A DNA stretch of 64,000 nucleotides from Bdellovibrionia bacterium (GTDB lineage: Bacteria; Bdellovibrionota; Bdellovibrionia; Bdellovibrionales; JAGQZY01), in the NCBI GenBank assembly GCA_030424715.1, contig JAUHWH010000007.1, forward strand, positions 62,001 to 126,000. The letters run 5' to 3'. Both the position numbers and the translations under genes were made by a program. The notes beneath the pieces are model-generated. The model had not been told where the DNA came from. It made no database searches and was given only the letters and a program-made list of their open reading frames with translations. Of the stretch, positions 1 through 64,000 are shown one piece after another; positions within the stretch are counted from its first letter, which is position 1; each line of letters begins with the position of its first letter.

Positions 1-1
1 T

Positions 2-1243
2 AAGTTGGAGCAGGCTATGGACTCATTGCGCTGTCCACCTGAAGACTCGCTTATCAAGAACCTATCGGGTGGTGAAAAGCGCCGCGTGGCCATGTGCCGC
101 TTGCTCCTTTCCAATCCTGATATTTTGTTAATGGATGAGCCAACCAACCATATGGACGCTGAGACGGTGGCATGGCTTGAGCATTTCTTGGATCAGTTCC
201 CTGGAACAGTTATAGCAGTGACCCATGATCGCTACTTTCTCGATAACGTTGCCGGTTGGATCCTTGAGCTGGACCGAGGAGAGGGCATTCCTTGGAAGGG
301 CAACTATTCTTCTTGGCTTGAGCAAAAAGAAAAACGTCTACAAACCGAAGAGAAGCAAGAATCAAAGCGCAACAAGACCCTCGAGCGTGAGTTGGAGTGG
401 GTCCGTAAAGGGGCTAAGGGCAGGCAGTCCAAATCAAAGGCTCGCCTTGAGGCTTATGAGTCTTTACTTAAAGACCCCACCCCAGAAAAGCTGCAAGAGA
501 TGCAGATTTACATTCCACCAGGCCCGCGTTTGGGAAATACCGTAATTGAGGCAAAAAATATAACAAAAGCTTTCGGCGACAAATTGTTGATCGATGACTT
601 GAGCTTCTCTCTACCCCGTGGCGGTATCGTGGGAATCATTGGGCCCAATGGAGCCGGGAAAACCACATTGTTTAACATGATGGCCGGACTAGAGAAGCCA
701 GACAGTGGTGAGATTTTGATCGGGGAGACGGTCAAGTTGGCCTACGTCGACCAAGACCGCTCCACCCTTGATCCGAACAAAACAATTTGGGAAGAGATCT
801 CAGGCGGTCACGAGATGATCCAGGTGGGCAACAAAGAGATGAATTCACGAGCCTACGTCTCGCGATTCAATTTTGTGGGTGCCGATCAGCAGAAGAAGAC
901 AGGAGTTCTGTCGGGTGGTGAGCGTAACCGCGTGAACATGGCTAAGCTCTTGCTCTCGGGTGGCAACGTTCTTTTGTTGGATGAACCAACCAACGACCTT
1001 GACGTGAACACCATGCGTGCTCTCGAAGAGGCCCTCTTAAATTTCGGTGGCTCCGTGGTTTGTATCAGCCATGATCGCTGGTTCTTAGATCGAATTTGCA
1101 CCCATATCATGGCCTTTGAAAACGACTCTCAGGTGAACTTCTTTGCTGGTAACTACACTGAGTGGGAAGAAGACTACAAAAAACGAATGGGCATAGATAC
1201 TTTAACGCCAAAAAGAATCCGTTACCGGAAGTTGCAGAACTAA
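2..1243 (+). CDS. ettA: Energy-dependent translational throttle protein EttA (ABC-F), 5' end cut by window
   Basis: ABC-F ATPase that binds the ribosomal E site and gates entry into elongation according to ADP/ATP state. The reading frame is open to the left window edge, so about 140 N-terminal residues of a protein usually near 555 aa are missing, including the first Walker A. Visible are the NBD1 signature LSGGEKRR, Walker [12 protein letters not shown] and switch HDRYF, the linker motif [13 protein letters not shown], then a complete NBD2 with Walker [10 protein letters not shown], signature [19 protein letters not shown] and SHDRWF. The close match to E. coli EttA through the linker distinguishes it from Uup or YbiT. 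It ends convergently with the J-domain gene. Identity is secure; the missing start is the only limitation. Confidence 0.95.
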
Positions 1244-1304
1244 AAAGAGGCTCGCCGTTTATTTAGCGGGTTGAAGTCCTGGCCGCGAAAGGGAATGCTC
1301 TTTT

Positions 1305-1405
1305 GAGGCTGAGGCTGAGGCTGAGGCTGGTCTGGATTTGGATTTGGATTTGGATTTGGATTTGGATTTGGATTTGGATTTGGATTTGGATTTGGATTTG
1401 GATTT
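1305..1405. repeat. Two adjacent hexanucleotide tandem repeats, GAGGCT x4 and GGATTT x12
   Basis: Four copies of GAGGCT (1305-1328) are followed by twelve uninterrupted perfect copies of GGATTT (1334-1405). The array lies between the convergent 3' ends of ettA and the J-domain gene and overlaps no plausible gene. Perfect copies suggest recent expansion and likely copy-number variation between strains. No terminator hairpin was seen for ettA, so the array occupies the place where one would be expected. Confidence 0.95.
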
Positions 1406-1449
1406 GTGTGGGGGCTTGCATCTTCGCCCCATAAACAATTGACTAGTTT

Positions 1450-1992
1450 TTAAGATCGATCGTCATTGGACGCTGAGGAGGTGTCCTTTGTTGTTTTGCT
1501 CTTGCTTGCAATGGCCGCCTCTAGAATTCGATAGGCCTCGGTGCATTCCTGAAAGATTTCGGCGCCGTTGGGGCGGTGGCCATTATCAGGGTGAAAGATC
1601 TTAGCGAGTTTACGATACTGTTTTTTCAGTTGTTTCTCTGAAAGTCGACCTTCATCGAGATCGGCTCCGTGGCGGGTGAGGGTCATAAAAGGGGTTGCAT
1701 TATCAAGTCCAAGCTCCCCAATACTAAAAAAGATTTCGGGGGCCGAGTTCGGCTTGGGGATCGGTGCCTCTGGATTTTCGGCTTGGTTTCTGATCTGTGG
1801 CTGGGTGCTACAGTTGAGGTAAGCCTCTCCAGCGGAGGGGGGTGTCCATCGAAATGAGTCCATAAAAAGCGGGGGAATCACTGGTGAATGGGGGCGTTTT
1901 TTTACTGTGTAGGACGAGCTTTTTGGCAGGTTCTCCTCGGGAAAGCCCATCTTCTTCTGTAAAATGTCAGCAAAACCACTCTCAAAAGCCAT
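1450..1992 (-). CDS. J-domain (DnaJ-like) protein with C-terminal J domain
   Basis: 180 aa. The J domain is C-terminal (about residues 105-170) with the helix II basic run KKQYRKLAKIF, the HPD tripeptide needed to stimulate DnaK ATPase, and a helix III ending in EAYRILEAA. The first 100 residues are rich in Pro and Ser and look disordered. It lacks the Gly/Phe region, zinc domain and substrate-binding domain of true DnaJ, so it is a specialised J protein recruiting DnaK to some local target rather than the general chaperone. The ATG at 1992 is used. It is monocistronic and convergent with ettA. The client cannot be told from sequence. Confidence 0.8.
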   Translation of the reverse strand: MAFESGFADILQKKMGFPEENLPKSSSYTVKKRPHSPVIPPLFMDSFRWTPPSAGEAYLNCSTQPQIRNQAENPEAPIPKPNSAPEIFFSIGELGLDNATPFMTLTRHGADLDEGRLSEKQLKKQYRKLAKIFHPDNGHRPNGAEIFQECTEAYRILEAAIASKSKTTKDTSSASNDDRS

Positions 1993-2309
1993 ATTTTCTT
2001 ATCGGATGATGCGGTTTTTCCTTAATAGGAATAATTTGCCGCAATCCCTCTCGAAGAGCCTATAAAGAGCCTGTTCTTGCCGTCGTCTCGATATCTTGAA
2101 AGGCAAGGCAGTAGCCACTTTGACTGAATTACGGAGGGGTCTCATAGGTAAAATGATCCCTCGGTGAAACATCCTTACTGACTGGGGTTCGCGCCGGTTT
2201 CAGAGGGGAAATGTCTTTTTTCTCTATCTTTTTGGTTGACTCAAAACAGTGTTAACTATGAACTGTAGGGGTGGAAACATATTAACAACCACTTAGCAAC
2301 GGGGGAACC
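1993..2309. other. Intergenic region between divergent J-domain and SWIB genes
   Basis: No gene is supportable here. It must hold the promoters of both divergent genes. A TTGACT hexamer at 2236-2241 followed after 15 bases by TATGAA (2257-2262) is the best promoter-like pair on the + strand, with shorter than ideal spacing. A GGGGGAA stretch just upstream of the ATG at 2310 is the ribosome-binding site. Confidence 0.4.
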
Positions 2310-2810
2310 ATGGCAAAGAAAAAGAAAGCCACTAAGAAAAAAACCGCTAAAAAGAAAACAGCGAAGAAGAAAGTAGCCAAGAAAAAAGTCGCAAAAAAGA
2401 AAGCGACAAAGAAAAAGGCCACTAAGAAAAAAGCCACAAAAAAGAAAGCGGCCAAGAAAAAAACCGCAAAGAAAAAAACGGCTAAAAAGGCGACTAAGAA
2501 AAAAGCCACTAAGAAAAAAGCCGCTAAGAAAAAAACAAAAGCTAAAAAGACGAAAACGAAGCGTAAGCCAAATGCGGCTTTCATGAAGCCTTTGACTCCT
2601 AGTGCAGAACTTGCTGCTATCGTAGGAAGCAAGCCTCTTCCTCGTACTCAGGTTGTTAAAAAGCTTTGGGTTTATATCAAGAAAAATGATCTTCAGGATT
2701 CTAAAAACAGAAGAAACATCAACGCTGATGCCAATCTGAAAAAAGTATTCGGTAAGAATCAAGTTTCTATGTTTGAAATGACTAAACTTGTAAGTAAGCA
2801 CTTGAAATAA
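2310..2810 (+). CDS. Histone H1-like lysine-repeat protein with C-terminal SWIB/MDM2 domain
   Basis: 166 aa in two parts. Residues 2-85 are tandem K-K-K-A-T/A repeats (ATKKK, AAKKK, TAKKK), a strongly basic tail like eukaryotic H1 C-termini and bacterial AlgP/HupN-type proteins, expected to bind DNA non-specifically. Residues about 88-166 form a SWIB/MDM2 domain (start AAFMKPLTPSAEL, then VVKKLWVYIKKNDLQD, RRNINAD, LKKVFG, and a C-terminal helix ending VSKHLK). SWIB is a eukaryotic-type chromatin or p53-binding fold found in few bacteria, notably Chlamydiae and Bdellovibrio relatives. Likely a nucleoid-associated protein. It has a GGGGGAA Shine-Dalgarno and its own terminator, so it is probably monocistronic and well expressed. 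Confidence 0.85.
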   Translation: MAKKKKATKKKTAKKKTAKKKVAKKKVAKKKATKKKATKKKATKKKAAKKKTAKKKTAKKATKKKATKKKAAKKKTKAKKTKTKRKPNAAFMKPLTPSAELAAIVGSKPLPRTQVVKKLWVYIKKNDLQDSKNRRNINADANLKKVFGKNQVSMFEMTKLVSKHLK

Positions 2811-2833
2811 GCCACTTCGCATACGATGAGTGA

Positions 2834-2860
2834 AAAAGGAGCCCCTGGGCTCCTTTTTTT
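2834..2860 (+). terminator. Rho-independent terminator of the SWIB gene
   Basis: An 11-bp inverted repeat (2834-2844 with 2847-2857, core GGAGCCC/GGGCTCC) is followed by a T run, 23 bases after the SWIB stop codon. The A run on the 5' side may let it work in both directions. Confidence 0.9.
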
Positions 2861-2911
2861 ATTTGTGATTCACCTTGCAATTTTCACGGATTTATTACAC
2901 ATTGCGTAGCT

Positions 2912-3667
2912 ATGACTGTAAAAACCGCAAGTGATATCAAAGCCATGGAGAAGGTCTGTCAGCTAGCCGCCCAGACCCTCGAGTATGTGGGTAAATACGT
3001 CAAGCCAGGGGTGACAACCAACGAACTGGACCAGCTGGTCTACGATTACACCCTTTCCAACGATGCCAAGCCAGCACCGCTCAATTATAACGGCTTTCCG
3101 AAGTCCATTTGCACCTCGGTGAATCACTGTATCTGCCATGGAGTGCCAGACGACACGGTTTTAAAAGAGGGCGACATAATCAACGTCGATGTGACGAGCT
3201 ACAAATTCGGCTTTCACGGCGATACGTCTCGGACCTTTTTTGTTGGCGATGTCAGCGAAAAAGCCAAAGAGATCACGGAAGTGGCCGAAACAGCCATGTT
3301 CAAGGGGATTGAGGCCATTCGCCCCACCGGTACAGTTGGTGATATCGGATTTGCCATCAACAAATATGTTACTCGTAAGGGCTATTTTGCCGTCAGAGAG
3401 ATCGGAGGCCACGGTATCGGTCGCCAGTTCCACGAAGACCCCTTCGTCCCCTCCTTCGGTCGCAAGGGCAAGGGAGACCGTTTAAAGCCCTTTGGGACGA
3501 TCACGGTTGAGCCCATGGTGAATGAAAACAACAAGCCGATTATAGAGCTGAGCATCCCGAACTCCACTATCCGCTACTACGAGACCGAGGATAAGACCCT
3601 CTCTGCCCAATTTGAGCACACCGTTTTAATTACGGATTCTGGTTATGAAATCCTGACCCAGGTCTAA
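2912..3667 (+). CDS. map: Methionine aminopeptidase, type I
   Basis: Cytosolic metalloprotease that removes the initiator Met from nascent proteins. 251 aa, the usual short bacterial type I form without an N-terminal zinc-finger extension. The pita-bread-fold residues are present: His in HCICHGVP, metal ligands Asp in INVDVT and Asp in HGDTSRTF, His in GGHGIGRQFHEDP, Glu in TVEPM, and the final Glu in AQFEHTVLI. The ATG at 2912 has no strong Shine-Dalgarno. It follows the SWIB terminator and precedes ahcY by about 75 bases, so it may be cotranscribed with ahcY. Confidence 0.95.
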   Translation: MTVKTASDIKAMEKVCQLAAQTLEYVGKYVKPGVTTNELDQLVYDYTLSNDAKPAPLNYNGFPKSICTSVNHCICHGVPDDTVLKEGDIINVDVTSYKFGFHGDTSRTFFVGDVSEKAKEITEVAETAMFKGIEAIRPTGTVGDIGFAINKYVTRKGYFAVREIGGHGIGRQFHEDPFVPSFGRKGKGDRLKPFGTITVEPMVNENNKPIIELSIPNSTIRYYETEDKTLSAQFEHTVLITDSGYEILTQV

Positions 3668-3742
3668 AAAATCTTGACCCCCATTGCTGCACCTGTTTGA
3701 CTGTGTTGTATTTTTTAACGATGTGACCAAGAGGTGAATGAG

Positions 3743-5119
3743 ATGATGGGAGAGACTATGTCTGAAACAATGAGTACTCCAAAAACAATGGCCGGCGAGC
3801 CCGATTTTCGTGTTGTAAAGAGCGCGATGGAAGACCCTAAGGTTTTCGCAGAATTGGCCCGTTGGGGACGTGAAGAGATCAAAATAGCCGAACAAGAAAT
3901 GCCTGGATTGATGGCTCTTAGAAAAGAGTATGGTGAGTCTCAGCCTCTTAAGGGTGCTCGCATTGCAGGATGTTTGCACATGACCATTCAAACAGCGGTT
4001 CTTATCGAAACTCTGACTCAATTGGGTGCCGAGGTTCGTTGGTCTTCGTGCAACATCTTCTCGACTCAAGACCATGCTGCGGTCGCTATGGCAGCCGCTG
4101 GGATCCCAGTATTTGCTTGGAAGGGCGAGACCGAAGAAGAAGCCGAGTGGTGCATTGAGCAGACTATCACAGGGTGGGGCGATGAAGGCTTCAATCTTAT
4201 TTTGGATGACGGTGGCGATCTGACCAACATGATGCACTTGCCAAAGTATGCCAAAGAAATGGAAAAAATTATTGGCCTATCAGAAGAAACCACAACTGGT
4301 ATCCACAACCTCGAAAAAATGTTGAAAGACGGCAAATTAAAAGTGCCTGCCATCAACGTTAACGATTCTGTAACAAAATCGAAATTTGATAACCTATACG
4401 GCTGTCGCGAGTCTTTGGCTGACGGTATCAAGCGTGCCACCGATGTGATGTTGGCTGGTAAAGTTGTGGTTGTTGCCGGATATGGTGATGTTGGTAAGGG
4501 CTGTGCCCACTCTATGAAGTCTTACGGGGCTCGTGTGATCATCACCGAAATCGATCCGATTTGTGCCTTGCAAGCGGCGATGGAAGGTTACCAGGTCACC
4601 ACAATGGAAGAAGTGGCTGATTACGCCGATATTTTCGTAACCACGACCGGTTGCTGTGACATCATCACTGAAAAACACTTTAGCGTGATGAAAAATGGTG
4701 CCATTGTTTGTAACATCGGTCACTTTGATATCGAAATCGACATGGCTTGGCTGAATGCTAATTCCGAAGTTCGTGAGGTGAAGCCGCAAGTGGACATTCA
4801 TAAAATGAAAAATGGTAACGAGATTATCGTTCTTGCGAAGGGCCGTCTCGTGAACTTGGGTTGTGCCACAGGTCACCCCTCATTTGTTATGAGTAACTCT
4901 TTTAGTAACCAAGTGTTGGCTCAGATTGACCTTTATCAGAACGGCAGCAAATACCAAGACATTGGTGTTTATATGCTTCCTAAAGAGTTGGATGAGAAAG
5001 TGGCTCTTCTTCACCTTGAGCAAATCGGCGTGAAAATCACCACTCTTTCAGACAAGCAATCGGGCTATCTTGGTCTTGATAAGGCTGGACCTTTCAAGCC
5101 AGGGCACTACCGTTATTAA
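3743..5119 (+). CDS. ahcY: Adenosylhomocysteinase (S-adenosylhomocysteine hydrolase)
   Basis: NAD-dependent enzyme splitting S-adenosylhomocysteine into adenosine and homocysteine, closing the methyl cycle. 458 aa from the ATG at 3743, chosen because AAGAGGTG lies 6 bases upstream; a GTG at 3734 and an ATG at 3758 are alternatives. Seen: substrate motif [13 protein letters not shown], the [14 protein letters not shown] segment, the NAD-binding loop [10 protein letters not shown], a HFDIEIDM stretch, and the C-terminal [14 protein letters not shown] with the NAD-contacting Lys and Tyr. Length and motifs match the bacterial family throughout. No SAH riboswitch is apparent in the short leader. 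A terminator follows. Confidence 0.97.
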
Positions 5120-5185
5120 ATTTAGACGAAGCCGCGAGGAGCCTCTCTTTGAGGGGCGCGGTTTTACAAATATTTTGCTTAATAA

Positions 5186-5219
5186 AAAAGGGAACCTTTC
5201 GGTTCCCTTTTCTTTTTTT
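5186..5219 (+). terminator. Rho-independent terminator after ahcY
   Basis: A perfect 11-bp stem (5186-5196 with 5201-5211, core GGGAACC/GGTTCCC), TTTC loop and T-rich tail. It sits between convergent genes and the A run on the other side may serve the outer-membrane protein gene as well. Confidence 0.92.
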
Positions 5220-5234
5220 GGATAGTCGAAGGCG

Positions 5235-5777
5235 CTACATCCAAAAGGTGAGATTAAACATCCCCGAGTACGTTCCAGTATTCTGACTGTCTCCGTCGAT
5301 CACGACATAAGAGAACTGTGGCCCTAAAGTAAAGTTGGGAGCCACAGCAAACTGGTAGCCCGCGGTCAATCCGAAGGATGTGTCACTCTCGTTAACACAA
5401 CTGACATTGCTCGGGCAGCTCAGGTTGCTTTGCGTGGTACCAAGCAAGCCGCTGAGCCAAAAGCCATTTTCATCGGCCGGATTGAAGTAGTAGGTCACCT
5501 CTCCCATGATATTGGTTAAGCTGACATCGGCACTGAGGGTGGGGAAGGGTTGGATGGTCGATGTGGTGCCGTACCGATTGATGTATAACCCGACGCTCAC
5601 ATGGTCATTAAACAAGACTCCAGCTCGAACACCATAAGAGAGCTCGTTGTCAAATTCGAAAATTGGGGTGGACTCGACTCCAGTCAGACCAAGCATTCCT
5701 GAAACATAGAAAGCATCTTGGGCGCTGGCGCTCAAGGAGCTAAGGCATAACCCGATAATCAATGTGAGTTTTTTCAT
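5235..5777 (-). CDS. Small outer-membrane beta-barrel protein
   Basis: 180 aa with a clear signal peptide cleaved after SLSASA (about residue 19). The mature part alternates short hydrophobic strands and turns, such as FYVSGMLGL, YGVRAGVLF, VSVGLYINRYG and FGLTAGYQFAV, and ends in FNLTFWM, typical of an 8-stranded OmpA/opacity-like barrel. Two Cys in one extracellular-type loop (SCPSNVSC) could form a disulfide. It has a strong GGAGGAATT ribosome-binding site and lies 23 bases downstream of orn on the same strand, so cotranscription is possible. Specific function unknown. Confidence 0.7.
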   Translation of the reverse strand: MKKLTLIIGLCLSSLSASAQDAFYVSGMLGLTGVESTPIFEFDNELSYGVRAGVLFNDHVSVGLYINRYGTTSTIQPFPTLSADVSLTNIMGEVTYYFNPADENGFWLSGLLGTTQSNLSCPSNVSCVNESDTSFGLTAGYQFAVAPNFTLGPQFSYVVIDGDSQNTGTYSGMFNLTFWM

Positions 5778-5800
5778 AATTCCTCCGATGGGGTTGGCTG

Positions 5801-6319
5801 TTATTTGTTTTCAATAAAATCAATAAAGGTTTTAAGCTCAGCGATGCTCTCTTTGATGTCGTCTAAGGCTCGGTGGCTGTCTGATTTTGTGTAGGTCACT
5901 TTGAATTTTGACTCCATAATTAACTTCCAGGCGGTGACATCCAGCATTCGATAGTGCAGTAGCGAGGCGAGTTGGGGCATATAGGCATCAATGAACTTTC
6001 GGTCTTGGCCGATGCTATTGCCACACAAAACTGCGGGTTCGTCACCAAAGTGTTTTTTTACAATATCGCAAAGAGCCTGTTCCACATCGTTTTGCTTAGG
6101 AGCTGATGCTATTTTCGGAGTCAGTCCACTTTTGCCGTGCTGGTTGGTGTTCCATTCGTCCATATTGTCTAAAAAGCTCTGATCTTGAAAAACTACAGAT
6201 TCGTAACTTTCAAGACTATTAAAGTCGCCGTCTGTAACGATCGCGGCGACTTCAATAATGCGCTCTTTGGTAACATCAAGACCCGTCATTTCCATATCAA
6301 TCCACAATAATTTATCCAT
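5801..6319 (-). CDS. orn: Oligoribonuclease (DEDDh 3'-5' exoribonuclease)
   Basis: Degrades 2-5 nt RNAs, including pGpG from c-di-GMP breakdown, to mononucleotides. 172 aa. The DEDDh residues are visible: D and E in WIDMEMTGLD, D in NSIGQDRKFID, and H plus D in SHRALDDIKESI. The MLDVTAWKL segment is characteristic of Orn rather than other DnaQ-fold nucleases. It is slightly shorter than the roughly 180-residue proteobacterial form. Because three PilZ proteins occur in the window, its pGpG-clearing role may matter for c-di-GMP turnover in this organism. Confidence 0.93.
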   Translation of the reverse strand: MDKLLWIDMEMTGLDVTKERIIEVAAIVTDGDFNSLESYESVVFQDQSFLDNMDEWNTNQHGKSGLTPKIASAPKQNDVEQALCDIVKKHFGDEPAVLCGNSIGQDRKFIDAYMPQLASLLHYRMLDVTAWKLIMESKFKVTYTKSDSHRALDDIKESIAELKTFIDFIENK

Positions 6320-6407
6320 GGGCAGATACTAAACAGGTCTGAGCTGGATGGGTAGTCTCAGGGCCCCAATGGGCGACGGCTGTCAAAGGGGGGACTTTGG
6401 GGTCTCC

Positions 6408-6674
6408 TCAGGATAGAATGATGACCAAGCAACCCGTGTTTTTTTTACCGTTGTCCATGGTCTCGTATTCCCAGGGATACCCCCCAAGCTTGAGGTAGCG
6501 TAGAAGTTCTGCCTTGACCTTGCCACTGCCCTTGCCAGGCATGATTTTGATTCGATCTTGGTTCTGATTTTTCATAATAAACTGATCCACCAGGTCAAAG
6601 ACTTGATCAGTGGTTCGACCGTGTAAGTCGAGGGTGGGGGCTTGGCGTTTTTTCTTTGTGGCCATGGGGGCCAT
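6408..6674 (-). CDS. Smr domain protein
   Basis: 88 aa, essentially a stand-alone Smr domain of the type fused to MutS2: LDLHGRTTDQVFDLVDQF holds the LDLHG motif, followed by IKIMPGKGSGKVKAELLRYL with the conserved GKG-G box. Stand-alone Smr proteins are proposed nucleases or RNA/DNA-binding proteins. Start either at ATG 6674 or three codons later (MATKKKR). The C-terminus (KNTGCLVIILS) matches the usual end of this family. It is divergent from the SDR operon. Confidence 0.8.
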   Translation of the reverse strand: MAPMATKKKRQAPTLDLHGRTTDQVFDLVDQFIMKNQNQDRIKIMPGKGSGKVKAELLRYLKLGGYPWEYETMDNGKKNTGCLVIILS

Positions 6675-6839
6675 TCTAGGGATAGGTGGCCTCAGAGGTC
6701 AACGGAAATGGCCGCTTGTTTCGGATGCCTGGCCTGTCGGCGCCGAGGTCTCCACTAAGTTCAATGGGGAACCCGCAATTGATCTTTTGGGGCACCTTTG
6801 ATAGTTTTCGCTATACAGAAATCGAGCAAGGAGAGTCCG

Positions 6840-7601
6840 GTGAAAAAAAGAGCATTGGTTTGTGGAGCTTCACAGGGCATTGGCCGTGCCACTGCGAAAG
6901 AGCTGGCCCAGGAAGGTGTGGCGGTGACGGTCTTCGCTCGAAGTGAAGACAAACTCAAGGCCCTAGTCGGTGAGCTTGCCGGTGAAGGCCACGATTTCAT
7001 GGTCGGTGATATCGGGAACCCCGCCACTTGGACTGATGAGTTACAAAAACGACATTCTGCAAACCCATACTCGATTCTTATTCTTAACTCTGGCGGCCCC
7101 AAAGGCGGGGCGATCTCGCAAGCGCAACCTGAAGAGTTTATGCAAGCCATGCAAAATCATTTGGTTGCCAATTCAATATTGGTTCGCACTGTTATGGACG
7201 GGATGAAGCAAAAATCTTTTGGTCGTATAGTTACGATCACCTCCACTTCGGTTAAGGTCCCCATTCCCCATCTCGGGGTGTCTAATACGGCGCGAGCGGC
7301 GGTGGCAAGTTGGGGTAAGACGCTTTCGTTAGAACTGGCTCCCTATGGGATCACTGTGAATAATGTTATGCCAGGATTCACCAAGACCCCTCGTTTAGAG
7401 TCTCTCATTAAGGCCAAGGCGGAGAGTCTTGGTAAGAGCTACGCTGAGGTCGAGACCTCATGGAAGGACTTAGTTCCCATGAAGAGATTTGCCGAACCCG
7501 AGGAGACCGCCAATCTTATTGCTTTTCTTTGTAGTGACAAAGCGGCCTATATCTCTGGGCAAAGTATTGCCGTGGATGGCGGACGGGTGGGGTGCCTATG
7601 A
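6840..7601 (+). CDS. SDR-family protein of the BKR-like subgroup, catalytic Tyr and Lys replaced
   Basis: 253 aa from GTG 6840, chosen because AAGGAGAG lies just upstream. Rossmann fold with the cofactor loop CGASQGIG near the N-terminus and NSGGP where classical SDRs have NNAG. In place of the catalytic YxxxK the sequence reads GVSNTARAAV, so Tyr is Ser and Lys is Arg; the upstream catalytic Ser segment TSTSVK remains. This pattern fits the described beta-ketoacyl-ACP-reductase-like SDR subgroup that lacks a perfect catalytic tetrad. It is first in an operon with the flavin oxidoreductase and aldehyde dehydrogenase, with ATGA overlap to the next gene, so it probably acts in the same pathway. 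Substrate unknown. Confidence 0.85.
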   Translation: MKKRALVCGASQGIGRATAKELAQEGVAVTVFARSEDKLKALVGELAGEGHDFMVGDIGNPATWTDELQKRHSANPYSILILNSGGPKGGAISQAQPEEFMQAMQNHLVANSILVRTVMDGMKQKSFGRIVTITSTSVKVPIPHLGVSNTARAAVASWGKTLSLELAPYGITVNNVMPGFTKTPRLESLIKAKAESLGKSYAEVETSWKDLVPMKRFAEPEETANLIAFLCSDKAAYISGQSIAVDGGRVGCL

Positions 7602-8824
7602 AGTTCGATATTTTCCTCTCCATCTGTCAAAATGAAGTGGACGGTGTGATCCCCAGTGAAAGCCAGATGTTCAAAAACTTTTTCTCGCAAGTGAAGCTCG
7701 CCGACGAGTTGGGCTATAAAACCGCATGGATCGCTGAAACCCATTTGTCCTGCCAGGTTCAAAAAGAAAACCCCCAAGCGGTGATCCCAAACTTCCAAGG
7801 AGAAATTGGTCTTAATACTGACATCTTGCAAATGGCCCATCTTATTTTTGCTCAGACCAAACAAATCAATATTGGGTCTGCCATCCGCAACATCATGTGC
7901 AACGGCGGGCCCATCGCCCATGCTGAAGCCGTAAAGACTTTTTTGACCTTGCACTCTTTTCAGCCGTCCTCGGACCGTCTGCTGGAGCTCGGGTTTGCGG
8001 CCGGACGTTTTCCATTTTCGAATCGCCCTTACGGCGTCAAAGCTCGCAATCGTACCGAAGCGGCGGCCTGGCCAGCTCTCAACGGTCGGGTGTTTTTACA
8101 GGGAACTGAAATCTTTTTGCGATTTCTAAAAGGCGAAATTCTTGCCATTGATGACATCACGCCGATCACCCTTGATCGTGCCCTGTTTCGCAGTGACGAA
8201 GATTGGCAAAAAGTGGTGGACGTTTATAAAGACGAGTTCTCTGTATCAGGTGAGGTTTCTAAAATCTCCATTCCGGCTTTTTGGGATTTTGAAAAAGTGG
8301 GTGTGATCCCTTTTGATGCTCCCTTAGATTCTCTACGTCTAACCATTGGTGCGCACTGGGCGGAGGCCCACGAAGTGGCAAACCGTTATTTGCCTGTGGG
8401 TGTGTTTAACCTATCAATCACGCCACCGAAAGTCATCGAGGCCACCCATGAGCGTATGAAGAGCACTTTCCACAAAGACGGCGGTGCGTGGGATCGTTCC
8501 AAAATGCCGCGGACCGTTTTAGTTTTTATCAACGACGATCCAAAATTGTCAGTCCAAGAAAATGACGAAGTGGCAAAGCAAAGGGCCACGGCGGCGAACG
8601 AAGCCTATTGGTCAGCGATTCAAGGGACGATCGATCCGGTGAAATTGGCGATGGCAGTGGATAATGCCTTAGTCGGTCACCCGGAAACTGTAAAAGCGCA
8701 AATGCAAGAGCGCTTTCATCCCGAAGATCGGCTAATGCTCTGGTTTGATTTTAACAATCATGACAACGACTCGGTCACAGAATCCATGACTCTTTTTATG
8801 GAAAAAGTGGCCCCTCACTTTTAA
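7598..8824 (+). CDS. Luciferase-like (LLM class) flavin-dependent oxidoreductase
   Basis: 408 aa, starting at ATG 7598 within an ATGA overlap with the SDR stop codon. Bacterial-luciferase-type TIM barrel: the early strand FDIFLSICQNE, the LADELGYKTAWIAETHL segment typical of the family, INIGSAIRN, and PIAHAEAVKT. Enzymes of this class use FMNH2 and O2 to hydroxylate or cleave substrates such as aldehydes, sulfonates or heterocycles. The 'AETHL' His region is the usual flavin/substrate area. Located between an SDR and an aldehyde dehydrogenase, it may oxygenate a substrate whose aldehyde product goes to the next enzyme. No close named relative is recognised, so the substrate is left open. Confidence 0.8.
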   Translation: MKFDIFLSICQNEVDGVIPSESQMFKNFFSQVKLADELGYKTAWIAETHLSCQVQKENPQAVIPNFQGEIGLNTDILQMAHLIFAQTKQINIGSAIRNIMCNGGPIAHAEAVKTFLTLHSFQPSSDRLLELGFAAGRFPFSNRPYGVKARNRTEAAAWPALNGRVFLQGTEIFLRFLKGEILAIDDITPITLDRALFRSDEDWQKVVDVYKDEFSVSGEVSKISIPAFWDFEKVGVIPFDAPLDSLRLTIGAHWAEAHEVANRYLPVGVFNLSITPPKVIEATHERMKSTFHKDGGAWDRSKMPRTVLVFINDDPKLSVQENDEVAKQRATAANEAYWSAIQGTIDPVKLAMAVDNALVGHPETVKAQMQERFHPEDRLMLWFDFNNHDNDSVTESMTLFMEKVAPHF

Positions 8825-8836
8825 GGGGACCTTGCT

Positions 8837-10285
8837 ATGGAACAGATACGAAATTTAATTGGTGGCGAGATGCTCGCCTCTTTGAGTGGCGAAACTCTCG
8901 ACAACTTTAACCCGTCGACCGGCGCGGTTTACTCAAAAGTGCCTGATTCTGGTGAGGCAGATATTGATCGAGCGGTGCAAGCGGCGACGTCGGCGTTTCC
9001 GGGTTGGTCGGGGACACCCGTCAACGATCGAGTGGCTTTGATCATGAAGCTCGCTGATCTTATCGACGAGCGCGCCGAAGACCTTGCGGTTGCTGAGAGC
9101 CGCGATCAGGGTAAGCCACTATGGCTCGCCAAAGCCGTGGATATTCCAAGGGCCAGTGCTAATCTACGATTCTTCGCCCACGCCGTGATGAACACCAAGT
9201 CGGTGGCGTTTACTGACGTCAACAATGTGGTCGAGTATATCAACCGCAGCCCGATTGGGCCCTGTGCTTTGATCTCTCCTTGGAACTTACCCCTTTATAT
9301 TCTGACCTGGAAGATTGCCCCTTGTATTGCCACTGGTAACACGGCGATTTGCAAACCTTCTGAAATGACCCCGATGACCGCCGGTCTGTTTAGTGAACTT
9401 GTTATCGAAGCCGGCTTTCCTCCAGGCGTGATTAATATTGTGCATGGATTAGGTAGCAAGGCGGGCCAGGCTCTGGTCACTCATCCCGATGTTCCGGTGA
9501 TCTCTTTCACTGGGGGTACGAAGACCGGGGGCCACATTGCAGAGTCGGTGGCTCATATGTTTAAAAAAACCAGTTTTGAGTTGGGGGGTAAAAACCCCAA
9601 TATCATTTTTGCAGACTGCGATTTTGAGAAAGCCATCAGAACCTCGTTGCGCTCTAGCTTTTTGAATCAGGGGGAGATCTGCCTTTGTGGCTCTCGGATC
9701 TTCGTTGAGCAAAGTATCTACGATAAATTTGTGGAGCGTTTCGTGGCCGAGACCGATCAATTGGTTGTTGGTGACCCCATGAGTAAAAAGAGCTTCGTTG
9801 GAGCCTTGGTCTCTCGAGACCATCTTGACAAAGTTTTGTCTTACGTAGAGCTGGCGAAAAAAGAAGGTGGCACCGTTTTAACAAAAACCGGTGTCGAGGG
9901 GCTTTCCGAAGCCCACAAGCTGGGTTTCTATATGAGACCGACGGTCATTACAGGGTTGTCTCCAGAGTGTCGAGTGCAGCAAGAAGAAATCTTTGGTCCG
10001 GTGGTCACTATCACTCCTTTCACCACCGAAGAAGAGGCCTTAACCATGGCTAACGGTGTTCAGTATGGCTTGTCAGCGTCACTATGGACATCTGACAACA
10101 GTCGGGTGCATCGTTTGTCTAAAAAGATACAGGCTGGCACCGTTTGGGTGAACTCATGGATGTACCGCAACCTGCGAGCGCCGCTGGGTGGAATGAAAAG
10201 CTCCGGCATAGGACGCGAAGGCGGCGACTACTCGCTCAACTTTTTCACCGAAACCCAAAACGTCAGCGTGAGCTATAGTTCGTAA
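8837..10285 (+). CDS. Aldehyde dehydrogenase, 2-aminomuconate-semialdehyde dehydrogenase type
   Basis: 482 aa NAD(P)-dependent ALDH. Catalytic motifs are complete: ISPWNLPLY (oxyanion Asn), FTGGTKTGG, the general base Glu in FELGGKNPN, the nucleophile Cys in NQGEICLCGSR, EIFGPVV, and the C-terminal SGIGREGGDYSL. The NQGEICLCxSRIFV stretch with a double Cys and the LNFFTETQNV ending are typical of the ALDH8 / 2-aminomuconic or 2-hydroxymuconic semialdehyde dehydrogenase group (AmnC, NbaE, human ALDH8A1). It is third in the SDR-LLM-ALDH operon with a 12-base gap. AmnBA-like dioxygenase genes lie about 13.6 kb downstream on the same strand and would produce exactly this aldehyde class. Confidence 0.88.
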   Translation: MEQIRNLIGGEMLASLSGETLDNFNPSTGAVYSKVPDSGEADIDRAVQAATSAFPGWSGTPVNDRVALIMKLADLIDERAEDLAVAESRDQGKPLWLAKAVDIPRASANLRFFAHAVMNTKSVAFTDVNNVVEYINRSPIGPCALISPWNLPLYILTWKIAPCIATGNTAICKPSEMTPMTAGLFSELVIEAGFPPGVINIVHGLGSKAGQALVTHPDVPVISFTGGTKTGGHIAESVAHMFKKTSFELGGKNPNIIFADCDFEKAIRTSLRSSFLNQGEICLCGSRIFVEQSIYDKFVERFVAETDQLVVGDPMSKKSFVGALVSRDHLDKVLSYVELAKKEGGTVLTKTGVEGLSEAHKLGFYMRPTVITGLSPECRVQQEEIFGPVVTITPFTTEEEALTMANGVQYGLSASLWTSDNSRVHRLSKKIQAGTVWVNSWMYRNLRAPLGGMKSSGIGREGGDYSLNFFTETQNVSVSYSS

Positions 10286-10296
10286 ATCTATTAAAG

Positions 10297-12213
10297 CTAT
10301 TTGGTAGGAATGAAGAGATCAGGGGCCAGAGAATCAAGATGTTCAAAGAACCCTTGAGCGCCCTCTTTTTCGAATGAATAGAACTCAACACCGAAACCTC
10401 GGGGGCCGAAGTTTGAGTCGGTTGAACGCACCCATCGCACTATCCCGGTGCCGCTCACGTTCAAAGTTTTGGACTGGTGTTCGAATGAGATCGAGAACTC
10501 TATCATATCATTGACCCGAGGGAGTTCATTTTGGTCGGCGACAAACATTCCGCCTCTCCCGATATTAAAAAGTTGCTGATCACTGTTGCTTGAGTCTGTT
10601 TTTAAATGGAAAGTATTATCAAAAGATAAGCGAGGTTTGATTCGACGCAGATATTTTTCGGGAGGCAATAGGCTATTCTCTAGAGAGCTTAGAATATCAA
10701 AGATGCTCACCGGTTTGTAAAAGAAACCCTCCACTCCAGCGGCAAAATACTTATCAACGGGCACATTGGTAGAGCCCGTCATAAAAAAGATTTTTGGAAA
10801 GTACGTAAGCTCTTTTTTGATCTCCTCGACCATCTGAAAACCTGTGATCACGGGCATTCGAATGTCAGAGACAACGACATCCACCTCGTTGTTGTGCAAG
10901 ACTTGCATGGCCTCTTCCCCATTGTGAGCGGTTAAGACCTGGTAACCTCTGTTTTTCAACGCAAACTCAGTGCCCGCGACAATATCAGGCTCGTCATCCA
11001 CTAGTAAAACGGTGAAGTGAGAGGGCGTGAAACTTGCGATGGTTGAGGAAAGATTGACCGGCGTCTCTGGCTGAACACGAAGCTCCACCACTTTTCGTTT
11101 TTGTGATTTTTCTGATGGTTTATAGAGTGGGATAGAGAAGCTGAAAAGGGCGCCATCCTCAATGTTTTTATATTCTAATTTTCCGTTGTGATTCTGGATA
11201 ATATTTTTTGAGATACTTAAACCTAAGCCCGTCCCTTCACCGGCTTCTTTGGTGGTGAAAAAAGGATGCATGATATCGTTTTGGATCTTGACGGGGACCC
11301 CTGGTCCATTATCCTTAACACTAATCTGAATCATATCACCAACGACTTTAGTGTTGAGTTCAACGGTGGCATCTTCACGATTTTTCACGGCATGCAAGGC
11401 ATTCTCAAAAAGATTTAAGATCACTTGTAGAATTTGTGACTGATTGCAAAGCGCTTCGAGATCATCTGAAATCGGCCCAATCACCAGCTCAACCGAGGCT
11501 CGGCGAAATCGACTGGTCAGTAGCTCGACGGAGTTTTCAACAATTTCTTTGACGGATTGATTTGACATGCTCTGTTCTGGCTCGTTACGAGCTAGAGTTT
11601 TTAGGGAGTCGATAATTTTTGCAGCTCGCATGGCTGAGTTTTTGATTTTCTGGGAGAGTGCCAGGACCTTTTCATCAGAGAGGGTTCCGTTTTTAAGCGA
11701 TATCTGAATCTGCTCTGAGTAAGTGTGAATGATCGCCAATGGATTATTGATCTCATGAGCGATTCCAGCAGCCATTTCGGCCAATGATAAAAATTTACTG
11801 GTGTGGATCATTTGTTGGTAGGCTTTTTCCAATTCATTTTCAAGTTCTCGTCGAGGTTCGTTATTGATTACGGTAATAATCTTGAGAGATGTGTCAGCAA
11901 TGTTTTTCATAAAAAGAGAAACATGAATTGAGCTTCCGCTGCGTCGCTTTAGCAAAGCCTTGCGTTCCGATAGAAGAGTGTCACTTTCAATGGGGGATAG
12001 CTTTAAGAACTCGTTGACGTTGTCTCGGCTGCGGCTGCTGAAGAGGTCTAAAAAAGAGCTGCCCAAAAGATCTCCGGACTTGTGGAGGCTCAGACCTTCC
12101 ATTTCTCGATTGAGGTACTGGATTTGCAAGTTTTTGGCATCAAGAACCATCACTCCAACACCAAGGCTGTCAAATAAGCTATACAATTCGTTTTGTTCTT
12201 TTAAAGCGCCCAC
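10297..12213 (-). CDS. Hybrid sensor histidine kinase: PAS, HisKA, HATPase, receiver and PilZ domains
   Basis: 638 aa, no membrane segments, so cytosolic. Order: PAS (about 5-115), dimerisation/phosphoacceptor helix with H near residue 154 in GIAHEINNPLAII, HATPase_c with N box NLFENALHAV, G1 DNGPGVP and G2 GEGTGLGLSI, receiver domain about 400-515 with acidic start DDEPD, phosphoacceptor Asp in VVSDIRMP and Lys in YKPVS, then a PilZ-like domain about 525-630. The PilZ RxxxR is present (RRIKPRL) but the second motif is NIGRGG rather than D/NxSxxG, so c-di-GMP binding is uncertain. GTG start. It is convergent with the ALDH gene. A receiver followed by PilZ at the C-terminus of a kinase is an uncommon order. 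Confidence 0.88.
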   Translation of the reverse strand: MGALKEQNELYSLFDSLGVGVMVLDAKNLQIQYLNREMEGLSLHKSGDLLGSSFLDLFSSRSRDNVNEFLKLSPIESDTLLSERKALLKRRSGSSIHVSLFMKNIADTSLKIITVINNEPRRELENELEKAYQQMIHTSKFLSLAEMAAGIAHEINNPLAIIHTYSEQIQISLKNGTLSDEKVLALSQKIKNSAMRAAKIIDSLKTLARNEPEQSMSNQSVKEIVENSVELLTSRFRRASVELVIGPISDDLEALCNQSQILQVILNLFENALHAVKNREDATVELNTKVVGDMIQISVKDNGPGVPVKIQNDIMHPFFTTKEAGEGTGLGLSISKNIIQNHNGKLEYKNIEDGALFSFSIPLYKPSEKSQKRKVVELRVQPETPVNLSSTIASFTPSHFTVLLVDDEPDIVAGTEFALKNRGYQVLTAHNGEEAMQVLHNNEVDVVVSDIRMPVITGFQMVEEIKKELTYFPKIFFMTGSTNVPVDKYFAAGVEGFFYKPVSIFDILSSLENSLLPPEKYLRRIKPRLSFDNTFHLKTDSSNSDQQLFNIGRGGMFVADQNELPRVNDMIEFSISFEHQSKTLNVSGTGIVRWVRSTDSNFGPRGFGVEFYSFEKEGAQGFFEHLDSLAPDLFIPTK

Positions 12214-12428
12214 TATTGACGAGTCCTTTTTTTGACTGTTTTACTTTTAGTCCAATCGGCTTAATCTTCATCTGAGTTGAGTTTTTTCTGGGGTATAAAA
12301 CAAAAGGCTCAAGCGGGCCTAACGATGGGGCCTCAGGGCGTTGTTCGAAGCCCCACTTTAAAATAGTACGGTTGTCTTTTGAGTCGATATAGGACGACAA
12401 CTTTCTTTCGTTAGACTACTATAAAAAA

Positions 12429-12983
12429 TTACGGCGTTTCATATTGGGGTGAAATATGGGTTTCAAAGGTGTAGCCGGCTTCTTTTTGTTTAAGAAATTG
12501 ATTGTAATGCAAGCTGGTATCAATTGTGTATCCGGATTCAAAATGTCGCTTCGACTTTGAGAATGTAACTTTCGTTAGTTGGTTGCTCCCCGTGGGGGCG
12601 GTAAAGGTCACATCGACACTCATTGTTTTGTTTCCGTCAGTGAGTTCAAAAGTGCGAGTTCCTGGACTGATTGAGGTGAAATAGCAATCTGTGATGCCGG
12701 CGCCATCAGACGGGGAGCAGCCTAAGAATATGTGGTCCGAGACGTTGGCTTGGGCTCTGAGTTTAAGCCCTCCCATTATGTCGCCCGTCTCCGCGATCAC
12801 CTTTAGCTGGACCTTTGCTCGAGAGGCTCCGTCGGCCACGGCACTTTGATTCAATAGAAGCTGGGTTTGTAGAGGGTCCCAGACTAAAACCTTTGTATCG
12901 ATCTCAACATCAATACCACAGGCAGAAACAAGCAAGCATAAAATGAGGGACCATGCTAGGTGGCCCAAAAACTCGACTCTCAT
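12429..12983 (-). CDS. Lipoprotein with bacterial Ig-like (invasin-type) domain
   Basis: 184 aa with a signal peptide ending in a lipobox (LLVSAC, lipidated Cys about residue 22). Residues about 45-120 read like a bacterial Ig-like/invasin repeat: LNQSAVADGASRAKVQLKV, then GLKLRAQANV and a later TFELTD strand. It is divergently transcribed from the giant fibre gene with only 116 bases between the starts, suggesting shared regulation and perhaps a partnership on the cell surface; that link is inference. Binding target unknown. Confidence 0.7.
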   Translation of the reverse strand: MRVEFLGHLAWSLILCLLVSACGIDVEIDTKVLVWDPLQTQLLLNQSAVADGASRAKVQLKVIAETGDIMGGLKLRAQANVSDHIFLGCSPSDGAGITDCYFTSISPGTRTFELTDGNKTMSVDVTFTAPTGSNQLTKVTFSKSKRHFESGYTIDTSLHYNQFLKQKEAGYTFETHISPQYETP

Positions 12984-13099
12984 GCCCTCTCATCGGTTTA
13001 TTCTCGAGATAGGTAAAGGCTTGTTTCATTACGAGAAACTTCTCTGTTTTTTAGTCAATATCTTATGGTTTTGTTAAATATGCCGATAACTTGTCTGAT

Positions 13100-16000
13100 A
13101 TGCATCAAAAATTAAAAGGATTAAAGACAGAGAATCCCCAAGGACTACTGTTTTTAGGCATTTTAACCCTTATTTTTCCAGCCATGGTTTTGGCGGCACC
13201 CTCGAGCTTTGTCTTTCAAGGTCGAGTTTTGGACTCTGATGATGCTCCTGTTGAGGCGACCAATGTTAACTTTACGATCCAGGTTCTTTCCACTACAGAC
13301 GTTTGTTTACTCCACGAAGAGACTTTTGTGGTCAATATGGCGGGCTCGCAAGGTCAGTTTAATCTCAGTGTCGGGCAGGGGACTAACTCTGGAGCCGGTG
13401 GTCTTGCCAACCTAGAGCAAGCCCTGGACAACTCTTTACCCAATCAAACGGGGTTAACCTGTAGTTCGGGGACGTCCTATGACCCAAGTCCTGGAGACAC
13501 CCGGCGTTTACGTCTAACCTTTAACGATGGTTCTGGAGCTATAACCCTTTCAGATGATCACATTCTTGAGAGTGTGCCATACGCTCAGTATGCCAAAAAA
13601 CTAGAGGGACGAGAAGCCAACGAGTTTATACAAGTCAACGCCACAACTGCGGGTGTCACACAAGCCAACCTCGAAAGCGTATTTGATAATGCTGCCAATC
13701 AAACGGAGCTAATGGCTCTTCTCGGTGGAACTTCGAATCAGTATTCTCCGATTGCCACCAGTGGTGCTGTCGGCCTACCGACTTTCACCAATGCGGCGCC
13801 ACCTGCGGCACCCCAGGCGGGTGATGTTTGGTTTAATTCGGATTCGAATCAGGTTCTTTATTATGATGGATCTTCGACTTTACCCATCGGCGGTGGTTCA
13901 GGAACAGTGACCAGCGTAACCGCGGGTTCCGGCTTAAGTGGTGGCACTATCACAGGGACTGGCACCATTGCCATTGCCGCGGGCGGTGTTGCCGACTCGA
14001 TGTTGGCCACGGGGATCGATGCTAGTAAGATCACCGTGGGGACTCTCCCCGCGGGGGTCGTGCCCTCCGGGACGGATACTAGCAAGCTCCCATTAGCCGG
14101 CGGAACCATGTCTGGTAATATTGATATGAACGCCGCCCAGATATTAAACGCGGGACACATCACACAAACCGCCCAGTCCACATTGACCCTTGGTAACTAC
14201 AATAATGCTCAAGAGGCAACATTGGTTGCCGGTCTTGGTGCTGGTAATGCGGGTGCCACTTGGTACAACAGTGACTCTGAAACCGTAATGTACTGGGATG
14301 GGTCGGCACCGGCGGTCGCACTGACCAACAATGCAGGGACTGTGACTAACGTCACGGCTACGGCACCTCTGGCTTCATCCGGCGGGTTGACTCCCGATAT
14401 TTCGATAAGTCTGGGTAACGGTGTCTATAATAATGGTGGCAATTTGGATATCGAGTTGGATACCAATCCGGGCTTAGAGTTCAACAGTGGACGCTTACGT
14501 GCGGTTGCTGGCACGGGGCTCACACGTACGGCTGCGGGTCTCAACGCCGATATCGGGACCAGTGCCGGGCAACTGATAACAATCGATAGTTTTCCAAGTT
14601 GTGGGGCCAACCAAAAATTACAAATGAGTGCTGGCCCTATCTATAATGTCAGTTGTGTGGCTCTAGGCGAATTAGACCCAACCATGCAAACCTTGACTTC
14701 CGATGAAGTTGATCAACTGGAGACAATCGATTCAGTCACCATCACCAACACCCAGTGGGGCTATTTGGGTGCGATGACTGGAGCACCACTTGAGAGTGTA
14801 ACGGGTACGGCGCTCGATAATGTGTGGTCAACCAACGGTATTTTGGTGCGAACCGGTGGTGGTACTTATTCACAAATCACTGACGGATCAGCCAACTGGA
14901 ACACCGCTTTTGGGTGGGGCGATCATGGTGCTGCAGGCTACGCCTCCGCCACCGATGCGCTTAATCGTGATGGTTCCATCGCCATGACCGGCGACCTAAA
15001 CATGAATGGCAATGATATTATTGGTCTCAACACCGGACTCGTTGGCGCCCCAGGTTTATCGTTCACAGGCGATCCCAACACAGGAATTTGGAGCCCAGGT
15101 GCTGACACCTTCGCCATATCCACCAACGGAAGCCAGGCCATGACCGTTCTTAGCTCTGGGAACGTTGGTATCGGAACCGCAACTCCTGGGCAGACACTGG
15201 ATGTGGAAGGAAATATAGAAGCCGAACGTCTGATATTAAATACCTCGGCAGCATCTGAAATATTTTTTCAGGGTAGTGACGTTGCAAATATATTATCAAA
15301 TTCAAGTAGTGCGATGTTGGTTGGAACTGTTGACACACAGAACCTGTTCTTAAAAACAGATGATAGTAACAGAATGATCATCACTTCGACTGGTAATGTG
15401 GGAGTAGGAACGACGAATCCACTTGGTCTGCTTCATGTCAATGGAGGGGTAGGAACACTGGCGACCGGTATTCAGCTTGGTGACGGAGACAGCGGATTTT
15501 TTGAAAGCATTGACGATGAAATTGCGATTGCAGGTAATGTGGTTCGCGGTAGCGCTGGTAACTCTTCGGCTCTTATTAACTCTACAGCATCATCCACTGT
15601 ACCCACCGTCGTTCCCAATCAAACAGATCGAAACACTGGTTTGGGGCATGCTGGAGCTGACATATTATCATTGATAGCCGGTGGCACTAACGGTTTGAAT
15701 CTATTAAGCTCAGGAAACGTGGGTATTGGCACAGATTCACCAGGACGCCTGTTACAGGTGGAAGGTCCCATGAGAATCACGGCCAGTGCTTTACCTGGCT
15801 CACCTGCCGCGGGTGACATTGCGATCGACTCTGGTGACTCGAATAAATTGAAATTTTATGATGGTTCTTCATGGATCGACACCAGTGCGACCGGTGGTGG
15901 CGGTGGAGATATCACCGATGTGACGACCAACTCAGGAAGTGGTCTGTCGGGTGGTGCAGCCTCAGGGGCTGCTACGTTACAAGTTGTTGTTGACGATAGC

Positions 16001-19000
16001 ACAGTTGAAATTGCCACCAACACCATACAACTGAAAGACGCTGGTGTGACCAACGCCAAGATGGCCGCCAACTCGGTGGACACGACGCAGTTGGTGAACG
16101 ACGCCGTGACCAGTGCCAAGATCGGCGTTGGAGAAGTCGGCACCACGGATATCGCCGACGATGCTGTGACAGCAGCGAAGATTGCCGACACCACTGTTAC
16201 AGCCGGCTCTTATGGCTCCACTACACAGATCCCAACATTTACCGTGGATGCCCAAGGGCGTTTAGTAGCCGCAGGCAACGCGGCCATTACAGAGTCCGAC
16301 CCCGGTCTACAAACTTTAACCACGGCCGAAGTGGATCAACTAGAAGCCATTGATGCTGTAACTATCAATAACACCCAATGGGGTTATCTAGGAGCACTCG
16401 GTTCTACGCCAATGGAAGCCGATGGTTCCGTCGCCATGACGGGTGATTTGAATATGAACGGCAATGATATTCTTGGTTTGAACTCTGGTTTCGAAACCAC
16501 ACCCGCATTATCATTCTTTGGCGACGCCAACACAGGAATCTGGCGGCCTGCCGCCGACACTTTTGCCATTTCCACGGCAGGTAACGAAGCACTTACAGTC
16601 AACGCGACTGGAAATGTCGGTGTCGGTGTAAGTGCTCCTGCTAGAGCCTTGCATGTCACGGGCCCGATGCGTATCAATGCGAGTGCATTGCCAGGGTCTC
16701 CAGCGACAGGGGACTTGGCCATCGATTCTGGTGACTCTAATAAATTAAAATTCTACGATGGTTCTTCGTGGATCGACACGGGCGCTAGTGGCGGCGGCAG
16801 TGGTGACATTACCGACGGTGGTAACGCCCCATCTGGAACGCTGGTTCTCGGAACCAACAATGCCCAAGCCCTGTCCTTCGAAACCAACAACACTGTGGCA
16901 GCCACTTTCGACACCTCTGGAAACTTTGGTATCGGTACGGCGACACCCGGGCGATTACTGCACGTGCAAGGCCCCATGCGAATTGCCGCCAGCGCGCTCC
17001 CGGGCACTCCGGCAACAGGGGACTTGGCGATAGACTCAGGTGACTCGAATAAATTAAAATTTTACGATGGTTCTTCATGGATCGACACGGGCGCTAGTGG
17101 CGGCGGCAGTGGGGACATTACCGACGGTGGTAACGCCCCATCTGGAACACTGGTTCTCGGAACCAACAATGCCCAAGCTCTGTCCTTCGAAACCAACAAC
17201 ACTGTGGCAGCCACGTTCGACACCTCTGGAAACTTTGGTATCGGTACGGCGACACCCGCCAGAACCCTTCATGTTGAAGGGGCCCTGCGCATGGCTCCGG
17301 CTGCCTTGCCAGGCTCACCGGCCGCAGGAGACGTCGCCATTGATTCTGGCGACTCGAACAAATTAAAATTCTACGATGGTTCTTCGTGGATCGACACGGG
17401 TGCTAGTGGTGGCGGCAGTGGTGATATTACCGACGTGACCACCAACTCGGGCAGTGGTCTTTCCGGTGGCGCAGCATCGGGTGCGGCCACGCTACAAGTG
17501 GTGGTGGATGACGCCTCAGTGGAGATAGCGACTAATACCATTCAGCTCAAAGACAGTGGTGTCACCACTGCTAAAATTAATGACGGCGCGGTGACGGCGG
17601 CTAAGTTAGCGGCGACAACAGTCACTGCCGGCTCTTATGGTTCCACCACACAGATCCCAACCTTCACTGTCGATGCCCAAGGGCGCATGGTGGCGGCAGG
17701 CAATGCGGCGATCACCGAGACCGACCCTGAATTGCAAACACTAACAGTGGCTGAAATTGATCAATTAGAAACCATTGATTCAGTAACCATCGACAACACC
17801 CAGTGGGGCTATCTCGGTGGTTTGGACAGTGCCCCTATTGAAGCCGATGGTACTGTTGCCATGACGGGTGATTTCAATTTGGGTGGCAATGATATCCTAG
17901 GTTTGAGTTCCGGCTTTGAAGCCACACCCGCTCTTTCGTTTTTTGGCGATGCCAACACAGGGATCTGGCGACCGGCGGCTGATACCTTTGCAATTTCAAC
18001 AGCGGGTCTTGAAGCGTTCACGATCAACAGTTCAGGAAACATCGGGGTGGGGACCAACAACCCAGCCCGCTTGCTCCACGTCGATGGACCTTTAAGAATC
18101 ACTGCCTCAGCGGCACCAGCATCACCCATTGCTGGTGACATGTATATTGACTCGGGCGATAGCAACACCTTGAAATGGTACGATGGCAGCTCATGGCAAC
18201 CAGCCGGCTCCGTCGCTTCGGGTGATATCACCGACGTTACGACCAGTGGGACCAGTGGACTCAGTGGTGGAGCCAGCACGGGTAATGCCAACTTACAAAT
18301 CAATGTCGACGACTCCACTATAGAAATTGCCAGTAACACCGTTCGAATCAAAGACGGTGGAGCGACCACCAACAAAATTGCTGATGACGCGGTAACAGCT
18401 GCGAAACTGGCTGACACTTCGGTGACAGCTGGCTCCTACGGTTCGGCTTCATCTGTTGCTACGTTCACTGTGGACGCTCAAGGTCGTATCACGTCTGCGG
18501 GTAACTCAACAATTGTTGAGAGCGACCCCAAGGTTCAAACTCTAACCACCGGTGAAGTGGACCAGTTAGAAACCATCAACTCTGTAACGATCAACAACTC
18601 ACAGTGGGGCTTTTTAGGAGACCTCACGGCCGCCATCATGCAAACCGATGGCAGCACCGCAATGACAGGCGACATGGACATGGGCGGGCAAGGGATCATC
18701 AATCTCGAAGCCGGTTCAGCAGTCGCACCCAGTGTGTCTTTTACAGGCGATCCGAACACCGGCATCTTTTCACCTGCCGGCGATAACTTAGCTTTTAGCA
18801 CCGCTGGTGGCGAAGCCATGAACATCGATCCTACGGGAGAGGTGGGTATCGGTATCTCTGCTCCAGAACGCCTGCTACATGTAAACGGTCCCATGCGAAT
18901 CGCTGCTTCAGCTCTTCCAGGAACACCCGGTGCCGGAGACATTGCCATCGACTCAGGAGACGCCAATAAACTGAAGTACCACGATGGAACTGCCTGGCGT

Positions 19001-20257
19001 TTTTTAGCTGTGAACAACCTCGGTGATATTAGTGATGTTGATGTGTCAGGTGTCTCTGAAGGGGCCATCCTACAATACATTGGCGGCACTTGGACCGCTG
19101 TGGGTGGCGGCAACACCAGTTGTGTGCCGGTATCCTACACTACAGCGGGGACTCATAGTTACGATATCCCAGTGGGCTATCAATCGATCACTATTGAGAT
19201 GTGGGGTGGCGGCGGCGCCGGCGGTGCCGGTGAGCCCTCTTCTTGCTCCGGTGACAACGGCGGACCCGGCGGTGATTCGTCGATTGCCTCTCTGTCGCTG
19301 ACAGCTGGTGGCGGGGGTGGTGGTTTTTGTGGTACATCCAACGTAGGAGCAGGTGGTGCAGGTGGTGCTGGTGCAGGTGGTGACGTGAACACGAATGGTG
19401 ATGCCGGAGACACAGATCCTGGAAGTAATTCTGGTGCTGGTGGTGATGCGCCACTGGGGGGAATTGGCGGCGCCTCCGTAACTTCAAGCGGCGATGGTAT
19501 TGATGGTAGCGCCCCAGGTGGTGGTGGCTCGGGAGGTCGCTCTGGTGGTTCGGGCGACGCTGGTGGCGGCGGTGGCTCAGGTAGCTATGTCAAAAAGGTT
19601 TATTCTTCTGGAGATTTAGTCGCTGGTTCCACCATTAGCGATATTGTAGTGGGTGCAGGCGGCACAGCGGCTGTTTCTGGCTTCACATTAGGTGGGGCCG
19701 GTGCCGTAGGTCGCGTCACTATCACATGCTCTGACAGTCCCCCCCCAACACCAACACTCAAAAAAGTATTTGTGACGGTCAGTACCTACGCTGGCGGGCA
19801 GGTTGCGAATCAAACCACAGCCGACGCACATTGCCAGGCTCGCGCGGATGGGGCAGGTCTCACGGGTACTTTTAGAGCGTGGCTTGGGACGGATTCCGGC
19901 AGTGACCCCAATGATGTGTTCGCTGCGAACACTATTGGTTATGAAACTCCTGATGGCACCAAGGTCGCAGACAATTACGCTGACCTCACCGATGGGACTT
20001 TGGATGCAGCAATCAATAGAGATGCCAACGGTAATTCTGTCGGCACTGTGAGTGTGTGGACAAATGTGGATCAATTTGGGGAACGGGAGAGTACTTCGCA
20101 ATCCGCCGATTGTGATTTCGGTGGCGGAGACTGGTCAGATAGCAGTACGGGTCGAGATGGTAACACTGGTTCATCTGGCTCTATTACCTCATCGTGGACA
20201 ACCGGTGGCTCGTCTCAATGCAACGTTCCCAACCATCTCTATTGTTTCGAACAGTAG
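13100..20257 (+). CDS. Giant mosaic fibre/adhesin protein with phage-tail-like modules, Gly-rich region and DUF1554 lectin-like tip
   Basis: 2385 aa from ATG 13100 (a TTG nine bases upstream is possible). N-terminal signal segment ends in FPAMVLA. A domain starting FVFQGRVLDSD (about 35-170) is followed by a long mosaic shaft of recurring modules: GSGLSGG...DAVTAAK, TFTVDAQGR, QLETIDSVTI...WGYLG, MTGDLNMNGNDI, DPNTGIWSP...FAISTNG, GNVGIGT, and SGDSNKLKFYDGSSW, as in phage tail fibres. From about residue 2030 a Gly-rich tail-fibre-type domain (EMWGGGGAGG) precedes a DUF1554, C-type-lectin-like domain from about residue 2213 (VFVTVSTYAGG, ADAHCQARADGAG, FRAWLGT, final Cys-containing NHLYCFEQ). 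This architecture resembles the mosaic adhesive trimer proteins of Bdellovibrio bacteriovorus used in prey recognition. No phage genes adjoin it. Trimerisation and prey binding are inferred. Confidence 0.85.
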   Translation: MHQKLKGLKTENPQGLLFLGILTLIFPAMVLAAPSSFVFQGRVLDSDDAPVEATNVNFTIQVLSTTDVCLLHEETFVVNMAGSQGQFNLSVGQGTNSGAGGLANLEQALDNSLPNQTGLTCSSGTSYDPSPGDTRRLRLTFNDGSGAITLSDDHILESVPYAQYAKKLEGREANEFIQVNATTAGVTQANLESVFDNAANQTELMALLGGTSNQYSPIATSGAVGLPTFTNAAPPAAPQAGDVWFNSDSNQVLYYDGSSTLPIGGGSGTVTSVTAGSGLSGGTITGTGTIAIAAGGVADSMLATGIDASKITVGTLPAGVVPSGTDTSKLPLAGGTMSGNIDMNAAQILNAGHITQTAQSTLTLGNYNNAQEATLVAGLGAGNAGATWYNSDSETVMYWDGSAPAVALTNNAGTVTNVTATAPLASSGGLTPDISISLGNGVYNNGGNLDIELDTNPGLEFNSGRLRAVAGTGLTRTAAGLNADIGTSAGQLITIDSFPSCGANQKLQMSAGPIYNVSCVALGELDPTMQTLTSDEVDQLETIDSVTITNTQWGYLGAMTGAPLESVTGTALDNVWSTNGILVRTGGGTYSQITDGSANWNTAFGWGDHGAAGYASATDALNRDGSIAMTGDLNMNGNDIIGLNTGLVGAPGLSFTGDPNTGIWSPGADTFAISTNGSQAMTVLSSGNVGIGTATPGQTLDVEGNIEAERLILNTSAASEIFFQGSDVANILSNSSSAMLVGTVDTQNLFLKTDDSNRMIITSTGNVGVGTTNPLGLLHVNGGVGTLATGIQLGDGDSGFFESIDDEIAIAGNVVRGSAGNSSALINSTASSTVPTVVPNQTDRNTGLGHAGADILSLIAGGTNGLNLLSSGNVGIGTDSPGRLLQVEGPMRITASALPGSPAAGDIAIDSGDSNKLKFYDGSSWIDTSATGGGGGDITDVTTNSGSGLSGGAASGAATLQVVVDDSTVEIATNTIQLKDAGVTNAKMAANSVDTTQLVNDAVTSAKIGVGEVGTTDIADDAVTAAKIADTTVTAGSYGSTTQIPTFTVDAQGRLVAAGNAAITESDPGLQTLTTAEVDQLEAIDAVTINNTQWGYLGALGSTPMEADGSVAMTGDLNMNGNDILGLNSGFETTPALSFFGDANTGIWRPAADTFAISTAGNEALTVNATGNVGVGVSAPARALHVTGPMRINASALPGSPATGDLAIDSGDSNKLKFYDGSSWIDTGASGGGSGDITDGGNAPSGTLVLGTNNAQALSFETNNTVAATFDTSGNFGIGTATPGRLLHVQGPMRIAASALPGTPATGDLAIDSGDSNKLKFYDGSSWIDTGASGGGSGDITDGGNAPSGTLVLGTNNAQALSFETNNTVAATFDTSGNFGIGTATPARTLHVEGALRMAPAALPGSPAAGDVAIDSGDSNKLKFYDGSSWIDTGASGGGSGDITDVTTNSGSGLSGGAASGAATLQVVVDDASVEIATNTIQLKDSGVTTAKINDGAVTAAKLAATTVTAGSYGSTTQIPTFTVDAQGRMVAAGNAAITETDPELQTLTVAEIDQLETIDSVTIDNTQWGYLGGLDSAPIEADGTVAMTGDFNLGGNDILGLSSGFEATPALSFFGDANTGIWRPAADTFAISTAGLEAFTINSSGNIGVGTNNPARLLHVDGPLRITASAAPASPIAGDMYIDSGDSNTLKWYDGSSWQPAGSVASGDITDVTTSGTSGLSGGASTGNANLQINVDDSTIEIASNTVRIKDGGATTNKIADDAVTAAKLADTSVTAGSYGSASSVATFTVDAQGRITSAGNSTIVESDPKVQTLTTGEVDQLETINSVTINNSQWGFLGDLTAAIMQTDGSTAMTGDMDMGGQGIINLEAGSAVAPSVSFTGDPNTGIFSPAGDNLAFSTAGGEAMNIDPTGEVGIGISAPERLLHVNGPMRIAASALPGTPGAGDIAIDSGDANKLKYHDGTAWRFLAVNNLGDISDVDVSGVSEGAILQYIGGTWTAVGGGNTSCVPVSYTTAGTHSYDIPVGYQSITIEMWGGGGAGGAGEPSSCSGDNGGPGGDSSIASLSLTAGGGGGGFCGTSNVGAGGAGGAGAGGDVNTNGDAGDTDPGSNSGAGGDAPLGGIGGASVTSSGDGIDGSAPGGGGSGGRSGGSGDAGGGGGSGSYVKKVYSSGDLVAGSTISDIVVGAGGTAAVSGFTLGGAGAVGRVTITCSDSPPPTPTLKKVFVTVSTYAGGQVANQTTADAHCQARADGAGLTGTFRAWLGTDSGSDPNDVFAANTIGYETPDGTKVADNYADLTDGTLDAAINRDANGNSVGTVSVWTNVDQFGERESTSQSADCDFGGGDWSDSSTGRDGNTGSSGSITSSWTTGGSSQCNVPNHLYCFEQ
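16757..17375 (+). repeat. Two tandem 309-bp near-identical repeats inside the fibre gene
   Basis: The segment beginning at 16757 recurs at 17066 with only a few substitutions, and the beginning of a third copy appears at 17375 before diverging. The unit is 103 codons, so unequal recombination adds or removes whole shaft modules in frame. Each unit encodes KFYDGSSWIDTG, an SGGGSGDITDGG linker, the TNNAQALSFETNNTVAATFD strand region and FGIGTATP. Confidence 0.9.
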
Positions 20258-20401
20258 GATCACGGGTAAAGCATATCGCTCCCAATTGAAAACGAGTTGA
20301 ATCTTGAGTTGAAAAGGCATTGATTTTACCGCGAACAAATGTCCGATTTTATTGCCTTTAGTCCCTGGTTTTCATAATTTGACCTCTCACCCTGAGGGTT
20401 T

Positions 20402-22621
20402 ATGGAACTATCAATATCTCGCTTTTTAAATCTGTCGACACCCCTAAGGCTTTGTGTGGCCTTCTTTGTCCTTTTCGCTGCTATTTCGGCAAAAGCTGAC
20501 GATCGCACCGCCGTTGAAAAGCTCTCCGTCTTTGGCAAAAAAGAGGTGCTGCCAACTCGTCCTGGCTCGGCCCACGTGCTGACTTCTGAAGAGCTGGAGA
20601 AATTCGACTTTAACGATATTCACCGGGTGTTGCGTTCCGTGCCCGGAGTGAACTTGCAAGAGGAAGACGGCTTTGGATTGCGGCCCAACATTGGCCTGCG
20701 GGGTGGTCACCCCCATCGTAGTAAAAAAGTGGCGGTTTTTGAAGACGGGGTGTTGATTGGTCCGGCACCCTATTCCGCACCCGCGGCTTACTATTTTCCG
20801 TTGCTTGATAAAATCGATTCTATCGAGGTTTTTAAAGGTGTGCCCTCCACGGCCTTTGGACCGAACTCTATCAGTGGGGCTTTAAACCTGGTGACTCGCA
20901 TGAACGAGCCTGGGGTTAAGTTAGGTATTAACGGCGGAAGCTTTGGTTTTCAAAAATACAATTTCTCTGCGGGGATTGAGACCTGGGGTGATTTTAGTAT
21001 TGATGCTTCTCGTATTGAGAGCACAGGCTTTAAAGAATTGCAAAATAGTGACAACACCGGGTTCGTGCAACACAACTTCACTTTGCGGTGGGACAAATAC
21101 TTTGTTCATAAAGACCAGAACTTGGCCTTCAAATTCAATTGGGCCGATGAAGTCTCCAACGAAACCTATGCCGGACTGACAGACGCGGACTTTGCGGCCA
21201 ATCCGGTACAGCGTTATGTGGCTACTGAGAACGACAAAATGGACTGGACCCATCGGCAGCTGTTTTTGAGTTACGCGGTCTCACCCATCGAAGACCTAAG
21301 GGCTCGGTTGACTCTGTACCACCACGGGTTTGCTCGTTCGTGGAACAAACTTAACGGCTTTGGCGGCACCAACCCAGCCAATCCGTCAGCGCAGATCCGC
21401 GACGTGCTGGACCAACCGGCGCTCGCTGCCAATAACTACTTTTATCAGGTGCTCTCGGGCCAGGCCAACTCTGGTGTGCTCGATGACAACCGTGATGTGT
21501 TGGATGTGGGCGACAACCAACGCCAGTATTTGAGTCAAGGCGTGCAAACCCACTTTACCTATGAAATCACTGGTTATGAATGGGATCACCTTTTGCAACT
21601 GTCCGTGCGTTACCACGAAGATCAGATCAATCGCTTTCATGAGTCTCGCTATTACAATATGCAAAACAGTCAGATGGTTCTCAACACGGGGCTAGCGCAA
21701 AGAACCACGCTGTTGAATCAAGATCAGGCCCAAGCAATCACCACGGCCCTCAGTTACGAAACCACCGTGGGGGCTTGGACCAGCCAAGCCATTGTGCGTG
21801 CTGAAGATATCAACTATCAGCGCGACGACTATCAGACGGGATTGGTGCAAGAGAGTGGTGATAGTTTTATGGCGCCGGGGCTAGGTGTTTTTTATCAAGC
21901 CTTTCAGAACACCGGATTTCTATTGGGAGTGAACAAGGGCTACACCCCTGTGGGCCCTGGGCAAGCCGCCGATGTGAACCCCGAGGAAGCCATTAACTTT
22001 GAGCTTGGAGTGCGGCACACGGGGCCGGTGGGCGTTGAGTTGATCGGGTTTCTCAGCGACTACGAAAACCTACTGGGCACTTGCACCCAATCGGCGGGTT
22101 GTTTGGTGAACCAGCTGGATCAGAGTTTTAATGGTGGTGAGTCTCGCGTGATGGGGGTGGAATTCTTGCTGCACACCGATTTCAAAACGGTCGGTATGAA
22201 CTTTCCGGTGCGTTTGACCAGCACCTACACCCAAGCTGAATTCCTAAGTTCTTTTCAAACCCTATTGCCAGAGTGGGGGCCAGCGAACGGTCAAATCCGT
22301 GTTGGAGATCCGATCCCTTACATACCCACATTTCAAACCAACCTGATGCTCGGTTGGGAGTGGGGTCGTTTTTCCACTTACCTGAATGTGAACTACTTAG
22401 GTGAGCTTGCTGATCAAGCCGTTGCCGAAGGCCGAAAGATTATCCCTTCACGTTTTGTGTCGGGCCTCGCCATGGCCTATCAGATCAACCCCGCCGCGCG
22501 GGTGAAATTTCGAGTGGATAATATCACGGACGAGCGCTACGCGGTCTCCAACCGTCCCTTCGGATTGCGCCCGGGGCGTCCACTAACGGCCATAGCAGGG
22601 TTTGAATATGCCTTTTTCTAA
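20402..22621 (+). CDS. TonB-dependent outer-membrane receptor (FecA-like)
   Basis: 739 aa. Signal peptide to about residue 31 (AAISAKA), then a TonB-box-like stretch (EKLSVFG), plug domain about 45-160 (VLRSVPGVNLQEEDGFGLRP, LRGGHPHRSKK, EVFKGVPSTAFGPNSISGALNLVTR) and a 22-strand-type barrel ending in aromatic FEYAFF. The plug resembles FecA and related siderophore or citrate receptors (APAAYYFPL region). The hydroxylase-like gene starts inside its 3' end (14-base overlap), and the ring-cleavage operon follows on the same strand, so the receptor may import that pathway's substrate; this is inference. No Fur box was identified. Confidence 0.93.
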   Translation: MELSISRFLNLSTPLRLCVAFFVLFAAISAKADDRTAVEKLSVFGKKEVLPTRPGSAHVLTSEELEKFDFNDIHRVLRSVPGVNLQEEDGFGLRPNIGLRGGHPHRSKKVAVFEDGVLIGPAPYSAPAAYYFPLLDKIDSIEVFKGVPSTAFGPNSISGALNLVTRMNEPGVKLGINGGSFGFQKYNFSAGIETWGDFSIDASRIESTGFKELQNSDNTGFVQHNFTLRWDKYFVHKDQNLAFKFNWADEVSNETYAGLTDADFAANPVQRYVATENDKMDWTHRQLFLSYAVSPIEDLRARLTLYHHGFARSWNKLNGFGGTNPANPSAQIRDVLDQPALAANNYFYQVLSGQANSGVLDDNRDVLDVGDNQRQYLSQGVQTHFTYEITGYEWDHLLQLSVRYHEDQINRFHESRYYNMQNSQMVLNTGLAQRTTLLNQDQAQAITTALSYETTVGAWTSQAIVRAEDINYQRDDYQTGLVQESGDSFMAPGLGVFYQAFQNTGFLLGVNKGYTPVGPGQAADVNPEEAINFELGVRHTGPVGVELIGFLSDYENLLGTCTQSAGCLVNQLDQSFNGGESRVMGVEFLLHTDFKTVGMNFPVRLTSTYTQAEFLSSFQTLLPEWGPANGQIRVGDPIPYIPTFQTNLMLGWEWGRFSTYLNVNYLGELADQAVAEGRKIIPSRFVSGLAMAYQINPAARVKFRVDNITDERYAVSNRPFGLRPGRPLTAIAGFEYAFF

Positions 22622-23636
22622 ACTTGCCATAGAGTCACTGTTAACGAATGGCTTTGGTTTTCTGAGTCAAACCTTTGGCAGTCTGATGGCCCCGTTTTAT
22701 TACATTTTCGATCCCACCAAACGTTTGTTTTTTTTGTACCTTTTGGTTTCCGGGATCGTGGCTTTTGCGGTTGTATTCGTAAAAACTAAAACTGTGGATT
22801 CGGTTTTTAAGACCCTCTTTAACAGAAGGGTCTGGCTACATCCTTCATCAAAAACGGATATGCAATTGCTGTTTTTCAATTCGGTCCTGCGCTTCGTGAT
22901 TTTTCTTTTGGTGTTCCAAGGCTCGTTGAGTCTCACCAAAGCGGTGGTGCGATTGCTCAACCAATATGTTGAGTTGCAAAGCCCCTGGCAGCTATCCTAC
23001 GGTAGTATGGTGGCCATCTACTCGGTGGTCAGTTTTGTGGCGCTGGATTTCTCTCGGTTTTTGCAACACTACTTGTTTCACAAGGTGCCGTTTTTATGGC
23101 GCTTTCACAAAGTGCATCACTCGGCTGAAGTGTTAACGCCGATCACTCTGTATAGGACCCACCCGGTAGAGAGTCTGGTCTCTGGTGTTCGCCGAATCGC
23201 AGTGGTGGGCTTAGTGTCCGGTGTTTTTGTTTTTTACACCCAATCTTTGATCGGTGCTTATGCGATCTTCGGTGTGAATGCCTTTGATTTTGTGTTTAAT
23301 ATTTTTGGCAGCAACCTAAGGCACTCTCACATCTGGCTGAGTTTTGGGCCAATTAACCATTTGTTTGTGAGTCCGGCGCAACATCAGATTCATCACAGTC
23401 GAGCCCTTCGCCACAGAGACAAAAACTTTGGTTTCGCTTTTTCTGTGTGGGACAAACTGTTCGGCAGTTTTCACCAAGTGAGGTTCAAAAAAGAATTTGT
23501 CATTTTTGGCGTGCAGGGTGAGACCCATCGTTCACTCCGACAGGCCTTGATGGCCCCGAGGACAAAACCCACCGGAGTTGCGAACCCAATAAAAGTGCGA
23601 ATTCGAGACAACATTGCCGTAGACCCTGGCGCTTGA
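22608..23636 (+). CDS. Fatty acid hydroxylase / sterol desaturase family membrane protein
   Basis: 342 aa starting at ATG 22608, overlapping the receptor gene, so translation is probably coupled. Several membrane helices (around residues 45-65, 100-120 and 140-160). Di-iron histidine clusters of the family are present: HYLFH and RFHKVHHS in the middle, NLRHSHIWL, and HQIHHS followed by RHRDKNFGF and a GSFHQV ending. Such enzymes hydroxylate or desaturate lipid substrates at the membrane using O2. The C-terminal 40 residues (TKPTGVANP and beyond) extend past the usual domain. Its link to the adjacent TonB receptor is unexplained. Confidence 0.85.
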   Translation: MPFSKLAIESLLTNGFGFLSQTFGSLMAPFYYIFDPTKRLFFLYLLVSGIVAFAVVFVKTKTVDSVFKTLFNRRVWLHPSSKTDMQLLFFNSVLRFVIFLLVFQGSLSLTKAVVRLLNQYVELQSPWQLSYGSMVAIYSVVSFVALDFSRFLQHYLFHKVPFLWRFHKVHHSAEVLTPITLYRTHPVESLVSGVRRIAVVGLVSGVFVFYTQSLIGAYAIFGVNAFDFVFNIFGSNLRHSHIWLSFGPINHLFVSPAQHQIHHSRALRHRDKNFGFAFSVWDKLFGSFHQVRFKKEFVIFGVQGETHRSLRQALMAPRTKPTGVANPIKVRIRDNIAVDPGA

Positions 23637-23895
23637 GGCCGTCCACTTTTTTCGCGACAGACCGCTGACTTCAGAATACGAGAGTAAACAACAATTGGCG
23701 ACTCCCAGTATGGGTTGCCCCCTTTCCACCACACTAGGGGGACCGAGGGCCCTTTTGCATCCTTCCTGTATGAGGGGTCGCAAGAGTCTCTGTCCTGCAG
23801 AGAACAGAAAATACCAGTTATTTCAGTAGCATGAGTGGTTTTGTCTTTAGGAATCTCACTGGACAAGGTCAGCGCGTGCCTTTATAGTGGCCGGC

Positions 23896-24780
23896 ATGAA
23901 GCAAAAAGGTCAAATTGTTGCGGGATGTATGGCTCCACATCCGCCTCATCTTGTGTACGGAGAAAATCCGCCACAAAATGAGCCCAAGTCGGAGTGTGGG
24001 TGGGAAACTTTACGTTGGGCGTACGAACGCTTGCGAGAATCCTTAAGTGAAATCGATTACGATGTGCTGTTGGTGCAATCACCCCATTGGCGTACCCAGA
24101 TCGGCACTCACTTTTTGGGATGTCCCGAGTTCAAATCAAAATCCGTCGATCCCATTTTTCCGCACCTGTTTCGTTTCAATTACGATTTAAAAGTCGATGT
24201 GGAATTAGCCCGCGCGATCCACGACCGTGCCTACGAAAAAGGGATGATCACCAAGATGATGGAAAACCCTGATTTCCGCATCGACTACGGCACCATCACC
24301 TCTTTGCATATGACTCGACCCACTTGGGACAAGCCGGTGGTAGGGATCTCCAGTGTGGGACGCTCCGCTTATTTCTCAATGGATGTCATGCAAGAGGAGA
24401 TGATCAAGCTCGGTGAGGCCACCCGCGAGGCCATTGAAGCCTCGGGCAAACGTTGTGTGCTGCTCGCCAGTCACTCATTGTCGCACCGTCATTTCATTAC
24501 CGAGCCTGACGTGCCAGAGGACATGAGCCAAGAGCATATCTACCATCACGGGCAGTACCTGTGGGACATGAAGATGATTGATCTGATGAAAAAAGGCGAC
24601 GTCAAAACCATTTTTGATGTGATGACCGATTTTACCGAGCAAACCATCAGCGAGTGTGATGGTGGAGGCCTGATGTGGATGCTCTCGGCCATGGGCATGC
24701 CCACCACACCAGCCAAAGTTCACGGATACGGCACCGTGATCGGTACGGGTAACGTGGTGGCCGAATGGAGAGCCCAATGA
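23896..24780 (+). CDS. Class III extradiol dioxygenase, catalytic (AmnB-like) subunit
   Basis: 294 aa LigB-fold protein resembling the beta subunit of 2-aminophenol 1,6-dioxygenase, which opens an aminophenol ring to 2-aminomuconate 6-semialdehyde. With M1 at ATG 23896 the iron ligands fall at H15 (PHPPH), H64 (QSPHWR) and E253 (SECDGGG), and the acid-base His at H197 (SLSHRHF). From memory, Pseudomonas AmnB uses H13, H62, E251 and H195, a constant offset of two, which strongly supports orthology. A GTG nine bases upstream is an alternative start. It is first of four closely packed genes; its TGA overlaps the AmnA-like start as ATGA. The exact substrate (2-aminophenol, a carboxylated form, or protocatechuate-like) cannot be fixed. 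Confidence 0.87.
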   Translation: MKQKGQIVAGCMAPHPPHLVYGENPPQNEPKSECGWETLRWAYERLRESLSEIDYDVLLVQSPHWRTQIGTHFLGCPEFKSKSVDPIFPHLFRFNYDLKVDVELARAIHDRAYEKGMITKMMENPDFRIDYGTITSLHMTRPTWDKPVVGISSVGRSAYFSMDVMQEEMIKLGEATREAIEASGKRCVLLASHSLSHRHFITEPDVPEDMSQEHIYHHGQYLWDMKMIDLMKKGDVKTIFDVMTDFTEQTISECDGGGLMWMLSAMGMPTTPAKVHGYGTVIGTGNVVAEWRAQ

Positions 24781-25763
24781 CAAAAGCAGAATACACAGAC
24801 AGCCATTGCGCCAATGTTTTAAAGGGTTTTGTTTTGCCAGGCTTGCCGCACCCTTTACTCAAGCCCGAAGGTCGCCCCGCTTGGCAGAAGCTACGCCAAG
24901 CCTACGACAAAGTGGCCGAAGAAGTTGAGGCTCTGAGCCCCGATCTGATTTTAATCTACAGCACCTACTGGGCCAGTATTTTGGGGCACCAGATCCAAGC
25001 CTTGCCCAATCCCAAGTGGACCTTGGTGGATGACGAGTGGCACGACCTGGGCAGCATCCCCTATGAGTTCACAACAGACGTGGAGTTTGCCAAAGCCTAC
25101 AATGAGGCCAACCTAGAGCGGGGGTTACAGTCGCGCTTGACCGCGTACGAGGGCTTTCCCATTGATACCGGCTCTGTGGTTTGTTTAAAGCTTCTTGATC
25201 CAAAAAATAAATTCAAATCCTGCATTGTTTCGAGCAATATCTACTCGGACCGAGCTGAGCAAATCATTTTGGGCAAAGGGGCTCGTGATGCTTTGGAAAA
25301 GTCGGGCAAAAAGGCGGTGGTGATTTCCATTAGTAGTCTGTCGAACCGTTACAGCATTGTCGAGCCCGACGCTTGCCCCGACGCGATCTCGTCAAAAAAA
25401 GATGAAGAGTGGAACCAGAAGTTCCTCGAGTTTCTAAGCAAAGGCCGGCTCGAGGACGTTTCGCAACTGTCGCGACAGTTTCATCGAGAGGCACGAGTCA
25501 CTAAAAAAGTGGTAAACTACAAACCCTTTTGGTGGCTGGCCTCGGTAATGGGCGAGACCAATGCCTATCATGGTGAAATTTTAGAATACCAGCCTGTGCA
25601 GGGCACAGGGGCGGCGATTGTTGGTCTAACGGCGACGGCCCAACCGGCCCCTGACCTGGAATTTGACGAAGACAATGTCGATGTTTTTCAAGGCGATCGT
25701 AACGTGCTTTCGGGCGAAGAACCTGCGACCAGCCCTTCGTTTGACGACGGAGCCCCAACGTGA
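24777..25763 (+). CDS. Class III extradiol dioxygenase, non-catalytic (AmnA-like) subunit
   Basis: 328 aa LigB-fold paralogue of the preceding gene. The first metal-type His is kept (GLPHPLLKPE), but the second His is replaced (IYSTYWAS against QSPHWR in the partner) and the Glu region reads VVNYKPFWW, so iron cannot be bound normally. This matches the alpha subunit of aminophenol dioxygenase, which is structural. The start ATG 24777 overlaps the upstream stop as ATGA. An unusual acidic C-terminal tail of about 40 residues (DLEFDEDNVDVF to the end) extends beyond the domain. Its stop overlaps the next gene's GTG start. Expected to form a heterodimer or heterotetramer with the AmnB-like subunit. 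Confidence 0.85.
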   Translation: MTKAEYTDSHCANVLKGFVLPGLPHPLLKPEGRPAWQKLRQAYDKVAEEVEALSPDLILIYSTYWASILGHQIQALPNPKWTLVDDEWHDLGSIPYEFTTDVEFAKAYNEANLERGLQSRLTAYEGFPIDTGSVVCLKLLDPKNKFKSCIVSSNIYSDRAEQIILGKGARDALEKSGKKAVVISISSLSNRYSIVEPDACPDAISSKKDEEWNQKFLEFLSKGRLEDVSQLSRQFHREARVTKKVVNYKPFWWLASVMGETNAYHGEILEYQPVQGTGAAIVGLTATAQPAPDLEFDEDNVDVFQGDRNVLSGEEPATSPSFDDGAPT

Positions 25764-26833
25764 AGGTCTATCCCTCAAGCCCTCTGGGCGAAAAGTCGGA
25801 GCTGCCCACCGGCCGCGATGTGGAGTGGGAGCCCTTAGTTGATTTTCGCCGTAACGGGGTGAGCGAAAACACCATTCATGGTGCCGTGTCTTGGTACAGT
25901 GGGGATAAAAAGATCCACGCATGGGGTGGTAATGTGCTGTGCTACGGCCGCTCTATGATGAAACCCTTTTATATAAAAATATTTGCTGATGAATTAAAAG
26001 AGACCACCGACTGGAAGCAAAAGGCCATCGCCCTTGCCAGTCACAACGGCACCGCCCAGCATGTCGAAGCGGCACAAAGTTTATTGAGTGAAGGGGAGTG
26101 GGGCCTAATGCTAACTCCTCTCGATTTGCCTTTGGTGCAGTTCGGGAGACAAGTTCGTCGCCCACGTCGCTGGTACAACAACTCGTCCGGGCATCACGCC
26201 GCGATCTTGAAAGGCTGCCGTCTGAAGGGATGGAACCGTGCGGGCTACACTCTGCCAAACCATCAGGTGTTTAAAGCTTTTCTTGATGTGGTGAAAGACT
26301 ATCTGGGCCCCGACTACGAACCCCTGCGAGTGGCTCGCGATGGCGATGGTCTACCGACTGTTGCGATGACGGTGAACGAGCTGGCTCAGTGTTACGGCAA
26401 GCTCGCCCAAAAAAAACAGGAGGACTGGATCTGGGAGGCCTTCACCCGCGAAGCCGACCTGATCGGTGGCTTCAACCGATTGGACACCACGGTGATTAAA
26501 TCTTGCAATGGCAAGGTCATTGCCAAAGAGGGAGCCGACGGTCTTTTGGGTATGGCCATTGAGCACCCCGACTATCCCGATGGATTGGGAGTGGTGATCA
26601 AGATTGCCCATGGTTGGAACCCCCAGGCCACTTGGTATGTGGCCCGCTCCATCTTGGGAGTGCTCGGTATGGAGTTGCGCAACCCTTATCCCTTGCGTCG
26701 GCAAAAGGCTTTTGTAGTGCCAGGGATTGTTCCCGAAAATTTGGTTTCAAAAATCGAAGAGGTGCCCACCTGGGACGAGTGGGACCCTGATCACGATCGT
26801 TGGTATTTCGACTACCAAGATCACAACTGGTAA
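25760..26833 (+). CDS. L-asparaginase II family (PF06089-type) protein with altered metal site
   Basis: 357 aa, GTG start inside a GTGA overlap with the AmnA-like stop. The serine-beta-lactamase-like fold motifs of Rhizobium etli type asparaginases are present: S65xxK68 in GRSMMKPF, S94-H95 in LASHNGT, and IAKEGADG with a later VVIKIAHG. However, the zinc-site positions differ. As recalled, the R. etli enzyme coordinates Zn with Cys, Lys and Cys in CSGKH and DGCG; here the corresponding motifs are S142-S-G-H145-H and D194-G-D196-G. The catalytic Asp position is kept. Placement between ring-cleavage and deaminase genes suggests an amide or C-N hydrolysing role in that pathway rather than asparagine catabolism. 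Function is inference. Confidence 0.8.
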   Translation: MKVYPSSPLGEKSELPTGRDVEWEPLVDFRRNGVSENTIHGAVSWYSGDKKIHAWGGNVLCYGRSMMKPFYIKIFADELKETTDWKQKAIALASHNGTAQHVEAAQSLLSEGEWGLMLTPLDLPLVQFGRQVRRPRRWYNNSSGHHAAILKGCRLKGWNRAGYTLPNHQVFKAFLDVVKDYLGPDYEPLRVARDGDGLPTVAMTVNELAQCYGKLAQKKQEDWIWEAFTREADLIGGFNRLDTTVIKSCNGKVIAKEGADGLLGMAIEHPDYPDGLGVVIKIAHGWNPQATWYVARSILGVLGMELRNPYPLRRQKAFVVPGIVPENLVSKIEEVPTWDEWDPDHDRWYFDYQDHNW

Positions 26834-26847
26834 AAGGATAGTTTCTC

Positions 26848-27267
26848 ATGAGCGATCAAATCATAAGTCAAACAGCACCAGAGCCGGTGGGTTCTTACCC
26901 TCACGCCCGTCGCGTGGGTGACCTTTTATTTTTGTCAGGTGTGGGGCCGCGCAAAAAAGGCACAAAAGAGATCCCGGGAGTGACCTTTGATGCCGACCGC
27001 AACGTCGTCAGTTACGATGTGGCTTTGCAGACCCACTCGGTGATCGAGAACATTCGCACCGTTTTGCAAGACTCCGGACTCGACTTAGAGAACTTGGTGG
27101 ACGTGCAGTGTTTTTTGACCAACATGAAGCAAGACTTTAAATCTTTTAACAAAGTCTACGGAGAGTACTTCTCGGTTGAGACCGGTCCTTGTCGAACTAC
27201 GGTCGAAGTGGGTGCGCTGCCCACACCCATTGCGGTGGAGTTTAAAGCCATCGCTTCTTTCAAATAA
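26848..27267 (+). CDS. RidA-family protein, 2-aminomuconate deaminase-like
   Basis: 139 aa RidA/YjgF fold with the conserved carboxylate-binding Arg in PCRTTVEVG and C-terminal Glu in AVEFKAIA. The N-terminal YPHARRVGDLLFLSG and the insert GPRKKGTKEIPGV are characteristic of the 2-aminomuconate deaminase subgroup (AmnD/NbaF), which converts 2-aminomuconate to 4-oxalocrotonate, rather than generic RidA. It is the last gene of the tight amnB-amnA-asparaginase-like run, 14 bases after its neighbour. It overlaps the 3' end of the convergent membrane-protein gene by 8 bases. Confidence 0.85.
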   Translation: MSDQIISQTAPEPVGSYPHARRVGDLLFLSGVGPRKKGTKEIPGVTFDADRNVVSYDVALQTHSVIENIRTVLQDSGLDLENLVDVQCFLTNMKQDFKSFNKVYGEYFSVETGPCRTTVEVGALPTPIAVEFKAIASFK

Positions 27268-27946
27268 TGGGCTCGTCGTTCGATTCGAGAACAAGATCTT
27301 CGTGAACCAGGCGGTACCACAGGTACTGTAGCGTCATCAGTGTCGGCAAGGCGATCAAAAAGAGGGGAAGCACAAGCGCCAGGGTTGATAGTACAAACAG
27401 CACCATCACTAGAACCATCTCTACGGCAAACGGAATGGCATTCACCCACAAGCCTTTGGTTGAAACCCGCAGGGCCTCGATCCAATCCAGTTCGCGATTG
27501 AAATACATCACTGTGATCGCAATGGGTATAATCACCGCCATAGGACTAGCGATAAACAAACCAAAGATCACAGCAGAGGCCGGTGGCAAAGCATTGTCAA
27601 AAAAGGTAACGAGTATAGCAACGGCAAAACTGAGGCCGAACATCGGGAAGAGATGCAGAAAGGTCTCTTTGTCTTTGAAAATCTGGATCACGTCATCAAA
27701 AGAGCCCGGTTCGCCCTTCTCCCATTTCTGGCAGAGAACAAGATAGATAATTGGGATAACGCAACGAAAAATGGCAGCAGCCAGTTCACCCAGCCCAGGT
27801 ATTACGCTAAGGAACGTCATGACGACCATGACAAAGAGAACGGTGAGTAGCGAAAGGCTGTAGTTCACTTTGGCAAGCGCCCAGCCTTTCCACAGCATTT
27901 CCCAGACGGTATCGGACGAAATCTTATTCACTCTAACTTTTTTCAT
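27260..27946 (-). CDS. Uncharacterised multi-pass membrane protein
   Basis: 228 aa from the internal ATG at 27946 (MKKVRVNKI); the open frame runs 34 codons further but that extension has no membrane-protein character. About five to six hydrophobic segments are visible: LSLLTVLFVMVVM, AAAIFRCVIPIIYLVL, FGLSFAVAILVTF, SAVIFGLFIASPMAVIIPI, and a long C-terminal VLVMVLFVLSTLALVLPLFLI. The organisation is reminiscent of BPSS1780-like integral membrane proteins, but the match is weak. It is convergent with the RidA gene. No function can be assigned. Confidence 0.7.
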   Translation of the reverse strand: MKKVRVNKISSDTVWEMLWKGWALAKVNYSLSLLTVLFVMVVMTFLSVIPGLGELAAAIFRCVIPIIYLVLCQKWEKGEPGSFDDVIQIFKDKETFLHLFPMFGLSFAVAILVTFFDNALPPASAVIFGLFIASPMAVIIPIAITVMYFNRELDWIEALRVSTKGLWVNAIPFAVEMVLVMVLFVLSTLALVLPLFLIALPTLMTLQYLWYRLVHEDLVLESNDEPII

Positions 27947-28108
27947 GGGCGTGATATAGCCCCAGCCGAGCCGATGATCCAAGCCTTTTTTGCAGTGCAA
28001 AAGTTGTGGCGTAACTGAGGCTCTTTCAGCGCCGTTGCCCCTTCCCAAAAATCAATAATTGACGGCGACTGCTGGAGTGCGTAAAAAAATGAGTCTTGGG
28101 GAGTTTAC

Positions 28109-30790
28109 ATGAACTATATTCTGTTTTTTGCGTTTGTCGTTGCCTTGTCTGGGTGTCAGTTTTTTGGAGGCTCTGAATCACCACGGGCTGCAGAAGCCAC
28201 TCTTAGTCAAGATTACGCGGATGAGCGAAAAGCAAGCATCAGTGATGTGAAATACCATTTACAGTTGGATCTCTCAGAGGCCAGCCATTTTCAGGGCGTG
28301 TCTCAAGTCACTTTCAACCTAAAGCAAACAATGTTTCTGTCGCTCGACTTTACCGGGGGTGAAGTGCAAAAAGTGCTGGTCAATGGTCAGCTTGTCCCGA
28401 GGCTTAAGTACAACGGCTTTTTTATCGAGATCCCCGAAAAGTTTCAAAAACGGGGTGCTAACAAAGTCACTGTGACTTACACCCATGATTTTAGCAAAGA
28501 CGGTGCGGGACTCTACCGATACGTCGATGTGAAAGACCAGAGGACCTACCTCTACTCACAATTTGAGCCCTACGACGCCAACCGGATGTTCCCTTGTTTT
28601 GATCAGCCCAATTTGAAAGCCACTTATGATCTGCAGGTTTTGGCGCCGAAAGATTGGGTGGTGATCTCCTCAGTGAGAGAATCAGATGTGGTCGATAAGG
28701 GAGCGCTCAAACAGTGGGTGTTTCCCACCAGTGCTAAGTTCTCGACCTACACTTTCTCCTTGCACGCTGGCGACTATGTGGTCTGGGAGGATGTAGCCAA
28801 GACTAAGAAGAGTGAGATTCCTCTACGGCTCTTTGCCCGAAAGTCTTTAGCCAAGTACGTGAAGACCGATGATTGGTTCGAGTGGACAAAGCAAGGTTTC
28901 GCTTTTTTCGAGAACTACTATTCTTACCCTTATCCCTATCAGAAATACGACCAACTGTTAGTGCCTGATTTTAATGCGGGGGCCATGGAGAACGTCGGTG
29001 CTGTGACTTTTAACGAAGATCGGTTCGTGGTCAAGGGAGACAAAACTCGGGAGCAACGCAAGCGACTGGCGGGCACTTTGTTTCACGAGATGGCCCATAT
29101 GTGGTTTGGAAATCTGGTGACCATGGATTGGTGGAATGACCTGTGGCTCAATGAGAGCTTCGCAACCTACTCTTCTTTTGTGGGATTGGTGTCGGCCACC
29201 GAGTTTAAGGAAGGCTGGCAAGACTTTAACACCAGAAGTAAGCAGCGAGCCTACGATCAAGATCAGTCTGTCACCACTCACCCTATCGCGCAAGACTGCA
29301 GTAACACCTCTGAGGCCTTCGCCAATTTTGATGCCATCACCTACGGCAAGGGGGCATCGGTCATGAAGCAGCTGTCGTTTTATATCGGTGATAAAAACTA
29401 TCGCAAGGCTTTGAAGAATTACTTTGAGAAGCATGCCGAAAAAAACACCGTCTTGTCCGACTTTATGGCCGAAATGGAACAGGCCTCGGGCAAAGATTTA
29501 AAAACTTGGCAAGACCGCTGGCTACAAACGGCCATGCTCAATGAGGTTGAGGTCCACTTTCTGTGTGAGAAAGGGCGCGTGACGGAGTTTGAGATCTATC
29601 AGACCGGCACTCGCGAGTATCCCACCTTGCGCTCCCATAAAACTCGTATCGCGCTTTTTAAAAAGTGGCGAGGGCTATACAAGCTCAACCGTACCGAAAC
29701 GGTGGAGTACTCAGGTGAGAGAACCCGGGTTCCAGAACTCGTTGGCAAACTTTGCCCCGATATCGTTTATCCTAATTATCAAGACCATGATTACGCTGCC
29801 GTGATCCTCGATAAAAAAAGCTTGAAGAATATCGAAAGCAGTTTGGCGACCATTCAAGACCCTTTCTTGCGGAGCGTTTTGTGGTCAGATCTTTGGCGCA
29901 TGGTTCTTAATCAGCGAATGGATATGTCGCGGTTCTTAGAGGTCGCCGAGTTCAATGGCCTGATTGAGAAAGATCTTGATACCATCAGTAAGGTTTTTGA
30001 CAGTGTCAGTATGATTTTACAAAAGTACTTTCCAGACTCAGGCACCCCCTGGCGCGCTCAACGTGAGGTGTGGGTCAAGTTTTTCGAACAAGCCTTTATC
30101 ACTAAAATAAAAGAGAACATCACCGACAGCGAAGCTCAAAAGGTGTGGTTTAAGCAGTTGGTGAATTTGGCAGAAAGCGACGTCGTTTTGTGGCGCCTGG
30201 CCAAAGCCATCGGTCGCGGGTCGTCGGACCTACCGCTGTCGCAACCTCTTGACCAGGACATGCGTTGGGATATTATTGCGCGCTTATTGCAGTTTAATCA
30301 TCCCGAGGCTGAGGCATTGCTGGCCAAAGAGAGCCAGCGCGACTCCTCGAAGCGTGGGCAACTCAACGCCCTGTACGGCAAGACGCTAAGACCGGACATA
30401 GAGAACAAACAAAACTATTTCAACGAGCTTGTTGATAAAAGAGACTCGGCCAGTTTAGCCTATCTAAGAACCATCATGTATGGTTTGTTCCCTGATCAGC
30501 AAAAGGCACTGCATAAAAAATTCGCCGACTCTTATTATACAGTTCTTAAGAAAATATCAAAAACCACCGGGCAGTTTTACTCCACATTGTTTGCTCGAAC
30601 CTTGGTTCCTGCATTTTGCGATAAAAAGAGTTCCAGTCAAATCTCCAATTTTATGGAGGCTGAAAAAGGCTTGTCCTTTCCCATCGTGAAAAGCCTGCGA
30701 CGGGCTTTGTTCGAAAACGAACGCTGCTACGAGATGCGAAAAATTCTGAAAGATACGGGGCGCCCTTCTATGGACGTCAAACCCTATTAG
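28109..30790 (+). CDS. M1 family zinc aminopeptidase (PepN-like), lipoprotein
   Basis: 893 aa. The N-terminus MNYILFFAFVVALSGC is a lipoprotein signal with lipobox LSGC, so the enzyme is membrane-anchored outside the cytoplasm, unlike E. coli PepN. M1 motifs are complete: substrate motif GAMENVGAVTF, zinc site HEMAHMWFGNLV with downstream NESFAT, and the tunnel residues of YGKGASVMKQL including the catalytic Tyr region. A long C-terminal helical ERAP1-C-like region follows (about residues 560-893). Removes N-terminal amino acids from peptides; for a predator this could digest prey peptides. Its stop codon lies in the loop of a bidirectional terminator shared with the convergent GNAT gene. Confidence 0.93.
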   Translation: MNYILFFAFVVALSGCQFFGGSESPRAAEATLSQDYADERKASISDVKYHLQLDLSEASHFQGVSQVTFNLKQTMFLSLDFTGGEVQKVLVNGQLVPRLKYNGFFIEIPEKFQKRGANKVTVTYTHDFSKDGAGLYRYVDVKDQRTYLYSQFEPYDANRMFPCFDQPNLKATYDLQVLAPKDWVVISSVRESDVVDKGALKQWVFPTSAKFSTYTFSLHAGDYVVWEDVAKTKKSEIPLRLFARKSLAKYVKTDDWFEWTKQGFAFFENYYSYPYPYQKYDQLLVPDFNAGAMENVGAVTFNEDRFVVKGDKTREQRKRLAGTLFHEMAHMWFGNLVTMDWWNDLWLNESFATYSSFVGLVSATEFKEGWQDFNTRSKQRAYDQDQSVTTHPIAQDCSNTSEAFANFDAITYGKGASVMKQLSFYIGDKNYRKALKNYFEKHAEKNTVLSDFMAEMEQASGKDLKTWQDRWLQTAMLNEVEVHFLCEKGRVTEFEIYQTGTREYPTLRSHKTRIALFKKWRGLYKLNRTETVEYSGERTRVPELVGKLCPDIVYPNYQDHDYAAVILDKKSLKNIESSLATIQDPFLRSVLWSDLWRMVLNQRMDMSRFLEVAEFNGLIEKDLDTISKVFDSVSMILQKYFPDSGTPWRAQREVWVKFFEQAFITKIKENITDSEAQKVWFKQLVNLAESDVVLWRLAKAIGRGSSDLPLSQPLDQDMRWDIIARLLQFNHPEAEALLAKESQRDSSKRGQLNALYGKTLRPDIENKQNYFNELVDKRDSASLAYLRTIMYGLFPDQQKALHKKFADSYYTVLKKISKTTGQFYSTLFARTLVPAFCDKKSSSQISNFMEAEKGLSFPIVKSLRRALFENERCYEMRKILKDTGRPSMDVKPY

Positions 30791-30800
30791 AGGGTTTTTT
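30779..30800. terminator. Bidirectional terminator between convergent genes
   Basis: AAACCCT (30779-30785) pairs with AGGGTTT (30791-30797), followed by more T. Both flanking stop codons (pepN-like TAG 30788-30790 and GNAT TAA 30787-30789 on the other strand) sit in the short loop, so the two coding regions overlap by four bases inside the hairpin. Confidence 0.6.
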
Positions 30801-31233
30801 CTAAGACAATGATAGCCTCAGACACTTGAGGCTTGGTTTCTGTAGCAATGATATCAAAACCTTGGTTCAAGTTGAAGATCAGCATGTGGCGATAACTCAT
30901 TCGTGTTTTTGTGCGAACCTTGAGGTAGTGATTGGTTTTAGCAAGCTTATGTTGCCGCACCATCAGTTGGTGGGCGAGCCCTTGGCGTCGATAATCGGGA
31001 TGAACCCCACCCATCCAACTGTAAAAGGTCTCCGGATTGAGCTCGTAGCCGATTTTAAAAGCGATGAGCTTTTCGTTATCATAGACGAGCAGAGCCAAGG
31101 CATTGCTTTTCTCTGGGAACTTTTCTCGAAAATGGCTGGCTTCAAACGTACTAGCAAAAACGACTTTCTCTAACTTTTCAATATCCAACAGTTGTTGGTC
31201 TGAAAGAGTGGTGAACTCGAGAATGTCATACAT
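30787..31233 (-). CDS. GNAT family N-acetyltransferase
   Basis: 148 aa single GNAT domain. The acetyl-CoA-binding motif A is VHPDYRRQGLAHQLM, with the Arg/Gln-x-x-Gly-x-Ala pattern, preceded by the strand FYSWMGG; the C-terminal half has the usual beta strand and Asn-rich turn (LIFNLNQGFDII). Transfers an acetyl group to an amine of an unknown small molecule or protein. It overlaps the end of the aminopeptidase gene by four bases in convergent orientation. Confidence 0.82.
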   Translation of the reverse strand: MYDILEFTTLSDQQLLDIEKLEKVVFASTFEASHFREKFPEKSNALALLVYDNEKLIAFKIGYELNPETFYSWMGGVHPDYRRQGLAHQLMVRQHKLAKTNHYLKVRTKTRMSYRHMLIFNLNQGFDIIATETKPQVSEAIIVLEKTL

Positions 31234-31354
31234 TATAAGGACTCCTTTGTGGGGGCATTTCTCCGATTCTCCGCGGCGGGACTTCTAAGGTCATGTGTTT
31301 ACAGGCCTGGTGATGGTTTATTTTTTACTCCAAAATTAAAGTGCGGGCGGATTG

Positions 31355-31900
31355 TCATTGCAAAGTTTTGAAAATCGAACGAATAAACTCAGTAAAAATT
31401 TTAATTTCCTCATGACTCACATTGGGGGAGTAGGCAATTCCAAAATACACGGCAAAGAGGGTGTTGAGTTGAGCGGGTGAGGCCTTTGGCGCGTTTTGTT
31501 TTATTTTTCGTTTAAAATCCGTTTCAATTTTCAGCAAAGCCTGACCAATGTCGTTGGGACGCTCGCGGTAGTTGAGGTAGAAGGCACATAGGTAGGGCAT
31601 TTTGTCGTAGAACTCCCGCACCTCCTGTAGCCCGGCTTCGAACTCGCCTTTTTTCCACATATCGATGCGCTTCTCAGACATGCCGATAAATTCTTCGCCG
31701 ATGATATTAACAGCGGCTTGTAAAATGCTCATCTTCGAGCGACCGAAATAGTAGTAAATCAGAGAACGGGTGATTTTACTTTTCCGGGATAGTTCCGTCA
31801 TGGTCCACTTGAGATGGCCTTTTTTAAACTCCAACTCGAGGGCGCAGTTCAGGACCTTCCAGTAGATATCGTCTTTTTTGTTCTTCTCGTCAGTGGTCAT
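31355..31900 (-). CDS. TetR-family transcriptional regulator
   Basis: 181 aa. The N-terminal HTH is clear: WTMTELSRKSKITRSLIYYYFGRSK (positions about 30-55 in two pieces, with YYYFG the recognition-helix hallmark). The remaining helices form the ligand-binding and dimer domain, with no similarity that identifies a ligand. A perfect inverted repeat at 31961-31986, just upstream of the ATG at 31900, is a likely autoregulatory operator. No divergent target gene is adjacent; the next gene is a tRNA. Confidence 0.85.
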   Translation of the reverse strand: MTTDEKNKKDDIYWKVLNCALELEFKKGHLKWTMTELSRKSKITRSLIYYYFGRSKMSILQAAVNIIGEEFIGMSEKRIDMWKKGEFEAGLQEVREFYDKMPYLCAFYLNYRERPNDIGQALLKIETDFKRKIKQNAPKASPAQLNTLFAVYFGIAYSPNVSHEEIKIFTEFIRSIFKTLQ

Positions 31901-31960
31901 GGGAAAAGGGTGTCACAAAAATATTGGATTTCCAACAGTTCTGACAAAAACCCCTTAATC

Positions 31961-31986
31961 TGTCAAAAATCTCTCTAATTTTGACA
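31961..31986. promoter_or_regulatory. Candidate TetR operator (inverted repeat)
   Basis: TGTCAAAA and TTTTGACA form perfect 8-bp arms around a 10-base spacer. Two more half-sites, TGACAAAAA (31942-31950) and TGTCACAAAAA (around 31912), lie between it and the tetR start. Each arm also contains a TTGACA-like -35 hexamer, so binding could block promoters on either strand. Confidence 0.55.
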
Positions 31987-32327
31987 CCTTAGAGCAATAA
32001 GTGTCAGCGCTTTCGATGGTCGCCTGACGCAAGAAGGGCTATCTTTATGGGTGTTGAGAGTTCCGCTTCGCACCGAGTTTGGGGGCGGTGTGGGTGGAGT
32101 TTCTCTCTTCGATTGTGGGCACACGCCACTTCCTCTGGAGCCGCAGCGGAGCCTCTGAGGCCCTTAAATTTCCCCACAGAGCTAATGAGTTAGAGCGGTT
32201 CGTCTCGCCAGTTGTAACCTGGATTTTTTGCATGATTTTTTAGCAAGTTTTTGTTTTTACTCAGCTTTATCTTAGGAATTTCGCTTTACAAGTGGGGGAA
32301 ATCAGAATATCACTACTTTTCCTTAGC
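31987..32327. other. Intergenic region upstream of tRNA-Asp
   Basis: No protein gene is supported; short frames here lack ribosome-binding sites and recognisable products. The AT-rich stretch after about 32220 probably holds the tRNA promoter. Confidence 0.4.
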
Positions 32328-32404
32328 GGGGTTGTAGTAGAGTTGGTTACAACGCTGGCCTGTCACGCCGGAGGTCGCGGGTTCGAGTCCCGTCAACCCC
32401 GCCA
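32328..32404 (+). tRNA. tRNA-Asp (GTC)
   Basis: 77 bases with CCA encoded. Acceptor stem GGGGTTG (32328-32334) pairs with CAACCCC (32394-32400), discriminator G (the Asp identity base). The anticodon loop CTGTCAC gives GTC, flanked by a GC-rich stem, and the T arm GCGGGTTCGAGTCCCGT is identical to that of E. coli tRNA-Asp. No other tRNA adjoins it. Confidence 0.96.
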
Positions 32405-32441
32405 TTTCCATAAAACTCTTCTGATTTTAAGGAGTTTCATA

Positions 32442-32825
32442 TTGGCTCTCTCGCTCAAAGAATTAGAAAAAGCGCTGTCGACTCTCGAAGAATCCATCAA
32501 ACTCCACGACAATGCACTTCCAGAAAGCCCAGAAAGAAACGCCTTTCGAGACGCAAGCATTCAAAGATTTGAATACCTCATTGAATTTTCATGGAAACTC
32601 TCAATGAAGTTTTTGGGTTCACAAGTGTCAGCGGCAAAGCCCGCCATTCGTGAAATGGCGCGCAATAATTTGGTCGATAACCCTGAGGAGTGGTTTTTGT
32701 TTATCGATGCGAAAAACGACACTTCCCATTCTTATGACGAAGAAATTGCGATCCGAGTTTTCAATCGAGCGAAGTTATTACCAGAGCAAGTCAAACTTTT
32801 GATCGAAAAACTGAAAGCTGTATGA
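32442..32825 (+). CDS. HI0074-family nucleotidyltransferase substrate-binding (HEPN) protein
   Basis: 127 aa from TTG 32442, chosen because AAGGAG lies seven bases upstream and an earlier start would run through tRNA-Asp. All-helical HI0074/HEPN protein (ALSLKELEKALSTLEESI start, RFEYLIEFSWKL helix, and the KNDTSHSYDEE motif). In related HEPN proteins the motif is usually RNxxxH with Arg; here it is Lys, so RNase activity is doubtful. The gene overlaps the next one as ATGA, the standard HEPN/MNT pair, a toxin-antitoxin-like or nucleotidyl-transfer module. Which partner is toxic cannot be told. Confidence 0.85.
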   Translation: MALSLKELEKALSTLEESIKLHDNALPESPERNAFRDASIQRFEYLIEFSWKLSMKFLGSQVSAAKPAIREMARNNLVDNPEEWFLFIDAKNDTSHSYDEEIAIRVFNRAKLLPEQVKLLIEKLKAV

Positions 32826-33124
32826 CCTTTGGCTTAAGTGACGACCAGTACGAGATCTTGGACTCTCTATTAATTAGCCCTCTTAAAAATAAAGGCTATT
32901 CAATATGGGTTTTTGGCTCTAGGGCTCGTGGTGACCACCACCGGTTCTCAGATATCGACCTCCTATACGCGGCGCCCGACAACGGAGAAGACTCTCTTCT
33001 TGTAAGCAAGATTCTCGAAGATTTAACGAACTCAAATCTAACAATCAAAGTCGATTTGGTGAATAACGAAAGTCTTGCCGAGTCCTACCGCGAAAACGTA
33101 TTGAGAGACCGAGTCCTTCTCTAG
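32822..33124 (+). CDS. MNT-type nucleotidyltransferase domain protein (HI0073-like)
   Basis: 100 aa minimal nucleotidyltransferase. The polymerase-beta-fold signature GSRARGDHHRFSDIDLLY holds GSxARG and the two metal-binding Asp residues; a third acidic residue lies in VDLVNNES. Coupled by ATGA to the HEPN gene. In studied HEPN/MNT systems the MNT protein AMPylates and silences the HEPN partner. The pair is immediately 3' of tRNA-Asp. Confidence 0.88.
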   Translation: MTFGLSDDQYEILDSLLISPLKNKGYSIWVFGSRARGDHHRFSDIDLLYAAPDNGEDSLLVSKILEDLTNSNLTIKVDLVNNESLAESYRENVLRDRVLL

Positions 33125-33163
33125 AAAGCCTTTTGGGAGCTGCATATCTACAGCACTGAGGCA

Positions 33164-33433
33164 TCATGATACAGCGGCTTCCTTTTCGACATCCCATCCC
33201 GGAAAAACGAGTACGGCCGGATGTATATGAAGGGCTCTTGCAAAAACTTTAGCTCGCTCAATACCAAGATTAACTCGCCCCTTTTCAATAGCCGAAATTG
33301 TGGACTGGGGTATTCCTGTTTTTTCCGCTAAGTCATTTTGACTCATTTCCTGAAGCTCTCTAATAATCTGCAAAGATTCACCGACAGAGACGTCAATATA
33401 CTTCTTTGCTTTACTAAATCTGTTTCTGCTCAT
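33164..33433 (-). CDS. XRE-family antitoxin (HigA-like)
   Basis: 89 aa, with a complete HTH: MSQNDLAEKTGIPQSTISAIEKG around residues 30-55. The remainder is a short helical dimerisation part ending near VFPGWDVEK. It is the downstream gene of a toxin-first pair and its start overlaps the last base of the toxin gene. Expected to neutralise the RelE-like toxin and to repress the operon through the palindrome at 33724-33744. Confidence 0.85.
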   Translation of the reverse strand: MSRNRFSKAKKYIDVSVGESLQIIRELQEMSQNDLAEKTGIPQSTISAIEKGRVNLGIERAKVFARALHIHPAVLVFPGWDVEKEAAVS

Positions 33434-33714
33434 TATTTTCTCCTATAGTCATGGGCTGTGATTTTTATGACTCTCACCAGAATTTCTTCTTTTTCAACTT
33501 TATAGATCACTCTATACTGATCGTTGAGTCGTGAAGATCGAAAACCTTTCCAGTCTCCTTTGAGGGCCTCGTCATTAAAACCGCGAATTTGTTTTAAACC
33601 TTTAGGACCCGAATAACGGAGAATGTCTTTCCACTTTTCATAACGCATGAGTATCTCTTTAGGGAGCTTCTTTGCAGCTTTGGGTATCGATGATGATTCA
33701 AGAATTTCCCACAT
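33433..33714 (-). CDS. RelE/HigB-type toxin
   Basis: 93 aa. RelE/ParE-superfamily fold: an N-terminal helix pair (PKEILMRYEKWKDIL), then strands with the GDWKGFRSSRLNDQYRVIYKV core and a terminal basic HDYRRK, the active-site type tail of HigB/YoeB ribosome-dependent mRNA interferases. Toxin upstream of antitoxin is the higBA arrangement. Together with the adjacent HEPN/MNT pair this forms a small island next to tRNA-Asp. Confidence 0.87.
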   Translation of the reverse strand: MWEILESSSIPKAAKKLPKEILMRYEKWKDILRYSGPKGLKQIRGFNDEALKGDWKGFRSSRLNDQYRVIYKVEKEEILVRVIKITAHDYRRK

Positions 33715-33723
33715 ACCATATTT

Positions 33724-33744
33724 ATACTATATCATATATAGTAT
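33724..33744. promoter_or_regulatory. Palindromic operator of the higBA-like operon
   Basis: ATACTATAT and ATATAGTAT form perfect 9-bp arms around a 3-base spacer, 10 bases upstream of the toxin start. The sequence also contains TATACT-like -10 hexamers, so repressor binding would cover the promoter. Confidence 0.75.
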
Positions 33745-34158
33745 GTAAAGAGAATGGCCCAAGTTTGGCAGCTTGTTCATATGGCTGCTAAACGCAAGGT
33801 TTGATTGATGAAATGCCCATATATTTAAATTATTGAAATCACTGAGGAAATAAATGGTGGGTTTGATGAGACTCGAGTTCGCAGGGCGACCGAGATGTCG
33901 ACACGGCCATTTCTACCTTTTGATAGTCGTACAGCAAATTTATAAGGAAAAATCCCGACTGCAGCCATAATTGTGCCAGCAAAGCCTTGGGCTGAGGGCC
34001 ACATCGTTGCGTCGGTGAAGCTTGTGTGTTTATACGGTAAAATAGTCGAGATTCGAACCCGTTGATTGGAGGACTCTAATTTGTCTCCTTTGGGATGGCT
34101 CACAGCCAAATCTGCATAAAGACTTTTCAAACAAGTACAATTGAATTAGGGTGTTGCC
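33745..34158. other. Region without a confident gene
   Basis: A 101-codon minus-strand frame (33825-34130) exists but has no recognisable domain, no good ribosome-binding site and composition unlike its neighbours, so it is not called. A stretch at about 34045-34065 resembles a tRNA T arm on the minus strand but has no surrounding cloverleaf. The region may be decayed DNA at the edge of the toxin-antitoxin island. Confidence 0.35.
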
Positions 34159-34899
34159 ATGTTAATGCGCACATCTTTTTCATTTAATTATCTGAGTGAC
34201 ATCAAATCTTTACCTGGCTTTGTTAAGGGCGGGAAAGACAAAGTACCCAAGGATCTCAGTGACTATAATAGTGAGCTGGTTGCTCGTTGGTCGGATAAAA
34301 TAATCAAAGACCATATTGAAGAAGTGGCGACCAAGTCGAAAAACAACTTAGAAATCTCCGCCAGAGATTTTAAAACACCAAGCTATCACACTGGCACGGG
34401 CAGTTTTGATTGCCCCTTTTTTAAATACGATTTCTCGGTGGAGCAAGCTGAAGAAGATTTTAGCAAATGTATTTTCACCGGAGTGCTAGAAGTCGAGAGC
34501 TTGGATATGTTTAATCAAGTGCGAGATGTTATCGACAGTTGTTTTAATTTTACCTTTGATAAAGTCATCTGCCGCCTACCCAAGGGCGAGCGTGATCTGA
34601 AAGAACTCATTTACTCACTAGACGACAATAAGAAAGCTTTAAGTACTATCTTCGATTTTTCTTATGAAAATGACTTTTCTAGCTTCAATCTTGTCCATAA
34701 GACCTCGGGTAGACAAATCACCGTCAACGACAAAGAGTTAGAAATCAACTTTAGTGCCAGCCACACCATTCCTGAAATGCTCGAGGCTCTCAAAGAAGTG
34801 AATAATAATATTTTTCTGGCGACATCAAAACAATACCATCTTCTGACCGATGCCGACGGTAGCGAACCAAAAAATCAAGTGTTTTGGACGACCACTTAG
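34159..34899 (+). CDS. Hypothetical protein
   Basis: 246 aa, no signal peptide or membrane segment, acidic, not recognised. Start at ATG 34159 or the second ATG two codons later. Visible features are a Cys-containing FDCPFFKYDF segment, a DSCFNFTF strand, and a C-terminal SASHTIPEMLEALKEV helix. The protein appears well folded, with alternating charged helices and strands. The next gene starts 35 bases downstream on the same strand, so the pair may be an operon. Confidence 0.6.
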   Translation: MLMRTSFSFNYLSDIKSLPGFVKGGKDKVPKDLSDYNSELVARWSDKIIKDHIEEVATKSKNNLEISARDFKTPSYHTGTGSFDCPFFKYDFSVEQAEEDFSKCIFTGVLEVESLDMFNQVRDVIDSCFNFTFDKVICRLPKGERDLKELIYSLDDNKKALSTIFDFSYENDFSSFNLVHKTSGRQITVNDKELEINFSASHTIPEMLEALKEVNNNIFLATSKQYHLLTDADGSEPKNQVFWTTT

Positions 34900-34933
34900 A
34901 TTATTCAACACTGCGAACAGTTGAGGGGTTTTT

Positions 34934-35632
34934 GTGAAGCAAGAATGGAAAAGAATTGATGAAGGTCTCTGGCAGTGCCCCTATGAATTTAGTGCGGGTG
35001 TTTGTCGATCGATACTGGTTCAGCTCGATGAGAAAAAGTTCCTTGTGTATAGTCCCGGAGATCAAGCAACGGCCGATCTTGCCAAGTCCGTCATCCCAGA
35101 AGACAGTGAGATTTTTCTGTTGGCGCCAAACACTTTTCATAATTTGGGACTGGTTGCCTGGAGTGAGAGTTTTCCAAAGGCGAAGCCCGTAGCGGCAGCC
35201 CCAGCCATCGCCCGTTTACAGAAAAAGACAGGCCTGCAGTTAGAGAACATTGAGGGTTTAAAAGGTGAACTGCCTGAGCACATTACTTTGCTGGAGCTAC
35301 CTCATAACAAAATCGGCGAGGTCTGGTTAGATATCCGGGGCGGCAGCGACAGAGTTTGGGTGGTCTGTGATGCAATTTTTAACTTCTCGAGCCTCCCGGG
35401 TGGTGTTATGGGCTTTTTCATGAAGCTCAATCGAATGGGACCTGGGATCGAGATGAGTCGGATGTACCAATATATGGGGACGTCCAACAAAAAGAAATAT
35501 GGGCAGTGGCTAATGAGTGAGATCAGCGAAAAAAAACCAACCCAGTTTATCCCCCTGCATGGCGAGATCTATGAAAAGCAGGATCTGACGGAAAAACTGC
35601 AAGTCCTCGCTCGGCGTAGGCTGGTGAAATAG
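34934..35632 (+). CDS. DUF4336-like, metallo-beta-lactamase-fold-related protein
   Basis: 232 aa, GTG start. The early part, LVYSPGDQATADLAKSV followed by LLAPNTFHNLGL and a FPKAKPVAAAP segment, matches the pattern of DUF4336 proteins, which keep a beta-lactamase-like fold but lack the HxHxDH zinc motif. No such motif is seen here. A later DAIFNFSSLPGG and IPLHGEIYE resemble the later Asp and His metal-site strands of the fold. Followed by a terminator. Enzymatic activity cannot be claimed. Confidence 0.6.
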   Translation: MKQEWKRIDEGLWQCPYEFSAGVCRSILVQLDEKKFLVYSPGDQATADLAKSVIPEDSEIFLLAPNTFHNLGLVAWSESFPKAKPVAAAPAIARLQKKTGLQLENIEGLKGELPEHITLLELPHNKIGEVWLDIRGGSDRVWVVCDAIFNFSSLPGGVMGFFMKLNRMGPGIEMSRMYQYMGTSNKKKYGQWLMSEISEKKPTQFIPLHGEIYEKQDLTEKLQVLARRRLVK

Positions 35633-35659
35633 TCCCTTGAAAAACTGTATGGACTGGAG

Positions 35660-35700
35660 CCTTGAGTGGGGTGATATTGGGCCACTCGAGGTTTTCTTTT
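35660..35700 (+). terminator. Rho-independent terminator after the DUF4336-like gene
   Basis: CCTTGAGTGG (35660-35669) pairs with CCACTCGAGG (35682-35691), one G-T pair, 12-base loop, then TTTTCTTTTT. It lies 28 bases after the stop codon. Confidence 0.8.
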
Positions 35701-35900
35701 TAGTAAGAGACTGGGCACTTTTGAAAATGCCCGAGTGAGTCGTTGTCATTTTTTTTGACAGGTTTCAATGTTGAAAAAAATACGACAACATATCATCTAA
35801 ACCCCTGAAATGACCTAAGTTCACACCCGTTTTGTGCCCTCGCTGAGCATTCAGAATTTTGGTCTGAATTTTGCTCTTTTTTTAGAGGATGGAGGCGCGA

Positions 35901-36935
35901 ATGCAGAAGGCTTATTTGGCGAACCGGGTTTTTCAATTTCTTGTTTACCTTATCTTATTTGGCAGACCTGCCGTTGCAGAGCCTTACCATTTTCAAGCCT
36001 ATTTCGACTCTCATGTTCATGTATTTTATTCTGAAGATAACAAGATGGCTGCTGAGCACTTTGCTTCATTCTTCTCAAATGAAGCAAAAAAGGTGAAGAA
36101 AGCACTTATTATTTCTCCCTCTTATGTTATTGATAGTCGCTTTGAACAAGCTGGGAACGAGTACCCCTATCGCGAGCTACGAAATAAATTGACGGCTGAC
36201 CTAGTTGCTCAAGATGTGAGCCGGTTCTTTGGTGTTTGTGGGATGAATCATTTTTGGTCCGATGCCGTTGAGGTTACATCAAAGTGTTTAAAGTTGCCCG
36301 GGATGATCGGGATCAAACTTAGGTTCAGTGACGGCGATCGCCTCGTCGACAAAAACCACTTCGAAAGAATTCGCTTAACGCTAAAAGAAAATTCCAAAAA
36401 GGCAAAAGTTTTACTCATTCATATGCCTGGCGAATACCCCTGGGCGTATTACAAAAAAGCGATTGCAACCTCTGAAGAAATCAAGTCGGCCAGAGTAATG
36501 GACAATGAAGATCTTGATAAACTTTTGGCATTAGCCAAACAGTTTCCGCTGACTCAGTTTGTCGTTGCTCATTCTTTAAATTCTTTCCATCTCGTAGAGG
36601 ATCTTGCCGCCAAGAGTAAGGGCGTCAATAATATCTGGATTGAAGTTTCAACATCGTTAACAACTCTTCTGTCAGACTGGTCGCCATATGAGCTGTCGTC
36701 CCCATCATGGGAAAACTACGCGAAGGCTTGGCGAAAGTTCAATATAGACAAAATTCTTTTTGGCTCAGATCAGCTGGTCGGTGAGGCCAGGTACAATCTG
36801 CATGAATACGACGGTGGAGAGATGTTCGATCAGCAAAGCGAAACAATTGTGCGCAATCCTTTTCTCTCAGAAGACGAGAAGAATAAAATCCTGCACGAGA
36901 ATGGCCGGAATTTCATTGAAGTTATTGGTCAATGA
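35901..36935 (+). CDS. Secreted amidohydrolase (PF04909-type, metal-dependent hydrolase fold)
   Basis: 344 aa from ATG 35901, selected because GGAGG lies six bases upstream; ATG 35889 is less well placed. Signal peptide to about residue 26 (FGRPAVA). TIM-barrel amidohydrolase features: DSHVHVF (HxH metal pair), GMIGIKLRF, LLIHMPGE (third His), QFVVAHS (fourth His), and FGSDQ (catalytic Asp) near residue 290. Amidohydrolase-2 proteins are hydrolases or decarboxylases of small molecules and are mostly cytosolic, so an exported version is unusual. Flanked by short gaps; no operon partner. Substrate unknown. Confidence 0.78.
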   Translation: MQKAYLANRVFQFLVYLILFGRPAVAEPYHFQAYFDSHVHVFYSEDNKMAAEHFASFFSNEAKKVKKALIISPSYVIDSRFEQAGNEYPYRELRNKLTADLVAQDVSRFFGVCGMNHFWSDAVEVTSKCLKLPGMIGIKLRFSDGDRLVDKNHFERIRLTLKENSKKAKVLLIHMPGEYPWAYYKKAIATSEEIKSARVMDNEDLDKLLALAKQFPLTQFVVAHSLNSFHLVEDLAAKSKGVNNIWIEVSTSLTTLLSDWSPYELSSPSWENYAKAWRKFNIDKILFGSDQLVGEARYNLHEYDGGEMFDQQSETIVRNPFLSEDEKNKILHENGRNFIEVIGQ

Positions 36936-37231
36936 GACGATCTGGCATCAATTGATGCTGCCCCAGTGAGAGATCCGAGGCCAGGCTCCGGCCTTGAAGC
37001 ATGAATGTATAGAGCATTCGCCCCAAAAATCTGTAGCTGAGTCGGCGTGTTTAACGAGAAAGTCCTCCATGACTTCTTGCGGCAGAGGCCAGGTTTAGTT
37101 AAGTCTTGAACATATTTCATTGGATGAGAATCATCTCAGAGAAACATTTGCAGTGAAAAAATGGACTTTTCCGCCAGAGGTTTTTGATTGCTATACCGTG
37201 GCTTCAACCTAATCACTCAGAGGAGTTCACT

Positions 37232-37735
37232 GTGCGTTTAAAACTATTGATTTGCTTACTTATTATTCCTTTTTCTCTTTCGTCATTTGCAATGACTGCT
37301 GAAGAAGAAGCCAATTTTAAAGCCAGAGTTGAGAACATGTATGGCATCCAGAAATCAGCATCACTAGTCCTTTCTTCAGTGGCTTTAGTGACTTATTGCC
37401 CAGCTGGTGCCGCTGCTACGGGTGTTGCCGCCGTGGTTGATACTTTGCCTGGTGTGGCTTGGATCCAGTCACTGTTGCAAGAAGCTGAGAGACCTCTTGG
37501 TTTTGGACCCGAGTCAAAAGGTAAGTACGAGTATCTTGGTGGTTGGTCTGCCGTGATTACCGACGTTTTAACAACGGGCTACGACCTTACTGATCTAAGC
37601 ATGGATGAGCCTTTTCGTGACGAGATGAAGAACGCCTATGCTGAGACTTCTGAGTGGGCTTTAGATGCCTTCGGTGAATCTGGGTACTGCGTAGACCAAT
37701 GGGAGCAAATTGGTATTCTTTTGGGGCTACGCTAG
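37232..37735 (+). CDS. Secreted protein of unknown function
   Basis: 167 aa from GTG 37232, preceded by GAGGAG. Signal peptide MRLKLLICLLIIPFSLSSFA. The mature part begins acidic (MTAEEEANF), contains a small-residue hydrophobic segment (GAAATGVAAVVD) and two Cys, one at TYCPAG and one at GYCVDQW, which may form a disulfide. No domain recognised. Followed by a terminator that probably also serves the convergent kinase-like gene. Confidence 0.65.
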   Translation: MRLKLLICLLIIPFSLSSFAMTAEEEANFKARVENMYGIQKSASLVLSSVALVTYCPAGAAATGVAAVVDTLPGVAWIQSLLQEAERPLGFGPESKGKYEYLGGWSAVITDVLTTGYDLTDLSMDEPFRDEMKNAYAETSEWALDAFGESGYCVDQWEQIGILLGLR

Positions 37736-37770
37736 TCTCTCGTTTATCTTTCTCATTCGGTTTTAATAAT

Positions 37771-37800
37771 AAAAAGCCCATCCCAGCGATGGGTTTTTTT
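37771..37800. terminator. Rho-independent terminator, probably bidirectional
   Basis: CCCATC (37777-37782) pairs with GATGGG (37788-37793) around a 5-base loop, flanked by an A run and a run of eight T. It lies between convergent genes ending at 37735 and 37803. Confidence 0.85.
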
Positions 37801-37802
37801 TA

Positions 37803-38441
37803 TTAGTAGGGATCAAAAAAGACGATATCTTGGGTGTCGATATCAAAGGCTGTATTAAAATTTTTCTTTTCGAAGAGTGAGGATTGAGGAGCATTCACGA
37901 AAGTGTGTTTGGATGCATCAATTAAATCGTTGATGGGTTTTGGGAGCGATGTGTTGGCTGCCAGCTCGTAGAGAGAGTCTAAAGGAATGCCGCGAAAGTA
38001 TTCGAAAACGATCACCCCGATCTCGGTGTCAGAATCCACGACTCGTGTCACCCTTGTCCCCGGGTGGGACCAGGCGTCCATTAAGAGATGTCGTTCTAAG
38101 AGATCTGCAGTGCTCAAAGTGTTGTGTAAAACCTTAAGGGTATATTTCTGGCCCGTACTGTCTCGGACGCTATAAACAGAACCTTGAATGCCAGCACCTA
38201 GAATCTCCTCCACGGTGTAGGATCTATTTGACGTTTCGATCTTGTCACCAATGCGCTTTGGAAAAACATAGGGAGACACTTTTAGCTTTTTATTCACATT
38301 AATGTTTATGGCCAGCTCTCTTATTTGCAACCAATCTTGAAGTAGCTCGTTTCTAAATATTTGCTGACAATTCATCGCCAAGGAAAGCCGAGGGGGTGAG
38401 CAAATGAAAATAAAAAGAAGAATGGTGGGGATCGTTTTCAT
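37803..38441 (-). CDS. Exported protein-kinase-like protein, short and lacking a catalytic loop
   Basis: 212 aa with a signal peptide (cleavage near SLA in PPRLSLA). After residue 70 a kinase N-lobe is recognisable: Gly-rich loop LGAGIQGSVYSV, then TLKVL with the ATP-binding Lys, a hinge-like VIVFEYFRGIPL, and at the very end DIVFFDPY, a D-x-G-like magnesium-site Asp. The HRD catalytic loop and the whole C-lobe beyond are absent, and the protein stops right after the Asp. It is either a secreted pseudokinase or minimal atypical kinase, or a truncated gene; the stop is followed by a good terminator, which favours an intact gene. Confidence 0.6.
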   Translation of the reverse strand: MKTIPTILLFIFICSPPRLSLAMNCQQIFRNELLQDWLQIRELAININVNKKLKVSPYVFPKRIGDKIETSNRSYTVEEILGAGIQGSVYSVRDSTGQKYTLKVLHNTLSTADLLERHLLMDAWSHPGTRVTRVVDSDTEIGVIVFEYFRGIPLDSLYELAANTSLPKPINDLIDASKHTFVNAPQSSLFEKKNFNTAFDIDTQDIVFFDPY

Positions 38442-38585
38442 AAAGTCCTTGGTATTTGAGGCAACAGGGTATCAAAAGAGCTGGGGAAGCACGGCTCTTT
38501 TTTCGAGGTTTTGCAAAAAAGATAAGGCTGTCGACACTTTTGACAAATTAATCTTCGACCTATTAGATAAAATGGCGGGAGCCGG

Positions 38586-40622
38586 TCAAAAGTTGTAGTT
38601 GGCGCGCAGGCCCCATTCCAGTGGGGCGGCGTTTTGCTCGTACAGACGAGCCTGGAAACTGGGGGGCTCGTTGCCGAAGTAAAACCCTCTTTGCGAATAC
38701 CTTGAGTTGAAAATATTCTTTCCCCACAGGGATAGCGTCAGTTTGTTGGTGGGTGTCCAGTTCAAGCTGGAGTTCAACAGAATGTTGTCTTGAGCCACTT
38801 CATCGTGACTGTTTGAATACAAGAATCCGTCTCTCCCAGTGGTATTGAGCGTGAGCTGCAGGCTCGATGTGAGCCTAACGACCGAGGTGAGAGCGAAAGT
38901 GTAGGTCGGGGAGTGCGCCAGTTCACGGCCGTCGTAAGATCGGTTGCGGAGCTGATAGTCCACAAACTGTGCGTCGAGAAAACCGACGCTACTAAAAAAT
39001 GAAAACCTCGGAGAGGCCTGCCATTGACCTTGCCACTCCAGACCGTAGTGTTCGCTTTGGGCGGCATTGTCCACAAACAAAGTAAACTTACTGGGGTCGG
39101 TCGGATCATCTTGGCTCGAAGTGGTGATCTGGTGGTGACGTCGATCCATGTAAAAGAGGCTGATACTGTTTTGGTAACGGCGGTTTTCGTGGCGCCAGCG
39201 GACTTCGTAGTTCATTGCGTACTCGGGGTCGTACTCTTGTTGGTCGCGAGTTAAATTGATTTCAGGATTGAAGCCGGCTCCTTTAAAGCCTCTGGCGACC
39301 AATGCTTGCCAGGTGTGTTGTCCGCTAGCGTATTGGTAACGCAGATTGAAAGCAAAAGGGGTAGACTTTTTTAGACTCTCAAAGCCTTGGGAGTCTTGGT
39401 ACCTGATCTCTTGTTGTTCGATTCGAGAACTCAAGGTGATATTGGCACGTGGAGAGAACCGGTAATTTACATTTTTTAGGAGAGCCACTTTGTCCGACTG
39501 AAAGTCAGCAATCAGGTTGTTCCTCAGGATGGCATTACGATATGAGTTCACATCAGTCTTCTCTACCTTTTGGTAGTAGTGCAGTCCATAAGAGAAGTCC
39601 CAGTGCTTCCACTGGTGTTGCATGATCGACTTGAGGTGTAGATTGGCCTTGCGACGGTTGTAAGCTTTAAAGTAGTCATAGTTTTTATTCCATCCTGGGA
39701 TGAGGTTCCAAAAGTCGTTGTTGTTCCAATCTTCATCGTAAGAGACCAGCTGGTCGCTGTGACTGTAAGAAGCGATCATTAAATATTGTGTGCGTTGACT
39801 CAGTGGTCCGGTCCATTCGAGGGAGTGACCATGGGTGAGCTGGTCGTCATGTCCCTTTCTGTCAGAAAAGACATTAAAACTATTGTCGGTGTTCCACAGG
39901 TCGTTACCGTTTTTGTTTTCTCCGTAGATGTGACTGCCTGTGATTAGAGATGAACCAACGTTCCATTGCCAGCCAATATTCCCAAAACTCTCGTCTCGTT
40001 TTGAAGTGTGGTCTTGCCAGTGCGGGTTATAGAAATAGCCATCAGAGTTATTTTTCTGAAATCCAAACTTCATGGAGAAGTTGTCTGAGATCACGACACC
40101 ACTGCGCGTTCCAAACATACGGTGATTCTGAGAGCCCCAATCTGTCCACACCGAGGTGTGAGTTTCTGTTACGGGGAGGCTGGTAAAAAGAACGTTGCCA
40201 CCGATTGAAGAATCGCCGTATAAAAAAGTTTGGGGTCCTTTTAGAACCTCCACTTGGCCCACATCGTACAGGGCCAAAACACCGCTCAGGCCACCGAGAT
40301 CAATATGGTCATAGAACACTCCGACCGAATTCGACGGCATGGTGTCGTACTCGCTGCGCTCACCAATTCCGCGGATCTTGAAATAACGCGTTCGATTGCT
40401 GCCGCTGGCGGTACTGAGGTTAGCAAATTGACTCCAGAGTTCCTCACCATGAAAAAGGCTACGGTCTTTGATTTGTTTATCACTGAGACTCTCTTGTGCT
40501 GGATTCGCTAACTGAAAAAAATTAGCTTTTGAGTCTCGAATCTCGATCCGTTCAATGGAATCTGGCTCGGCAAAACAGAGGCTCGATAATAGAAAAACAA
40601 GAGTGATAGCGAAGGTTTTCAT
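38586..40622 (-). CDS. TonB-dependent receptor under TPP riboswitch control (thiamin or precursor uptake)
   Basis: 678 aa. Signal peptide to about residue 18 (SSLCFA), plug about 40-150 with YFKIRGIGERSEYD, SVGVFYDHIDL and VEVLKGPQTFLYGDSSIGG, then a barrel rich in aromatic and Asp/Asn residues ending LRANYNF. The leader directly upstream is a TPP aptamer whose 3' end abuts the ribosome-binding site, so the receptor is expected to be switched off when thiamin pyrophosphate is plentiful. That assigns the substrate as thiamin, its phosphates or a pyrimidine/thiazole precursor. No thiamin biosynthesis gene or inner-membrane transporter is next to it. Confidence 0.92.
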   Translation of the reverse strand: MKTFAITLVFLLSSLCFAEPDSIERIEIRDSKANFFQLANPAQESLSDKQIKDRSLFHGEELWSQFANLSTASGSNRTRYFKIRGIGERSEYDTMPSNSVGVFYDHIDLGGLSGVLALYDVGQVEVLKGPQTFLYGDSSIGGNVLFTSLPVTETHTSVWTDWGSQNHRMFGTRSGVVISDNFSMKFGFQKNNSDGYFYNPHWQDHTSKRDESFGNIGWQWNVGSSLITGSHIYGENKNGNDLWNTDNSFNVFSDRKGHDDQLTHGHSLEWTGPLSQRTQYLMIASYSHSDQLVSYDEDWNNNDFWNLIPGWNKNYDYFKAYNRRKANLHLKSIMQHQWKHWDFSYGLHYYQKVEKTDVNSYRNAILRNNLIADFQSDKVALLKNVNYRFSPRANITLSSRIEQQEIRYQDSQGFESLKKSTPFAFNLRYQYASGQHTWQALVARGFKGAGFNPEINLTRDQQEYDPEYAMNYEVRWRHENRRYQNSISLFYMDRRHHQITTSSQDDPTDPSKFTLFVDNAAQSEHYGLEWQGQWQASPRFSFFSSVGFLDAQFVDYQLRNRSYDGRELAHSPTYTFALTSVVRLTSSLQLTLNTTGRDGFLYSNSHDEVAQDNILLNSSLNWTPTNKLTLSLWGKNIFNSRYSQRGFYFGNEPPSFQARLYEQNAAPLEWGLRANYNF

Positions 40623-40628
40623 GAAAGC

Positions 40629-40716
40629 TCCTTTCCTACGCCAGTATGAACTGGATCAGGTTCAAGGGTTCACACATTTAAAGCGTGTCTCAGGCTTTCG
40701 CCACCCCTAGGGTTTG
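40629..40716 (-). promoter_or_regulatory. TPP riboswitch (THI element)
   Basis: Reading the minus strand, the conserved aptamer segments occur in order: CTAGGGGTGGCG, CCTGAGA, a variable P3-type hairpin (ACACGCTTTAAATGTGT), then ACCCTTGAACCTGATCCAGTT, CATACTGGCGTAGGA. AAGGAG (40634-40629) follows within a few bases of the GCGTAGGA box and lies six bases from the ATG at 40622. No terminator stem is seen, so control is most likely by hiding the ribosome-binding site, as in E. coli thiM. Confidence 0.95.
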
Positions 40717-41182
40717 CCGTGCAACCTAGTTCTTATTAAAAATTAGTCAACAATGATTTTTAGGGTGGGTGTAAGACAAATTAAGAAACAAGATTTGCTT
40801 CGATAAAGAGGCTCAAGCCACACTTCGAACGAAGTTCATTAGAATTTTGATTAGGAGAGTAAATAGGAGTCTAAACTGGGTGGGGCCCACCGAAGAGTGT
40901 GGTGATAAAAGCCAGATGAGGTACAGAGGTACAGAGGTACAGAGGTTCAGAGGTTCAGAGGTTCAGAGGTTCAGAGGTTCAGAGGTTCAGAGGTTCAGAG
41001 GTTCAGAGGTCGGTGGCGTAGGTATTGAAGGCTCTCTCGACGAACGTAAATTGTCAGGGTTATTGTAAAAATTAGCCAGATGACTTTCGCCCTTAACGCT
41101 AAGTCCTTGAATATCGAAGGTCTTTTGCCTTGCGGATCGTGGTATGGCGCTTGCTCCTAAAGTTCCTTATCAAGGAGCGCCC
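40717..41182. other. Intergenic region holding an octanucleotide repeat
   Basis: Apart from the octamer array at 40921-41008 and the riboswitch promoter expected near 40740-40790, nothing is recognised. A + strand frame (40847-41068) translates the array into RGSEVQRF repeats but has no start signals and is not called. Confidence 0.45.
40921..41008. repeat. Octanucleotide tandem repeat, 11 copies
   Basis: Three copies of GTACAGAG followed by eight perfect copies of GTTCAGAG, without interruption. The unit is not a multiple of three, and the array lies between divergent genes, so it can change the spacing of regulatory DNA without affecting a protein. Confidence 0.95.
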
Positions 41183-41668
41183 ATGAGACCTTTTCTAACC
41201 ATTTCCCTTTTAATACTGAGTTTAAGTCTCTTGCCTCAACAGGCTTTTTCAAAGGCCTTTTACTACAAGGTGGATATTGAAAACTTACGTTTTCAAGGCC
41301 GAGCCGAAGAGGGGCTCATCGCGGTTTTTTACGCTGTCGGAAACTCTAACAAAAGAGCTTTTGAGATCTCAAGGGAGCATTTGGGGCGTCTGAAGAGTGA
41401 AACTGATCATCAATTGCATGGGCAGTCGTCTTTTTATATTTCAGAAGATGAGATCGATAGGATCGCTCAAAGATATACAGCATATAGTGTCGACCCCAGC
41501 GGGTACCAACTGCGGGTGAAACTCTTGAAGTATCGGACTTTCGTTGATCAGCACTTATTCTCTGTTCAAATCCCTTTGCCACGGGCCGCTGGACAAAAGT
41601 ATTTCAATTTTTTGGCGCCCGATGACGCCCATCAAATCACATTGGGCGTGATTGCGCGAGCAGACTAA
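41183..41668 (+). CDS. Secreted protein of unknown function
   Basis: 161 aa from ATG 41183, preceded by AAGGAG. Signal peptide MRPFLTISLLILSLSLLPQQAFS. The mature protein is predicted to be beta-rich (FYYKVDIENLRF, GLIAVFYAVGNS, YQLRVKLLKYRTF, HLFSVQIPLP), free of Cys, possibly a periplasmic single-domain sandwich. No family recognised. It is convergent with the next gene, with a 10-base gap. Confidence 0.68.
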   Translation: MRPFLTISLLILSLSLLPQQAFSKAFYYKVDIENLRFQGRAEEGLIAVFYAVGNSNKRAFEISREHLGRLKSETDHQLHGQSSFYISEDEIDRIAQRYTAYSVDPSGYQLRVKLLKYRTFVDQHLFSVQIPLPRAAGQKYFNFLAPDDAHQITLGVIARAD

Positions 41669-41678
41669 GCATTGTCCC

Positions 41679-42065
41679 TTAATTTTCGGGAAGCTCACCG
41701 GTGAAGACGGCGCAGTAGATGTTTCGTTGACTCGATGTTAAACCACATTCCGTGCCGTAGGTCTCCACAATCAGTGGTTCAGACTGCTCGTTTGTTGTGG
41801 TGATGACCAGAGTGTTCTCCGCTTCTAACAGTGACACTTGAATCTTAAAGTTTTCTTTGTCGTCGAACGTTGTCATAGTTTCAAACTCAGAAGGGTGTTC
41901 CGTTGCCGGTAGAAAAATTCGATCCCACTCGCTTGATTTGTTGTCGTAGCAATCCACGACAACCATGTTCTGCCCTTCGACGCTGAACACAGGTACCATT
42001 GGCTTGTCTTGAAAAGACTGAGCAAAAGCTGTACTAAAAATGAATATTGAAATTAGACTATACAA
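41679..42065 (-). CDS. Small secreted protein of unknown function
   Basis: 128 aa beginning at TTG 42065, supported by AAGGAG six bases upstream (42077-42072). Short signal peptide MYSLISIFIFSTAFA. The mature part holds three Cys (VVDCYDN, GTECGL, IYCAVF) and beta-type strands. It lies 79 bases downstream of the 45-codon gene on the same strand, so the two may be transcribed together. No domain recognised. Confidence 0.62.
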   Translation of the reverse strand: MYSLISIFIFSTAFAQSFQDKPMVPVFSVEGQNMVVVDCYDNKSSEWDRIFLPATEHPSEFETMTTFDDKENFKIQVSLLEAENTLVITTTNEQSEPLIVETYGTECGLTSSQRNIYCAVFTGELPEN

Positions 42066-42144
42066 TGGATACTCCTTATTGATTAAGTTGACTCATTGGG
42101 CGGGGCACGCTCAGAAAATGGCCCCATGAAGGGGGCAAGATCCA

Positions 42145-42282
42145 CTAGAGTTCTTCGTTTGTGAGATTCTCAATTTCATAGTCGAAAATCAGCGATTCAA
42201 ACTCTTGCATATCCAAGGTTTCACCGATATCGATTAGATCTTGCAAAATGACTCCGTGAAGTGGGTATGTTAATTCAGTCAT
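42145..42282 (-). CDS. Small 45-residue acidic peptide gene
   Basis: An ATG at 42282 is preceded at five bases by AAGGAGG (42294-42288), the strongest ribosome-binding site in the neighbourhood. The product, starting MTELTYPLHGVILQDL and ending ENLTNEEL, is strongly acidic (about 12 Asp/Glu against no Lys or Arg) and has no signal peptide. A TATACT -10-like hexamer lies at 42314-42309. It resembles neither a toxin nor a ribosomal protein; a leader-type peptide, a regulatory peptide or an acidic inhibitor are possible. No peptide-modifying enzyme is nearby. Confidence 0.6.
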   Translation of the reverse strand: MTELTYPLHGVILQDLIDIGETLDMQEFESLIFDYEIENLTNEEL

Positions 42283-42537
42283 GAAAACCTCCTTGTTTAC
42301 TCTTTCAGAGTATACGGATAAGCCCTTCCGAACTTCGTGTTTCGGTGGAGAGATTGTGTGTAATTCTCCATTTTTCCCTACACCTAAGGCGAGTAGGGAT
42401 TAGTGGTTAGGCTTTGGTCCTAAAGCATAATCAAACAGCTAGCAATGGGATGCTACAGCAATCGGTTAGAATATGTCATGGTGGGCGATTTTTCATGACT
42501 GCAAGCGGGGTTATCTGATGATTAGGAACGCACAAAT

Positions 42538-43692
42538 CTACCGACGAATGGCCTCATTGATAAAGTCTTTGTGATTTGAGATCTTTAGAAGCACGTTGAA
42601 TCCACTGTGGAGGAGGTCACGTCGCTCCTCTCGACTGAGCTTCTTGTTTTTAACATGATCCATCACAAAGTCCTGTGTGTTGTTTAGAAGGATGGTGATT
42701 GCAACGATCTCAGACAGGTCTTCGTTAAAAGAGGGGCCACCGGAGTCGCCTCCGAAAGACATCGGGGCGTAGCCCTTGTAGGGCTTCAATGATCCGTAAA
42801 ATCCATGGTGAACTAAGAAAAGGCTGGCGTCTAATCTTAAGCTATCGAATATTAATGCATTGTCTAGGAAGTGGTGAAATTGATATCCTCTTTTGTGGGA
42901 TATCTTATTAGAGGTGTAGTAGTCCAAGACCCGCGCTGGAGTTTGTGGGGTTTGGTCGGGAGAACAGCCCGTGGCTTGAAGCATAAATTCGGGTGTGATT
43001 CGATACTTCTTAGGTATCAGTATTTCTTTTGTGCCAGGGCACAAGTCCCAGTAGTCGTGCACGTTATCTTTATCTTGGTCAGACCACAAAGTTTGGTAAA
43101 GAGCGAAGCGACTGGAAACTCCATAACCAATTTTTGTAAGGCGCTCTGAAGTTTCGGTTCCGTGGCTCTCAAGTCGAACTGCAGGGAATTGGCCCACGTG
43201 CTCTTGGATAGTTTGTACAGAGTCTGGATCAACTTTAGCAATTGCGATGTCGTATGCCACTTCAGGAAACAGAGAGTTGGGTGCTATCTTTTCTTCGTAA
43301 GGCAGGTCGTAGGCTAGCGCGCAATAAGACGGGTGTAAGTAAATATCACTAAAAAAGACCTTACTTCCATCAATCAGTGTAAAGAAGTCTTGCTTACTAT
43401 GGTATTTTTTCTTGAGTTTGCGGCTGTCACAAAGATCTCTAAAACAGTGAGCCGCTGAGATGACGTGATGCCCTTGGTTGATCAGGGTCCCGGTGCAAGA
43501 GGCCTGAGGTTCTTGGCTATCAGCCAGTAGGCCTTTTTCTTTATCAAAGGGGATGACCCCTTGGTAAAGGGGAACAACCGCTCGCGCGGGCTCTGACCAG
43601 GGGTGATCAGGCAAGATAAAGTCGCCGTTATTGGCCTGAGTCAGTGGGCTCATTAAGACTGTCAATAAAACAATAGATATTAAGATTTTCAT
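42538..43692 (-). CDS. Secreted trypsin-like serine protease (S1) with calcium-loop-like insert
   Basis: 384 aa from ATG 43692, chosen for the GGGGGAGA ribosome-binding site; signal peptide ends near SPLTQA. S1 triad: His in VISAAHCF, Asp in AYDIAIAKVD, Ser in GGDSGGPSF. The CTGTLINQ strand before the His is typical. Between Asp and Ser lies SDQDKDNVHDYWDLCPGT, which matches one thrombospondin type 3 calcium repeat, an insert not normally in the trypsin fold. About 70 residues after the Ser, a helical tail follows. Likely a secreted or periplasmic endopeptidase. Confidence 0.87.
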   Translation of the reverse strand: MKILISIVLLTVLMSPLTQANNGDFILPDHPWSEPARAVVPLYQGVIPFDKEKGLLADSQEPQASCTGTLINQGHHVISAAHCFRDLCDSRKLKKKYHSKQDFFTLIDGSKVFFSDIYLHPSYCALAYDLPYEEKIAPNSLFPEVAYDIAIAKVDPDSVQTIQEHVGQFPAVRLESHGTETSERLTKIGYGVSSRFALYQTLWSDQDKDNVHDYWDLCPGTKEILIPKKYRITPEFMLQATGCSPDQTPQTPARVLDYYTSNKISHKRGYQFHHFLDNALIFDSLRLDASLFLVHHGFYGSLKPYKGYAPMSFGGDSGGPSFNEDLSEIVAITILLNNTQDFVMDHVKNKKLSREERRDLLHSGFNVLLKISNHKDFINEAIRR

Positions 43693-44003
43693 AATTCTCC
43701 CCCGAGCTTCAGACACTATTGTGCTTCACCAAACCAAGTCAAAGATAAGGCTTTGATGAGTTTCTTATAAAAATTATACCCAGCTTTGAGCTGAAATATT
43801 TTCAGATAAATGCTGAAGTTTCAGAAGTGCTTCGAGACTTATGTCGAAAAGAAAAGCGTCGTTGGATTAGTAACAGCTAAGTAGGAGGCTTAAGTAAGCG
43901 TATTCTCAGGGTGCGGGCCGAAAGGACAGTTGAAGCCTTTTGAGGCCCTATTTTACGGTCGCCTATTGAGACTAAGCAATGGACTGGCACACAGCCGCGA
44001 AAT
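43693..44003. other. Intergenic region without recognised features
   Basis: Between the protease start and the end of the phosphatase-like lipoprotein gene, both on the minus strand. It should contain the protease promoter; no hairpin terminator or gene was seen. Confidence 0.35.
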
Positions 44004-44531
44004 TTATTTTTTGCTCAGATATGTCTTCAGTTTTTCCATGGCTTCGGGTTTATTCACCCCCAGTTTTTTGGCAATGGCAATCGACTCTTTTTTGGAAGAA
44101 CCATGATCTTTGTGAAAATGTCCACCAGCCCAGACTCCGGAACGGTTGCCGGTGCTACAGTGGATAAGGATTTTCCCTGCCTTACGATGTTTCATAACGA
44201 CTGTAGTGACGCTTTCAATAAGTGCATCGTTCAACCCTGCAGAGGCGGGGAATGGTACATTTGCGTAGGCCATCCCGGCATTTTTCACAGCGTTTTTTTC
44301 AGCAGACTCATTGTGCTCCTCCGGCTCGCGCAAATTTACAACGAGAACGAATTCCTCGTTTTGAAGCGCGTTGAAATCACTGACTTTTGGTTGAGATGAG
44401 AAATAGATGTTTGAATACTTTTTGGCAGCCAATGACTGACCAATTTCTACTTCGGAAATGCCAGCTTCTTTTTTAGCGCTACTGCAACCGATTAGCCCTG
44501 TTAGTAAAAATAACACAATAAGTTGTTTCAT
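44004..44531 (-). CDS. Lipoprotein with tyrosine-phosphatase-like (DUF442/DSP) domain
   Basis: 175 aa from ATG 44531, supported by AGGAGG seven bases upstream. Lipoprotein signal with lipobox LIGC. The domain has the Cys-based phosphatase P-loop HCSTGNRSG (HCxxGxxR) around residue 125, preceded by LVVNLREPEE, as in DUF442/beta-lactamase-hydrolase-like phosphatases. The general-acid Asp is not obvious. The C-terminal KKLGVNKPEAMEKL helix is typical of that group. A periplasmic or outer-membrane-anchored phosphatase is predicted; substrate unknown. Confidence 0.78.
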   Translation of the reverse strand: MKQLIVLFLLTGLIGCSSAKKEAGISEVEIGQSLAAKKYSNIYFSSQPKVSDFNALQNEEFVLVVNLREPEEHNESAEKNAVKNAGMAYANVPFPASAGLNDALIESVTTVVMKHRKAGKILIHCSTGNRSGVWAGGHFHKDHGSSKKESIAIAKKLGVNKPEAMEKLKTYLSKK

Positions 44532-44612
44532 TTTTTCCTCCTGTCGACGCACAATTATCACAATTGAGGCCATTTTCCTTAGTAACCAAATCACAATTCT
44601 ATAAGTCATCAA

Positions 44613-45059
44613 CTATCTGTTTTCGTTTTTTTCTTTTTGTGGACTGACAAGCTCGGTGCGCTGGTCAGTAAACTTTATTAGCCGTTTTTTGTAGAGTCCG
44701 CCGAGAGCCATTTTGAATTTCTTGCGACTCACACCAAAAAGATCATGAATTTCCTCAGCTGGTGATTTTGCGGTGACGGGTAGGGAACCGCCATTTTGTT
44801 CAAGGGCTTTAAGAATACGTTCGCCGAGCTCTTCGGACCCCAAGTTGCCAAACTTTTGCAAGATCAGGTCAATGGTTCCATCGGGACGCACTTGCTTTAT
44901 ATACCCGGGGAGTGTCTGCCCATAATCCAATTGTTCAAAGATCTCGTTGTGGTAGAGAAGGCCTTCGTCGACACCGTTGATCTTCGCGGCGAAGCCGAGG
45001 TCGGTCTCTCGTAAAATCATGAGGTGTACTTCGTCGCCAGGTTTGTAAGTAGAATCCAT
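44613..45059 (-). CDS. CvfB-like S1/winged-helix RNA-binding protein, short form
   Basis: 148 aa. Contains one S1-type segment (GDEVHLMILRETDLGFAAKI, LYHNEIFEQL, PGYIKQVRPDGTIDLIL) and a C-terminal winged helix (HDLFGVSRKKFKMALGGLYKKRLI). This equals roughly the C-terminal half of CvfB/YitL proteins, which usually carry three S1 repeats (about 280 aa). The ATG is well placed, so it is probably a naturally short form. Likely RNA binding and post-transcriptional control. Confidence 0.78.
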   Translation of the reverse strand: MDSTYKPGDEVHLMILRETDLGFAAKINGVDEGLLYHNEIFEQLDYGQTLPGYIKQVRPDGTIDLILQKFGNLGSEELGERILKALEQNGGSLPVTAKSPAEEIHDLFGVSRKKFKMALGGLYKKRLIKFTDQRTELVSPQKEKNENR

Positions 45060-45179
45060 AGATTTTTATAGCATCTCTCTTTTGGGACTTAAAGTAAAAG
45101 CTGGCCCAATGAAGTGCGTCCCAAGAGAAATCCACATTTTGGTTGTCAAAAAAGGCCGGAATCAGTACACATCGGCTTT

Positions 45180-45848
45180 ATGGAAGAGATCGAGCTCGTC
45201 AATATTGCATTGTTCCCCATTCCTAAGCTTGTGGCGTTTCCCCACTCGGTGGTGCCTTTGCACGTTTTTGAACCTCGTTACCGAAAAATGATTGAAGACT
45301 GCTTAGAGCAAAATCTTCGGATCGGTGTGAGCCACATCAACAAAACTCTAAAAGTGGTGGAGAAAAAGCCCAGTTTAGAAGAAGCGCTGCGCTCCAATCA
45401 AAGCACCTACGAGGCCCAAGAGATTTTCTCTGCCGGTTTCTGTGAACTCAAAGAGACCACGCCTGACGGTCGCTTGCTTGTGGATATAAAGATGAAGGGG
45501 CGGTTTCAGCGGCGAGAGAGAATCCAAGAGGTGCCCTATCAGGTCTATCAGTGCGTGCCATACAATGACTTGCGTGATCCCGCCCCGTCCTCAGAGACTT
45601 TGCGAGATCAGATCGACCATTTTCTTTTAGATCTCGCGAAAAGTCAGAGCGACAAATCGTTGCAGGAATTTGTCTTGTCGACAGCGTGGATGGGTCTCTC
45701 TTTGCAAGAGTACAGTTTTTGTTTGTTCGAGCTGCTGCAATTTGACCCCGACCTGGCTCAAGAGATCCTGGAGTGTCGGTCCGTAGAGGAGCGCCTGAGT
45801 CTCGCCAGCAAAATTCTTAATCTGAGCAGCAAGCCAAGCCCGTCTTAA
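45180..45848 (+). CDS. LON N-terminal-like substrate-binding domain protein
   Basis: 222 aa from ATG 45180; the open frame extends 22 codons further without sense. Stand-alone Lon N-domain: NIALFPIPKLVAFPHSVVPL and FEPRYRKMIEDCL at the start, followed by GFCELKETTPDGRLLVDIKM and FQRRERIQEVPYQVY, and a C-terminal helical region. There is no AAA+ or protease domain. Such proteins are thought to bind substrates or act as small adaptors. Short gap to the TerB-like gene downstream on the same strand. Confidence 0.85.
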   Translation: MEEIELVNIALFPIPKLVAFPHSVVPLHVFEPRYRKMIEDCLEQNLRIGVSHINKTLKVVEKKPSLEEALRSNQSTYEAQEIFSAGFCELKETTPDGRLLVDIKMKGRFQRRERIQEVPYQVYQCVPYNDLRDPAPSSETLRDQIDHFLLDLAKSQSDKSLQEFVLSTAWMGLSLQEYSFCLFELLQFDPDLAQEILECRSVEERLSLASKILNLSSKPSPS

Positions 45849-45982
45849 GTGTATTGACGACGAAGTGTTCGAGGACAATGATCGAGTTTCTGAAGGCCCT
45901 CAGGTTTCATAGGCGGTTTGTAGTCGTTAGTCTTTGAGGAAAATCCTTTTCTGCGGGGCTGAGATGGTTTAGGCTCATCATC

Positions 45983-46504
45983 ATGACATGGATCGAAAAG
46001 TTATTTGGCACGAAGCACGAAGATACTCTGAACACAGCACAGGTGAATGCCGAACTAGTGGCTGTCCAAAAAGTCCTAACGTCAGTTGATGACGAGCAGG
46101 CTCCGTTTGTGGCTTGCCTGGCTTTACTAGCGGCTCGCTTGGCCGGTGCCGATATGGAAATCTCTGAGGGAGAAAAGAAGCGCATTGCGGAGGTTTTGCA
46201 GAAACAGACGCATCTTTCAGGTGCTGAGGCCGCGGCGGCGGCTCAAATCGCCTCGGCGCAAGAATTGGCGCAAAGTATCGAGCACCAGCGTATCACCAGC
46301 CTGATGAATGATTTGGCGACGATGGAGCAAAAAGAAGAAATCATTCGGTCTCTTTTTTATGTGGCTTGCGACGAGGATATCTCAGAGGTGGAGAGTGAAA
46401 AGATTCGCTCCATCGCGACGGCCATGCTTGTTTCAAACGATCGTTATATTAAAATTCGCTCGGAGTTCAGTGAGCATCGCACGCTGTTAAAAAATCTACC
46501 TTAG
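45983..46504 (+). CDS. TerB-like protein
   Basis: 173 aa, all helical. The central LAARLAGADMEISEGEKKRI matches the TerB/DjlA-N pattern with acidic metal-binding positions, repeated as VACDEDISEVESEKIRSI later. TerB domains are linked to tellurite resistance and metal sensing; no other ter gene is present here, so the tellurite role is not implied. Start ATG 45983 is in a reasonable context after the LON-domain gene, with which it may be cotranscribed. Confidence 0.75.
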   Translation: MTWIEKLFGTKHEDTLNTAQVNAELVAVQKVLTSVDDEQAPFVACLALLAARLAGADMEISEGEKKRIAEVLQKQTHLSGAEAAAAAQIASAQELAQSIEHQRITSLMNDLATMEQKEEIIRSLFYVACDEDISEVESEKIRSIATAMLVSNDRYIKIRSEFSEHRTLLKNLP

Positions 46505-46647
46505 GATGCCTGGGCCCTATAGCGCAAAGCCGCCGGGCCGACAGGTTTTCGCCACCACAGAGCCTCTGGTCGCAAAAAAAAACGAAATTCCGTTATCGGG
46601 CTTGGCCTTTCTAGCCCGAGTTTGATCCTTTTGGCTTTTTATTCTCT

Positions 46648-47622
46648 CTAATTAGATTTGGTCTGCTTTAGTAAGCTCAAAAATTCAGAGTCAGAGGATA
46701 GAATAAACTGGGTGTCCTTCTTGAGTGAGTTTCTGTAGGCTTGTAAGGTTCGCAAGAACTCATAAAAACTGGGGTTCTGAGACAGGGATTTTGCGTAAAT
46801 GGCGGTGGCCTGGGCCTCGCCCTTACCTTTTATCAGTTGAGCCTGCATATAGCCCGCGGACTGGATTTTCTGTAAGTCTTGGCTGAGGCGCCCTTCGATC
46901 TTGGCTTTCTCGGCTTTACCCATGGATCGGATTTTCTCTGCAATTCGTTTTCGCTCAGAAATCATTCTCTCGTAGACTTTGGCTTCCACTGATTTTTCGT
47001 AGGAGATGCGGCGAAGTTGCACGTCGATAATGCGGATCCCATATTTTTGAGTCTCTTCATCGGCACTTTTTGCGATGATGGCACTGAGCTTTTCACGACC
47101 CACCTTGATCTTCTCGATCTCGCCGGTGACTTCTTCTTCTACAATCTCACCTCTAGCTTCTTTTGCTTCGGCCTCTTTTTTTGCAATGGCGATGCGGTCC
47201 AGGATGGAGTTGGAATTTCTGACGGCTTCGACCAGGTAGTGGTTTGAAATGGTGTCGCGAGTGATACCGTCAAGGACCGCATCAAGGCGGGTGATGGCTC
47301 CTCGTTCGTCTTGCACGGTTTGAATAAACTTAAGGGCATCCACGATTCTCCAGCGGGCGGTGGTGTCAACGCGAATAAACTTTTTATCTTTTGTGGGGAT
47401 TTCATTGGGGTCACCGTCCCAAGTCAATATTCGTTTATCAACATAGCGAACATCCTGGATGAACGGCATTTTGAAATGCAGCCCAGCTTCAGTCACGGGT
47501 TGTCCGATGGGACGACCAAACTGAGTTTTTATGGCTTGGCGGCCTTCGGTAACCACAAAAGCGGATGACAGAACAGCAAAAAAAGCGATGAGTGTAATAG
47601 CAATTGCAAAAAATGGTTTCAT
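46648..47622 (-). CDS. hflC: HflC, modulator of FtsH protease (SPFH/band 7)
   Basis: 324 aa. One N-terminal membrane helix (FFAIAITLIAFFAVLSSAFVV) followed by an SPFH domain starting TEGRQAIKTQFGRP. The RVDTTARWRIVD, AVRNSNSIL, GIRIIDVQLRRISYE and SVEAKVYERMISER segments are diagnostic of HflC, as is the coiled coil with the QAQLIKGKGEAQATAIYA stretch. It lies 10 bases downstream of hflK. The two form a periplasm-facing cage that limits FtsH access to membrane substrates. No ftsH gene is in the window. Confidence 0.95.
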   Translation of the reverse strand: MKPFFAIAITLIAFFAVLSSAFVVTEGRQAIKTQFGRPIGQPVTEAGLHFKMPFIQDVRYVDKRILTWDGDPNEIPTKDKKFIRVDTTARWRIVDALKFIQTVQDERGAITRLDAVLDGITRDTISNHYLVEAVRNSNSILDRIAIAKKEAEAKEARGEIVEEEVTGEIEKIKVGREKLSAIIAKSADEETQKYGIRIIDVQLRRISYEKSVEAKVYERMISERKRIAEKIRSMGKAEKAKIEGRLSQDLQKIQSAGYMQAQLIKGKGEAQATAIYAKSLSQNPSFYEFLRTLQAYRNSLKKDTQFILSSDSEFLSLLKQTKSN

Positions 47623-47632
47623 GACTTGTTCC

Positions 47633-48688
47633 TTATTTCCCGGCCGCAGCTGTTGCGGGGTCCGTGTTTGAAAAAATAGGCATCAGTCCCTTAATTTTCG
47701 AGTCAACGATGGTGACTTTTTCAAAGCGTTTAAAGATGCGCTCCATGGTTTCAATATAAAGGCGCTTGCGGGTGATGGCCGGTGCCAGTCGGTATTCTTT
47801 GAGTACAGCGGTAAACTTTTTCGCGTCACCCGTTGCTGTGTTCACTAAGGCGGCCGAATAGCCTTTGGCTTCTGATATGGTTTTTTCAGCTTTACCTCGT
47901 GCTTCGGGGATGACCTTGTTATAGGCCTCTTCAGCTTGGTTTATGGATTTCTCTTGTTCTTGTTTCGCGGAGACCACCTCGTTAAAAGAGGGTTTGACGA
48001 TCTCAGGTGGGTTGATGTCCTGTAACTTCACAGCAACCACGCGGATGCCGAGGTCGTATTTATCCAAGACCTCTTGCATTAAGACCTTGGCATCCGACGC
48101 CATTTCAAGACGACCGGTTGTGAGAACCTCTGTGACAACACGATCACCAACCACGCGACGTAAAATGGATTCAGAGACATCCCTAAGGTTGCGGACCGGC
48201 TCGCTGGCTTGAAAGAGATATTTGAAAGGGTCTGCGATCTGATAGTGCACCACCCATTCTACATCAGCCACGTTCAAATCACCCGTCAGCATTGAAGACT
48301 CACTTTTTAATCCGCCCTTAGAGTAAGTGGTGCGCTGGCCTTTCGAGGCGGACTGGGTACGAAAACCAAACTCGGCTTGATGGACCAATTTGGTTTTCAG
48401 TTTTTCGAGGCGATCAATTCCGTAGGGGAGTTTAAAATGTAATCCCGGCGGGTAGGTTCCCTCGTATTTACCAAAGCGAATGATCACAGCCTCTTCATCA
48501 GGCTGGACCGTGTAGATCGAACTATAAGCTCCTATAAGACCCAGCAAAATGAAAAAACCAATGAGGCCAAACTGCGGGGCGTTCAGAAATTTTTTGGTGA
48601 ATTGATCAAATCGCCGCATAAACTCGGCGAGGGCTTCTTCGGGGGTTTTTGGAGACCGCCCGCCTCCATTGTAATTTCCATTGTTCAT
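47633..48688 (-). CDS. hflK: HflK, modulator of FtsH protease (SPFH/band 7)
   Basis: 351 aa from ATG 48688 (a GTG two codons earlier is possible). Gly/Asn-rich N-terminal tail NNGNYNGGGRSP, one membrane helix (FGLIGFFILLGLIGAY), then the SPFH domain with the YTVQPDEEAVIIRFGKY opening and the NVADVEWVVHYQI, GIRVVAVKLQDINPP and GKAEKTISEAKGY motifs. First gene of the hflKC pair, transcribed away from the + strand region containing an uncertain small frame at 49028. Confidence 0.95.
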   Translation of the reverse strand: MNNGNYNGGGRSPKTPEEALAEFMRRFDQFTKKFLNAPQFGLIGFFILLGLIGAYSSIYTVQPDEEAVIIRFGKYEGTYPPGLHFKLPYGIDRLEKLKTKLVHQAEFGFRTQSASKGQRTTYSKGGLKSESSMLTGDLNVADVEWVVHYQIADPFKYLFQASEPVRNLRDVSESILRRVVGDRVVTEVLTTGRLEMASDAKVLMQEVLDKYDLGIRVVAVKLQDINPPEIVKPSFNEVVSAKQEQEKSINQAEEAYNKVIPEARGKAEKTISEAKGYSAALVNTATGDAKKFTAVLKEYRLAPAITRKRLYIETMERIFKRFEKVTIVDSKIKGLMPIFSNTDPATAAAGK

Positions 48689-49027
48689 AGTCACTGAAGT
48701 ATCAGCTGGTGGCCCCTTTGCAAGTGAAATGGAAAGAGTGGTGAGTCATTTCCCGTTTCAAGGCGCCGGTTCTGGTGAGCTTCCAATAATTCCACGGGGC
48801 TACCGAGGGGCGATTCTCAAAATTGGCTATGAGGGAGCAAAATTTTGCCAGAGAGCTCTGATTGTTGTATAGTTAGAGAACTATGATTCATTAGATCTAA
48901 TAGCGCCGACGTTCTTTGCACACAAGCCCAATGACCCGAGCGGGTCCTGGCCACGATAACATCAAGCGCTTCCCTCCATTTTTTTGCCCCTTCCTTACAG
49001 AAAATTAACTATCTCCTGGAGATCGAT
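48689..49027. other. Intergenic region upstream of hflK
   Basis: No gene recognised. It must include the hflK promoter. Frames on the + strand (for example 48681-48872) have no ribosome-binding site. Confidence 0.35.
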
Positions 49028-49327
49028 TTGACGAGCTTAGTATTCATGGTCCGCACCCTGTTGGCGAGCTTTGCCATCCCTACATTTTTATTACGAGATC
49101 CGAGCCACCAGGGGGCCTGGGCACGGCCCGCGGCTTTAGAAGACCCCTTAGAGCAGGGCGAATCCCAGATCAAAAGGCAGGAGCAGAGAGTCCGTCGAGT
49201 TCGTCCGGTCTACTATAAGAAAATCGCTCTAAGATATCGGTCACGACTCCACCACATTTCAACAAAGTCGCAAAATGTGAGAGATCTGGATCAGCGAAAG
49301 ATACGCCGAAAGTGTATCAACTATTGA
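49028..49327 (+). CDS. Doubtful small basic protein
   Basis: 99 aa beginning TTG 49028 with GGAG about seven bases upstream. The N-terminus (LVFMVRTLLASFAIPTFLL) is hydrophobic like a signal or anchor, and the rest is strongly basic (RRVRPVYYKK, RYRSRLHH). It overlaps the end of the tetR gene by 7 bases in convergent orientation. No family recognised and the start is weak, so it may not be a gene. Confidence 0.3.
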   Translation: MTSLVFMVRTLLASFAIPTFLLRDPSHQGAWARPAALEDPLEQGESQIKRQEQRVRRVRPVYYKKIALRYRSRLHHISTKSQNVRDLDQRKIRRKCINY

Positions 49328-50001
49328 GAGGACGGACATGCGGTTTTGGACTGAAGTATAACCAAACAAGTAGACTTCACTGCTTCGTTGAGGTCAGAGT
49401 TGGTTTGATCGTGCTCTTCACTGGCGTTAGAAAGTAAAAGGCCCGTGAGTAAACTTTGGATCATCCGGGCCGATTGTTTTTCATCATCACACGCAAACTC
49501 TCCCATTTGCTTGCCGGCTCGAATCAGTTCTGTCAGTCGATCTGAGCCAACGATGACGGCCGCAGTGTTTATCGCCTTGAGTTTATCATCGAGTGTGCAG
49601 AGGTGAAGAAAGCTCACCCAGAGCGATGTATGGTTGCCAAAGTAGCGTGGCCAAGTCAGGCAGCATTCAAAATAGATTAAAAATTTGTCTCGTGGGGTGG
49701 CTCCCTTTTCCATTTGTTCAACGACATAACTTTGAAACAAATAGCGCGTGTATTTGATGGCGGAGAGTCGTAGCTCTTCTAACGAACCAAAATAGTATAG
49801 GACTTTTGTGGTTGATGAGCCGTAGCGCTTGGCAACCATGGATAAAGTCGTCGTTTGAAAGCCTTTGCGAGCAAAAAGCTCAATCGCGCCATTAAGGATG
49901 TTGAGGGCCTCACGCTTTGCTTTTGGAGAAGAGTAGCGATAGTAAATTTCGGAAAAGAGCACGAAATTCATATCATCTTTTAGATATTTTCGAATAGACA
50001 T
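49321..50001 (-). CDS. TetR-family transcriptional regulator
   Basis: 226 aa. An N-terminal extension of about 25 residues (MSIRKYLKDDMNFVLF) precedes the HTH: AIELFARKGFQTTTLSMVAK and STTKVLYYFGSLEEL, with the YYFG recognition signature. The C-terminal regulatory domain shows a WPRYFGNHTSLWVSFLHL stretch and contains several Cys (ECCL, FACDD). Ligand unknown. It is divergent from a secreted-protein pair starting at 50141, which may be its target. Confidence 0.85.
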   Translation of the reverse strand: MSIRKYLKDDMNFVLFSEIYYRYSSPKAKREALNILNGAIELFARKGFQTTTLSMVAKRYGSSTTKVLYYFGSLEELRLSAIKYTRYLFQSYVVEQMEKGATPRDKFLIYFECCLTWPRYFGNHTSLWVSFLHLCTLDDKLKAINTAAVIVGSDRLTELIRAGKQMGEFACDDEKQSARMIQSLLTGLLLSNASEEHDQTNSDLNEAVKSTCLVILQSKTACPSSQ

Positions 50002-50140
50002 TAATGTCTCCTCAAACGCAAAAATCTAGCATTCTAGGCTGTTTACAGCCAAAATGATGGTGGCTGGGATTCTACCTTCCATCAAAAATCCAGCGTGATA
50101 CAAGTCAGGTCAAAATTTCAAACTTCCCAAAGGAGGATTT

Positions 50141-50602
50141 ATGTTTCGAGTTATTACTATCATATTTGGTTTCGTTATCGCAACGGTTCAGGCGTCGGCG
50201 GTGAATTTTGATCAGTGTCATGGTGGCCCTGGTTGTGGTCAGGGGGATATTGCGCCCGCTTTGGTTTATGACTGCTATGGTTCCGGTGCTGAACAGCCCG
50301 ATCTCATTTTGACTAAAGAATCCGTGGATTTGACAGATGGTGTTGTCTCAATGATTGGTAATAATAAATTTATGCGAAATGCTTTTAACGAATTCAGAGA
50401 ATTCGGCTTGGCTGGCATCACCGGCGCTTTAGGAAATATCGACTTCTATAGCGAAGAGGCCCTCTGTAACTCGCAGGACAATTGTGTGCGCCTGAGCAAG
50501 GCGGCTTTACGTCCGACTGACGCCGAATTTGTTTTAAGAATCGGTGGTAGCGCCCACGGTGCGGTTTCTTACAAATGCACAATCAGAGAGAATAAAAACT
50601 AA
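50141..50602 (+). CDS. Secreted Cys-rich protein of unknown function
   Basis: 153 aa with signal peptide MFRVITIIFGFVIATVQASA. AAAGGAGG lies just upstream of the ATG. The mature part has six Cys (QCHGGPGCGQG, YDCYG, ALCNSQDNC, YKCTI), probably three disulfides. No domain recognised. The next gene starts 17 bases downstream with a similar layout, so the two form an operon. Confidence 0.68.
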   Translation: MFRVITIIFGFVIATVQASAVNFDQCHGGPGCGQGDIAPALVYDCYGSGAEQPDLILTKESVDLTDGVVSMIGNNKFMRNAFNEFREFGLAGITGALGNIDFYSEEALCNSQDNCVRLSKAALRPTDAEFVLRIGGSAHGAVSYKCTIRENKN

Positions 50603-50619
50603 ATAACAAGGAGATGGTA

Positions 50620-51024
50620 ATGAAAACCATTCTATTTTCAATACTTTTTTTAACATCCGCTCATGCCTTTTCTATGAATGTAGACTACGGATTCTTAAAT
50701 CAAGGCGTCAACGACCGGGTTTGTTTTGTTGGCGTCAGTGGCGCCACCGATGAGTATTCGGGTTCAATGGCAATGACGCAATTTTCCGAAGAGCAACAGG
50801 AATTGATGCGGTCTTGCCAGGCTGCCAAAGAGAGTGGGAAGCCGGCGATTCTGTTGGTCTCTTCGATCACGGAGCCAGGTATCAACCCTGTAACGGGCGT
50901 TAAAATCAACCAGGTCAGCCTAGAGGTCGAGTGTGTGACTGCCCATTCAGTGGTCTTCGAAGAGTTCTTGCAGCATTGGAGATCAGAAGTGAAAGCCTCT
51001 AGCTTTCGTAGCTGCCCTAAGTAA
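50620..51024 (+). CDS. Secreted protein of unknown function
   Basis: 134 aa from ATG 50620; the ATG at 50614 touches the AAGGAG element and is too close to it. Signal peptide MKTILFSILFLTSAHAFS. The mature part has four Cys (DRVCFVG, RSCQAAK, VECVTA, SFRSCPK). It is the second gene of the pair beginning at 50141; both products look like small exported, disulfide-stabilised proteins and could act together. Confidence 0.65.
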   Translation: MKTILFSILFLTSAHAFSMNVDYGFLNQGVNDRVCFVGVSGATDEYSGSMAMTQFSEEQQELMRSCQAAKESGKPAILLVSSITEPGINPVTGVKINQVSLEVECVTAHSVVFEEFLQHWRSEVKASSFRSCPK

Positions 51025-51053
51025 AACGAAGGGAGCGGCGGGGCGACTTTGTT

Positions 51054-52409
51054 TTAGAAAGAGTCGCTGCCGTTGAAGTTTGGATTTAAAAGAAGGGGGA
51101 CGAGTCGCGACTCGTTCTCTTCGCCAAACTTTTTACGAAATTCCATTTGATGGTATATATCGGCCAATTCTTCTGACATTGATCGGGTCACAGGGTATTT
51201 ATTCGATGGTGATTCGATTGGCACGCCGAGGAGCGAAAGCTCATCAAAGGCTCTGTTGGCCACTGCCATAAAGTTTTTTCGTTGCGCAAAGTTTGCTAAA
51301 AAATTAGCATCATTCACCAGAGGTGTCCAGTTAACTCCATGGGACTCCCTTGACACTCCATCGGCCACAGAAAAATTGAAAGGCTCAGAGCGATAGAGGC
51401 GCTGTCCAACGGTTTCTCCGTAAGTGATAAACAGAGGCCGTCTCTGGAATTGGGGTGTTTGCGAGACCATGGCCAAGTTGGCCAGAGAGGCCTTCTCGTG
51501 AACCCGGTAGGGTGTGTGGTAAGAGGCCATAATAAACTCATAGTAGAGTTCTTCAAGAATCTGATTTCTAAAAGGTGACGCCTTGTCGATAGCAAAAGAG
51601 GCTAGTTCGGCGACGATCCCCGTAGAAACTCGAAACTCTTTTCCATTGGCGTTGACCAGAACAACGGGGCTCACCCCATTGGACCTTAAGACTTCAAAGC
51701 CAAAAAAATCTTCGACGGGCAGGCGGAGTGGGTTTGGCACAGTGTTGGACAAGCTTTCAGTGTCCAGACGTCTCTTGAGTTCCATGCCGTCCATCCAGGG
51801 AAGGACACTTTTTTTGTTGGTCTCGAGGTTGCGAATGACAAGAAAAGGGGAGTAGACAATAACCCCCGAGCCAATAAGGAGCCCCTCTGGGGAAAACACT
51901 TCGGCTCGATAAGACTGGGGCAAAAGGCGATCGAGACCGGCAGGGTTAGCGACTTTGCGTTGATTAAAATCACTGTCCCAGCGGCGACGGGGATATTGTT
52001 CTGACAAAAACTTTGCCATCCGCTGCGATGATTCACGAGTCTCTTGGAATAGAGAACTTTCGGACTTTATGAAGTTGCTCTCGTTTGGTTCTAGCTCTTC
52101 AGTGCGGAAACGAATGGATGAACGAAAACCTCTCGTTGCATCGGAGATGATGTTTCGAGTGTAAGGCCTTGCTGATGGGCCACTAAAAATCGTGTGGTGA
52201 CTTGAGTGACTCACAACAGTGAGCTCTCCGGAAGTCCTTTGGTTTTTCGCGAGAGTCCACTGATCACTGATTTTTTCGGTTGAGCGAACATTCTTAGGTG
52301 AGAATGTTTGGCTGACTGGATTCGAAAATATTTCGACACAGCTTGAAGTGGCTTCAACCTGAAAAACGGCGCCAAAAGTAAGAACAATGAGTAAATGAAT
52401 AGGCCTCAT
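51054..52409 (-). CDS. Large secreted protein of unknown function
   Basis: 451 aa with a signal peptide (MRPIHLLIVLTFGAVFQVEA) and a mature N-terminus SSCVEIFSNP. Recognisable repeats or catalytic motifs are absent. A beta-rich middle (YRAEVFSPEGLLIGSGVIVY, FEVLRSNGVSPVVLVNANGK) is followed by a helical C-terminus (NFLANFAQRKNFMAVANRAFDEL). Part of the strong representation of exported unknowns in this half of the window. Confidence 0.7.
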   Translation of the reverse strand: MRPIHLLIVLTFGAVFQVEATSSCVEIFSNPVSQTFSPKNVRSTEKISDQWTLAKNQRTSGELTVVSHSSHHTIFSGPSARPYTRNIISDATRGFRSSIRFRTEELEPNESNFIKSESSLFQETRESSQRMAKFLSEQYPRRRWDSDFNQRKVANPAGLDRLLPQSYRAEVFSPEGLLIGSGVIVYSPFLVIRNLETNKKSVLPWMDGMELKRRLDTESLSNTVPNPLRLPVEDFFGFEVLRSNGVSPVVLVNANGKEFRVSTGIVAELASFAIDKASPFRNQILEELYYEFIMASYHTPYRVHEKASLANLAMVSQTPQFQRRPLFITYGETVGQRLYRSEPFNFSVADGVSRESHGVNWTPLVNDANFLANFAQRKNFMAVANRAFDELSLLGVPIESPSNKYPVTRSMSEELADIYHQMEFRKKFGEENESRLVPLLLNPNFNGSDSF

Positions 52410-52745
52410 GAGAGAGAAAGCTGCATAATATGTGCCAGGGGGGGGCTCTTATCATTAATGTCGAGAGGTTTCTTGTCTTGTTGTGAGCAAGAGGTAGAGT
52501 TGATCTGGCCGGGGGATAAGAGTTTTTGCTCCCCATCTTGCTAATTTCAGTCTGTCTACTTTATGATCGCCCCTGGCAAAATTTCACGGTTGCTCGGGGG
52601 GCTTTTTTGAATAATCTAGGGACTTTGCCAGCAGACTGTAGACAGAAGTCCATAATTATTGGCGCTACGATCTTGCTCTGGATCTCGGGGGCCTTGTCGA
52701 GGGCTTTCCCCCGTCGGGGAGCCATGAATGTGAGGGTTAATGACC
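52410..52745. other. Intergenic region without recognised features
   Basis: Lies between the secreted-protein start and the fghA stop. Small frames here are not supported by start signals or protein similarity. No convincing terminator for fghA was found. Confidence 0.35.
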
Positions 52746-53582
52746 CTAATTTTGCAGATACTGCAAATGGTGTTGGATGTGGTCTTCTATAAAACTACTG
52801 ATAAAGTAATAGCTGTGATCATAGCCTTCACGATAATTGACCTTGAAAGATTGATCGGCTTTGCTACAGGTGGTCTCAAGGTTATTGGTCAACAATTGCT
52901 CTTTTAGAAAGTCATCGCTCAAGCCTTGCTCAACCAGTAGAGTGCCATTGAATCTATGACCGGCTTCGATTAGCTCACAAGCGTCGTACTGTTTCCACAA
53001 CTCTTTGTCGTCACCCAGATATCCGGTGAAGGCTTTTTGCCCCCAGGGGGATGCGACTGGATTGACGATGGGGGAGAAGGCTGACACAGAAGCGAACAAC
53101 TCGGGTTCGCGCAGGCCAATCACTAAGGCACCATGGCCCCCCATGGAGTGACCAGAGATGGCAAAGCGTGAAACGCCGAAGTCGCCTTTAAGAAGGGTCA
53201 CAAGATCTTTCGTGATGTAGTCGTACATATTGTAATTGTTTTTGTAGAGGTCCGTTGTTGCGTTCAAATAAAAACCAGCACCGGTTCCGAAATCATAGCT
53301 GTCCTCAGAGCCAGGGATACCCAAACCTCTGGGCGAGGTGTCAGGGCAAATAACCATCGTGGTTGTGCCTGCAAGCACTTTTTGAGCGCCGGCTTTGGTA
53401 ATAAAATTCTCTTCGGTGCAGGTGAGGCCGGACAGCCAGATCAAGGCACTGTCGACTTGATCTGGGGGGCATGGTTTATGAACTGAGAACTTCATGGTGG
53501 TTTGTGTAGAAGCGCTTTGGTGCTGGCAAAACAGAGTCTCGCCACCAAAGGCTTTATGCCTTTTTAAGGTTTCAAAGCTCAT
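52746..53582 (-). CDS. fghA: S-formylglutathione hydrolase
   Basis: 278 aa esterase-D-type alpha/beta hydrolase that releases formate from S-formylglutathione. Seen: LSGLTCTEENF with the oxyanion region, TSPRGLGIPG, catalytic Ser in ISGHSMGGHGAL, and His in REGYDHSYYF near the C-terminus. Length and motifs match the family well. It starts two bases after the frmA stop, so the genes are coupled; together they detoxify formaldehyde to formate. Confidence 0.96.
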   Translation of the reverse strand: MSFETLKRHKAFGGETLFCQHQSASTQTTMKFSVHKPCPPDQVDSALIWLSGLTCTEENFITKAGAQKVLAGTTTMVICPDTSPRGLGIPGSEDSYDFGTGAGFYLNATTDLYKNNYNMYDYITKDLVTLLKGDFGVSRFAISGHSMGGHGALVIGLREPELFASVSAFSPIVNPVASPWGQKAFTGYLGDDKELWKQYDACELIEAGHRFNGTLLVEQGLSDDFLKEQLLTNNLETTCSKADQSFKVNYREGYDHSYYFISSFIEDHIQHHLQYLQN

Positions 53583-53584
53583 GA

Positions 53585-54751
<1,167 letters not shown>

Positions 54752-54908
54752 CTAAATGAGCTAAATAAAATGGTTCAGATGGAGCCTAAGATATCATTGG
54801 GCTTGGATCTGAAACAACAGAGGAATCCATTGTTGGCCCTTGTGTTAAAGGTTGACGACTTCTCCTCTCTCCGCTGAGGTCCGCCGTCAACTTTGTCCTG
54901 GGAATCGT

Positions 54909-56498
54909 CTACTTCTTGGTCGATTCAATGAATTCGTCAAAAGTTGTGGACTCGTCGAATGTGATGGTTTCATCGATTTGAATGATTCGATTGGCTATAG
55001 TTTGGGTGAACTCATGATCTTGCGACGCAAAAAGTAAAGTGCCATCGAATCGGCAGAGACCGTCGTTCAGAGCAGACACGGACTCCAGATCCAAGTGAGC
55101 GGTGGGTTGATCCATCAGCAGTACATTGGCTCCCGAGAGCATGAGTTTTGAGAGCATACAGCGCACTTTCTCACCACCCGAAAGAACATTGGCCTTTTTT
55201 AGAGCGTCGTCTTTACTAAAAAGCATCTTGCCAAGGAACCCTCGAATAAAAGATTCATCTTTTTCTTCCGAGTATTGACGCAACCAATCGATGAGGCTGT
55301 CATCACAGCCATCAAAATATTTTGAATTGTCACTCGGAAAATAGTCTGAGGTGATGGTCACACCCCAATCAAAGCCGCCACTGTCTGGTTGAGTTTCACC
55401 GGCCAGGATATCAAACAGGGTCGAGATCGCTACGTCATTCTTGCTCACAAAGGCAATTTTATCTCCACGATTCACGCGAAAATTGAGGTTTTTCAAAATC
55501 GATTCGCCTTCGATCGTCTTCGACAGGTTCTCCACCATCAATATGTCATTGCCGGCCTCTCGTTTGGGGTCGAATCCAACAAAAGGGTAGCGTCTTGAAG
55601 ATACAGGCATGTCTGAGAGTTCCAGTTTTTCCAATTGCTTTTGTCGAGAGGTGGCTTGTTTCGACTTTGCGGCGTTGGCACTAAAACGAGAGATAAATTT
55701 TTTGAGCTCTTCGGCTTTGGCCTCATTTTTTTTGTTTTGATCGGCTTGCATGCGGCGATTGAGCTCGCAGGAGCGTCGCCAGAATTCATAGTTGCCGGCA
55801 AAGGTTTTAATCTTTCCATAATCAATGTCAGCAATATGGGTGCAAACTTTGTTCATGAAATAGCGGTCATGACTGACGACGATTACGGTGTTCTCAAAAT
55901 TCAGCAAGAAGTCTTCGAGCCATTGGATGGCGTAGATATCCAAGTGGTTGGTGGGCTCATCCAGTAAGAGGATGTCCGGTTGTCCAAACAGGGCCTGGGC
56001 TAGTAGGACTTTGACCTTCTGACTACCATCAAGCTCTTTCATGAGTTTATCGTTGTTCTCAACAGAAATGCCTAATCCCGCTAGCAGGATTCCGGCCTCT
56101 GACTCAATTTCGTACCCATTCATTTCGGCGAACTCAGACTCGAGCTCTGCTGATTTAATACCATCTTCTTCGGAGAAATCAGGTTTTGAATAGATGGCCT
56201 CACGCTCTTTCATGATACTATAGAGTCGTTCGTTACCCATGAGAACGGTATTTAAAACAGTTTCTTCATCAAAGGCATTTTGATCTTGCCGCAAAAAAGA
56301 GAGTCGTTGCTTTTTATCCTTAATGACCTGCCCAGACGAAGAGTCGATGTCGCCAGAGAGAATTTTTAAAAACGTGGATTTTCCAGCGCCATTGGCACCA
56401 ATCAGGCCATAGCAGTTGCCTGGGGTGAACTTGACGTTGACGTCTTCGAAGAGCGTTCGGCTGCCATATTTGAGTCCTAGGTCAGATGTGCTGATCAT
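54909..56498 (-). CDS. YbiT-like ABC-F protein with degenerate second ATPase domain
   Basis: 529 aa matching E. coli YbiT along its length (FSRFSANAAKSKQATSRQKQ linker, SSRRYPFVGF). NBD1 is intact: Walker [30 protein letters not shown]2 is altered: the Walker A position reads SKNDVAIST (Gly and Lys lost), the signature LSGGEKVR remains, Walker B is LLMDQPTAHLD with the catalytic Glu changed to Gln, and the switch is SQDHEF instead of SHDREF. So only site I can hydrolyse ATP normally. ABC-F proteins act on the ribosome; this one may be a slow or constitutively ATP-bound form. A C-terminal acidic tail rich in FDE repeats is present. Confidence 0.88.
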   Translation of the reverse strand: MISTSDLGLKYGSRTLFEDVNVKFTPGNCYGLIGANGAGKSTFLKILSGDIDSSSGQVIKDKKQRLSFLRQDQNAFDEETVLNTVLMGNERLYSIMKEREAIYSKPDFSEEDGIKSAELESEFAEMNGYEIESEAGILLAGLGISVENNDKLMKELDGSQKVKVLLAQALFGQPDILLLDEPTNHLDIYAIQWLEDFLLNFENTVIVVSHDRYFMNKVCTHIADIDYGKIKTFAGNYEFWRRSCELNRRMQADQNKKNEAKAEELKKFISRFSANAAKSKQATSRQKQLEKLELSDMPVSSRRYPFVGFDPKREAGNDILMVENLSKTIEGESILKNLNFRVNRGDKIAFVSKNDVAISTLFDILAGETQPDSGGFDWGVTITSDYFPSDNSKYFDGCDDSLIDWLRQYSEEKDESFIRGFLGKMLFSKDDALKKANVLSGGEKVRCMLSKLMLSGANVLLMDQPTAHLDLESVSALNDGLCRFDGTLLFASQDHEFTQTIANRIIQIDETITFDESTTFDEFIESTKK

Positions 56499-56650
56499 TG
56501 ATTTCGTCCTTACTGTCAGAATGGTTTTGGGACCCTTTTGTAGTATAGAGCAGGGCGGGTTGGCAACCTTTGGGCAAGGGGAGTTTTTGAAAATTCTTTC
56601 TGAACCAGAGATTTGTTTGACCCTCTGGCGCCGTCATTAAATAAGAGGGT

Positions 56651-57139
56651 ATGAGTCGTCAAGATATCTCCAACTTACCCGTTGTCATTGTCCCTTATCA
56701 AGACCAGTATCGTGCCGCCTTTCAAAGGCTCAACGAGCTTTGGATTGAGGAGGATTTTGAGATCGAAGAAGCCGATCGCCGAGTTTTACAGAACCCCCAG
56801 CGTGAGATTATTGATCGCGGAGGTTTTATTTTTATAGCGACCTTAGGGAGTGAGTCGGTAGGGGTCTGTGCGCTGATGAAGAGACAAGACCGACAGTATC
56901 CCTATGAGTTGGCAAAAATGGCTGTGTCGCCGTCGGCGCGGGGACGAAAAGTGGGGTGGCGTCTAGGTCAAGCGGTGATTGATCAAGCTCGATCGATGCA
57001 GGCCAAGCGACTGTTTCTCGAGAGCAACACAAAGTTGGAACCTGCGATTCGGCTTTACGAAAAATTGGGGTTTGTGAAAGTCTTGGGTCCGCCAACACCC
57101 TATGCCCGCTGTAATATCCAGATGCAGTTGGAGCTATAG
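56651..57139 (+). CDS. GNAT family N-acetyltransferase
   Basis: 162 aa. Motif A is MAVSPSARGRKVGWRLGQAV, with the acetyl-CoA pyrophosphate loop RGRKVG; motif B contains LFLESNTKLEPAIRLYEKLGF, both typical of MarR-fused or free GNATs acting on small amines or protein N-termini. The start at 56651 follows AAGAGGGT. It stands alone between the YbiT-like gene and a region of gene remnants. Confidence 0.85.
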   Translation: MSRQDISNLPVVIVPYQDQYRAAFQRLNELWIEEDFEIEEADRRVLQNPQREIIDRGGFIFIATLGSESVGVCALMKRQDRQYPYELAKMAVSPSARGRKVGWRLGQAVIDQARSMQAKRLFLESNTKLEPAIRLYEKLGFVKVLGPPTPYARCNIQMQLEL

Positions 57140-57231
57140 CATTGTTTCAACCAAGATGTTTACAGGAGTCCCTACCTGAGGCTTGCCAGTCACGCTGTTT
57201 GATCTGGTTAATAGTAGTGGACCAAGAGCGT

Positions 57232-57477
57232 TCATTGGGCGCCTCGGATTGAGCTGTATCCAAAAATTTTCTTTAGATGAGATGGTGCGGAAAACATTAA
57301 AAGCAAGTAGGCTCCCCAAAAACCGTAAAACACCAAACTGCAAAGCAGTAAGACAGATCTTCTGAACCGATGGGGGGAAATCCAGTATCCGAAAAGACTA
57401 AAAGCAAGAAAGAGAAGAAACGAAACAGACGTTATATTCACAATGTAAAGACTAGGGATTTCAAGAGCTCGCCTCAA
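57232..57477 (-). pseudogene. Remnant of an MBOAT-family O-acyltransferase (N-terminal fragment)
   Basis: An 81-codon frame whose first two hydrophobic segments, VSFLLFLAFSLFGYWI and RRSVLLLCSLVFYGFWGAYLLLM, match the N-terminus of AlgI/MBOAT acyltransferases (typically 450-500 aa). It then changes to unrelated sequence and stops, and no further MBOAT part is found in the neighbouring frames. Interpreted as a decayed gene. Confidence 0.55.
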
Positions 57478-57859
57478 GATTTATTTGGAATCTCGCAAAC
57501 TTCTGGGGGCAACGCCAGATCGGAGGCACCATTTTTCGGGGGGCTTCCGCCTCAGGTAGGGAGGACTGGGCTTGGGATGCACGAGTCTCCTCTCGGTGTT
57601 TACCGGACAAATAGAGGCTGCAAATGCCTTGCGTCAAAGCTTCAATCCCTCCAATGAGAAGCACAGATTTTATCGAAAAGGGGTTGTCGAGCTTGCTTAT
57701 AGGATTTGGCTGGGGGGGAAGTTGCTGAAATCACTGGACTGCCCAAGGGGTGTCAATCTGACTTTTAGTGACATCCTTTGACCTCGGTTGGTCTCAATAT
57801 TATCTTGTAAAGTCAGTGACTTACTATAGGTTGATTGTCTGTCGAACAAGGGGAGAGTT
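57478..57859. other. Intergenic region with no confident gene
   Basis: Several short overlapping frames occur on both strands, none with a recognised product or good start. The region together with the MBOAT remnant looks like decaying DNA. The sequence just before 57860 (GGGGAGAG) is the ribosome-binding site of the desaturase. Confidence 0.4.
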
Positions 57860-58882
57860 ATGCAAGCCTATGCCGACCTGAAAAAGAGACTACCCAGAGA
57901 AATGTTCAAACCGTTTTGGCCGCGATTGATTCCGATCATTTTGATTTGGTTGTCCGGTGCTGGATTGGTAGCCTCCATTGCCATTTTTGATCTCCATTGG
58001 GCTGTTAAAGTGGGCTTTGGATTGTTGGCTGGTTATTGCTGGTCGATCGGGGGCTTGTTTGCCCACGAGGTATTGCATGGCAGTGTGATTCGTAGCAAGC
58101 GTTGGCAAAACTTTATTGGTTTTTTCTGCTTCTTACCCTACGGGATATCGCCGACTTTTTGGCGCTATTGGCATAACAATTTGCACCACAGTCATACCCA
58201 AAAAATTATTAAGGACCCCGATGCCTATCCGACCCTTCGTATTTTTAAGTTGAGTCGTTTCACACAGTGGATGTTTCCGTTCACCCCAGGCTCGGGTCAT
58301 AAGCGCAGTTATCTTTATTTGTTTTTCTGGTTTTCTTTTAACGCCCAAGTGGTGCAACACTATTTTCGGTTCCGCAATGGTCTCTTTGACAAGCTCAATC
58401 ACAAGCAAGTCAATCGAGAACTCGCTCTTGGACTGGTGGTCCACATTGGTGCGCTGGCACTTATTGGCCCCAGTAATTGGCTTTTTGCTGCGGTTGTCCC
58501 GTTTTTAGTGATGAACTACTTACCATTTTCGTATATTTCAACGAACCACAACCTAAGCCCTTTGACCAAAGAGAATGATCCGTTGGCGAATTCATTGACC
58601 GTGACCAACCATCCCATCCTTGAGTTTATGCATGTCAACTTTGGATACCATGTGGAGCACCACTTGTTTCCGACTTTGTCGGGTGTTCACCTTAAAAAGC
58701 TGCATAAGATTTTAAAGGAGGAGTACCCCGGCAAGTACCAGTATATGCCCAAATGGCGCGCTCTACGAGCCCTTTACCGAACGCCTCGGGTTTACAAAAA
58801 TGCCAACACCCTTGTGCATCCGAAGACCGGTAAAACCTATCCGGCGCTGGGCTCTAGTGAATATCAAGAGGGTATGTACTGA
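57860..58882 (+). CDS. Membrane fatty acid desaturase
   Basis: 340 aa with four likely membrane helices. The three histidine boxes of acyl-lipid desaturases are in order: HEVLH (about residue 68), HNNLHHSH (about 105) and HVEHH (about 264), together binding a di-iron centre. The preceding NYLPFSYISTNHNLSP is also characteristic. Introduces double bonds into fatty acyl chains, using O2 and an electron donor. Regiospecificity cannot be read. The 3' end overlaps the convergent phosphatase gene by 19 bases. Confidence 0.9.
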   Translation: MQAYADLKKRLPREMFKPFWPRLIPIILIWLSGAGLVASIAIFDLHWAVKVGFGLLAGYCWSIGGLFAHEVLHGSVIRSKRWQNFIGFFCFLPYGISPTFWRYWHNNLHHSHTQKIIKDPDAYPTLRIFKLSRFTQWMFPFTPGSGHKRSYLYLFFWFSFNAQVVQHYFRFRNGLFDKLNHKQVNRELALGLVVHIGALALIGPSNWLFAAVVPFLVMNYLPFSYISTNHNLSPLTKENDPLANSLTVTNHPILEFMHVNFGYHVEHHLFPTLSGVHLKKLHKILKEEYPGKYQYMPKWRALRALYRTPRVYKNANTLVHPKTGKTYPALGSSEYQEGMY

Positions 58883-59850
58883 TCACTGAGTGGTTGTAGC
58901 ATCTTGATGCCGTAGGCGATGTCGTTATTGCGTTTTTGATGACGAACGACTTCGCCGGTAAAAGAGATTTGCTCCGTGGTTAGGTCACCAATTTTACCTT
59001 TTAAAATTTGTCCGACCTCAAAAATGCGGTCGCCGCCAGAAGTGTCGACAATCAGAAGACCAAATTCATTGTAGTTTACAGTACTAAAGAGATCGTAGCC
59101 TTCAGGTGTCTCAATGTAGACGGGGATCTCTCCCAAAAATCGCTTCGCCACCCTTGAGATCTGAGGGTTTTCTTTGAGAAAAGTCAGAGGAATCTCTTGC
59201 TTGGCGCGAACCTGATAAACCTCTCGGCTCAGGACCTCCATGGCGGTCAGGTGGCCGTTAAAAACGCAACCGGTATCAAGGTTAATCCGTCTCTCTGTTT
59301 GTTGGATTTCGGTGTTGGGGGTGTGGCCATGGACGATAGTTTTCTCCCAGGGAAAGTCGCTGTTCAGAAAGGTGTGCCGAATCCATGTTAGTTCATTGCG
59401 ATGTTTTTCGGGATCAATGTCTTTCAGATGAATATTGGGGACCCCCGCATGGACAAAAAAGTGGGACTCAGTTTCGTAGAAGACCGAAAGACTTTCCAGA
59501 AAAGCAAGGTGGTGTTTGGGGACCTCGTAGTGGTTGCCCTCGGTCACATAACTGGCCAGGGTGGCACTGCCTCCGTTGAGGATAAAGAATCCTGCTAAGG
59601 GCGATGAGGGATCTTTAAAGAACTCAAGCATCATGGCTTCATGATTGCCCAAGAGAGCCACCACGTGGTGCCGTGATTTAAGATCTAGAATGGTGTCAAT
59701 GACCTGTCTCGAATGCGGTCCGCGGTCGACGTAGTCGCCAAGAAAAACAACAGTCGAGTCGGCCTCTAGGGGCAATTGATCTAGGAGTTCGATGAGCTCA
59801 GTGGCGCATCCATGGATGTCTCCGATTGCAAACACTTTTCCCTGGCTCAT
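58864..59850 (-). CDS. PPP-family metallophosphatase fused to a PilZ-like domain
   Basis: 328 aa. Residues 1-215 are a calcineurin-type phosphatase: GDIHG, GDYVDRG, GNHE, FFVHAG and HGHTPN are the metal- and phosphate-binding motifs, as in PrpE and ApaH-like Ser/Thr or bis(5'-nucleosyl) phosphatases. Residues about 230-325 add a PilZ-like domain: RVAKR gives RxxxR, and NYNEFG stands in for D/NxSxxG with Ser replaced, followed by GQILKGKI and EVVRHQ, then YGIKM. This suggests c-di-GMP-responsive phosphatase activity. Usual relatives are about 220-250 aa without this extension. Confidence 0.82.
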   Translation of the reverse strand: MSQGKVFAIGDIHGCATELIELLDQLPLEADSTVVFLGDYVDRGPHSRQVIDTILDLKSRHHVVALLGNHEAMMLEFFKDPSSPLAGFFILNGGSATLASYVTEGNHYEVPKHHLAFLESLSVFYETESHFFVHAGVPNIHLKDIDPEKHRNELTWIRHTFLNSDFPWEKTIVHGHTPNTEIQQTERRINLDTGCVFNGHLTAMEVLSREVYQVRAKQEIPLTFLKENPQISRVAKRFLGEIPVYIETPEGYDLFSTVNYNEFGLLIVDTSGGDRIFEVGQILKGKIGDLTTEQISFTGEVVRHQKRNNDIAYGIKMLQPLSDQYIPS

Positions 59851-59863
59851 GGCCCTATTTTAG

Positions 59864-60316
59864 TTACATCGTAGAGTCGAGGTCAAAGGGATTGTCGTCG
59901 GAAACCAGTTTCTCTGGGTTGGTCACTTTCAGTTGATTCAGAAGTTTCGACTCTTCTCGAGAGCACACGGAAACCTGATAGCTGCCGGACCCACAACTGA
60001 CGTTGAAGTTGTATATGAACTTGGCCATTTTATCGGGATCATCGTTCAGCTCACAAGTGTCGGCAGAGCCTTCTGTTTTAAAGACAGATTTTACATCGCA
60101 GCCAGCGGCCTTTGAAAACTTGGGGCGTACGCTACTGGGGAGCCTCGTTTTTACACTGTCTTGGATGCTTTGGGCATTCCAAAACAGTTGGGTCACGGCC
60201 TGGGCTTCGGATTGTGTGATAGGGAGTTCATCGAACAAGCCCGTATCAATATCGTTGGCGTGGGCAATCAGAGGATAAACAAGAAAAAAAGTAAAAAGTG
60301 TGATTGTGTTTTTCAT
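59864..60316 (-). CDS. Secreted protein of unknown function
   Basis: 150 aa with a signal peptide (MKNTITLFTFFLVYPLIAHA). The mature part has four Cys (AGCDVK, DTCEL, VSCGS, VSVCSR), likely two disulfides, and an acidic C-terminus (SDDNPFDLDSTM). No domain recognised. It precedes the phosphatase-PilZ gene by 13 bases on the same strand and is probably cotranscribed with it. Confidence 0.65.
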   Translation of the reverse strand: MKNTITLFTFFLVYPLIAHANDIDTGLFDELPITQSEAQAVTQLFWNAQSIQDSVKTRLPSSVRPKFSKAAGCDVKSVFKTEGSADTCELNDDPDKMAKFIYNFNVSCGSGSYQVSVCSREESKLLNQLKVTNPEKLVSDDNPFDLDSTM

Positions 60317-60475
60317 AATATCGCCTTTCGTCGAGGGATACTAATATCTTACTGTAATCACTAACTTTCTCAAAGAATCAATATGAGAAAAATCAATTTT
60401 GTTTGATAGAAAAAGTCGAATTCATAAACACTCTATCGAAAAGATAAAAAAAGTGTCGAACTCTTTTCTATTTTT

Positions 60476-60562
60476 TTAGTCTTCTCGAGGAGAGTTAGAA
60501 AATTGGATTTGATTGTCATTCCAAAAACACACTTCAATCTCATGACCACTGGGGTCCTGCAT
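60476..60562 (-). pseudogene. Possible remnant of a VOC/glyoxalase-family protein (C-terminal fragment)
   Basis: A 28-codon open stretch reads MQDPSGHEIEVCFWND and continues to TAA. D-P-S/D-G-x-x-I/L-E is the closing strand of glyoxalase/bleomycin-resistance (VOC) domains. An in-frame stop lies just upstream, and no N-terminal part is present, so this looks like the tail of a deleted gene. Confidence 0.4.
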
Positions 60563-60603
60563 GATCTAGAGACACCACGATGCAGCTCCTTTTTTTAAGA
60601 AAC

Positions 60604-61611
60604 TTAGTCTACGGAAAAAAGAGGGTTTTGACGATAAGTCAGTTGTCCCTTATTTTCTGTGACAAGATTGTGAGGCTCGTTTTTAAAATAAAGAAAGCCA
60701 TCGAGGTCGAAGTAGTCAACATCTTGTGAAATCGCCATGGCTCCCGCAATTCCGAGGCTCGACTCCACCATGCAACCCAGCATCACCTGCATGTCCCAAG
60801 CCTTGGCTTGTCGGATTTGCTGAAGCGCCCGTTGGTATGAGCCCGCCTTCATGAGTTTGACGTTGATTCCATGAAACAATTCTCGAAATTCTTCGTCTAA
60901 CACCTGATTTTGCAACGACTCGTCAGCCAAGACTGGCACTGGGCTCGCCACTTTTAGTTTCAGATACTCCTTCTTTTTCTGCCTGGGCATTGGCTGCTCC
61001 ACGAACTGAATATCGATACCTTTCAGTTGGCCAATGAAATCGAGAACCTCGTTGTGTGTTTGAAAGGCTTCGTTGGCATCAATCCGTATGGGGCCTTTGT
61101 AGACCTCGGCGAGTTGAAGGCAGCTTTGTACAGGATTGTCTTGGGAAACTTTAATCTTTAACACGGAATACTGATCAAGATTGTATTTGTAAAAAAAATC
61201 AAGAGTCTGATCGGGAGGCAGAATCGGAAGTGAGAAAGAAGTGGTGATGGGTAAGCTCGGCTGTACCCCTAAATGTCGACTGAGGCTGTGCCCTTTTTTT
61301 TCAGCCTCTAGGTGGGTGAGTGCCGAGCTGATCCCAAATTCTAAATGTGGAGGAAGGTCGTAGTTTCTGATCTCAGCAATGTCGGAAACATGGTCATCTG
61401 CAAAGTCATTGAATTGCTCGATAAGGTTTGCAAATTGTTGTTTGTCGGTGGTGATCCCGGCAACTTCGCCCATCCCTGATCGAGCGCCATCTTCGACCTT
61501 AACAAAGAAAAGGCTTTTTTCGGAGCTCTCGCCTTTGGAGATTTTCCAGGTGAACTTTAACGGCAGGCGGACTTGTTGTATGGACCATTTATACATAGGT
61601 CCATTCTGCAT
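60604..61611 (-). CDS. Enolase-superfamily dipeptide epimerase
   Basis: 335 aa MLE-subgroup protein related to L-Ala-D/L-Glu epimerase. Capping domain in the first 110 residues, then the barrel with KxK (LKIKVSQ), metal ligands D in RIDANEAF, E in FVEQPMPR and D in LADESL, catalytic Lys in NVKLMKAG, and the dipeptide-specific strand ending GCMVESSLGI with the Glu. The closing DLDGFLYF motif is typical of dipeptide epimerases. Likely epimerises peptidoglycan-derived or other dipeptides. The start may be ATG 61611 or five codons later (MYKWS). Confidence 0.87.
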   Translation of the reverse strand: MQNGPMYKWSIQQVRLPLKFTWKISKGESSEKSLFFVKVEDGARSGMGEVAGITTDKQQFANLIEQFNDFADDHVSDIAEIRNYDLPPHLEFGISSALTHLEAEKKGHSLSRHLGVQPSLPITTSFSLPILPPDQTLDFFYKYNLDQYSVLKIKVSQDNPVQSCLQLAEVYKGPIRIDANEAFQTHNEVLDFIGQLKGIDIQFVEQPMPRQKKKEYLKLKVASPVPVLADESLQNQVLDEEFRELFHGINVKLMKAGSYQRALQQIRQAKAWDMQVMLGCMVESSLGIAGAMAISQDVDYFDLDGFLYFKNEPHNLVTENKGQLTYRQNPLFSVD

Positions 61612-61698
61612 GGAAATAAAGGCCGGATCAACGAAAAGGCCTCGACTTTCATAATGGGTCTGGTTGCTAGTTCAGAGAGTTCATACGATAATCAGTAG

Positions 61699-62526
61699 AT
61701 GAATCGTCGCCCTTGGCCCATCGTCATCCTTGCATTTATTCACTTCTGCGCTCCCATAGGAAACATTTTTTTGAATGCTATTCTTGCGGGAAGCGATCTT
61801 TACCCCTACTTCATGAAAGCTCTCAGTTATGACTACCTCGTTGTTAACGGTGTTTTGGTGGTCGCCCCCATAGTGGGTGGGGTTGCCATATACGCTTGTA
61901 AAAAATGGAGTCTCTATTTATATTTTGCGACGATACTGTCGGTCGCGATCTTTAGCTACTCTAGTTACGTCGAAAAAATGAACTCGGTGAGCCTTGCGGC
62001 CCTGCTGTTTGTGTATTTTGTCAATGCGGTTGTGGTCAGTTATTTTTTAATTCCCGCGGTGAGAAGTATCTACTTTGATCGTCGCTTGCGTTGGTGGGAG
62101 GTCCAGCCGCGCTATAAATGCCATTTTTCATGTGATTGGGGTTTTAAAAGTGGCCATTTGAATCGCAAGGGCCAGATCAGTAATATTTCGGAAGATGGTC
62201 TCTTTTTAAAGTCAAAAGCGTCGGCTCAAGACAAAGACAAAATCTATCTTACACTTCATACAAGTGCCCATAGTCGACTATCGATCACGGCCCACGTCGT
62301 GGTACACGACAGTGTTGAGATTGTGGGTTTTGGTGTCAAGTTTCATCATTCCGGTGAAAGTCGCAAGCGCTTTAAAGCTCTCATTCGTGATCTTGAAGCT
62401 GCCGGTATGAGGATATCATCTAAAGGGGCGCGTCCCGAAGATCGACTGACCTATTGGATCCGCACCTTATTCAAGTCGGGGCAGGGGCTGGTTCCTCACA
62501 AAGTTAGCAAGAAAAAAGCCTCTTAA
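61699..62526 (+). CDS. Membrane-anchored PilZ-domain protein
   Basis: 275 aa. Residues 1-125 hold four hydrophobic segments (IVILAFIHFCAPIGNIFL, DYLVVNGVLVVAPIVGG, LYLYFATILSVAIFSYS, ALLFVYFVNAVVVSYFL). A cytosolic PilZ domain follows: NISEDG is a perfect NxSxxG motif, VEIVGFGVKF the closing strand; the RxxxR position lies in the RYKCHF segment and is weaker. Thus it is a candidate c-di-GMP effector at the membrane. It starts without neighbours on its strand; ligand binding is predicted, not shown. Confidence 0.85.
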   Translation: MNRRPWPIVILAFIHFCAPIGNIFLNAILAGSDLYPYFMKALSYDYLVVNGVLVVAPIVGGVAIYACKKWSLYLYFATILSVAIFSYSSYVEKMNSVSLAALLFVYFVNAVVVSYFLIPAVRSIYFDRRLRWWEVQPRYKCHFSCDWGFKSGHLNRKGQISNISEDGLFLKSKASAQDKDKIYLTLHTSAHSRLSITAHVVVHDSVEIVGFGVKFHHSGESRKRFKALIRDLEAAGMRISSKGARPEDRLTYWIRTLFKSGQGLVPHKVSKKKAS

Positions 62527-62804
62527 GGTTTAACACAGAGAATATAAACCGAATCTTAAAGAAGCCGATGATCTCACTTTGGAACGGTGGTTCTAAGGTA
62601 TAACCTCTGGGAGGCTCTCCTATTGTGTCTTTGGGGCGTATAATTTATAATTATAGATAGGATAGTGGCCGCTTTGCTTAAACTAGACTTGTAAAAATAG
62701 CGGCCCAAAGGTGATCCTGATGTTGAGTAACGCGGAGGTGGACCCCTAGCCATTTAAACTTTCCTAGAGTTTTACTGCTCAATGCAACCTATGAGCCACT
62801 ACAG

Positions 62805-63281
62805 GTGGTGACTTGGCAACGAGCGATGATCCTCTGGTTTCAACATAAGGTGGATATTCTAGAATCCCACGAAGTGCTGATTCGATCCGTGCGCACCAGT
62901 TACTCGGCCCCTGCGGTCTTGAGACTCCGATACTACATTAAGCCTAAAACCTACCGGCGCGTTCGACTCTGTCGCGAAAACATTTTTATTCGAGATCAAT
63001 TTCAGTGTCAGTACTGTGCGAAGACCTTTGCTTACAAAGACCTGACATTGGATCATGTTATGCCTGTTTCAAGGGGAGGGCCGAAAAGCTGGAAAAACCT
63101 AGTCGCCGCCTGCCACAAATGCAATCATAAAAAAGGCAATCAAACACCGTCAGAAGCTAATATGCCTTTGTTAAAAAAACCGGAGCCGATGAAGTGGACT
63201 CCTAAATTTGATATGATGGCTCGAATCAAGAACACCCGCGATGATTCTTGGACCCCCTACTTACAAATGCAGTTCACTTAA
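62805..63281 (+). CDS. HNH endonuclease family protein, 5' end problematic
   Basis: 158 aa from the first available start, GTG 62805. The HNH core is clear: CQYCAKTF, LTLDHVMPVSRGG, NLVAACHKCNHKKG, with two Cys pairs for structural zinc. In this family the N-terminus usually begins LLLNATYEPL; here those residues are encoded directly upstream (62772-62804, in frame) but no ATG, GTG or TTG precedes them back to a stop at 62724-62726. So either a rare start (CTG 62775) is used, or a base change has damaged the 5' end. Function likely DNA nicking or cleavage of unknown role. Confidence 0.8.
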   Translation: MVTWQRAMILWFQHKVDILESHEVLIRSVRTSYSAPAVLRLRYYIKPKTYRRVRLCRENIFIRDQFQCQYCAKTFAYKDLTLDHVMPVSRGGPKSWKNLVAACHKCNHKKGNQTPSEANMPLLKKPEPMKWTPKFDMMARIKNTRDDSWTPYLQMQFT

Positions 63282-63339
63282 TGTCATAGTTAAGTGAAAA
63301 GACTATCCTCGATAGGGCTTTTTTTGCTAGAATAACGAG

Positions 63340-64000
63340 ATGGACTGTTTAACTCGACATGAGAGCGACATTTTTTTCGCCAAGAAATTCAAAAGCATAG
63401 AACAGGCCTTGCAAAGTGGGACCGTACTTGGGGTTGGCGCTCACCCGGATGATCTCGAGATTATGGCGGCACACGGGATATTACGGTGCCACGCCAGTTC
63501 CACCGAAAACTTTGTTGGAGTGACATGCACGAGCGGCTCAGGCAGTCCGCGAACGGGTGATTATGCTAACTATTCTGATGATGACATGGTGGCACTCCGT
63601 CGCGAAGAGCAACGTCAGGCCGCTCTTTTGGGTGATTACGCAGCCATGCTGCAGTTGGGTTTTCCCAGTGCGGCGATCAAAACAAGTTTGAATCCGGAGT
63701 TTCTAACTGTTCTAAAGCAGGTGATCGAGGAAACTCGTCCGCAAGCCATCTACACCCATAATCTTTTTGATAAGCATAAATCCCATGTGAGTGTGGCCTG
63801 CCACATGATTGAGGCTGTCCGCCAACTCTCTTTTCAGCCAAAAATGTTTGTGGGGTGTGAAGTGTGGCGGGGATTGGATTGGATAGGGGACCACAACAAG
63901 ATTTGCTTGAGCATAGAAAACACCAAGCTCGTTGATCAGTTGATCTCCCAGCATCGATCTCAAACCGCAGGTGGTAAAAATTATGCTGAAGCCACCCTGG
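63340..64000 (+). CDS. PIG-L family (LmbE-like) deacetylase, 3' end cut by window
   Basis: At least 220 residues from ATG 63340, running off the right edge without a stop. The PIG-L zinc motif is GVGAHPDDLEIM (about residue 36), followed by the second-site segment HNLFDKHKSHVSVA with the metal His. Family members remove N-acetyl groups from GlcNAc-containing or other amide substrates such as mycothiol, bacillithiol or GlcNAc-PI. Start context is weak. Substrate not determinable. Confidence 0.85.
   Translation, partial: MDCLTRHESDIFFAKKFKSIEQALQSGTVLGVGAHPDDLEIMAAHGILRCHASSTENFVGVTCTSGSGSPRTGDYANYSDDDMVALRREEQRQAALLGDYAAMLQLGFPSAAIKTSLNPEFLTVLKQVIEETRPQAIYTHNLFDKHKSHVSVACHMIEAVRQLSFQPKMFVGCEVWRGLDWIGDHNKICLSIENTKLVDQLISQHRSQTAGGKNYAEATL

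Follow-up and report, generated by a model that had tools for sequence, protein, structure and literature searches.

The gene at 13100-20257 of the window analysed here, a stretch of 64,000 nucleotides from a Bdellovibrionia bacterium, likely encodes an outer-surface trimeric fibre of the mosaic adhesive trimer (MAT) family that makes contact with prey and that carries an endostatin-fold tip obtained by horizontal transfer. How predatory bacteria choose their prey is an open question for which MAT tips are the leading candidates, and our analysis adds an endostatin-fold tip to the MAT tip types, delimited as a 169-residue fragment. Such a tip is described for no other fibre of this kind in the literature searched, which held no report joining Bdellovibrio and endostatin; the supplementary tables of the MAT paper list further tips, and an earlier mention may be found there. 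As the same domain stands at the ends of many surface proteins, a ligand found for this one tip could explain many proteins.

Gene architecture and family membership

The open reading frame that the earlier note had delimited is exactly as it described, running on the forward strand from an ATG at 13100 to a stop at 20257 and encoding 2385 residues, intact and without an internal stop. An in-frame TTG 9 nt upstream of this ATG, at 13091, is a possible start. The features of the gene, all on the forward strand, are as follows.

13100..20257 (+): MAT-family giant fibre protein, 2385 aa (intact ORF and MAT N-domain; alternative in-frame TTG start at 13091)
13100..13195 (+): putative signal peptide, aa 1-32, ...FPAMVLA/APSS (judged by eye from the translated sequence)
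13163..13639 (+): conserved MAT N-terminal domain, aa 22-180 (NF053851, E 4.4e-41, 140 bits)
13145..14686 (+): N-domain and proximal shaft, aa 16-529; shares 63% identity with the contig C8 paralogue that has an S74 tip (blastp)
14687..19069 (+): distal shaft, aa ~530-1990, built of recurring modules of phage-tail-fibre/beta-helix type that contain 'GNxGIGTxxP' motifs (PHROGs, 8ojn and 8ond matches, repeats, motifs)
16650..17258 (+): tandem pair of 300-nt shaft repeats (family D4), 89% identical, spacing 309 nt or 103 codons (repeat analysis)
19121..19729 (+): glycine-rich tail-fibre-type domain, aa 2008-2210 (32% Gly; Gly_rich_2 just under cutoff)
19748..20254 (+): C-terminal tip of predicted endostatin fold (DUF1554/Len-like), aa 2217-2385, four invariant cysteines (AlphaFold, VIA-align, Foldseek, profile search, alignment)

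The N-terminus resembles a signal peptide by eye, as had been proposed, with the hydrophobic stretch LLFLGILTLIFPAMVLA followed by AAPSS. Directly after it, the curated NCBIfam model NF053851 ('Bdello_MAT_N, mosaic adhesive trimer family chimeric fiber protein') matches residues 22-180 with 140 bits against a cutoff of 60, and this domain is presumed to serve attachment to the cell surface. A Pfam scan of the whole 2385-residue protein returned nothing above cutoff; Peptidase_S74 was absent in that scan, and the protein stands outside the MAT S74 subgroup. Sequence searches with phmmer matched the shaft to MAT shaft structures, including 8ojn (E 1.4e-9) and 8ond (Bd2133; E 3.6e-6). The entries 8ojn, 8onb and 8onc form one series of matched shaft chains, labelled 'Cell wall surface anchor family protein', which we take from the deposit series to be Bd2439. 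The MAT shafts of the matched crystal structures are trimeric (PMC10769870). Because the N-domain model scores above cutoff and the shaft is homologous to solved MAT shafts, the protein can be assigned from its sequence to the MAT family, and the likeness to Bdellovibrio mosaic adhesive trimers that the earlier note had drawn is thereby given a firmer footing.

The phage-tail-type modules that had been claimed for the shaft are evident by several routes. PHROGs tail-fibre families match several of its stretches (E 9e-48 and 2e-40), tblastn against phage records retrieved mostly tail fibres of Synechococcus and Prochlorococcus phages, none of which covers more than 9% of the protein, and the fibre DNA contains long direct repeats in 2-6 copies, among them D1 (162 nt, six copies) and D2 (300 nt, three copies). 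Together with the tandem D4 pair, these direct repeats show that the shaft grew by duplication. The claimed Gly-rich tail-fibre domain is recognisable by its composition, with 32% glycine over residues ~2008-2210, and when this segment was scanned alone it reached 21.8 bits with Pfam Gly_rich_2 (PF21722), below the cutoff of 24.3.

Fold and sequence relationships of the tip

A single-chain AlphaFold model of the tip, built on a 47-row alignment, has a pLDDT of 92.2 and a pTM of 0.90, and 157 of its 169 residues superpose on endostatin at 2.1 Å with a Z score of 20. Across endostatin entries VIA-align gave Z 18.8-20.3 at 2.1-2.2 Å over 153-158 residues, against Z of at most 5.4 for snake-venom C-type lectins. 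Five endostatin entries ranked first in Foldseek (E 4e-9 to 2e-7) with all others at E > 0.5, and no bacterial endostatin-like crystal structure was among the PDB matches from that list. A profile of the tip alignment searched against PDB sequences retrieved endostatin chains alone at E <= 1, with values from E 1.2e-14 (1koe) to 1.6e-11. The 47 aligned tips share four invariant cysteines, which in the window protein are C2245, C2338, C2374 and C2382, and in the profile alignment all four align with endostatin cysteines. The model and the profile matches point to an endostatin-fold domain, a distant branch of the C-type-lectin-like fold, and for that reason the word 'lectin-like' is no proof of sugar binding. 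The tip is also very acidic (pI 4.1, charge -13), whereas the surface of endostatin is basic and heparin-binding, which makes binding by that route unlikely.

The terminal DUF1554 domain named in the earlier note stands as a C-terminal domain whose relatives score with that family, while the label does not carry over to this protein, for which Pfam DUF1554 (PF07588) gave no match at E <= 10 and the predicted fold is that of endostatin. Against the DUF1554 cutoff of 27.5 bits, the nearest tip relative (L107, 49% identical) scores 42.9 bits, and L097, L096 and L106 (the last 45% identical) score 41.4, 30.7 and 25.3. The tip is homologous to accepted DUF1554 members though PF07588 itself does not score it. 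Pfam Endostatin (PF06482) was not reported for the window tip, and several tip relatives pass its threshold. The Leptospira Len models NF047482 and NF047483 had no match to the window protein at E <= 0.1; some tip relatives match NCBIfam Len models far below cutoff, two of them weakly with the LenA/B model.

Proposed role

In the mechanism we favour, the signal peptide most likely exports the fibre and the conserved MAT N-domain most likely holds it at the outer surface, while three chains would intertwine over ~1800 residues of phage-tail-fibre-type modules and push the C-terminus far from the cell. The far end would display the Gly-rich segment and then the endostatin-fold tip, closed by its four invariant cysteines, most likely in two disulphides. 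The most likely partner of this tip is a ligand on other cells, prey first, as is also supposed for the TNF-like and C-type-lectin tips found on MATs of Bdellovibrio; the tip probably reached the fibre by domain exchange and horizontal transfer. We infer the disulphide pairing and, by analogy with known MATs, the trimer, its surface display and its contact with prey; adhesion of the tip by protein or glycan binding is suggested by its fold and by the Len proteins (PMC2063517).

Distribution and origin of the tip

Among 369 sampled genomes of the phylum, MAT_N was found in 137 and the tip domain in 66, the latter count being made with the A3 profile; the tip alignment A1 was too diverse for profile scanning. 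When all ORFs of the fetched loci were scanned with the MAT_N and tip profiles, a survey that took in nearly all tip-bearing ORFs longer than 500 aa from the 66-genome list, the window gene was the only one to join the two in one ORF. With no other gene of its own genome found to carry this tip, the distinctness that the earlier note had attributed to it is supported at both levels. In relatives, the domain is mostly found either at the C-terminus of a long exported protein or in a short lipoprotein-like one, and it also follows Ig, PKD, PARCEL or collagen-like stalks. Many surface proteins from Myxococcota, Bdellovibrionota, Micavibrio and Patescibacteria end in it, and several of these groups live by attachment to other cells.

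In our tree the window tip and an alphaproteobacterial protein form a pair (98/94) that lies away from the other Bdellovibrionota tips, on long branches and with a bootstrap that had not settled; this pairing suggests that the tip was gained horizontally. GC3 of the tip is 0.47 against 0.43-0.58 elsewhere, with no clear foreign signature, and a search for a diversity-generating retroelement template found the sequence 19700-20257 at no other place in the genome.

Related domains were also seen in other arrangements. In Bdellovibrio sp. MAG_58 (L098:2248-6481, genome G147; also L164) two short genes for exported endostatin-like proteins (224 and 222 aa) stand head to tail behind a 974-aa MAT gene on the same strand, as though the fibre and tip-like proteins had separate genes. 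Four loci from Patescibacteria and unplaced bacteria (L109, L116, L118 and L133) combine prepilin-like N-termini (GF.L.E, by eye) with an endostatin-fold domain at the end, as if the domain were presented on type IV pili. On JAUSGE010000021.1 (L156:2-3223), a phage-type shaft with 'GNVGIGTTTP' motifs is combined with a stretch resembling dockerin and with a C-terminal endostatin-like tip; the N-terminus of this protein is cut off, and as far as visible it lies outside the MAT family. Collagen-like Gly-X-Y stretches precede an endostatin-like domain in Haliea sp. (L137:1-1230).

A MAT-type fibre could instead recognise a non-prey ligand, such as an algal, protist or animal matrix or a biofilm polysaccharide, and serve in surface attachment or host association. 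Homologous domains do occur in many bacteria not known as predators, among them Crocinitomicaceae, Pseudoalteromonas and Patescibacteria, and laminin, fibronectin and complement regulators are bound by the best studied relatives (PMC2063517). As these known Len and endostatin ligands are animal proteins, the binding record of the domain does not indicate bacterial prey. We nevertheless hold a non-prey ligand to be unlikely, if worth keeping in view, as the shared N-domain and shaft place the protein in a predator MAT family and the MAT repertoire of its genome is comparable to that of Bdellovibrio bacteriovorus, with 21 members in HD100 (Caulton et al. 2024; PMC10769870).

Paralogues in the genome

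The genome, which falls in the Bdellovibrionales (3.13 Mb, 18 contigs), contains 12 MAT N-domains above cutoff and one fragment. The comparison of tips among paralogues that had been called for earlier shows that the closest of them, on contig C8, shares the base of the window protein (63% identity over residues 16-529), diverges beyond it and ends in Peptidase_S74, while other MAT paralogues end in S74, Peptidase_G2 or unclassified domains. Because the C8 paralogue has the same base but an S74 chaperone tip, MAT tips appear to have been exchanged. Collagen repeats are present in the shafts of four paralogues of this genome (L071, L078, L080 and L081). Contig ends of C1, C7, C12, C13, C15, C16 and C18 fall inside MAT genes, and the repertoire and shaft lengths are therefore under-resolved.

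The S74 and G2 domains that paralogues bear at the same position are autoproteolytic chaperones, which would fit a mainly structural tip, a S74-like cap that aids trimer folding or register rather than an adhesin. We consider such a cap improbable: no protease motif was recognised in the tip, and domains of endostatin fold are also found in short lipoprotein-like products standing on their own or on Ig, PKD, PARCEL and collagen-like stalks, and thus do not require a fibre. The repetitive nature of MAT genes, several of which stop at contig ends in this assembly, also raises the prospect of a chimera in which a MAT 5' part was misjoined to an unrelated 3' part through repeated shaft modules. 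This seems very improbable to us, as the frame stays open through all junctions, no second gene carries this tip, and the shaft repeats that run up to the Gly-rich domain differ from one another (60-89% identity), making repeat collapse less likely.

Genomic neighbourhood

The flanking genes scanned encode an AdoHcy hydrolase, M24 peptidase, SDR, luciferase-like monooxygenase, aldehyde dehydrogenase and histidine kinase/response-regulator hybrid, together with a Big_1-like protein, TonB receptor, fatty-acid-hydroxylase-type protein, two HpaD-like dioxygenases, asparaginase II, RidA-type protein and M1 peptidase. These are metabolic, regulatory or transport genes, mostly housekeeping, and the only tRNA is at 32.3 kb. 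The scan of the neighbours revealed no phage structural genes, in keeping with the absence of phage genes nearby that the earlier note had remarked on, and the cryptic prophage that it had raised as a counter-explanation was not seen among them. A prophage tail fibre embedded in phage genes was on this ground ruled against. A phage tail fibre or prophage relic, for which the resemblance of the shaft modules to phage tail fibres would speak, is scarcely credible given a MAT N-domain with a signal-peptide-like start, neighbours of this kind, and a tip with no match in phage records, no relative confirmed in viral contigs (a limited search with the tip alignment via two short patterns) and no match of its model to viral structures at E 1e-3.

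Beside the fibre, a small divergent gene at 12429-12983 (-) has a weak Big_1/invasin D3 match at E 7e-5, below cutoff, and its product is possibly a surface lipoprotein. The segments 6798-10285 and 23887-27267, which flank the fibre gene, resemble portions of a cluster for breaking down aromatic compounds or amino acids, with their genes for the aldehyde dehydrogenase, SDR, luciferase-like monooxygenase, two HpaD-like extradiol dioxygenases, asparaginase II and RidA-type protein. In a genome of the same genus (G201) no MAT gene accompanies the TonB-receptor orthologue, which sits at the end of a contig and has unrelated genes upstream; this arrangement could reflect an insertion, a loss or a rearrangement.

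Comparison with known systems

The window protein shares with the MATs of B. bacteriovorus a signal-peptide-like start, a conserved N-domain, a phage-like beta-helix shaft homologous to Bd2439 and Bd2133, a variable tip and a large paralogous set, and differs from them in its length of 2385 aa, against their typical ~1000 aa, and in its Gly-rich segment and endostatin-fold tip (PMC10769870). The solved MAT tips described comprise S74, two new beta-sandwiches, a TNF-like fold and a C-type lectin (PMC10769870). A point against the prey-contact reading is that single-gene MAT deletions rarely affect predation (PMC10769870). Bd2740, a MAT with a C-type-lectin-fold tip, is alike in ending its fibre with the wide C-type-lectin-like fold (PMC10769870). 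The window tip is set apart from it by belonging to the endostatin branch (Z 20 versus ~5, with classical C-type lectins standing in for Bd2740), by four conserved cysteines and by a length of 169 aa versus 110.

An endostatin-like domain at the bacterial surface is also found in the Leptospira Len proteins (LenA-F), endostatin-like outer membrane proteins that bind laminin, fibronectin and complement regulators (PMC2063517). Those proteins are small and without a fibre, and the window protein has no NCBIfam Len match. With DUF1554 (PF07588) the relationship runs through L107, which lies above the cutoff that leaves the window tip itself unscored.

Endostatin, which binds matrix at the end of animal collagen XVIII and is also present in collagen XV, forms the C-terminal end of a trimeric fibre protein. 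The window tip resembles it in the predicted fold of the whole domain (2.1 Å over 157 residues), in four aligned cysteines and in its C-terminal position, and differs in being bacterial, 20-24% identical, acidic rather than basic and mounted on a different shaft. Tentatively, and at some distance from our main proposal, a phage-derived trimeric fibre capped by an endostatin-homologous domain might represent a collagen-XVIII-like layout of stalk and cap that evolved separately in predatory bacteria and serves to grip other bacteria; on that view the endostatin fold would be an ancient adhesion module widely shared among bacteria, and animal endostatin one of its branches.
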